Below are positions 1 to 32,362 of a stretch of 32,362 nt of DNA, in pieces. Made by a program: the position numbers and the translations under genes. The notes below the pieces were generated by a model. That model was given only the letters and a program-made list of their open reading frames with translations. It did no database searches and was not told where the DNA came from. The DNA is taken from assembly GCA_029261155.1 (NCBI GenBank), contig JAJDBW010000029.1, forward strand, positions 64,001 through 96,362, given 5' to 3'. The stretch's first letter is position 1; each line of letters starts with the position of its first letter. Origin of the DNA: Nitrospirota bacterium. GTDB lineage: Bacteria > Nitrospirota > Nitrospiria > SBBL01 > JAADHI01.

Positions 1-2
1 TC

Positions 3-647
3 GACCTTTATCCCACAAGCGCTGTCGCGCCGGAAGCCTATTATTGGAAAGGTGTGACCGCGCTTCTCTATCTGAACGATTCGGAAGAAGCCCTCGAAGC
101 CTTTCAAAAAGTCATCGCCCTTGAGCCGCCCTCAGACGAATCCCGTTTCGGCTTAAAAGCCCGCCGCTACCTTGCCGAAACCTACGAACTCAAATTGGAT
201 CGGCCTACCGAGGCCATCGGGGTGTATGAAGGCCTCATCGAAGTCACGCCCGACCGGGAAGAAGCTGAACGCACGCGTTACAAAATTGGTGAGCTCTACG
301 AGTCCATGGGCGATTTTGCCCAGGCCCGCGTCGAATGGGAGCTGCTTGCCAGGGATCAACCGGAAAGTGTCTGGGCGCCCTCTGCCCTATACCGAATTGG
401 TGGAAGTTATTTTATGACGGGAAATTGTAAATCGGCCCTGAAGGTTTATACCGTGGTGTTTACGCGCTACCCTGAAGCGGAAATGAGTCCCTTCGCCAAA
501 TTTCGCGCGGCCAATTGCCTCGAGATGGGAAAGCAAAAGGAAGCAGCCTATACCTTGTATCAGGAATTGCAGGATGGCAGCTATCCCGATCAGGCGCTGA
601 TCGCACGAAAGATTGCAGGACTGAAGCGCGCTCCCGAAACCCACTAA
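3..647 (+). CDS. TPR-repeat protein, 5' end outside the window
   Basis: The frame is open from base 3 and reads in with a typical TPR helix (APEAYYWKG), so the true start lies upstream. The GTG at 54 is internal. The visible part has about five helix-turn-helix repeats with TPR-type residues, for example APEAYYWKG, EEALEAFQKVIAL, DFAQARVEWELL, APSALYRIG and NCKSALKVYTVVF. The last repeats match the YaiO/BamD/YbgF-like style of periplasmic TPR proteins, where each unit reads as load, duration and source-file steps of about 35 residues. Such proteins are scaffolds for protein-protein contacts, and no catalytic motif is seen. The gene ends six bases before the convergent DUF721 gene. The family call is firm, but the specific role and the location (periplasm or cytoplasm) cannot be decided without the N-terminus. 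Confidence 0.8.
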   Translation, partial: DLYPTSAVAPEAYYWKGVTALLYLNDSEEALEAFQKVIALEPPSDESRFGLKARRYLAETYELKLDRPTEAIGVYEGLIEVTPDREEAERTRYKIGELYESMGDFAQARVEWELLARDQPESVWAPSALYRIGGSYFMTGNCKSALKVYTVVFTRYPEAEMSPFAKFRAANCLEMGKQKEAAYTLYQELQDGSYPDQALIARKIAGLKRAPETH

Positions 648-653
648 GTAGGA

Positions 654-1127
654 TCAAGCCCGTTTTTCTTCTCGCAAATGATGCGCCATCGCCTTTCGAA
701 TGACAAGCTTTAATGCATCGTCCGACACCGAATCGAGCTGGCTGCGAATGAGGTCTTTATCTTCTTGAGAAAGGGCTTTTTTGTTGGCGCTGGGCCTTAA
801 TGGTGTCTGAGGAAGGGTGGATAGGGGCACGACGGGCGCCATTTTGAGGCGGATGCTTTGAATGGCGGTTTTGCCGAGTGCTTGATTGACCTTTTGAAGG
901 ATATCCGCCTTTAAAAATGCAAGCTCATGCATCCAAGGCGCTGAATCGACCTGAAGGTTGAGCACTTTGTGTTGTATCGCCTGGGGATAGGTATGCGGGG
1001 CGAGCGATGGGCCAACGATGGTTTGCCATTGGGATTGGAGCGCGTATAAATCCATGCCCGCTTCGAGGCCCATATCTTTTGCCATGGCTTTTAGAATCGG
1101 GGCGATCCAGGACGGTTTCCTCTTCAT
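654..1127 (-). CDS. DUF721 / DciA-like protein
   Basis: A 157-residue protein. Its N-terminal half has the DUF721 pattern: a short helix (APILKAMAKDMGL), then LYALQSQWQTIVGP, a TYPQAIQHKVLNLQVDSAPWMHEL strand pair with the conserved Trp-x-x-Glu-Leu end, and FLKADILQKVNQALG. In this family the fold is KH-like. DciA proteins load the replicative helicase DnaB in bacteria that lack DnaC. The C-terminal 50 residues are polar and charged, and probably flexible. I start at the ATG at 1127, where the conserved region begins. A TTG at 1163 would add 12 residues and nearly abut smpB. Neither start has a convincing ribosome-binding site. The gene is divergent from smpB with only about 50 bases between, so their promoters must overlap. 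The family is likely; the DciA function is an inference. Confidence 0.7.
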   Translation of the reverse strand: MKRKPSWIAPILKAMAKDMGLEAGMDLYALQSQWQTIVGPSLAPHTYPQAIQHKVLNLQVDSAPWMHELAFLKADILQKVNQALGKTAIQSIRLKMAPVVPLSTLPQTPLRPSANKKALSQEDKDLIRSQLDSVSDDALKLVIRKAMAHHLREEKRA

Positions 1128-1177
1128 AGGCAAGAGCGTATAGTAGGTGTTCAACAGAGTCAATATGGGATGTGTCC

Positions 1178-1648
1178 ATGCCGCAGAAGAAACGCCATGA
1201 CGATGTCGTCATTTCAAACCGCAAGGCCTTTCACGAATACTTTATCCTGGAAAAGTTCGAAAGCGGAATTTCCCTCCTGGGCACCGAGGTTAAATCCATC
1301 CGCGCGGGCCGCGTCAATTTAAAAGACAGCTTCGCCGGGCTTGAAAAGACTGAGCTCTATCTTTATAATTGTCATATCAGCCCTTACAGCCACGGCAACA
1401 TCGCCAACCACGAACCCGAGCGCCGCCGCAAGCTCCTGATCAAAAAAAAAGAGATCCAGCGCTTGATCGGAAAAACAAGGGAGAAAGGCCTGACCTTGGT
1501 TCCGCTGAAGATCTACTTCAAGGGAAGCTGGGCCAAAGTTGAGTTGGGCTTGGCCAAGGGCAAGAAGCTCCACGACAAGCGCGAGAGTGCCGCTAAGAAA
1601 ACGGCCAAGCGCGAAATCGAACGCGGCTTTCGCGAAAAAGGCGCTTGA
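1178..1648 (+). CDS. smpB: SsrA-binding protein SmpB
   Basis: SmpB binds the tRNA-like domain of tmRNA and brings it to ribosomes stalled on broken mRNA, so that the nascent chain is tagged and released. The 156-residue length is normal. Typical blocks are visible: NRKAFHEYFILEKFESGI near the N-terminus, LLGTEVKSIRAGRVNLKDSF, the HISPYSHGNIANHEPERRRKLL segment, LVPLKIYFKGSWAKVELGLAKGKKLHDKR, and a basic C-terminal tail (ESAAKKTAKREIERGF) that enters the empty mRNA channel. I choose ATG 1178, about seven bases behind a GGGA. A GTG at 1172 in the same frame would add two residues. The RNA partner ssrA follows 130 bases downstream on the same strand, a common and functionally sensible pairing. 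Confidence 0.97.
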   Translation: MPQKKRHDDVVISNRKAFHEYFILEKFESGISLLGTEVKSIRAGRVNLKDSFAGLEKTELYLYNCHISPYSHGNIANHEPERRRKLLIKKKEIQRLIGKTREKGLTLVPLKIYFKGSWAKVELGLAKGKKLHDKRESAAKKTAKREIERGFREKGA

Positions 1649-1721
1649 AGCGGCATTGCATATTCGTGGTTTTCAATTTAATTATTGTCGCCCTTTTGCA
1701 AGAAGGCCCTTGAACCCCCAT

Positions 1722-1750
1722 TTGACTTAGGAGGGCAGGAAGGGTTTAAA
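1722..1750 (+). promoter_or_regulatory. sigma-70-type promoter of ssrA
   Basis: TTGACT at 1722-1727 and TTTAAA at 1745-1750 are separated by 17 bases. Transcription would begin near 1757, about 20 bases before the mature tmRNA 5' end at 1778, leaving a short 5' leader for RNase P to remove. The -35 is strong and the -10 is only fair. This would let ssrA be transcribed independently of smpB. Confidence 0.55.
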
Positions 1751-1868
1751 GAACCGATCATCAACAAAAATCGCTATGGGGGCGATTTGGATTCGACGGG
1801 GATGGGAGGTCAAGGAACGCATGCCGAGGTCCCATTGGGCTCGTTAAACAAATGGGAAAACCATAATT

Positions 1869-1898
1869 GCTAACGATCAGTTAGCCCTCGCTGCCTAA
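1869..1898 (+). other. tmRNA proteolysis-tag reading frame
   Basis: Resume codon GCT (1869-1871) is followed by AAC GAT CAG TTA GCC CTC GCT GCC and stop TAA (1896-1898). The encoded tag is ANDQLALAA, or AANDQLALAA with the alanine charged on the tmRNA. It keeps the AND start and the LAA end seen by ClpXP-type proteases, but is one residue shorter than the E. coli tag. Confidence 0.92.
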
Positions 1899-2051
1899 GG
1901 CAGTGACATCGACCCTCCGGGCCTGTGCGGAGGCAAGATGCCAGATAGCAGGCTGGCCCGTTCTAAGTGTCTCGCTAGACCGGGTAAGATCTAGAGGCTG
2001 GCAGCGGATGCAGCGTGTCTTTGCGCGATATCCAATGCGAGATTCAAATCA

Positions 2052-2088
2052 AAGACTAAGCATGTAGTTGGTCCTTGGCTCAAGATTT
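2052..2088 (+). repeat. direct repeat copy 1, inside tmRNA (att-like)
   Basis: This 37-base stretch of the tmRNA 3' half matches 2624-2660 with three mismatches and no gaps. The last 22 bases (2067-2088) are identical. tmRNA 3' ends are well-known integration sites for tyrosine-recombinase elements, so this is probably the gene-side half of an attachment-site scar. The repeat stops before the T arm, which is unusual for a simple attL/attR pair. Confidence 0.8.
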
Positions 2089-2126
2089 TCGGACGCGGGT
2101 TCAATTCCCGCCGCCTCCACCAAATC

Positions 2127-2161
2127 AAAAAAGCCCGGTGTTTTTCCGCCGGGCTTTTTTT
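2127..2161 (+). terminator. Rho-independent terminator of ssrA
   Basis: AAAAAAGCCCGG pairs with CCGGGCTTTTTT across a short loop, immediately behind the CCA end and followed by a run of T. It is a strong, symmetrical hairpin that could also act on the opposite strand. Confidence 0.92.
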
Positions 2162-2184
2162 GTGTCTACTGTTTCCCGTATATC

Positions 2185-2265
2185 ATTCCGACCTCCGAGC
2201 CGGAATCCAGCATTTTGTTACGAGTCCAACCCGTTCAAAAAACTGGATGCCGGATTGCGTCCGGC
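2185..2265. repeat. REP-like compound palindrome
   Basis: Two small hairpins flank a spacer: ATTCCG (2185-2190) with CGGAAT (2201-2206), and GCCGGA (2249-2254) with TCCGGC (2260-2265). The segments 2200-2210 and 2243-2253 also pair with each other with one mismatch (ATCCAG with CTGGAT). This nested layout is that of repetitive extragenic palindromes found between genes in many proteobacteria. Only one copy was noticed in this window. Confidence 0.6.
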
Positions 2266-2374
2266 AAGGATACCTTTTAAATGTGGGTGCTTCAATTTTG
2301 ACAAAGTATGGAAGTCATAAGATCATTTCAGAATCCGCACGATCACGCCGAAAACAGTATTGGAAGGAAATCGC

Positions 2375-2611
2375 ATGAGTGCTTCAAGTTTGCGCTTACC
2401 GGAATCGATACACCGGCACATCAAGGAAATTGCGAATAAGGAGGGCGTTTCGATCAACCAATTTATTTCGTCCGCGTTGTCCGAAAAGATCTCCGCCATC
2501 ATGACGGAAGATTATTTGAAAGAACGCGCCAAGAAAACGAAAAAGACCGAATTTAAGAAAATCTTAAAAAAGGTTCCGAGCCGCGATCCGCTTTCGGGGG
2601 ACGGGTTGTAG
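2375..2611 (+). CDS. Ribbon-helix-helix protein (antitoxin-like)
   Basis: A 78-residue protein whose first half fits the ribbon-helix-helix fold. A short strand (SSLRLPESIHRHIKEIA) is followed by a helix, the turn KEGVSINQFI, and a second helix ending in SALSEKISAI. This is typical of CopG/HicB-type repressors and antitoxins, which bind operator DNA as dimers through the strand. The C-terminal half is lysine-rich (ERAKKTKKTEFKKILKKV) and would be where a toxin-binding tail sits in such proteins. The ATG at 2375 has GGAAGG seven bases upstream, so I prefer it to the in-frame TTG at 2360. No toxin gene follows: the next 20 bases lead into the tmRNA-like repeat. It may be a solitary antitoxin or the remnant of a pair cut by element loss. 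Confidence 0.7.
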   Translation: MSASSLRLPESIHRHIKEIANKEGVSINQFISSALSEKISAIMTEDYLKERAKKTKKTEFKKILKKVPSRDPLSGDGL

Positions 2612-2623
2612 ATTGTCCCGCGT

Positions 2624-2660
2624 AAGACCTAGCATGTTGTTGGTCCTTGGCTCAAGATTT
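2624..2660 (+). repeat. direct repeat copy 2, tmRNA-derived (att-like scar)
   Basis: A second copy of 37 bases of ssrA (see 2052-2088), exactly 572 bases downstream in the same orientation. Similarity ends sharply after GATTT, and the T arm and acceptor strand are missing. Everything between the copies (terminator, palindrome, ribbon-helix-helix gene) would be the smallest unit bounded by them. Confidence 0.8.
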
Positions 2661-2696
2661 GTTGTTAATGCCTTTCGCTCCCCGCTTGCTTTTTGG

Positions 2697-2725
2697 TTGA
2701 CCTTTCACACTTCTTTTGCTACTAT
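2697..2725 (+). promoter_or_regulatory. sigma-70-type promoter giving a leaderless mRNA
   Basis: TTGACC (2697-2702) and TACTAT (2720-2725) are separated by exactly 17 bases. The expected start of transcription is about 2732, one or two bases before the ATG at 2734. There is no Shine-Dalgarno sequence between the -10 and the ATG (CACACACC), so the transcript for the following two genes appears to be leaderless. Confidence 0.7.
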
Positions 2726-2733
2726 CACACACC

Positions 2734-3129
2734 ATGAATTACTCCGAATATCTACAACTTAAAAAAGACATCGAAAACGAGTACCGAAAAAACCTTGATG
2801 CCTTGGAGCTTGTGTGGAAGCGGTCGCAAAATGTACTTTCTCGCACACAGCAAGGCAATAAGATAGAAGCACCTGGGGTTGATCAACCCCTTTCTGAGGC
2901 GGTTCGACTTGTGATCGCACAAATGGACAAAGATTTCACGGCCGATTTAATTGAGATAGGGCTGAGTGACCATAATTATAATGAAGGTAAACTAGTAAAC
3001 CGAGTTTCACTTACAAACACACTTCATCGGCTATGGCGGCGCGGAGAAATTGAGTTAATAAAAAAAGGAAGAGGGCGAACTCCATCAGCGTACCGCAGAA
3101 AGCCTTCTGAAAACAATAATCCTTCATAA
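2734..3129 (+). CDS. Unrecognised protein with a winged-helix-like C-terminal half
   Basis: 131 residues. The N-terminal 45 residues are charged and probably helical (NYSEYLQLKKDIENEYRK). The middle to C-terminal part (SEAVRLVIAQMDKDFTADLI, then VNRVSLTNTLHRLWRRGEIELIKKG with a basic end RGRTPSAYRR) resembles a winged helix-turn-helix: recognition helix NRVSLTNTLHRLWRRG, then a beta wing IELIKKGRGRTPSAYR. I start at ATG 2734, not TTG 2716, because 2716 lies inside the spacer of the promoter. AT-rich codon use differs from the flanking smpB and prp genes. It is followed by dinD after 18 bases and probably forms one operon with it. A DNA-binding or regulatory role is an inference; I do not recognise the family. 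Confidence 0.6.
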   Translation: MNYSEYLQLKKDIENEYRKNLDALELVWKRSQNVLSRTQQGNKIEAPGVDQPLSEAVRLVIAQMDKDFTADLIEIGLSDHNYNEGKLVNRVSLTNTLHRLWRRGEIELIKKGRGRTPSAYRRKPSENNNPS

Positions 3130-3147
3130 AGAAGGGGGACGTTAATC

Positions 3148-3981
3148 ATGGATGATGAAGTTGTGTCCGGTGGGGGTTCATCTGACTTTGAAGAAATCCG
3201 TAGAAGAAACGAGCACGGCATAGATTGGTGGTCAAGTCGTGATTTTGCGAGGGTTTTAGATTATTCCAGTTACGTTAATTTTGAAGGGGTTATAACGAAG
3301 GCAAAACAAGCATGTTTCAATAGCGGGCATGATGTAAAAGATCATTTCGTTGGTGTCAACGATATGATCGAAGTGGGTAAGGGTGCAAAACGAGCAGTAA
3401 AGAGTGTAATGCTAACACGTTATGCCTGCTACTTGATAATTCAAAATGCCCATCCATCCAAAGAGATAATTGCCAAAGGCCAAACTTATTTTGCCGTTCA
3501 AACTAGACGGCAAGAATTAGGTGATGAACAAGCTGAACGAGAAAGAAGACTGCACATAAGAGAGGAACTTAAAACTCACAATCAGCGTTTAATGGGTACG
3601 GTGAAACAAGCAGGAATTGTGGCGTCAATGGATTATGCCATATTTCAAAATCATGGTTATCGGGGGTTATATGGTGGTCTGAATTCTAAAGACATCCACA
3701 GAAAAAAGGGTTTGAAGAAAAGTGAGCAAATTTTGGATCATATGGGAAGCACCGAATTAGCAGCCAACCTTTTTAGGGCGACTCAAACAGAAGAAAAGAT
3801 AAAGCGGGATAAAATTACAGGAAAAGAGAACGCGAATAATGCTCATTATGAAGTAGGAAGAAAAGTCCGTAGAACGATTGAAGAGATTGGCGGAACTCAA
3901 CCGGAGAATCTTCCTACGGCTGAAAGCCTAAAAAAGATCGGGGCTAAGCGGAAAAGGGCCTTAAGTAAAGGAGAGGAATAA
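3148..3981 (+). CDS. dinD: DNA-damage-inducible protein D (DinD)
   Basis: 277 residues, close to E. coli DinD (about 275). Family blocks are clear: WWSSRDFARVLDYSSYVNF, VKDHFVGVNDMIEVGKGAKR, LTRYACYLIIQNAHPSKE, KGQTYFAVQTRRQEL, AIFQNHGYRGLYGGL, KKGLKKSEQILDHMGSTE and LAANLFRATQTEEK. The N-terminal part belongs to the BRO-N-like group shared with phage antirepressors. In E. coli, DinD is SOS-induced and interferes with RecA filaments. A GGGGG ribosome-binding site lies nine bases before the ATG. No LexA-type operator could be recognised upstream. The gene is AT-richer than its surroundings and lies in a block next to tmRNA, both consistent with horizontal arrival. A terminator follows. Confidence 0.93.
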   Translation: MDDEVVSGGGSSDFEEIRRRNEHGIDWWSSRDFARVLDYSSYVNFEGVITKAKQACFNSGHDVKDHFVGVNDMIEVGKGAKRAVKSVMLTRYACYLIIQNAHPSKEIIAKGQTYFAVQTRRQELGDEQAERERRLHIREELKTHNQRLMGTVKQAGIVASMDYAIFQNHGYRGLYGGLNSKDIHRKKGLKKSEQILDHMGSTELAANLFRATQTEEKIKRDKITGKENANNAHYEVGRKVRRTIEEIGGTQPENLPTAESLKKIGAKRKRALSKGEE

Positions 3982-4040
3982 CCATCAACGACGGTGACTT
4001 AAGGTGTCCGTTTATAGTTTTGTACCTCATCGTTTCCAAA

Positions 4041-4078
4041 TTAAAAAAAACCGGTGAAAAGTAGCCGGGTTTTTTTAA
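4041..4078 (+). terminator. Rho-independent terminator behind dinD
   Basis: TTAAAAAAAACCGG pairs with CCGGGTTTTTTTAA with one internal mismatch, ending in a run of seven T. It closes the 2734-3981 operon. The 130 bases from here to the Fic start show no gene. Confidence 0.85.
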
Positions 4079-4210
4079 TGTCTTACTGGTGAATTTCGGC
4101 CTGGGTTTTACCCTAAGAATAAGAAGATGATCAGATGGTGTTGAAGCCGGTATTGCCGAAAAATAATGTTAGCCAATTCAAGAAGAAGCTGTCAGGAAAG
4201 AAAATTTAAC

Positions 4211-5251
4211 ATGAACCATTTCACCCCAAAATTCACCCTCACCCACCGCATGACCTCCGCTCTCACGCAAGTCGAGCGGGCACGGGGCTTTCTGGAAGCG
4301 GCCAAGCTCTCCGCCGACTGGCTGCAAGAGATGGGGGACCGGGCGTTGATTTTAGAAGCCCACCACACCACCCACATCGAAGGTACGCGGCTGACCTTGG
4401 ATCAGGCCGAGCGCCTGTGGAGGGGCGAGGCCGTGCCGGAGGCCGATCCTAACGATACACTGGAGCTATTGAATTACCGTAGGGCTTTTGAGTTTGTCTC
4501 CGAGGCGCTGGACAATGGCGATCCGATCACCGAGGGGTTGATTTGCGAGATTCACCGCTTGTTGGTTGAAGACGTTCGGGGCGGAGAGGCTTCCCCAGGA
4601 AAATACCGGCGGATTCAGAATTACATCGGCAATGTTGCCACGGGAGAAATCGTTTATACGCCACCTTCGGCAAAGGCGGTTCCCGTGCTCATGTCGGCGC
4701 TGGTTGGCTGGCTCAACGCCGATTTGGACGTGCATCCGGTGCTGGTGAGCGGCATCGCGCAGTTTCAGTTGGTGCATATTCATCCCTTTCGCGATGGCAA
4801 CGGAAGAACCTCTCGTTTGCTATCGACCCTCTGTTTGTACAAAGCCGGGTACGATTTCAAGCGCCTGTTTACCATCAGCGAATACTACGACCGCGACCGC
4901 CGTACTTTTTACGATGCCATTCAAGGCGTGCGGGAAAACGACATGGACCTCACCGGTTGGCTCGACTACTTTGTCACCGGCCTGGAAACCCAGATGGTGG
5001 AGGTGAAAGAGCGCGGCGATCAGGTCATCCGCCGGGATGTGCTTGTGAATAAGCATGGTCTCAACGCGCGGCAGGGGAAGGCCTTGGGCTTCCTCATGCA
5101 GCACGGCAAGTTGACCATTCAGGATTTCGAAGCACTTTTCCCCGAGGTCAACCGGCGTAGTCTGCAGCGCGACCTGAAAGGCATGTTGGAGAAGGGATTA
5201 CTGATATCGGAAGGCGAAACCAACCAACTGGTCTATCGCCTGAAGGCCTGA
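4211..5251 (+). CDS. Fic family protein (class II, self-inhibited)
   Basis: 346 residues. Fic enzymes transfer AMP, or another nucleotide-derived group, to protein side chains. The active-site loop [12 protein letters not shown] (about residues 191-202) has every consensus residue of HxFx[DE]GNGRxxR, so it should be active. An inhibitory helix motif [ST]xxxE[GN] appears at residues 53-58 (TTHIEG), ahead of the Fic core, making this the class II, N-terminally inhibited type. The flap precedes the core as [17 protein letters not shown]. The C-terminal 80 residues look like a winged helix ([38 protein letters not shown]), as in many long Fic proteins. I take ATG 4211, which has AGGAAAG upstream, over an in-frame start at 4166. 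It is monocistronic. GC content is back to the chromosomal level, so it may not belong to the dinD block. Confidence 0.92.
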
Positions 5252-5268
5252 ACTTACGACACCTTTAT

Positions 5269-5307
5269 GACAAAACTTGTGACAAACTCACGACACAACT
5301 TGTGACA
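5269..5307 (+). repeat. short tandem-like direct repeat behind the Fic gene
   Basis: GACAAAACTTGTGACA (5269-5284) recurs as GACACAACTTGTGACA (5292-5307), a 16-base unit with one mismatch at a 23-base period. It lies 18 bases past the Fic stop. It could be decayed coding sequence of a once longer Fic C-terminus, or a binding site. The remaining gap to 5455 shows nothing else recognisable. Confidence 0.55.
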
Positions 5308-5454
5308 GACAGACCGACCGACGCAATACAGGACTACAATTCGTTTCTTAAGTTCGATATAAAAACCTTCTCCTCATTTTCTCGATTCCTTTTTATACTT
5401 TAAAAATCGACCCAGCCTTCCGGCATCGTTTTATTTTGGCACGACTTCGATTGA

Positions 5455-5483
5455 TTGACACCTCTTTGCAAGGCTTGTAGACT
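5455..5483 (+). promoter_or_regulatory. sigma-70-type promoter of the prp operon
   Basis: TTGACA (5455-5460) and TAGACT (5478-5483) are separated by exactly 17 bases. Transcription would start near 5490, about 30 bases before the prpD ATG. No obvious PrpR or sigma-54 element is visible. Confidence 0.65.
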
Positions 5484-5519
5484 GAATATGTCAGGATTGT
5501 ATGCCTTGGAGTGAAGTCC

Positions 5520-6902
5520 ATGGGAAAATCCACAGCCACCCTTGCCGCGCGGCTCGCCCGCTATAGCCAACAGATCGATTATCTTAATTTTCCGCCCGAT
5601 GTCATCCACGAGGTCAAGCGCCGTTTGATCGATAGCTTGGCTTGCGCCTTGGGCGGCTGGCGAAGCCAGGCTTCTCAGATTGCCCGGAAGATGGGAAGCC
5701 GCGTTCGCCTTAATGAGGGTGCGACCCTGCTGGGCACGCGCCATCAAACCACGCCCGACCTGGCTGCCTTTGCCAACGGCACCGCGATTCGCTACCTCGA
5801 TTATAACGACACTTATCTTTCCAAGGAACCCGCGCATCCCAGCGATAATATTTCCGCCGCCTTGGCGGCCGCGGAATATGTGGGTGCAAGCGGCAAACGT
5901 TTGATCGAAGCCATCGTGATCGCTTACGAGATCCAATGCCGCCTTTGCGATGCAGCGGCTCTGCGTCCACGCGGTTGGGATCATGTCACTTATGGACCCT
6001 TTTCCACCGCGCTGTTGTGTGCGAAGCTTTGGCGGCTGAGCGAAAGTAAAACCGTGCATGCCTTGGGGCTTGCCGGAAACCCGAACAACGCGCTTCGGCA
6101 AACCCGGGTGGGCCATCTCTCGATGTGGAAGGGGGTGGCCTTTGCCAACGCTGCGCGGAATGGTGTTTTTGCTGCGGAACTGGCGCGCTTGGGCATGAGC
6201 GGTCCCGCCCCCATCTTCGAGGGCGAAAAAGGATTTATGAAAATCGTCTCCGGCGCATTCAAGCTCGCAGCCCTTCGTCCCAAGGGACCTTTTAAAATCA
6301 TGGACACCTATATTAAATACTATCCCGTGGAATACCATGCGCAGAGCGCTGTACAGGCCGCGCTGAATCTCCGGAATAAGTTACCGAAGGACTTTTTAAA
6401 AAAGATCGAAGCCATTCGCGTGCGGACCTCCGATATTTCCTATGAGATCATCGGGAATGATCCCGACAAGTGGCATCCCCAGTCGCGTGAGACGGCCGAT
6501 CATTCTCTGCCCTACATCGTCGCCGTCGCCCTGATGGATGGCCGAGTCGGGCTGGCGCAATTTAACGACCATCACCTAAGAGATCCAAAACTACGCCGCC
6601 TCATTCAAAAGGTCCGCATCTTTTCCGACAAGACGCATTCCCTTTTGTACGGAAAGACGATGGGCAATACGGTATCGGTCAAAATCCAGGGCAAGACATA
6701 TAGTGAAAGGGTGGATTTGCCCAAGGGTTTTCCGGGAAACGAGATGAGCGACGCGGAGGTCGAATCGAAATTCCAGTCGATGGCGGCGCCCCTTTTTTCC
6801 GAGCGCACCACACAAAACATTCTCGATACGATTTGGGCGCTGGAAAAAGAAAAAACGATTGGCCCTCTGCTGAAGCTTTTTGAAGTGAGGGGGGAAAAGT
6901 GA
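5520..6902 (+). CDS. prpD: MmgE/PrpD family 2-methylcitrate dehydratase
   Basis: 460 residues. PrpD dehydrates 2-methylcitrate to 2-methyl-cis-aconitate in the methylcitrate cycle. MmgE/PrpD features are visible: VKRRLIDSLACALGGW near the N-terminus, ANGTAIRYLDYNDTYLSKEPAHPSDNI around residues 82-108 (the conserved RxLDYND motif), then AYEIQCRL, WKGVAFANAARNGVFAA, YIKYYPVEYHAQSAVQAAL and ETADHSLPYIVAVALMDG. Length fits the family. The ATG at 5520 has GGAG eight bases upstream, so I prefer it to GTG 5511. Its stop overlaps the prpB start by four bases (GTGA). With prpB and prpC next, the substrate assignment is strong by context. The family also holds iminosuccinate and other lyases, so function from sequence alone would be less certain. 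Confidence 0.9.
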   Translation: MGKSTATLAARLARYSQQIDYLNFPPDVIHEVKRRLIDSLACALGGWRSQASQIARKMGSRVRLNEGATLLGTRHQTTPDLAAFANGTAIRYLDYNDTYLSKEPAHPSDNISAALAAAEYVGASGKRLIEAIVIAYEIQCRLCDAAALRPRGWDHVTYGPFSTALLCAKLWRLSESKTVHALGLAGNPNNALRQTRVGHLSMWKGVAFANAARNGVFAAELARLGMSGPAPIFEGEKGFMKIVSGAFKLAALRPKGPFKIMDTYIKYYPVEYHAQSAVQAALNLRNKLPKDFLKKIEAIRVRTSDISYEIIGNDPDKWHPQSRETADHSLPYIVAVALMDGRVGLAQFNDHHLRDPKLRRLIQKVRIFSDKTHSLLYGKTMGNTVSVKIQGKTYSERVDLPKGFPGNEMSDAEVESKFQSMAAPLFSERTTQNILDTIWALEKEKTIGPLLKLFEVRGEK

Positions 6903-7798
6903 AGGACCGATCCCCCGGCCTGCGCCTCCGATCCATCCTCAAAGAAAAGCCTATTTTGTTGCCGGGGGCCTTTAACGCCCTTTCCGCCCAACTGATCGAA
7001 CAGGCTGGTTTCGATGCGGTATATATTTCCGGTGCGGGTTTGGCCAATGGGGTGGCGGGCTTGCCGGACATCGGACTTTTGAGTCTTAGGGAGGTGGTCT
7101 CGCAGGTCAACTATATTACCGATGCGGTAAAGATCCCGGCCCTTGCCGACGCCGATACGGGCTTTGGGGAAGGCGTCCATTTCCTCCGGGCCCTGGCCGC
7201 CTTTGAAGCGGCGGGCGTCGCAGGCATTCAAATTGAAGATCAACAGTTTCCGAAACGCTGTGGGCATCTTTCGGGAAAACAGCTGATCACTGCCGATGCC
7301 ATGGCGCAAAAAATCCGAGCGGCAGCATCGCATCGCCAAGATCCCAATTTGATGATCGTCGCACGGACGGATGCGAGAGGCGTGACCGATTTAAAGGATG
7401 CCATCGATCGGGCCCAACGCTATCTTGATGCGGGCGCCGATATCATTTTTCCAGAAGCCTTGCAGTCGGAAGATGAGTTTTCCGAATTTGCACAAAAAGT
7501 GAAGGCACCCCTACTGGCGAACATGACGGAGTTTGGCTTAAGTCCGGTCCTCTCCGCCGACGCGTTTTTTGCGATGGGCTATCGGATCGTCCTGTTTCCC
7601 ATGACGCTTTTTCGGATTGCCGCCGGGGCGATGGAAAGCGGGCTCGAACAATTAAAAAAAGAAGGGAGCGCCGAGAAGATGATTGAGGGCATGCAAACAC
7701 GTGAAGCGCTTTATCGTTTAATCCGCTATGACGACTATGAACAACGCGATCAAGAAATGGCCTTGGATCGCCTTAAACGAGAAGGGGAAGACCGATGA
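6899..7798 (+). CDS. prpB: Methylisocitrate lyase
   Basis: 299 residues, the usual length. PrpB splits 2-methylisocitrate into pyruvate and succinate. It belongs to the PEP mutase/isocitrate lyase superfamily of TIM barrels. Metal-binding DADTGFG lies at residues 84-90 and the catalytic-loop motif PKRCGH at 119-123, with the key Cys at 121. AARTD-type sequence (MIVARTDAR) and the methylisocitrate-lyase end (RIVLFPMTLFRIAAGAM) also fit. The N-terminal PGAFNALSAQLIEQAGFDAVYISGAG is the standard opening. The start is GTG, overlapping the prpD stop, so its translation is coupled. The next gene begins in an ATGA overlap. Confidence 0.95.
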   Translation: MKDRSPGLRLRSILKEKPILLPGAFNALSAQLIEQAGFDAVYISGAGLANGVAGLPDIGLLSLREVVSQVNYITDAVKIPALADADTGFGEGVHFLRALAAFEAAGVAGIQIEDQQFPKRCGHLSGKQLITADAMAQKIRAAASHRQDPNLMIVARTDARGVTDLKDAIDRAQRYLDAGADIIFPEALQSEDEFSEFAQKVKAPLLANMTEFGLSPVLSADAFFAMGYRIVLFPMTLFRIAAGAMESGLEQLKKEGSAEKMIEGMQTREALYRLIRYDDYEQRDQEMALDRLKREGEDR

Positions 7799-8925
7799 GC
7801 GCGCCCGTGATTCCTGGCTTGGATGGGGTTTTGGCGGGCGATTCCGCCATCTGCGAGGTTGACCACGAGGGGGGCGGCTTACGTTACCGAGGTTATTCGA
7901 TTGAAGACCTTAGCGCGCAGGCCTCTTTTGAAGAGGTGGCCTTCCTTCTTCTGTTCGGCACCCTTCCGAATCAAAAAGATTTGAATACCTTTCAAGACGC
8001 CCTGGTTGCTGCGCGTAGCGTGCCGGCCTATGTTCTCGATTTTTTAGCGGCGATCCCGGAATCGGTGAATCGGATGGATGCCCTGCGAACGGCGGTGTCC
8101 ATTCTGGGCCTCGATGATCCCGACACGGGGTCGAACGCGCATGCGGCCAACCTTCGGAAGGCCGTCCGTTTATGCGCACAGCTCCCGGCGCTTTTGGGCG
8201 CCTTGGCGAATCCATCCGAAGAGAAGAATACGAAACCGCCGGAAGAAGGGCCGCGCGGGCATGCCGAATATCTTTTAAGCCTGCTCGGCCAAGAGGCACC
8301 TGAGGCCTTGTCTATCAAGGTCATCGATGTCTCACTTATTCTTTACGCGGAACACGAATTTAACGCCTCGACCTTTGCCGCGCGGGTGACGGCCTCCTCG
8401 ATGTCGGATTTTCATTCCGCCGTAACCTCGGCCATCGGTACCTTAAAAGGGCCGCTGCACGGTGGGGCGAACGAAGCGGTGATGGCCATGCTCTTGAACA
8501 TCGAGGCAGAAGGCGATGTGCAGCGTTATTTGAGCGAGCGCTTGGCGAAGAAAGAAAAGATCATGGGTTTCGGCCATCGCGTACTGAGGAAGGGCGATCC
8601 GCGTTCGGATATTATTAAAGGCCATGCGAAATCATTGGGTGAAGCGCGTGGAGAGTTGAAGTGGGCCTCCCTCTCCGCGGAAATCGAGGAGACGATGTTG
8701 CGGGAGAAGGGGCTTTATCCGAATTTGGATTTTTATTCGGCCTCGGCCTATTATCTTTTGGGCCTTCCGATTTCGATTTATACCCCGCTTTTTGTCTGCA
8801 GCCGCATCACCGGCTGGGCCGCCCACATTATGGAACAGCACGACAGCAACCGCCTCATCCGTCCCCGATGCCGCTATACAGGCGAAGGCCCGCGTCCCTT
8901 CCCCCCCTTAGCAGGGAGAGCTTGA
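7795..8925 (+). CDS. prpC: 2-methylcitrate synthase / citrate synthase
   Basis: 376 residues, the length of short bacterial type I-like citrate and methylcitrate synthases. It condenses propionyl-CoA (or acetyl-CoA) with oxaloacetate. Active-site residues are in place: His187 (LYAEHEFNAST), His222 (GPLHGGANEAV), His261 (MGFGHRVLRKGDPR) and Asp312 (NLDFYSASAYYLLGLP). The N-terminal block GGGLRYRGYSIEDLS is typical. The end (AHIMEQHDSNRLIRPRCRYTG) holds the CoA/oxaloacetate arginine. It overlaps prpB by four bases and is the last gene of the operon. Context makes methylcitrate synthase the best call, although these enzymes often use both acyl-CoAs. A small convergent gene ends nine bases downstream. 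Confidence 0.92.
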   Translation: MSAPVIPGLDGVLAGDSAICEVDHEGGGLRYRGYSIEDLSAQASFEEVAFLLLFGTLPNQKDLNTFQDALVAARSVPAYVLDFLAAIPESVNRMDALRTAVSILGLDDPDTGSNAHAANLRKAVRLCAQLPALLGALANPSEEKNTKPPEEGPRGHAEYLLSLLGQEAPEALSIKVIDVSLILYAEHEFNASTFAARVTASSMSDFHSAVTSAIGTLKGPLHGGANEAVMAMLLNIEAEGDVQRYLSERLAKKEKIMGFGHRVLRKGDPRSDIIKGHAKSLGEARGELKWASLSAEIEETMLREKGLYPNLDFYSASAYYLLGLPISIYTPLFVCSRITGWAAHIMEQHDSNRLIRPRCRYTGEGPRPFPPLAGRA

Positions 8926-8934
8926 TCGAAGCGT

Positions 8935-9204
8935 TTAAAAGGATTTGATCTCTTCGCGAAGCCGATCGCTCATGACTGTGAGGTTTTCTTCATTTTTGAT
9001 TTCTTCTTCGATCATTTCACGTAGGTAGCGGTTGATTCCGATTTTCTCGACGACCTTCTCAAGAAAAGGACCGGGCTTATCCTCCGCTTCCGCGATGTCT
9101 TTTAAGTCGGTAATCAAGCTGGGTTCGAGGGCTATCGAATAGTCGCCGACATTGAGAAAGGCCGGGTAGATCGGACTCGTGAGTTTTTCAAGGGTGATGG
9201 TCAT
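8935..9204 (-). CDS. Small unrecognised cytoplasmic protein
   Basis: 89 residues, with a strong GAGGAG ribosome-binding site about nine bases before the ATG, which supports it as a real gene. The N-terminal third has strand-like hydrophobic segments (TITLEKLTSPIYPAFLNVG, YSIALEPSLITDL). The rest is very acidic and helical (LKDIAEAEDKP, LREMIEEEIKNEENLTVM, SDRLREEIKSF). There is no signal peptide or membrane segment. Its 3' end nearly touches prpC. I do not recognise the family and assign no function. Confidence 0.6.
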   Translation of the reverse strand: MTITLEKLTSPIYPAFLNVGDYSIALEPSLITDLKDIAEAEDKPGPFLEKVVEKIGINRYLREMIEEEIKNEENLTVMSDRLREEIKSF

Positions 9205-9355
9205 AAGCGGCGTCTCCTCAGATCAAGCGATGTGGACAGATGAAGGATGAATTGAAGTATCATCGATCATGCCGCTTGAGAATGTCAAGCACTTCAAGGT
9301 CTCAAAAATACAATCGCGCGTTCTGATTTCGACACGCGATTATATTCACAAAGAT

Positions 9356-10645
9356 TTATCCATATAGAAAAGAACAGGCTGCGACTGCGCCGGCGATGCC
9401 CGCAAGATCGGCGGTCAGGCCGGCGGCGAGCGCATGCCGGGTTTTTCGGACTTGCACCGCACCGAAGTAAACCGCCAAGACATAAAAGGTGGTCTCGGTC
9501 GAACCTTGCAAGGTGCTGACCAAGTAGCCGATGTAGGAGTCGGGCCCGATGGCGGGGTTGTTGATCGTTTCGGCGAGCAGGCCATAGGCGCCGGAGCCGG
9601 AGAGGGGCCGCAAGAGGGCCATGGGTAAAGCATCCGCAGGTAGGCCGAGTTGCGATGTGAGCGGACCGATAAACCCGATGAATAGATCCAAGACACCGCT
9701 GTGACGAAACATGCCGACGGCGACGAGGATGGCAACTAAGTAAGGGATGATTTTTATAGCCACCTCAAAGCCCGCTTTCGCGCCTTCAATAAAAACTTCA
9801 TAAATCTTGACACCGCGGGCCAGACCGAAGCTGAGCAGGGCCACGGCCAGACCCGGCACAACCCAAGGCCCAATGGCTTTGCCGTAAAGAATAGCGAGCG
9901 GGACGAGGGCGAATAAAGCACCCAAGGCCAGGACAGAAACCCAGGCGGGATAGGCGTCATCGCGTTCTTCGGTCAAAGGCGGCAGAGATGCCTTTGACGG
10001 TCTTTCGGAGATAGTGTCCTTCGTTTCATCTGGCCTTGTTGTAAAGCGCTGATAGAAACGTGCCGCCAAAATGGCGGCCGTGGTCGAACAGAGTGTGGCA
10101 AAGAGCGTGGTCGATAAAATCCCGGCCGGGTTCTGGGATCCCGCGGCGGCGCGCAACGCGATCACCCCCGTCGGCAAGAGCGTGACGCTTGAAGTGTTAA
10201 TCGCCAAAAAAAGCGCCATGGCATTGCTGGCTGTGCCCTTGTTGGGATTCAAGGTCTCTAGGGCTTGCATGGCGCGAATACCGAAAGGCGTGGCGGCGTT
10301 GCCCAGCCCCATTGCGTTTGCCGAAATGTTCATAATCATCGCCCCCATGGCGGGGTGATCCGCCGGGACCTCAGGAAAGAGGCGAACCATCAGAGGCTTA
10401 AGGATGCGGGAAATAATCCTCAGCAGTCCGCCTTCTTCCGCAACCTTCATCAAGCCTAAGAAAAAAGCCATGACGCCGATAAGGCCCAGGGCGAGTTCGA
10501 CGGCGTTTTTGGCCGATTGCATCATGCCTTCACTCAGAAGCTGCATGGGGGAAAGAAGTTCGGGGTCCAGCGGCACCCAGATGAACTGGTGGTAGGCGGT
10601 GTTGATAAATGCGATAAGAATGAGCGAGAAAAAAAGACGGTTCAT
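9356..10645 (-). CDS. SpmA-SpmB fusion, nucleoside-recognition (Gate) membrane protein
   Basis: 429 residues, polytopic. The N-terminal ~200 residues match SpmA: SPMQLLSEGMMQSAKNAVEL, LALGLIGVMAFFLGLMKVAEEGG, ILKPLMVRLFPEVP, then MIMNISANAMGLGNAATPFG with its conserved N-x-x-AN-x-x-G-x-x-N-A-A-TP-x-G pattern. Residues ~235-429 match SpmB: VKIYEVFIEGAKAGFEVAIKIIPYLVAILVAVGMFR, a GPLTSQLGLPADALPMALLRPLSGSGA block, and DSYIGYLVSTLQGSTETTFYVLAVYFG. A polar linker (TKDTISERPSK) joins them. In Bacillus the two halves are separate spore-maturation genes, but the fusion is widespread in non-spore-formers and its substrate is unknown. It is transcribed alone from the promoter at 10673-10700. Confidence 0.9.
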   Translation of the reverse strand: MNRLFFSLILIAFINTAYHQFIWVPLDPELLSPMQLLSEGMMQSAKNAVELALGLIGVMAFFLGLMKVAEEGGLLRIISRILKPLMVRLFPEVPADHPAMGAMIMNISANAMGLGNAATPFGIRAMQALETLNPNKGTASNAMALFLAINTSSVTLLPTGVIALRAAAGSQNPAGILSTTLFATLCSTTAAILAARFYQRFTTRPDETKDTISERPSKASLPPLTEERDDAYPAWVSVLALGALFALVPLAILYGKAIGPWVVPGLAVALLSFGLARGVKIYEVFIEGAKAGFEVAIKIIPYLVAILVAVGMFRHSGVLDLFIGFIGPLTSQLGLPADALPMALLRPLSGSGAYGLLAETINNPAIGPDSYIGYLVSTLQGSTETTFYVLAVYFGAVQVRKTRHALAAGLTADLAGIAGAVAACSFLYG

Positions 10646-10672
10646 AAAGGTTCGATCCTCAGATTGAACCTC

Positions 10673-10700
10673 ATCATACCGGTTTTACAGTGGGCGTCAA
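10673..10700 (-). promoter_or_regulatory. sigma-70-type promoter of the SpmAB gene
   Basis: Read on the minus strand, TTGACG (10700-10695) and TATGAT (10678-10673) are 16 bases apart, about 28 bases ahead of the ATG. A GGTTC/GAACC inverted repeat (10649-10670) lies between promoter and start codon and could form a small leader hairpin. Confidence 0.65.
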
Positions 10701-10772
10701 ATTATTTATTTTGGGTGTGTATTGTCCAGCGGGTCTAATGGCCTTGGCGAGAATTTTAAAAGGCGCTCTGGA

Positions 10773-12257
10773 TCAATCGACGTGAAATTTGCCGACCAAT
10801 TGTGTGAGCTCTTCGCCCATTTTGGCCAGGCTTTTCGTGGAGGCCAGTACGTTTTCCATCGCGGCGGCGGTGTCTTTCGAAAAGTCGGCCACGCCGGAGA
10901 TGCTTTTAACGACATCCTTGGTACCGCTGGCGGCTTCGGCGGCATTTCGTGTGATTTCTCCGGTGGTGGTGGCTTGTTCTTCTATTGCACTGGAAATACT
11001 TAAGGAGATTTCTTTGGTCTCTTTGATGACGGATTCGATTTCGCTGATGGCCGTCACCGCCCCTTGGGTGTCGTTTTGGATGGCCGCAATTTTTTTACTG
11101 ATTTCTTCTGTGGCATCGGCCGTGGCTTTGGCCAATTCCTTCACCTCGTTGGCGACGACGGCAAAGCCTTTTCCCGCGTCGCCGGCGCGGGCGGCTTCGA
11201 TGGTGGCGTTTAGAGCGAGCAGGTTGGTTTGTTGGGCGATGGAGTTGATAACCTTGATCACGTCTCCTATTTCTGCGCTGGAGACACCCAGCTTGGAGAT
11301 GGTTCCGCTTGTTACGGTCACCACATCGACGGCGTGACTGGTAACTTCCGTTGATTTAAGAACGTTGCGCGAAATTTCTTTAATCGTCGCCGTGACTTCT
11401 TCCGCGGAGGCGGCAACCGATCCGACGTTTTGGCTGGTTTGTTCGATGGCGGAGGAAACCGTACTCACCTGAAGCTTGGCTTGTTCCGAATTCGAACTGA
11501 CTTGTTGGCTCGCGGCGGAAAGCGCACCGGAGGCGCTTGCAATTTGACTGGAACCGCTTTTGACTTGAGACACAAGCTGGCGCAGATCGCCGACCATGGC
11601 GGAAAAGGCCTGGCCCAATAGACCAATCTCGTCTTGGCCCTTGAAGCTGATTTCCTGTGTTAAATCACCTTTGGCAATTTTTTGTGAGAGGGCCGTCATT
11701 TTTTGAATCGGCTCGGAAATAAATTTTGAGATGACGAAAATGATGATGACGAACACGCCCACCATAAAAAGAGAAAGTCCCAAGAGAACGAGTCGTGCCG
11801 TGTTGAGGGATTTGTTGAGTTCGTCCAGGGAAACGCCGAGGGTGATGGTGCCGATCTCTTTATCGTTCGCGATGACGGGCGCAGTTTTAAATAGCTCGTC
11901 TTCGTTTTCGGAGGGGTGTTGGCCCTCGGTCAAGCGAAGGTCGGCGAGGCCCTCCTTTCGGTAGGCATAGACTTCCTGTCCTGTTGTATCCAAGACGCGA
12001 ATATAAGAAAAGAGTTTATTTTGAGCAAATTGACTCCCTGTCGCGGCGACTTCTCCGGCATCGTTAAACTCCATGCCCACGGCGACCCCATTGGCTGCGA
12101 TATGACTGAAGACCTCTAAAAAAGGATGCACATTTTTTTTGACGCTGCTCTTCGTGACCTCCGTCATTACAAGAAGGACGATCGCCATTAAGACGACGAT
12201 GGTTACAATGAAGGTGATGAGCATCTTGGTTTTAATTTTAAGGTTTCGAAAATTCAA
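10773..12257 (-). CDS. Methyl-accepting chemotaxis protein
   Basis: 494 residues. Order: short cytoplasmic start, TM1 (about 12-32, [20 protein letters not shown]), a periplasmic sensor of about 120 residues, TM2 (about 155-178, [19 protein letters not shown]), a HAMP domain ([23 protein letters not shown]), then a long coiled-coil signalling domain. The highly conserved hairpin tip reads [19 protein letters not shown] and [15 protein letters not shown], which contacts CheA and CheW. No CheR-docking pentapeptide is present at the C-terminus (ends GKFHVD). The start is TTG at 12257 behind AAGGGG. The sensor has no obvious ligand signature. A tiny ORF 13 bases upstream is probably co-transcribed. 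No other che genes are in the window. Confidence 0.95.
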
Positions 12258-12270
12258 TTTCAGATACCCC

Positions 12271-12417
12271 TTATTTAAGGTCGGCGATTTTTAAAAGTTT
12301 CGGTGAAAATTTGATGCCTTCTTCCTTTCCGGAGTCGAGGTTGATGACGATTCTGGGTTTGTTGTACACGAGTTCAAAAGAAAGGGTAATGAGACGGTCA
12401 GTGACCAAAGTTTCAAT
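12271..12417 (-). CDS. Tiny ORF (48 codons) ahead of the chemoreceptor, unusual start
   Basis: A perfect AAGGAGGG ribosome-binding site (12432-12425) is followed seven bases later by ATT GAA ACT (ATT at 12417). That frame runs 48 codons to TAA at 12271. Its codon choice (ATC, GTC, AAC, CTC, GAC) fits this genome, and its sequence looks structured, as in [17 protein letters not shown] and [14 protein letters not shown]. The frame shifted by one base begins with TTG at 12416, at equally good spacing, and would encode a 41-residue peptide with a lipobox-like start (LPFLLNSC) but poor codon use. Either an ATT start is used, or a frameshift joins the two frames. It lies 13 bases ahead of the chemoreceptor. 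I do not recognise either product. Confidence 0.45.
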
Positions 12418-12432
12418 AAAGTTTCCCTCCTT

Positions 12433-12674
12433 GTTGAATGGTGATTAGAGTCGCTTGGGGCGCTCCAAAGCCCAAGATGATGACCCGGAAATCATGAACC
12501 TATCGGCATAAGGATATTTAAAATTGAGAGAATAGGAGATTCGAACTTTTTATCCTTCTTGAAAATATTTTGATGCGAAGGTTTGCCGTGACTTGTGGGT
12601 GAATTAAAGGTCATGTTATAGGCCATCATTGGCCTTGCGTGAATAAAGCGTTTCTTTTTGTGGCTCTACACGCA
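12433..12674 (-). other. Long 5' leader of the tiny-ORF/chemoreceptor operon
   Basis: About 250 non-coding bases between the predicted transcript start (near 12668) and the first start codon. It contains a GGCC-ATCATT-GGCC hairpin (12621-12634) and a CTTGGGGCGCTCCAAAG-type hairpin near 12463-12480. No known riboswitch consensus could be fitted. Confidence 0.4.
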
Positions 12675-12683
12675 ATTATAGCA
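12675..12683 (-). promoter_or_regulatory. Extended -10 promoter element
   Basis: On the minus strand the sequence is TGC-TATAAT, a perfect consensus extended -10 (TATAAT at 12680-12675). The -35 region is weak, which an extended -10 tolerates. It is directed towards the chemoreceptor operon. Confidence 0.6.
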
Positions 12684-12906
12684 GGAGATTTTGAAAAAGG
12701 GGTTTGAGTGGGCGGGAAATGCAGAGGGGTTTATCCTGTTTTGCGTGTCCTAGAAATAATCCCTGTTTTATTGAGAAATAGTTGGGTCTTCCGGTTTATT
12801 ACCGGTTTTGACTCGATCTTTCTCGCAGAGATAAGTTTTTTTCAAACCTTGAGAACAAGGTTGACGCAAAAAGTGGAGGGTATTTTTGATATCGCTTCAG
12901 AATGGA

Positions 12907-12940
12907 AAAAGAGGGGAAGCCCATCGGCTTCCCCTCTTTT
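12907..12940 (-). terminator. Rho-independent terminator of the FN3 exoprotein gene
   Basis: AAAAGAGGGGAAGCC (12907-12921) and GGCTTCCCCTCTTTT (12926-12940) form a perfect 15-pair stem with a four-base loop. It lies 38 bases past the stop of the leftward 12978-16355 gene. It would work in both directions and also insulates the chemoreceptor promoter. The bases between 12684 and 12906 show nothing convincing. Confidence 0.93.
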
Positions 12941-12977
12941 CATTTCGATGATTCGGAAGTTCTTCCTTGAGGAGTCC

Positions 12978-15900
12978 TTATTCTTTCAGGACAAACACGG
13001 TGTACATGCTGCTATTGCTTCCGCCTTCGTTCCCTCCGAGGTTGACTTTGCCTGACGGAAAATTTTGTGTCCAAAGACTGTGCAGTTTTCCATCGACCGT
13101 CACATTTTGACCGGTATCGCTAAACGCATTCATCCAGGCGGGTTTTGAGGTGATCCGGTCGTCGTGGGCGATGTAGACACTGACCGCTTGGTTGACATTG
13201 AAGGAAAGAAAACTCGATCCGGTCGACTTTTTATCGCTATTCGCCGTTTTGATATAAGTGGCACCGCTGAAGGCAGCGGGCAGCCCGGCATAGACGTAGG
13301 TCCGGTCGATGTAGATCAGGGCCTCATCGGCGAGGCCGTTATGGATAATCTCATAGTTTCGACCGCTTGCGACGTTGAGATTGGTGAGGGCCAAAGGATC
13401 CGATGGGGCCTCGGGTGAATCCGTGAGGGCGCTCGCGGCGCTGGAAAGCGCTGAGGCATTGCCCGCTGCATCCAGGGCAGCGATGCGGTAGGAATAGGCC
13501 GTGTTCGCTTGAAGGCCGGTGTCCGAATAGCTGGATGTCGTGCTCGTGCCGATTTCCACGCCGTCTCGAAAGACACGATATCCGCTGACACCGACATTGT
13601 CGCTTGAGACCGTCCAATTTAAATTGATCTGGCTTGAAGAGGTGGCCGTCGCCGCCAAATTCGACGGCGTCGAGGGAGGCAGGGTATCGCCGCCCACCCC
13701 CACCGTTACGCTGAGGGGTGTGGAGTGTTCGGATTCGTTTCCGGCCATGTCAAATGCGACGACGGTATAGACATAACTCGCTCCCGCGATGAGTCCTGTA
13801 TCCAAATAACGATTCGTGGCTGTAATGGCGATGGCGATACCATTTCGATAAACCCGATACCCTGCGACACCGACATTGTCGCTTGAGGGGTTCCAACTCA
13901 AGTCGACTTGGTTTAGGGTGCCTGAGGGAAAAGTCGATTCCGTCAGGGCAGGGCTTTGGCCGCTCTCGTTGCCTGCGGCATCGTAGGCAACGAGGCTGTA
14001 GGTATAGGCGGTATTCGCTGTCAGGCCATTATCTGAATATTGGGTATTCGGCGTTGTGCCGATTTGAAGGCCGTTTCGAAAGATGCGATATCCGCTGACG
14101 CCGACATTATCGGTGGCGGGGCTCCAGTTTAAATCGATTTGAGAGGAGGCGGCCGCTGTTGCGCTCAGGTTTGTGGGGATTGAAGGGGGTTCCAGATCGG
14201 GGAGCGCGGATGTGGTGAGTGCGAGCGTGGCCGACATGGGAGATTCGTTTCCGAGGGCATCGAAGGCCTGAACCTGGTAGCCGTAATTTGTTGTGGGCGA
14301 GAGGCCACTATCGGAATAGCGCGTTGTGCTTGTTGTCGCGATCATGACGCCGTTTCGATAGACGCGATATCCACTAACGCCAACATTGTCGGTGGCGGGG
14401 TCCCATCGGAAAGTAATCTGCGTCGTGCCGATGCTTTCCGCCACGAGATTTGCCGGTGTGGTGGGCGGGCTGAGATCGGGCGGGCTTAAAGTCGTAAAAG
14501 TCAGATCGCTGGAACTGCCGACATTGCCCGCGGCATCTTTCGACAGAATGATAAAATGGTAAAGGGTGTTTGCGGATAAATTCGTAAGTTGGAGCGAATG
14601 GCTTGTGCTGAAGGTGGATTGACTCACACTCAGTCCGTAGGCCGTGCTTTCCCCATAGTTCAGCAGGCCGTCGGCGGCTTCATCCGTTGTCCATGCAATG
14701 CTTGCGGCATTGGCTTGAAGTGCCGTCACCTGAATATTAAAAATCGCCGGTGCTTGAGTGTCGGCGCCGGACCCGATTTCCATCGTGAAATCCTTTGTCG
14801 CCGAGAGGCCGGTGCTGTCGACAACCTGTAGATTAAAGGCAAAGCTGCCTTCCAGAAAGGGCGTCCCGGAAATCACGCCCTCACCGGATAAGCTGAGGCC
14901 CTCCGGAAGGGTGCCCGACAATCGGGTCCAGTTGTAGGGGCCGATTCCTCCGGAAAGGCTCAAGGTTTCCAGGTAGGTATTTCCCGCAGTCCCGGCAGGC
15001 AAGCTTTCCGTGGTGATCGTCAGCGTTTCTTCTCGGTATTCGTCCGCACCCATGTCCCAGGGGGCCACGCGCGTTCCTCCGTCGATTTCTACACCAAATT
15101 CCGAGGTCAGGTCGATCCCACTGTCTACGGCATCGGCCGTGGGCTTCAAGCGTAAATCTTCACTGCCTGTCACGATGGATAGAAATTGATCGCCCACCAG
15201 CTTTCCCCAGAGTGAATTGTTGCCTGGCGCGGATTGATCCGACGAAAGGTTGTTGGACGCGTTCCCATAAAATCCATTGTTCTTAAAATCTTCACCGCTG
15301 CTGGAGCCCATGGAAATTGTGTTGACGACATTCAAGGTTGCCGTCCCACTCAGGTTGTTGATGCCGCCTTCCCCGTCTGCTTTTGAGCCGCTGAGTCCGG
15401 TATTGAAAATCGTGACGTTTTGGAGGGTGATGTCGATGGCCTCGGCCCCTTGATAATTGATCGCGCCGCGCCCGATATTGTAGATAAGGCTATTTCGAAC
15501 GGTGACGCGTTGTCCGCTTGTTAGGCCGTTGATATAAATGGCATCGGAATTGGGATTCACGAAGCCGGCATAATCGTCATCGTGAATCAAAAGCCGTTCC
15601 AGCAGGACATTGTCTGCGGCGACATGGACCCCTTCCCAGCTGTTACTGCCTTTTTGATTTGGCCATCCGGTAATTTCCAAGCCCTCAATACGGCTATAGG
15701 CGTCCCCAAGGTCGATGACATGACCCGAAGCTGTTGGATCGATGACCACCCCCCCGCCAGCCAGTCCCGCGTGTTCTTGCGTGGGCGCGGCACTTAACCA
15801 AAGATAATGCTGCGCATCGGTAAGCGATCCTTTTATCACGATGCCTTGATCGAAAATGGCGTCGGCATAGGCCTCTCCTTTTTCGATGGTTCCCGTCGTA

Positions 15901-16355
15901 GAATGAACGAGGTCTAATGTGGCACTTGCCCCGGAAGTTGTTCCCAAGAGGGTTTCGCCGACTTGAAAAACGCCAAAGACATTGTCCAAACTCATCTGCG
16001 TCTCAGCGGCCGAGGGAACGGCGCGTTCTTTCAAGTACAATCCCTCAGCACCCGAAGACAGGCCGATGACGGTTTCGCCTTCCAAAAAAGCTGCATTTTG
16101 ATTCGAAGTTGCAAAGAAATGCCGATGGATTAAGTCACCGCTCCGAGCATCCTCCCAGTCTTGTAGACGGGGGAAGTCTCGTGCGTTCGTTCCGATCGAA
16201 TGAATCACAAGCCATCCGGTTTCACTTTCGGCACCTGGTTCTTGGGCAAGGGATTCAGAAAGGCCCAGGTTCAGTCCGATCATCATAAGAAGGAGCGATA
16301 AAATAATACGGCGGTCTATTCCAAATCTTTTTCTTTTCTTCTTCGTATACAGCAT
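12978..16355 (-). CDS. Large secreted beta-helix and fibronectin type III protein
   Basis: 1125 residues from ATG 16355, which has GAGGGA just upstream (an ATG at 16367 is less well placed). A basic start (KKKRKRFGIDRR) and a hydrophobic stretch to SLAQ form a signal peptide. Next comes an Asn/Gly-rich region to about residue 440 (ASGHVIDLGDAYSRIEGLEITG, VTVRNSLIYNIGRGAINY) typical of a right-handed parallel beta-helix. One putative-Ig (He_PIG-like) domain follows (SGGIGPYNW, LPEGLSLSGEGVISGTP). Then come one divergent and four near-identical FN3 domains carrying TDNVGVSGYR(V/I)(Y/F)RNG. The C-terminal domain of about 140 residues (NYEIIHNGLADEALIYIDRTYVY ... MYTVFVLKE) is seen in other secreted proteins. 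It is likely a cell-surface or extracellular carbohydrate-related protein; no catalytic residue can be assigned. It stands alone, with its own sigma-54-type promoter and terminator. Confidence 0.88.
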   Translation of the reverse strand: MLYTKKKRKRFGIDRRIILSLLLMMIGLNLGLSESLAQEPGAESETGWLVIHSIGTNARDFPRLQDWEDARSGDLIHRHFFATSNQNAAFLEGETVIGLSSGAEGLYLKERAVPSAAETQMSLDNVFGVFQVGETLLGTTSGASATLDLVHSTTGTIEKGEAYADAIFDQGIVIKGSLTDAQHYLWLSAAPTQEHAGLAGGGVVIDPTASGHVIDLGDAYSRIEGLEITGWPNQKGSNSWEGVHVAADNVLLERLLIHDDDYAGFVNPNSDAIYINGLTSGQRVTVRNSLIYNIGRGAINYQGAEAIDITLQNVTIFNTGLSGSKADGEGGINNLSGTATLNVVNTISMGSSSGEDFKNNGFYGNASNNLSSDQSAPGNNSLWGKLVGDQFLSIVTGSEDLRLKPTADAVDSGIDLTSEFGVEIDGGTRVAPWDMGADEYREETLTITTESLPAGTAGNTYLETLSLSGGIGPYNWTRLSGTLPEGLSLSGEGVISGTPFLEGSFAFNLQVVDSTGLSATKDFTMEIGSGADTQAPAIFNIQVTALQANAASIAWTTDEAADGLLNYGESTAYGLSVSQSTFSTSHSLQLTNLSANTLYHFIILSKDAAGNVGSSSDLTFTTLSPPDLSPPTTPANLVAESIGTTQITFRWDPATDNVGVSGYRVYRNGVMIATTSTTRYSDSGLSPTTNYGYQVQAFDALGNESPMSATLALTTSALPDLEPPSIPTNLSATAAASSQIDLNWSPATDNVGVSGYRIFRNGLQIGTTPNTQYSDNGLTANTAYTYSLVAYDAAGNESGQSPALTESTFPSGTLNQVDLSWNPSSDNVGVAGYRVYRNGIAIAITATNRYLDTGLIAGASYVYTVVAFDMAGNESEHSTPLSVTVGVGGDTLPPSTPSNLAATATSSSQINLNWTVSSDNVGVSGYRVFRDGVEIGTSTTSSYSDTGLQANTAYSYRIAALDAAGNASALSSAASALTDSPEAPSDPLALTNLNVASGRNYEIIHNGLADEALIYIDRTYVYAGLPAAFSGATYIKTANSDKKSTGSSFLSFNVNQAVSVYIAHDDRITSKPAWMNAFSDTGQNVTVDGKLHSLWTQNFPSGKVNLGGNEGGSNSSMYTVFVLKE

Positions 16356-16404
16356 ATTTTCCCTCATAAGCCCAGCCTAGGGTGCATCAGTCCCAGTGGG
16401 GTGT

Positions 16405-16420
16405 AGCAATGAAGGTGCCA
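16405..16420 (-). promoter_or_regulatory. Sigma-54 (RpoN)-type -24/-12 promoter
   Basis: On the minus strand the sequence is TGGCACCTTCATTGCT, matching the TGGCAC-N5-TTGCW consensus with exact GG-N10-GC spacing. Transcription would begin near 16395, about 40 bases before the preferred ATG at 16355. Such promoters require an enhancer-binding activator, so the exoprotein is probably made only on a specific signal. Confidence 0.75.
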
Positions 16421-16741
16421 TCCTGATTCTTTCAAAATCCCTATATTTATCAGATATTTGTGTTTTTCCTGTTTTCCGCGTGGGGCAAAGGTGTCGCTTC
16501 TGGGGAGAAAGATAAGGGGGGCATATGCCGATTCCCTTAAAATTACTGAAGTTTTTTATGTCGTTCGTATGCGACAAAGACGGTGCCAATGGTTTTGTCC
16601 GGGCTAGATTTAAGGCGAATAGATGCATTTGCCCTATAAGGAAATACGGAAGGAAAGAGGGCGAGGCCAGGGTGCTCCTGCCTTGGGCGGCGCGTGATAA
16701 GGGGTCTTCGAAAAGAAGGGGCGATTAATTTGGAGGGGTCT
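16421..16741. other. Intergenic region upstream of the sigma-54 promoter
   Basis: About 320 bases without a convincing gene. Short open frames on both strands lack ribosome-binding sites and family features. It should hold the enhancer sites for the RpoN activator. A 10-base repeat, AGGGGTCTTC, occurs twice near 16690 and 16733 at the end facing the zinc-ribbon gene. No clear terminator for the tonB operon was found. Confidence 0.4.
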
Positions 16742-17020
16742 TCAGACGTCGATGACGTCGATTTTATGATTACAGTGTTGACAGCGTTTTGAATTCGGGG
16801 GAATCATTTCTTGGCAATTGGGGCATTGGATGAGGGCCTTTTGTTGCCGCTTCATTTGAAGCGCCGCGTCATCTCGTTTTAAGAGCAAGGCATAAATCAG
16901 AGCGAAAGGTGGAAACAGCGCACCGTAGATCAGCCAGCCCCAAAAAGAGCGGCCTTTGCCGCTGGCCACAAGGGCTGTAATCAGGCCGAGTACGATCTGG
17001 ATGAGCACCACACGCGACAT
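16742..17020 (-). CDS. Small membrane protein with a C-terminal zinc ribbon
   Basis: 92 residues from ATG 17020. A first hydrophobic helix (VLIQIVLGLITALVA, ~5-19) is followed by a short loop with GKGRSFWGWLIYGALFPPFALIYALLL, a second helix. The cytoplasmic tail ends in CPNCQEMIPPNSKRCQHCNHKID, a CxxC-x10-CxxC zinc-ribbon of the type often used as a regulatory or docking knuckle. It starts 10 bases behind tonB and is the last gene of that operon. A role in the uptake system is guilt by association only. The upstream in-frame extension overlaps tonB and is not used. Confidence 0.75.
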   Translation of the reverse strand: MSRVVLIQIVLGLITALVASGKGRSFWGWLIYGALFPPFALIYALLLKRDDAALQMKRQQKALIQCPNCQEMIPPNSKRCQHCNHKIDVIDV

Positions 17021-17030
17021 TGTGACTATC

Positions 17031-17765
17031 CTAGTTTGCCCTGAGATCGAAGTGGATGGGAAGGAGCGTGATCTGTTGAACGGCAATGCCGTTCCGGCGT
17101 GCCGGCTCGAATTGCCACTGTGTGACCGCATCGATCGCCGCGGCATCGAGATCGGGCGACTGTGAAGAGCGGGCCACGCTAATGTCTCCAATGCGGCCGT
17201 TTGCCAAAACCTTCACTTTTAGCAGTACATCGCCTTCCCGGCCTTCGCGCCGCGCGGCAAGGGGATAGAGTGGCATCACCTGATAGCCCCCTTTCAAATC
17301 TTGAAAGGCTTGTTCTATTCCTTCCGGTTTTTCTTCCACATCGACATCAATACGTTTTGGGGAAAGCCACTCGGATTGTGACTTAACAGTCAATAAAGCC
17401 TCAGGGTCCCTTCCTTTTTCTTCAGCTTGTTCCGCAAGCATTTTATTGGGTGCGGGTTCCGGTTTCGGTTGCCTTGCAGCCGACGGGGGTCGGGCGGCGA
17501 TTTTTTGAGGCGGCGGTTTTTGCTTATCTTGAAGCTTCATTTGTTCTTTTTGCAGCCGCTTCGGTTTCAGGGTTGCCGCAGATTTTGTTTCGGACTTTTT
17601 TATCGGCGATGGCCTGGGGGTTTCGGGGGCCTGCAGTACACGGATGGCGGTGAACTTAATCGTATTCCCGCCTTCGAAGATGCCTGCCTGTTGGGGTTCG
17701 GGCAGATACATAAAGACGCCGTGTATGCCGATCGAAAAGATCAAGGCCAGACCCCAGGCCCTCAT
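17031..17765 (-). CDS. tonB: TonB energy-transducing protein
   Basis: 244 residues. TonB carries the energy of the inner-membrane proton gradient, gathered by ExbB-ExbD, to outer-membrane receptors. An N-terminal membrane anchor (GLALIFSIGIHGVFMYL, residues ~4-20) precedes a long Pro/Lys-rich periplasmic spacer (QKPPPQKIAARPPSAARQPKPEPAP). The C-terminal TonB domain begins at MPLYPLAARREGREGDVLLKV (the conserved YP-x-x-A-x-x-x-x-x-G-x-V pattern) and ends with LDAAAIDAVTQWQFEPARRNG. The start lies in an ATGA overlap with exbD. No TonB-dependent receptor is encoded in the window. Confidence 0.95.
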   Translation of the reverse strand: MRAWGLALIFSIGIHGVFMYLPEPQQAGIFEGGNTIKFTAIRVLQAPETPRPSPIKKSETKSAATLKPKRLQKEQMKLQDKQKPPPQKIAARPPSAARQPKPEPAPNKMLAEQAEEKGRDPEALLTVKSQSEWLSPKRIDVDVEEKPEGIEQAFQDLKGGYQVMPLYPLAARREGREGDVLLKVKVLANGRIGDISVARSSQSPDLDAAAIDAVTQWQFEPARRNGIAVQQITLLPIHFDLRAN

Positions 17766-18187
17766 GGAGCCTCCTTCAGCGATTGGCTGGCAATCGCCAG
17801 GTTATGGTGATTCAAAGCGTGCAAGGTGTCGATGACACTGACGAACACGCCGAAGGGGGCTTGCGCGTCGGCGGAGAGGACGACTTTTTTCTCCGGCTGG
17901 GCCGCAAGCTGTGCTTTCAGCTCGGCCTGCAATTGGGAACGGCGAACCGGTTTGCGGTTGATCTCGATCTGTCCCGCTTTGTGAATGACGATTTGAAGGT
18001 CTTCCCTCCCAAGATTTTTTTCGGCATGATCGGCTTGCGGAAGACTGAGATCCAGCACCGGCGGACGCATAGCCATTGAGGTGAGCAAAAAGAAAATGAG
18101 GAGAAGAAAGACCATGTCGACCATGGGAGTCATATTGATAGAAGGCGCGGATGCGCCTTGTCGTATAGACAATTTCAAGCGCAACAT
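17762..18187 (-). CDS. exbD: Biopolymer transport protein ExbD
   Basis: 141 residues from ATG 18187, whose A is shared with the TAA stop of exbB. ExbD forms the proton-conducting stator with ExbB. The only membrane helix holds the key acidic residue: NMTPMVDMVFLLLIFFLLT, with Asp at ~24, the proton-carrying position in the family. The periplasmic domain follows the usual plan (LDLSLPQA, LQIVIHKAGQIEINRKPV, KKVVLSADAQAPFGVFVSVIDTLHA). A longer in-frame extension runs into exbB and is not coding. Translation of exbB, exbD and tonB is coupled by these overlaps, which suits a fixed-ratio complex. Confidence 0.95.
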   Translation of the reverse strand: MLRLKLSIRQGASAPSINMTPMVDMVFLLLIFFLLTSMAMRPPVLDLSLPQADHAEKNLGREDLQIVIHKAGQIEINRKPVRRSQLQAELKAQLAAQPEKKVVLSADAQAPFGVFVSVIDTLHALNHHNLAIASQSLKEAP

Positions 18188-18885
18188 TAAGGCCGCCCTT
18201 CTTCGATGGCGAAATGAAAGGGTTCCGATTCGAAATCGCCCTTTTCTAGATCTGGGGCTTGAAGGCCCGAAAGCGCGCGTACCTTTTTTAGTTGAAGCAG
18301 GAGGCGGCTGCCATAGTGTTCGATCTCGAAAACCAAGCGGTCCTTCCGGCTTTGCAGATGGTGATGGGCGATTAAGGCCGGAATGGCCACGGCCATCCCT
18401 GCGACGGTGGTAATGAGCGCCACCCAAATGCCCGAGGCCAAGAGGGCGGGGGAGGCGGCCCCTTCGATCAGCGCGAGGCGTTGAAAAGAGAAAACCATGC
18501 CCAGCACCGTGCCGAGCAGGCCCAGCATCGTGGTGACCGGCGGAATCAAGGCAAGCAAGGCCAGGCCTTTGGCAGCCTCCCGGGCAATCGCTTCGCCGTG
18601 GATGGCCATGCGTTCCGCTGCCAAATCGGGTTCGATTCCTTTTTCGTTCAGGCCCACTTGCAGTATTTTGCCGATGGGCCCGGTTATCGATGCGGCGAGG
18701 GCTTGGGCCTCGTTCTCTTTTCCTTTCGATATCAAATGTTCGATGCGTTTGAAGCGGGGTTCAAGCGTCTTCGCGCGGAGGGTCCAAAAATACCAAAGAC
18801 GTTCCAGTGTAATGGCGAGGGCCAGGATGGAGGCCGCGAGGATGGGGTGCATTAAGACCCCGCCTTTTAAGTAGAGATCAAGCAT
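18187..18885 (-). CDS. exbB: ExbB/TolQ-type proton channel protein
   Basis: 232 residues from ATG 18885. ExbB is the pentameric ring around ExbD in the TonB motor. Three hydrophobic helices appear: MHPILAASILALAITLERLW (~12-31), the helix with PPVTTMLGLLGTVLGMVFSFQ (~113-135), and WVALITTVAGMAVAIPALIAHHHL (~150-173). The GLLGTV-x-G-x-x-x-x-F signature lines the channel. The start overlaps the preceding ABC gene stop by eight bases. In-frame sequence upstream of 18885 overlaps the ABC gene and is rejected. TolQ or MotA-like use cannot be fully excluded, but an adjacent tonB favours ExbB. Confidence 0.94.
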   Translation of the reverse strand: MLDLYLKGGVLMHPILAASILALAITLERLWYFWTLRAKTLEPRFKRIEHLISKGKENEAQALAASITGPIGKILQVGLNEKGIEPDLAAERMAIHGEAIAREAAKGLALLALIPPVTTMLGLLGTVLGMVFSFQRLALIEGAASPALLASGIWVALITTVAGMAVAIPALIAHHHLQSRKDRLVFEIEHYGSRLLLQLKKVRALSGLQAPDLEKGDFESEPFHFAIEEGRP

Positions 18886-19702
18886 GGGCCTGTGCGCTTT
18901 CCTGAAAACGGGGTTTGGCGCTTGAGAGGCCGATGGGCGCAATCCGGATTTTTCCCGTTGCGGGATGCACGGCAACCTCGGCCTCAATGCCGTAGACGCG
19001 GCGGAGGTTTTCAAGGGTCAGCACGGTTTCCGGCGGACCCAGGGCCACTATTTTTCCAGCCTGGAGTAAGGCCAAGCGGTCGCAACTTCGTGCGGCCAGG
19101 TTGAGGTCGTGTATGGCCATGACCACGCCGACCTCGTCTTTCACCAATGTGGAAACCAGGTCGAGCAGGCTCAATTGATAATGCGGATCGAGATTGGCCG
19201 TCGGCTCGTCCAAAAAGAGAAGTGAGGCCTCCTGTGTCAGCGCCCGGGCCAGCAGCACGCGTTGCAGTTCGCCACCGGAGAGTTCCGTGATCAAACGGTC
19301 GGCAAGCCCATCCGTTTCTGTCAGGCGCATGGCCTCACGTGCAATGGCTGTATCTTTTGCCCGCATCGCTTCGAAACGCGTCAGGTGGGGATAGCGGCCC
19401 ATCAGCACAAGCTCTCTGCAGGTAAAGGGGCTGTCCACAACCGGGCCCTGCGGCAGATAGGCCAGTCGTTGCGCTCGCTCTTTGTGTTCCCAGTCAGCCA
19501 GGGCCTTTCCGTCTAGCGTAATTTTTCCGGCATCCGGGCTGAGTTGCCCGATCATCAGTTTTATTAGGGTGGTTTTCCCCGCCCCGTTGGGGCCGATTAA
19601 GCCGAGAATTTCCCCCTTTTCGATTTGAAGGTCGATTCCGCTTAAAATTGTTTTTCCCTGTCTCGAAAACGAGAGGGCCTCAAGGCGCATGCCCGCGTTC
19701 AT
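18878..19702 (-). CDS. ABC transporter ATP-binding protein, iron-complex/cobalamin type
   Basis: 274 residues with a complete nucleotide-binding domain: Walker A GPNGAGKTTL (~37-46), Q-loop (AYLPQGPVV), signature LSGGELQRVLLARAL (~141-155), Walker B LLFLDEPTANLDP (~161-173) and switch His in VMAIHDLNLA. The PFTCRELVLMGRYPHL and YGIEAEV segments match FecE, FhuC and BtuD, which power import of siderophores, heme or vitamin B12. It is the first gene of an operon with exbB, exbD and tonB. Uniquely here, no FecCD-like permease or binding protein accompanies it in the window. It may pair with a permease elsewhere. Confidence 0.9.
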   Translation of the reverse strand: MNAGMRLEALSFSRQGKTILSGIDLQIEKGEILGLIGPNGAGKTTLIKLMIGQLSPDAGKITLDGKALADWEHKERAQRLAYLPQGPVVDSPFTCRELVLMGRYPHLTRFEAMRAKDTAIAREAMRLTETDGLADRLITELSGGELQRVLLARALTQEASLLFLDEPTANLDPHYQLSLLDLVSTLVKDEVGVVMAIHDLNLAARSCDRLALLQAGKIVALGPPETVLTLENLRRVYGIEAEVAVHPATGKIRIAPIGLSSAKPRFQESAQAHA

Positions 19703-19877
19703 TTCGTTACCCCAATTTTGCTTTAAATGCCTAAAGTGAAAATAGAGTGATTTTGTCCTAAAATCAAGTGGCCTCTTGTGCGGGTGTGAGTCCCATCGGG
19801 CTTTGCCTTTGCCGGGCGCTTTCGGTTATATTTCCCGAAAGGATCTCAAGGGCATGCGGTTTCCAGGGAGGGAAAAC

Positions 19878-20366
19878 ATGGATATGGACGAGGCATTGGA
19901 GGCCGAGGGCACAGCCTCGACTGCGATGGACGAAGGGGCCTACCTGCGTGACCGGCTCGACGATCAATTGAATTGGTACGATCGGAAAAGCGGCCTGTGC
20001 CAGCGGAACTACAAACGTATGCGGGCCGTCGAAATCGCCTGCGCCGCCTTGATCCCTTTCATGGTGGGGCCGCTCTTTGACAGATCGGACATCAGCGCCA
20101 TTGTCGCGGGAGGCCTGGGCGTCACGGTGTCCATCCTCGCGGGTCTGATGACGCTCTACAACTTTCAAGAAGACTGGATCAAGTACCGCACCACCGCCGA
20201 ATCCCTCAAACACGAAAAATTCCTCTACCTCACCAAGACCGGTCCCTACGGTGGCGAAGATCCCTTCCCGCTCTTAGTACAGCGCGTGGAATCGCTCGTC
20301 TCGAAAGAAAACACGGAGTGGGCGGGGAATATGGCGACGGAGAAGAAAGAGCGGAAGCAAAGTTAG
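19878..20366 (+). CDS. DUF4231 two-helix membrane protein
   Basis: 162 residues. After a 30-residue polar start comes the DUF4231 pattern: LRDRLDDQLNWYDRKSGLCQRNYKRMR, two membrane helices (VEIACAALIPFMVGPLF and ISAIVAGGLGVTVSILAGLMTLYNF), then FQEDWIKYRTTAESLKHEKFLY, with the W-x-x-Y-R-x-x-x-E-x-L-K-x-E-x-x-x-Y signature. DUF4231 is related to the SLATT group, proposed to be membrane effectors of nucleotide-dependent conflict systems; that link is published inference. A GGGAGGG ribosome-binding site precedes ATG 19878, so I reject the longer frame beginning at 19776. The next gene follows after 31 bases on the same strand. Confidence 0.85.
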   Translation: MDMDEALEAEGTASTAMDEGAYLRDRLDDQLNWYDRKSGLCQRNYKRMRAVEIACAALIPFMVGPLFDRSDISAIVAGGLGVTVSILAGLMTLYNFQEDWIKYRTTAESLKHEKFLYLTKTGPYGGEDPFPLLVQRVESLVSKENTEWAGNMATEKKERKQS

Positions 20367-20397
20367 GTTTTCCCTTATGATACCTGAAGTATATTAA

Positions 20398-21147
20398 ATG
20401 AATGAGTGGTTTAACGAGCACAGTGGGTTGATATCTGCTATCGGCCTGTTTCTTGTGTTACCTTTTGCGATACTCTCCGATAAGGTTATTGGATGGTATA
20501 AAGCTAGGAAGGTCCGCCAAGGAATGATCCGAATTTTGGTCACCGAGCTCTGGAAAAATCTCAACCTTGTCGGGCAGTACGAACAATCATATCTCAATAA
20601 TCTAAATGACCCTGAAAACCTGCACTATCCTCACTATTTTCCCAGCACCGAAGTGCTCGAACGATTTTTAAGTTTTGACGTTATTCAGTGTTTGAATTTA
20701 GACGAACGAGAACGTGTAGTAGAGATCTATTCTTCTCTAATAAAGTTCAAATCAGAGTGTCTTACTTGGCGCGAGAAGCTTCTAAACACAGGGTTGGTCA
20801 TGGACAAACCGCTCTATAAAATTGTGAGCGGTACTATGTTGTCTTATATTCAACCGATAATGAGTAACATTATGGAGCTTTGGATCCTTCTCGTAAGGGA
20901 CCATGGGCAGGAATCTAGCATTCCACAGATTCGGAAAGTAAATGAGTTGATTCGGACAGAAATCAATAGTGGACATTGGATTCACTCAGCATATAAAGCC
21001 AGCGAATTTTGTAATTCAACCCTATTACAAGAACCAAGGTTCGACGTAATTATGTGCTGGGAAAATGACTGGCCAGATGCCCCAAAGAAAGTAATAGCGC
21101 TTAATCAACATGCGTTCTTACACGAATCATGGAATAGGTTGACGTAA
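20398..21147 (+). CDS. Unrecognised membrane-anchored protein, AT-rich
   Basis: 249 residues. One N-terminal membrane helix (HSGLISAIGLFLVLPFAILS, residues ~8-27) is followed by a basic stretch (KVIGWYKARKVRQGM) and a soluble, largely helical domain of about 200 residues with several Trp and Leu-rich helices (RILVTELWKNLNLVGQYEQS, STEVLERFLSFDVIQCLNLDERERVVEIYSSLIKFKS). It resembles membrane-tethered unknowns found beside mobile or defence genes, but I recognise no named family and no catalytic motif. Base and codon use is clearly AT-richer than its neighbours, suggesting transfer. The start has only a weak ribosome-binding site (CTGAAG). It probably shares a transcript with the DUF4231 gene. 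Confidence 0.65.
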   Translation: MNEWFNEHSGLISAIGLFLVLPFAILSDKVIGWYKARKVRQGMIRILVTELWKNLNLVGQYEQSYLNNLNDPENLHYPHYFPSTEVLERFLSFDVIQCLNLDERERVVEIYSSLIKFKSECLTWREKLLNTGLVMDKPLYKIVSGTMLSYIQPIMSNIMELWILLVRDHGQESSIPQIRKVNELIRTEINSGHWIHSAYKASEFCNSTLLQEPRFDVIMCWENDWPDAPKKVIALNQHAFLHESWNRLT

Positions 21148-21257
21148 TTATCGCACGTAATATGTACTGGCGGATAACGGTGACTGCCAGAATATCGGTA
21201 ATTATCTATGACATGTCCTCGTGAACATCTAAAATTCTCAATAAAAAAGAGGTCTAA

Positions 21258-22808
21258 ATGAAACGCCCCAAAATCGTCGACACACTGCCAATCACTGTTC
21301 AACTCGAAGCCGGAAAAGAATACCACTGGTGCGCCTGCGGCTTGAGTCAAAATCAGCCTTTTTGTGACGGTTCGCACAGCGGCACTGGCTTCTCTCCTGT
21401 AGCATTCCAAGTCGACAAAAACAAAGAGGCCGCGCTCTGCCTCTGCAAGCGGACGGACAACCCACCCTACTGCGACGGCACGCACGCGACCTTGACGGAA
21501 GAGGAGATTAAGGCCGATACCTTGCCGATGGCAAAAGATTCATCCGAGGACGATCCGCCCAAAGGTGTGCGTCCAACAACAGAGGAACCGACGCTGAAGC
21601 AGATTCATGATTTGGCGCGCGACGGGCTTTCCAAAGTCGGACAGCACGGCGAGTTAGGCGCGATGGGGGTGCCGCGGACGTCCCTGCCGGAATGGGACGA
21701 CATTCAAATTTTAACGGCGCAGTTTGCAACCAAGCCATTGTTGGACGATGTGGCCATCGGCACCGAATTGGTGATTGGGCCCAAGGCGCGAAAGCCGCTT
21801 CGTCTCAAAATTCCCCTTTTCGTTTCCGACATGAGTTTCGGGGCCTTGTCGGAAGAGGCTAAGACGGCGATGGCCAAGGGAGCGGAGCAGGCCGGGACGG
21901 GGATCTGCTCCGGTGAAGGGGGCATGCTGCCGGAGGAGCAGGCGGCGAACAGCCGCTATTTCTATGAATTGGCATCAGCCAAGTTCGGCTTCGACGAAGC
22001 GCTTTTAAAAAAGGTGCAGGCTTTTCATTTTAAGGGCGGCCAGGCGGCGAAGACGGGTACGGGCGGACACCTGCCGGGGATTAAGGTCGTCGGCAAGATC
22101 GCCCAAGTACGGAAGTTGCCGGAGGGCAAGTCCGCCGTGTCGCCCGCGACTTTTGCGGACTTCGATACGCCGGATGATTTTAAGCATTTTGCCGACCATG
22201 TGCGCGAACTTACGGGCGGCATTCCTATCGGCATGAAGCTCTCGGCGAATCATATTGAAGCCGACATCGATTTTGCGATTAAGGCCGGGGTGGATTACAT
22301 CATCCTCGACGGACGCGGCGGCGGCACGGGCGCGGCGCCTTTGCTTTTTCGCGATCATATCTCCGTGCCCACCATCCCCGCCCTCGCGCGGGCGCGCTAT
22401 CGTCTCGACCAACGCGGGGCTTCGCACATCACCTTAATTATTACGGGCGGCCTGCGCGTGCCTTCCGATTTTATCAAGGCCTTATGTTTAGGCGCGGATG
22501 GGATTGCGATTGCGAATAGCGCGATGCAGGCCATCGGTTGCATTGCCGCGCGGATTTGCCAAACCAATAACTGCCCTTCCGGCGTGGCCACGCAAGATCC
22601 CAAGTTGCGGGCGCGTTTAAATGTCGAAAAATCGGCAGCGCAATTGGCGCGGTTTTTTGAGGCGTCCGTCTCGCTGATGCAGGTGATGGCCCGGGCCTGC
22701 GGCCATGATCACATTAATCAATTCAATCCAAAAGACATTACGACTTGGAAAAAAGAAATCGCGGACTTAAGCGGCATTGAATTCTCCGGTTTCGATGCCG
22801 CGCGTTGA
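21258..22808 (+). CDS. Double-CDGSH / glutamate synthase FMN-domain fusion
   Basis: 516 residues. The N-terminal 80 hold two CDGSH iron-sulfur motifs with all ligands: Cys25, Cys27, Cys36, His40 (CACGLSQNQPFCDGSH) and Cys61, Cys63, Cys72, His76 (CLCKRTDNPPYCDGTH). Residues ~110-500 form the FMN-binding barrel of glutamate synthase: PLFVSDMSFGALSEEAK, GTGICSGEGGML, KGGQAAKTGTGGHLPG and LDGRGGGTGAAP. The 3Fe-4S ligands follow at Cys428, Cys434 and Cys439 (Cx5Cx4C), then NNCPSGVATQDPKLR. The glutamine amidotransferase and beta-helix domains of GltB are absent, so ammonia transfer from glutamine is not expected. It is likely an FMN/iron-sulfur oxidoreductase with an unknown substrate. A ribosome-binding site AAGAGG precedes the ATG. 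Confidence 0.9.
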   Translation: MKRPKIVDTLPITVQLEAGKEYHWCACGLSQNQPFCDGSHSGTGFSPVAFQVDKNKEAALCLCKRTDNPPYCDGTHATLTEEEIKADTLPMAKDSSEDDPPKGVRPTTEEPTLKQIHDLARDGLSKVGQHGELGAMGVPRTSLPEWDDIQILTAQFATKPLLDDVAIGTELVIGPKARKPLRLKIPLFVSDMSFGALSEEAKTAMAKGAEQAGTGICSGEGGMLPEEQAANSRYFYELASAKFGFDEALLKKVQAFHFKGGQAAKTGTGGHLPGIKVVGKIAQVRKLPEGKSAVSPATFADFDTPDDFKHFADHVRELTGGIPIGMKLSANHIEADIDFAIKAGVDYIILDGRGGGTGAAPLLFRDHISVPTIPALARARYRLDQRGASHITLIITGGLRVPSDFIKALCLGADGIAIANSAMQAIGCIAARICQTNNCPSGVATQDPKLRARLNVEKSAAQLARFFEASVSLMQVMARACGHDHINQFNPKDITTWKKEIADLSGIEFSGFDAAR

Positions 22809-22851
22809 GCCGGGCTTCGCATGCGCTGCCCAGATTTTGAAGGAGTCTTAG

Positions 22852-23241
22852 ATGCCGAAAGATGAAAAACCGGAAGGCTTTGACGATGCGGAAAAGAAGG
22901 CCTCCGACTTTGTCAACGACAAGGCCAAGGCGGAGCATCTTCTGGTGGAAGCGATCCATAAGGCGGATCGGGAGAAAGGCTTTCTCGGGAAAATTTGGGA
23001 GGATCTTCAGGCCCTGTTCCGCCTCATCCGTGCTTGGATTAGCGGGGCCTATACGCAGGTCCCTTTAAAGACGATACTCATGGTCGTCGCCGCCGTCATC
23101 TACTTTGTGAACCCCTTCGATCTCGTTCCCGATTTCCTGCCCGGCATTGGCTATTTGGACGATGCCGCGGTTCTGGGTTTTGTGCTGCGATCAATCAAGA
23201 CGGAACTTGATCAGTTTCTCGCCTGGGAAGCTGCGCAGTAA
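22852..23241 (+). CDS. YkvA/DUF1232 family membrane protein
   Basis: 129 residues. The N-terminal half is charged and helical (DDAEKKASDFVNDKAKAEHLLVEA). The DUF1232 core comes next: VPLKTILMVVAAVIYFVNPFDLVPDFLPG and IGYLDDAAVLGFVLRSIKTEL, with the family motif NPxDLxPDxxPxxGxxDD. It is expected in the inner membrane and its function is unknown. It follows the CDGSH-GOGAT gene by 43 bases and may share its transcript. A GGAG lies about eight bases before the ATG. It ends 12 bases before a convergent lipoprotein gene. Confidence 0.9.
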   Translation: MPKDEKPEGFDDAEKKASDFVNDKAKAEHLLVEAIHKADREKGFLGKIWEDLQALFRLIRAWISGAYTQVPLKTILMVVAAVIYFVNPFDLVPDFLPGIGYLDDAAVLGFVLRSIKTELDQFLAWEAAQ

Positions 23242-23253
23242 AGCGCCGAAGCC

Positions 23254-23586
23254 CTAGTCGCCGTAGATGATTAAACGGCGGCGTTGGTAAAGTCCCAATA
23301 AAAAACTCAGGGTTTCCTCTTCCGTAAAGGTAATGGTTTTCATGCCGGCGGCCTCCGCCGCAGTGCGGATGCGTTCGGCGGTCCATTCTACGGAAAGTCC
23401 GACGCCGCTGAAGGGCTCGGAGACCCGGTGCTCATCCAAATAGGCCCGTTTTGATCCGACGGCGGTACGGTCGAAGTCGGCGGAAATGGGTCTCACGGTA
23501 TGCGTGTAGAGCACGCCGGGCGTGAAGCGGCTGCATCCGAAAGAAAGGAATAGGGCCAGTATGAGGAGCGGGGTTTTAATCGCCAT
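23254..23586 (-). CDS. TRL-like lipoprotein, second of a tandem pair
   Basis: 110 residues from ATG 23586. A lipobox-type signal (ALFLSFGC, Cys18) marks it as a lipoprotein. The rest fits the TRL-like family plan: P-x-x-x-x-F-D-R-T-x-x-GSK near 33-46 (RPISADFDRTAVGSKRAY), a central alanine-helix (RIRTAAEAAGMKTITF), and a closing strand RLIIYGD. The start overlaps the stop of the upstream copy by 11 bases in a different frame. Both genes end in (V/I)YGD, so they are diverged duplicates. The longer in-frame extension lies inside the first copy and is not coding. Function of the family is unknown. Confidence 0.8.
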   Translation of the reverse strand: MAIKTPLLILALFLSFGCSRFTPGVLYTHTVRPISADFDRTAVGSKRAYLDEHRVSEPFSGVGLSVEWTAERIRTAAEAAGMKTITFTEEETLSFLLGLYQRRRLIIYGD

Positions 23587-23878
23587 AAACAATGGTCGTG
23601 GCCCTTGTGTAGAGACCAAAGAGGATGAGGGTGTACTCGGTATCGGCGTGCAGAATGGTGGTGATGCCGCCATTATCCGCCGCGGCCTTTGTCCCGCCGT
23701 CGCCCCAGGCCACCAGCCAAAGCACCGACTGGAAATGCGAGCGTCCTGTTTTTGAGCCCAATCTGGTTTGATCGAAATTTTCATCGAGCGGTCTTTGCAC
23801 ACGCGAGTAAAGACAGCCTTGCATCAAGAACGAGAGGGTCAAGGCAAGGGCCAAAAGTATAGGCAATCGCTTTTGCAT
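23576..23878 (-). CDS. TRL-like lipoprotein, first of a tandem pair
   Basis: 100 residues, with AGGAGG placed eight bases before the ATG. A signal peptide ends in a lipobox (LSFLMQGC, Cys22). It continues with YSRVQRPLDENFDQTRLGSKTGRS, then WLVAWGDGGTKAAADNGGITTI with the GD-x-x-x-x-AA-x-x-GGI-x-x-I signature of TRL-like proteins, and a final strand TTIVYGD. It keeps the signature better than its neighbour. It follows the AsmA-like gene by 24 bases and is probably the third gene of that operon. Confidence 0.85.
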   Translation of the reverse strand: MQKRLPILLALALTLSFLMQGCLYSRVQRPLDENFDQTRLGSKTGRSHFQSVLWLVAWGDGGTKAAADNGGITTILHADTEYTLILFGLYTRATTIVYGD

Positions 23879-23902
23879 CGTTTTTCCTCCTGTCGTTATT
23901 TT

Positions 23903-25666
23903 TTAAAACGGCAGCTTCAGGCCCCCGGTGGCTTTTTTGAGTGCGTCTTTTAATACCTTGTCGCCGAGGGCTTCTCGCCCGCCGAGTTCGTCCAAGAGGC
24001 CATCGAGGCCTTTCATCTCGCCTTGGGCCTTGGCCAGAGCCTCATCAACCTTGGCCGTGATCGCCGATTTCAGCTTGGCCTCGAATTGGGCCGCTTGGGC
24101 CTTCACCTGATTGCCGATGGCTTTTTTGAAGACTTGGTCTAAGTCGGAGGCGATCTTAAGATCGTAGTCGCTGAGCGTCCCTTTGGCTTCGGCACTTAAG
24201 CCGAAGGCTTTCACCTCGGCTAGGGTGTCGGCCATGGCGCGGGCCATGGTGGGTGCGTCCTCTTTGAGTCCGACGGCGAAGACCACCGCGTTCATTTGGG
24301 CCGAAAGCTTTGCGTCGAGTTGGCCGTTTTGAATCTTCGCCGTTGTATCGAAATCGGCACGGGCGTTTTTCATCTCCACGGGGAAATCCTTGCTCTTCGA
24401 GAGGCTCAAGTTCCCCAGGCGATGGCCTTGGGCTTTAATGTGAAGGGTATCGAGGGCCTGCGCCGGATCGACGCGGTTGACCGTGCCCTCAAGCCTGAGC
24501 GATTCGAAATCCTTAAGGGCTTGTCCCGACAAATTGAAAGCAAGCGGCTTGCCGGTGAGGGCTTGCTGCGTGGTGATGTGTTGAATGTCTCCGGAAAAAT
24601 TTCCGGCATCGAGTTGAAGCGAGACCTGGGCCTTGTCGATGAGAAAATGGGGAAGGGTGCCTTGTTCCCGAAAATGGATGTCGATCCCTTTTCCGCGCGC
24701 CGGTTTTTGATCCGCTTCAGCTCCTTCCATCGACAGCTTGGCCAAATGCGGCTGGACCTTTTCGTAGGCCTGGAAAGCGGTTTCCGTCCAATCGCCGATT
24801 TGTTCGCCTAAGAGCATGCGGCTGATGTTGCTGAGGCCTTTTGGCGAGAGGGCGTATTTTTCCTTTAAGCGATTGATGTCGTCCATGGGGACTTTCGGTA
24901 GGCTTTGGACGCGGCCTTTGAGTTGGCTGAGATCGGTCTTCAACATTTTTTGGGCGGAACGGATTTGGTCGAGATCGGCCTTGATTTCCTTTTGCAGGGA
25001 TGCCACTTCCTGAACCCCGCCCAAGATGCCGCTGAGGCCGCCTTTTTTCGCATCCTTTAATTTTTTTACACGCTGCTCATAGTCCTTAAATTTTGCCTTG
25101 TCGGGCAAGGCGTCTATTTGGGCTTTCCACTTGGCCTCTTCCCGTTTCGCTTCTTCGCGAAGGTCTTCGATCAGTTTGAGCGAGGCGAGATTTTCCTTTT
25201 CGAGAATTTCTTTCACATCCGGCAGGTCGAGCGCGGGCAGTTGAAGGCCTTCCGTTTCTTTCTTCTTCTTCGCTTCATGAGATTGTTTTTCCGGCTCCGG
25301 CGCAAGCGCGCCAGAGCTTGTTCGGGGTGTATTCAAACGGAGGGCCTCGAGGGTCATTTCCTCGATGTGAATTTTTCGATCGAGTGCCGCGCCGGGGTCG
25401 ATTAAAAAGGCGATCTCTCCAATCTCCACGGCATTTTGCATCGGGTTTTCTCGGTCCGTCACCTGAAGGCGCTTGAGCCGGAGCCCTAGCGGAAAGAAGG
25501 AAAGTTTAGCGGTGTCGAGCTCGACCTTGGCGTTTGCCCAGTCGCTGCCGGCGGCTTCGATGCGCGCCTTAACGAAGTCATCGATAAAAAGATAGAGGAG
25601 AAAATAGCTTAATCCGGCGAGAACGAGAAAAATCAGCAAGCCGGGCCAGCGGATCCAAGGCTTCAT
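23903..25666 (-). CDS. TIGR03545-type AsmA-like inner-membrane/periplasmic protein
   Basis: 587 residues. An N-terminal membrane helix (GLLIFLVLAGLSYFLLYLFI, ~9-28) anchors a large periplasmic part. The first segment (VKARIEAAGSDWANAKVELDTAKLSFFPLGLRLKRLQVTD) is AsmA-like, placing it among bridge-type proteins suspected of lipid handling. Residues ~125-330 are a charged, lysine/glutamate-rich coiled coil. The remainder alternates beta strands (LQLDAGNFSGDIQHITT, LEGTVNRVD) and ends with a helical basic tail. It matches the family TIGR03545 as I remember it, which is encoded as a pair with TIGR03546, and the partner is directly upstream with a four-base ATGA overlap. No biochemical role is established. 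Confidence 0.82.
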   Translation of the reverse strand: MKPWIRWPGLLIFLVLAGLSYFLLYLFIDDFVKARIEAAGSDWANAKVELDTAKLSFFPLGLRLKRLQVTDRENPMQNAVEIGEIAFLIDPGAALDRKIHIEEMTLEALRLNTPRTSSGALAPEPEKQSHEAKKKKETEGLQLPALDLPDVKEILEKENLASLKLIEDLREEAKREEAKWKAQIDALPDKAKFKDYEQRVKKLKDAKKGGLSGILGGVQEVASLQKEIKADLDQIRSAQKMLKTDLSQLKGRVQSLPKVPMDDINRLKEKYALSPKGLSNISRMLLGEQIGDWTETAFQAYEKVQPHLAKLSMEGAEADQKPARGKGIDIHFREQGTLPHFLIDKAQVSLQLDAGNFSGDIQHITTQQALTGKPLAFNLSGQALKDFESLRLEGTVNRVDPAQALDTLHIKAQGHRLGNLSLSKSKDFPVEMKNARADFDTTAKIQNGQLDAKLSAQMNAVVFAVGLKEDAPTMARAMADTLAEVKAFGLSAEAKGTLSDYDLKIASDLDQVFKKAIGNQVKAQAAQFEAKLKSAITAKVDEALAKAQGEMKGLDGLLDELGGREALGDKVLKDALKKATGGLKLPF

Positions 25667-26187
25667 CCGCCGCTGCCCCCAAACTGAGAGAGGGTTTCAT
25701 AGGCTTCGTAGAGCTTCGTCGCCCGAAAGGCTTGCATGAGTTTGCTTTTTAAGACCCAGTTGAGAAAGCGCGCGCGGTATTGCCGAATGAGGCGATTGGA
25801 GAGCAGGAGTAAGGGCAGAAATAAGGCCAAGGCCAAAACCAAGCTGCCCATGACCAAGGTGTTGTTGAAGCGGGCGATGCGCCAAAGGGCCTGGTCGTAG
25901 AGCCCGGTCCAAAGCCCATTCAGGGCTGGCGCATTCAAGAGGGTGAGACCCACTTGGTGAAAAACAGGATCAAGCAAGTAGGCGATACCGGAGAATACGA
26001 CAAAGCCCAAGAGGAAGGCCGAGAGGTTGACCCGGAGGACCAGGACCAGGAGAACAACGAATAGATTGTGCAGGCTGAGCAAGGGGCTGAGGCCCGCGAT
26101 CATCGCAAAGCAAAAGGCGAGACTGATCTGCGTGGGATCCGTTTCGGAATTCAGGATCTTAAGGAATTTTGCGATTGCTTTTATCAT
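25663..26187 (-). CDS. TIGR03546-type multipass membrane protein
   Basis: 174 residues, mostly hydrophobic. An opening basic helix (AIAKFLKILNSETDP) leads into the conserved QISLAFCFAMIAGLSPLLSLHN, then about three more membrane helices (LFVVLLVLVLRVNLSAFLLGFVVFSGIAYLL, TLVMGSLVLALALFLPLLLLS). The SLHN and DP residues around the first helix are typical of this family (related to DUF2062). It is the first gene of the leftward operon with the AsmA-like protein and two TRL lipoproteins; overlap of stop and start couples it to the next gene. A promoter is seen at 26236-26265. Confidence 0.85.
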   Translation of the reverse strand: MIKAIAKFLKILNSETDPTQISLAFCFAMIAGLSPLLSLHNLFVVLLVLVLRVNLSAFLLGFVVFSGIAYLLDPVFHQVGLTLLNAPALNGLWTGLYDQALWRIARFNNTLVMGSLVLALALFLPLLLLSNRLIRQYRARFLNWVLKSKLMQAFRATKLYEAYETLSQFGGSGG

Positions 26188-26235
26188 TGGTCCTTGTCGC
26201 TTGAAGCGCGGGAAATCTTTACGCGGGATGGTTTT

Positions 26236-26265
26236 AGTATAGGCCCTGCCTCAAGCGAGGGTCAA
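26236..26265 (-). promoter_or_regulatory. sigma-70-type promoter of the TIGR03546 operon
   Basis: On the minus strand, TTGACC (26265-26260) and TATACT (26241-26236) are 18 bases apart. Transcription would begin near 26229, about 42 bases before the ATG at 26187. The rest of the gap to 26336 shows nothing further. Confidence 0.65.
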
Positions 26266-26336
26266 GCGGTGGCACATGCCGCTCGTGTTCATGCGAAAGG
26301 GCCGGTGCCGATCTGGAGCCTGAGCGGTGTTTTTTA

Positions 26337-26948
26337 TCAGATGAGTGCCTTGGCGGCGCGCAGGGCCTTTTCCAAGTCGGGCAGTTGGGTGATCTCCGGG
26401 ACGACTTGGAGGTAGCGGACGTGGTTGTTTTTGTCCACCACGAGAATAGAGCGGGAAAGCAGGTGAAGGGGTTTGATCAAAAGTCCGTAGTTTAGACCAA
26501 AATCGGCGGAGCGATAATCCGATAAAAAAAGGACGTTGTGGATCTTGGCCTTTTCAGAGAAACGCTTTTGCGCAAAGGGCAGGTCCATGCTGATGGTGAT
26601 GAATTGCACATGTTTATCTAAGTCGCCGGAATTTTCGCTGAGGGCGTGGGTCTGCTGTTCGCAGACCGGGGTGTCCAAAGACGGGACGACGCTGATGATG
26701 CGGACCTTGCCGCGCGTGTCGGCGATGTTTTGTTCTGACAGGTCGTTTGCCGTAAGTATGGCCGAGGGGAGGATGTCCCCCACCCGGATGGCCTTGCCTT
26801 CCAAGGGCAGGAGCTTGCCCTTGAAGGTGACGCTGCTTCCGGCGCCCGGCGTAGCGTTTCCCGTCGCCACCGTGAGGGTTTTATATCGAAAGGCGCTGCA
26901 GCCCGTGAGTGCCACAAGGAATAAACTTAGAACAAACATCTTTTTCAT
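26337..26948 (-). CDS. Thiol peroxidase (Tpx)-like lipoprotein, one-cysteine type
   Basis: 203 residues. A signal peptide ends in LVALTGC (lipid Cys17), so it is anchored to a membrane on the periplasmic side. The rest is a Tpx-type peroxiredoxin: TFKGKLLPLEGKAIRVGD, then the active loop VPSLDTPVCEQQTHAL with peroxidatic Cys96, followed by ISMDLPFAQKRF, NVLFLSDYRSADFGLNYG and RSILVVDKNNHV. In E. coli Tpx a resolving Cys follows RF; here it is Ser131, and no other Cys remains apart from the lipid one. It therefore looks like a one-Cys peroxidase that needs an outside thiol. A GGAGG ribosome-binding site lies seven bases ahead. It is co-directional with neighbouring lipoproteins. Confidence 0.9.
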   Translation of the reverse strand: MKKMFVLSLFLVALTGCSAFRYKTLTVATGNATPGAGSSVTFKGKLLPLEGKAIRVGDILPSAILTANDLSEQNIADTRGKVRIISVVPSLDTPVCEQQTHALSENSGDLDKHVQFITISMDLPFAQKRFSEKAKIHNVLFLSDYRSADFGLNYGLLIKPLHLLSRSILVVDKNNHVRYLQVVPEITQLPDLEKALRAAKALI

Positions 26949-27003
26949 GATCTACCTCCAATAGATTAGGGTGGTTTAGTGTTTTACCTTGGGGTTTTGG
27001 ATC

Positions 27004-27546
27004 TTAATCTATATAGACAATCGCCTTATCGGGGGCTTGCGCGATATTCGGAAAACGTTTTTTGAAATGCCGCGCCTCTGCCTCGAAGTGATCGTCAATA
27101 AAAAGATTGCCATGCAATCGATCGAAGGGCCCTCGAAACCATTTTAAGGTGCCGATATAGCGGACCTCGCCCTGGCCCACTTCGAATGCGCCGTACATGT
27201 TTCTAAAATATTTTCCCTTGACCCATTTCACAAGGCGGTATTTGCCTGGAGGAAGGGTGACAAAAAATCGGGAGTTGAGACTTGTATCCTGACAAACAAT
27301 GCTGTGTTCTTCTCCCGTGGTTTCGTGAATTACGGTGAGGGTCATTTCACCGAGGCGATCGCCGGCGTTTTGAAATTGAATATGCTGCCAATCGATAATC
27401 AGGTGTCCAAAGACAATGGCATCCTGATTGGGATCAATGATATCCGTGGGCGCAAGGGAGTGAAACGGGGGTGTGCAAGCGGAGACCGCCAGGCTGAAGA
27501 ACAAAAGCGTTAAAAGGGTAAGAGATCGTGCCGAAGGTGCATTCAT
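27004..27546 (-). CDS. Unrecognised lipoprotein with a beta-sandwich-like domain
   Basis: 180 residues. A signal peptide ends in a lipobox LAVSAC (Cys24). The body is beta-rich: IVFGHLIIDWQHIQFQN, RLGEMTLTVIHETTGEEHSI, RFFVTLPPGKYRLVKWVKG and YGAFEVGQGEVRYIGTLKW. The G-x-Y-x-L/x-x-x-x-x-G order and PPGKYRL are like carboxypeptidase-regulatory or transthyretin-type folds, which place short sandwiches on surface proteins. A DHFEAEARHFKKRFP helix closes it. No catalytic motif is visible. It has its own promoter and a stem-loop at 27586-27605. The family is unrecognised. Confidence 0.75.
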   Translation of the reverse strand: MNAPSARSLTLLTLLFFSLAVSACTPPFHSLAPTDIIDPNQDAIVFGHLIIDWQHIQFQNAGDRLGEMTLTVIHETTGEEHSIVCQDTSLNSRFFVTLPPGKYRLVKWVKGKYFRNMYGAFEVGQGEVRYIGTLKWFRGPFDRLHGNLFIDDHFEAEARHFKKRFPNIAQAPDKAIVYID

Positions 27547-27585
27547 GATCCGCCTTCAAAGGGTTGAAGGGTTTTACATCTCCAC

Positions 27586-27620
27586 TTTTCTAACACATTA
27601 GAAAATCCAAGGCGAGTATA
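27586..27620 (-). promoter_or_regulatory. Promoter with a perfect inverted repeat at the transcript start
   Basis: On the minus strand an extended -10, TGC-TATACT (TATACT at 27620-27615), lies just upstream of a perfect eight-base inverted repeat, TTTTCTAA-CACA-TTAGAAAA (27586-27605). Transcription would start near 27608. The repeat is either an operator or a protective 5' stem-loop in the leader of the 27004-27546 lipoprotein mRNA. Confidence 0.5.
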
Positions 27621-27636
27621 GCATATCAATCCCCGA

Positions 27637-28659
27637 TCACTTAATAATTTCTCCAATGCCGTAAAGCGAATAGGTCTTACCCTCAAGCTGTACTTCGCCC
27701 GTGACGATGCCCATCGCAAAACCGCCGATAACCCAGTTCGCCAAGTTTTGTTTTTCCGCCATGCGCATCACGAAGCTGAGCGAAGGCGCGGTATTGGGCA
27801 AGCGTCCACGCCAGCCCCGGGGCCAGCGATAAAAGCCCAGGGCAAAATCGCTGGCCGTCGTTTCTATTTCGGCTTCCGAGAGAGGTAAGGTTTTTCCCCC
27901 GAGCGTGGCGAAGCCATCGACCTTGCCGATTAAGGGTGCAAGTTTTTCGCTTTTTTGCGTGTGGATGTAGAAATCGCCCGGCGGGCCAGGGTCTTTCGAT
28001 TGGGCCATCAAGTAGAGGCCGTGAAAATCTTTCCAAAATCCATAATAAGTGCGTGTTAAACGATTCCAATTGTCAAAATGAACGAACTCGTAAATCACGC
28101 GCCCGCTTAGGCTTCGCCCTTGCCATTTGAGCACTGCCGCCGCCGCGCCCATGCGGTAGTCGTTCTTTCCGTTTCGCCGTTCCAATAGCGTGGGAAGTGC
28201 CTCGACGACAAGGGTCAGCTCGTTTGTGGAACCCGTGATCCGCATGCCGGTTTCAGGCTGGCCTTCAAATTGGAAATGATTGGAATCGGGCAGGGCTTGC
28301 AGGGCCTTTTCCGTATTGGGGTAGGCCCCGTTGCCTTCCAATTTGACCCAGCCCTTTTTTCCGTCGTGCAAAACGAGAAAATGCTCCGCCTGAAAATCCT
28401 CCCCATCCTGTCCACGGTTGGTATCCAGCGCAAAGGCTACTTTGCCTTGTTCGTCTTCTCCGACAAAGGAAAAATAGTCCGAGAAATAGGCGAGTTGTGC
28501 GTGAGCGAGCGTGGAGGTCATACAAAAAACCGTGAAGATTAACGCGGCTGCACACAAGGTCCAGACTGTTTTAAAAGTCAAGAGAAAGCGGGCTATTGGC
28601 AGGGTCGAACCCGAGGCTTTGGCGGAAGGTTCTTTTTTAGTGGGTGGAGAGGCCTGCAT
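27637..28659 (-). CDS. Exported protein of unknown function
   Basis: 340 residues. A polar 25-residue start is followed by a hydrophobic signal (TVWTLCAAALIFTVFCMTSTLAHA) with an Ala-x-Ala cleavage site near residue 53. The exported part is beta-rich with many aromatic residues: LAYFSDYFSFVGED, GKVAFALDTNRGQDGEDF, FEGQPETGMRITGSTNELTLVVEAL, GRVIYEFVHFDNWNRLT, GFWKDFHGLYLMAQSKD and VTGEVQLEGKTYSLYGIGEII. It has the look of a lipocalin-like or AttH-type sandwich, but I cannot claim either family. The start at 28659 is chosen because it is the first ATG, and the long N-region ahead of the signal makes an internal start possible. It is divergent from guaB. Confidence 0.7.
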   Translation of the reverse strand: MQASPPTKKEPSAKASGSTLPIARFLLTFKTVWTLCAAALIFTVFCMTSTLAHAQLAYFSDYFSFVGEDEQGKVAFALDTNRGQDGEDFQAEHFLVLHDGKKGWVKLEGNGAYPNTEKALQALPDSNHFQFEGQPETGMRITGSTNELTLVVEALPTLLERRNGKNDYRMGAAAAVLKWQGRSLSGRVIYEFVHFDNWNRLTRTYYGFWKDFHGLYLMAQSKDPGPPGDFYIHTQKSEKLAPLIGKVDGFATLGGKTLPLSEAEIETTASDFALGFYRWPRGWRGRLPNTAPSLSFVMRMAEKQNLANWVIGGFAMGIVTGEVQLEGKTYSLYGIGEIIK

Positions 28660-28805
28660 GGTGACTTCGTTCCATTCTATAAGCGCGACAAGGTTCTAAA
28701 AGATCTAAAATACAAATCCTATATCAAAAGCGGTTTCAAACTCAAAACGGTCGGTGAATCCCAGTGCGGCAAGGCAAGCGTTAAAGCCAGGTAGGTTTTG
28801 AATTC

Positions 28806-28835
28806 TTGACCTTGGATCGTCAGGTATGCTAGTAA
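28806..28835 (+). promoter_or_regulatory. Possible guaB promoter
   Basis: TTGACC at 28806-28811 is followed after 18 bases by TAGTAA (28830-28835), with TG one base ahead of it as an extended -10. Transcription would start near 28842, about 30 bases before the ATG. The -10 is weak, so this is tentative. Confidence 0.35.
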
Positions 28836-28864
28836 TATCGATTCTTTTTTATCGCCTTGATTGA

Positions 28865-30334
<1,470 letters not shown>

Positions 30335-30376
30335 GCCTATCCCGTCGGCTTCAAACCCTGAAGGTCCGCCGCTGCA

Positions 30377-31924
30377 ATGACGGACAGCCCGCTCGATAAA
30401 ATCCTCATCCTCGATTTCGGATCGCAATACACCCAATTGATTGCACGCCGTGTCCGCGAAAGCCGGGTCTATTCCGAGATTGTACCTTACCACCTATCGA
30501 TTGACGAGATCCGATCCCACCAAGCCAAGGGCATTATCCTTTCCGGCGGTCCCGCTTCGGTGAGGACAAAGGGGGCGCCGCGCTGCGACCCCAAGATTTT
30601 TTCGCTGGGCATCCCGATTTTGGGCATCTGCTATGGCATGCAGCTCATGACCCATGTCTTGGGTGGCGGCGTGGCCCGCTCTCATAAACGCGAGTTTGGC
30701 CGCGCCGAGCTCTTTGTCGATCGCAGTTCTCCACTGTTAAGGGGTTTGCCTCATCGCATTCCCGTTTGGATGAGTCATGGCGACCGCATCGAACAGTATC
30801 CCCCCGGTTTCCGCGCCATCGGCAAAACGGGCAATTCTCCCACGGCGGCGATTCAAGACCCCAAACGCCGATTTTACGCCCTTCAGTTTCACCCCGAAGT
30901 TGCCCATACGGAAAAGGGCATCCAGATTCTGCAGAATTTTCTTTATGCGATCTGTGCGTGCCGGCCCACTTGGAGCATGGGCTCCTTCATCCATTTGGCC
31001 GAGGAAGAAATCGCCCAAGCCATCGGCAAGGGCAAGGCCCTCTGCGCCTTAAGTGGCGGGGTCGATTCCTCCGTGGCCGCCGTCCTTGTCCAGCGCGTCA
31101 TCGGAAAGCGGCTTCATTGTATTTTTGTCGACAATGGCCTGCTGCGAAAAGACGAGGCCAAGCAGGTGATGCGAACCTTTAAACAGTCGCTGAAATTGAA
31201 CCTGAAAAAGGTCGATGCCTCCGAGCAGTTTCTGGCTAAATTGGCCAAGACCACGCAGCCGGAGCAGAAACGGAAAATCATCGGTCGTACTTTTATTAAG
31301 GTTTTTGACGAAGCGGCGAAAAAAGTCGGCGCGGTCGATTTTCTCGTACAGGGAACGCTCTACCCCGACGTGATCGAATCGGTTTCCGTGAAGGGGCCTT
31401 CGGCGACGATTAAGACCCACCACAATGTCGGCGGGCTGCCCAAGCGCATGCGGATGAAGGTGGTCGAGCCGCTTAAAACCTTGTTTAAGGACGAGGTCCG
31501 AAAGCTCGGTCTCGAACTGGGCATTCCAAAAGAATTATTGTATCGCCATCCCTTTCCGGGGCCGGGCTTGGCCGTCCGCATTGTCGGCCGCGTCACGCCG
31601 GAGCGCCTGGATCATCTTCGAGAAGCCGATGCCATCTTTATTGAAGAAATCCGCAAGGCCGGTTTGTACGATGACATCTGGCAGGCCTTCGCCGTTTATC
31701 TTCCCATCCAATCTGTGGGCGTGATGGGGGACGAGCGGACCTACGAAAACGCCATCGCCCTGCGCGCGGTTACGAGTCAAGACGGCATGACCGCCGATTG
31801 GTTCGAGTTTCCCCACGATGTCATGAAGGACATCGCCAACCGCATCATCAATGAAGTAAAGGGCGTCAACCGCGTCGTCTACGACATCTCCTCCAAGCCC
31901 CCCAGTACGATTGAATGGGAATAA
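30377..31924 (+). CDS. guaA: GMP synthase (glutamine-hydrolysing)
   Basis: 515 residues, near the 525 of E. coli. It turns XMP into GMP using ATP and glutamine. The N-terminal class I amidotransferase has ILSGGPASV, the nucleophile Cys85 ([11 protein letters not shown]), and the His-Glu pair in [11 protein letters not shown]. The ATP pyrophosphatase P-loop is [13 protein letters not shown] (~225-237). The C-terminal dimerisation domain has [36 protein letters not shown] and the final [14 protein letters not shown], which is the invariant end of the family. The gene is complete and in an operon with guaB. Confidence 0.98.
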
Positions 31925-32292
31925 AGCACGGCGCGTAATCCGCACTCGTCCCACCAAAACAATGCCAAAAACAGCACCCATTCCGAATGCTTTTATCTAC
32001 AAGCTAGGGTCTTAGTTTAGTCTAAGAATTATTGAATTCAAGAAGAAATAGGTCGGATGTTGCAATGAAAGACCAGGCACTTATTTTCTGGCTTTGGAAC
32101 TCATTATAAAACCAAGCCCGCAGAAAAAATTATAATCAGGAGTACTATGATATATTACTAAAGTGTGCACGAGCCTTGGTTCTCTTTGTTATTTAGGGAT
32201 AACTTGAGAAAGAGAACATGGCTAAGATGTAAGAAATAAGCGCGTTGTTTACAGAATTTCGTGTAATTTAACGAAGAGGAGGTTCTGTAGAC
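31925..32292. other. AT-rich intergenic stretch behind guaA
   Basis: About 370 bases with no gene I can support. Every ATG with a reasonable ribosome-binding site (for example AGGAG before ATG near 32147) stops after two to four codons. No strong terminator for guaA is visible. The clear drop in GC content towards the right edge suggests flanking sequence of a mobile element. Confidence 0.5.
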
Positions 32293-32362
32293 ATGGTGAT
32301 GCACAAGCGGATCAGGTTAACGCCCCTAGATCGACAGGAGATCTGGCGTTTGTGGAAAACAG
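32293..32362 (+). CDS. Start of a probable transposase (IS481-like), cut by the window edge
   Basis: An ATG at 32293 follows GAGGAGG at about nine bases. The 23 codons available read MVMHKRIRLTPLDRQEIWRL and onward, the opening of helix-turn-helix N-terminal domains in IS481-like and related transposases (LTPxDRxxI pattern). The rest, including any DDE residues, lies outside the window. The family call rests on this short piece only. The inverted repeat of the element was not identified; it may overlap the start codon region. Confidence 0.5.
   Translation, partial: MVMHKRIRLTPLDRQEIWRLWKT

Follow-up and report, generated by a model that had tools for sequence, protein, structure and literature searches.

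Two ssrA-derived scars behind an intact tmRNA gene of a Nitrospirota bacterium: probable relics of inserted mobile DNA

Behind the intact tmRNA gene (ssrA) of an uncultured Nitrospirota bacterium of the class Nitrospiria, a piece of the same gene is present a second time and breaks off before the T arm. How did this piece come to lie there, and where is the end of the tmRNA that should follow it? The locus was investigated in the window, i.e., the whole stretch of 32,362 nucleotides that was analysed, and was compared with one other genome of the genus (G001) and six more of the family; G004 belongs to the same family and G008 to the same order. The features are listed in Table 1.

Table 1. 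Features of the window around ssrA and its two scars.
Feature	Position	Strand	Remarks
smpB, native neighbour of ssrA	1172..1648	+	Pfam SmpB 2e-61
ssrA (tmRNA), intact, tag ANDQLALAA	1778..2122	+	ARAGORN; Rfam RF00023, 211.7 bits
Original copy of the repeat: GACTAAGCATGTA + P2 3' strand, tmRNA nt 275-311	2052..2088	+	ends at T arm
ssrA intrinsic terminator	2123..2165	+	common to G002, G004, G006
Palindrome TCATTCC..GGAATCCAG	2183..2210	.	single-copy in genome
3'-end remnant of PIN-toxin gene	2345..2374	+	matches end of G004 PIN_3/TIGR00305 gene
Orphan RHH (HicB/CopG-like) antitoxin, 78 aa	2375..2611	+	Pfam HicB 8.5e-8
Scar 1: partial ssrA copy (P2 3' strand)	2624..2660	+	34/37 identical
orf131, without family	2734..3129	+	unmatched in 57 relatives
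DinD-like Bro-N protein	3148..3981	+	PRK11525 3.1e-115; PADLOC PDC-S13; phage matches
Scar 2: CCA, terminator and flank of ssrA in a diverged copy	4036..4088	+	alignment score 24
Fic-domain protein (SoFic-like)	4211..5251	+	GC 0.57, outside AT-rich block
prpD-prpB-prpC operon	5511..8925	+	family-conserved, yet not beside ssrA in relatives examined

Alignment and a genome search confirmed the 37-bp tmRNA repeat of the original prediction. The segments 2052–2088 and 2624–2660 form a direct repeat at a spacing of 572 bases with three mismatches, all of them in the first 15 nt, and the last 22 nt are identical. The copy consists of GACTAAGCATGTA followed by the 3' strand of helix P2. According to the Rfam structure line it ends exactly at the start of the T arm, as had been claimed. 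A genome-wide search with window positions 1990–2190 found just two places, the copy having an E value of 2.8e-8; the copy scored 54.5 bits, whereas the 15 kb downstream, shuffled 200 times under a first-order Markov model, gave at most 27.6 bits. Chance and a dispersed repeat unrelated to tmRNA, the latter named beforehand as an origin that would speak against the prediction, were both rejected, given the two genomic places and a score far above the shuffles. Folding of RNA at the copy was no better than that of shuffles (z about +1), and no 5' or tag-coding part of the tmRNA could be traced near 2624. The scar-1 copy was absent from every other genome searched, and gene order differs in the relatives; conserved order with both copies in related genomes, also named beforehand as evidence against the prediction, was not found.

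Between the two copies, the terminator, a palindrome and a ribbon-helix-helix (RHH) gene are present as described in the original prediction, but the palindrome had been taken for a REP-like element. The perfect palindrome is present at a single place in the genome and also lies 3' of the ssrA terminator in G002, a genome of a related genus; it is therefore not a dispersed REP, and that assignment was rejected. The palindrome is probably native ssrA flank. The terminator and the palindrome after the intact ssrA match the native right flank in G002 (shuffle p about 0.01), so that the flank of the intact gene looks undisturbed.

The RHH antitoxin shared 85% amino acid identity with that of G004 and 74% with that of G008, both of which come from intact PIN-RHH pairs. 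At the nucleotide level, window 2345–2610 was 83% identical to G004 2674–2938. The window antitoxin is thus akin to those of intact PIN (TIGR00305)/HicB-like RHH modules, but an intact PIN toxin gene is absent beside it, about 30 bases of the 3' end being left. Since the antitoxin is so similar to that of G004 and the bases before it are the end of a PIN gene, the window antitoxin has been orphaned by loss of its toxin gene. The gene order in G004 is ssrA, PIN toxin, RHH antitoxin, ssrA end copy, EcoRII-type restriction system and ABC transporter, the last being native and common to G002. The ssrA copy of G004, 88% identical over 51 nt, begins at the T loop, includes the terminator and lies 774 nt from the intact gene. 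The ssrA piece follows the antitoxin stop after 1 nt in G004 and after 12 nt in the window; a T-loop remnant in this 12-nt spacer (TCCCGC) was not significant (p 0.13). In G008 the same PIN-RHH pair is located away from ssrA, which shows that the pair also exists without it. A long inverted repeat (GGGCACCTCTAAAAACC...GGTTTTTAGAGGTGCCC) lies 3' of the pair in G008 (L098:4160–4310) and is possibly a miniature transposable element.

Beyond the second copy, the predicted AT-rich block is present and extends over 2661–4035, with a GC content of 0.42 compared with 0.53–0.56 around it and a scar on either side. No homologue of orf131 was found in 57 relatives or in plasmids, and the protein falls into no recognisable family. 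The window dinD is related to dinD genes borne on phages and satellite phages. The orf131-dinD block occurs in no relative examined. At its far end, 4036–4088 aligns with the ssrA CCA, the terminator and the following bases with a score of 24, a second scar that the first reading of the sequence had overlooked. The fetched ssrA loci, this one and the related ones, were all scanned on both strands in 55,544 windows of 100 nt; a score of at least 24 against the ssrA CCA and terminator was reached solely by ssrA ends and displaced fragments of family members and by window 4000–4100. Synthetic random A-tract terminators attained this score in 0.1% of cases, and scar 2 is recognisable solely by its terminator-like stretch with the flanks. 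No trace of a decayed T arm was detected adjoining scar 1 or scar 2 (p 0.4 and 0.99).

That tmRNA serves as an integrase target, as the original prediction assumed, was borne out in this lineage, where ssrA is an insertion hotspot. P4-type tyrosine integrases lie directly 3' of ssrA in G001 and G006, the island of G001 continuing past the end of its contig, and displaced ssrA fragments reaching from the T loop to the terminator were found in G002, G004 and G006, those of G002 and G006 bearing the native terminator of the family. Every clean displaced fragment in the family begins at the T loop and is without P2, which speaks against a recombination target further 5' in tmRNA, one of the options that had been offered. 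Among 98 Nitrospiria ssrA regions, forward partial tmRNA copies were present downstream in seven (the window, G004, G114, G056, G078, G066, and G023), whereas a control on the reverse strand yielded none among 95. No integrase lay between the tmRNA copies in any of the seven, and a P4-type integrase adjoined ssrA in 3 of the 98 regions. One ancestral tmRNA copy is common to G056 and G078, where its location and the genes preceding it agree. Its acceptor side is mostly kept in G078 and lost in G056, direct evidence that decay can take away the acceptor end.

Defence genes 3' of ssrA comprised a type I restriction system with an integrase in G001 (L032), an EcoRII restriction system in G004 (L035), CRISPR-Cas including cas3 and cas1 in G007 (L039), and a restriction methylase in G008 (L040). 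In G066 (L186), two identical 76-bp repeats, each consisting of CCACCA and 70 bp of downstream flank, enclose a HipBA toxin-antitoxin pair behind ssrA; this is a recent, clean insertion with no integrase. In G114 (L141), the stretch from ssrA to a displaced acceptor-terminator copy encodes a radical-SAM/helix-hairpin-helix protein and a DUF4130 protein, again with no integrase. In G023 (L048), a second tmRNA copy, 258 nt long and 98% identical, lies 3.8 kb downstream; a SNF2/SWIM helicase gene separates the two copies, and part of the region upstream of ssrA is duplicated too.

On balance we favour, if by a limited measure, the view that 2624–2660 and 4036–4088 are the two halves of one decayed, displaced ssrA 3' fragment left by hotspot insertions. 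A split of this fragment, with P2 on the left, the acceptor end and terminator on the right, and the T arm lost, is the probable reason why the copy ends ahead of the T arm. Mobile DNA with a PIN-RHH pair would have entered behind ssrA, as in G004, so that the intact gene stayed on the left and a 3' copy was displaced to the right. The AT-rich orf131-dinD block may then have inserted into this copy in or close to the T arm, where crossover usually takes place, and so parted the P2 strand from the CCA and terminator. Erosion would account for the loss of the T arm, of most of the toxin gene and of any integrase. The single-fragment origin of both pieces, the order of events and the action of an integrase are what we infer. 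The second ssrA scar makes a degraded element and tandem insertions the best-fitting options of the original prediction.

Several observations stand against the split fragment. A simple insertion would shift the native flank to the far side, but a native-like flank directly follows the intact ssrA. Neither scar has a recognisable T arm beside it, and the clean displaced fragments of the family are without P2. In the search for the missing integrase that had been proposed, no match to PF00589 or PF00239 (tyrosine and serine recombinases) was found on the 96-kb contig. The predicted integration scar therefore holds in part: the hotspot and the second scar argue for it, while the integrase-free contig and the undisturbed-looking flank do not.

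The main rival for the 37-nt copy is templated filler, in which a nearby ssrA stretch was copied during repair or template switching, with no site-specific recombination, and placed at the point where foreign DNA coming in met the truncated remnant of the toxin-antitoxin pair. The copy is indeed located at the junction of two foreign blocks, its ends match neither the T loop nor the acceptor end, and the native-like flank and the lack of any T-arm trace would also agree with filler. It is nevertheless a possible rather than a likely origin, leaving unexplained both scar 2 and the ssrA piece behind the same antitoxin gene in G004. Integration would also be unnecessary if the whole ssrA region had been duplicated and the second ssrA had decayed to fragments while genes were inserted. 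The large tmRNA copy of G023, with its duplicated upstream part, speaks for such an event; near 2624, however, the 5' and tag-coding parts cannot be traced, and the place after the antitoxin stop would be a coincidence, so that we regard duplication as unlikely.

The block of 22 perfectly identical nt with its sharp end at the T arm could also be read as the true attachment core of an integrase targeting the P2 strand, a site further 5' in tmRNA. Yet the contig has no integrase, a search of viral and GTDB contigs (phages and other species) with an exact 21-base pattern gave no match, and P2-only tmRNA copies were present in none of the 97 other Nitrospiria ssrA regions. Moreover, crossover at P2 would not restore the 3' end of the tmRNA. 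Such an integrase appears highly improbable.

The split fragment can be compared with known systems. Cis-mobilizable elements are islands that have att ends and lack a recombinase. The window resembles them in its integrase-less cargo between ssrA and an ssrA fragment, for which G004 and G066 are clean cases, but both of its ends are degraded and, as far as the bases tell, no functional att ends appear to be left. In Dehalococcoides, tandem low-GC insertions lie behind ssrA and are bounded by partial ssrA copies; 15 of 31 such islands are without an integration module, crossover takes place in the T loop, and the cargo includes CRISPR modules (PMC3146451). The window likewise has integrase-less low-GC DNA behind ssrA between partial ssrA copies. 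The Dehalococcoides copies, however, are clean 20-bp 3' ends, whereas the window has an internal P2 segment and a diverged CCA and terminator, with the T arm gone (PMC3146451).

Islander found tmRNA to be the most enriched target and asks for an integrase and an end fragment in an island no shorter than 2 kb; internal fragments and candidates without an integrase are rejected (PMC4383910). Like the islands in tRNA and tmRNA genes that it reports, the window has an intact tmRNA gene and a displaced downstream fragment in the same orientation, and its block is absent from relatives and foreign in composition (the GC contents given above). It differs in that the fragment is internal, 2624–2660 stopping before the T arm and the terminator-like piece lying apart at 4036–4088, so that no 3'-end fragment reaches the acceptor end, and in that no integrase lies within the island (PMC4383910). 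The locus is a heavily decayed example of the known integrase-less ssrA islands, with an unusual split fragment.

A wider reading is that small integrase-less cassettes with toxin-antitoxin, repair and restriction genes move in and out behind Nitrospiria ssrA by means of integrases acting in trans, each leaving part of the tmRNA and its terminator, with the window holding two stacked and decayed ones; we consider this rather unlikely. Most likely, the locus is the worn remains of mobile DNA inserted at the ssrA hotspot, an ordinary event with an unusual split scar. It shows what a long-decayed ssrA island looks like when its fragment is split and the T arm is lost, leaving only an orphan antitoxin, one helix strand and a copy of the terminator. 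Such sites are overlooked by island finders that require an integrase and an end fragment, and all seven of the surveyed partial copies are of the kind with no integrase between.
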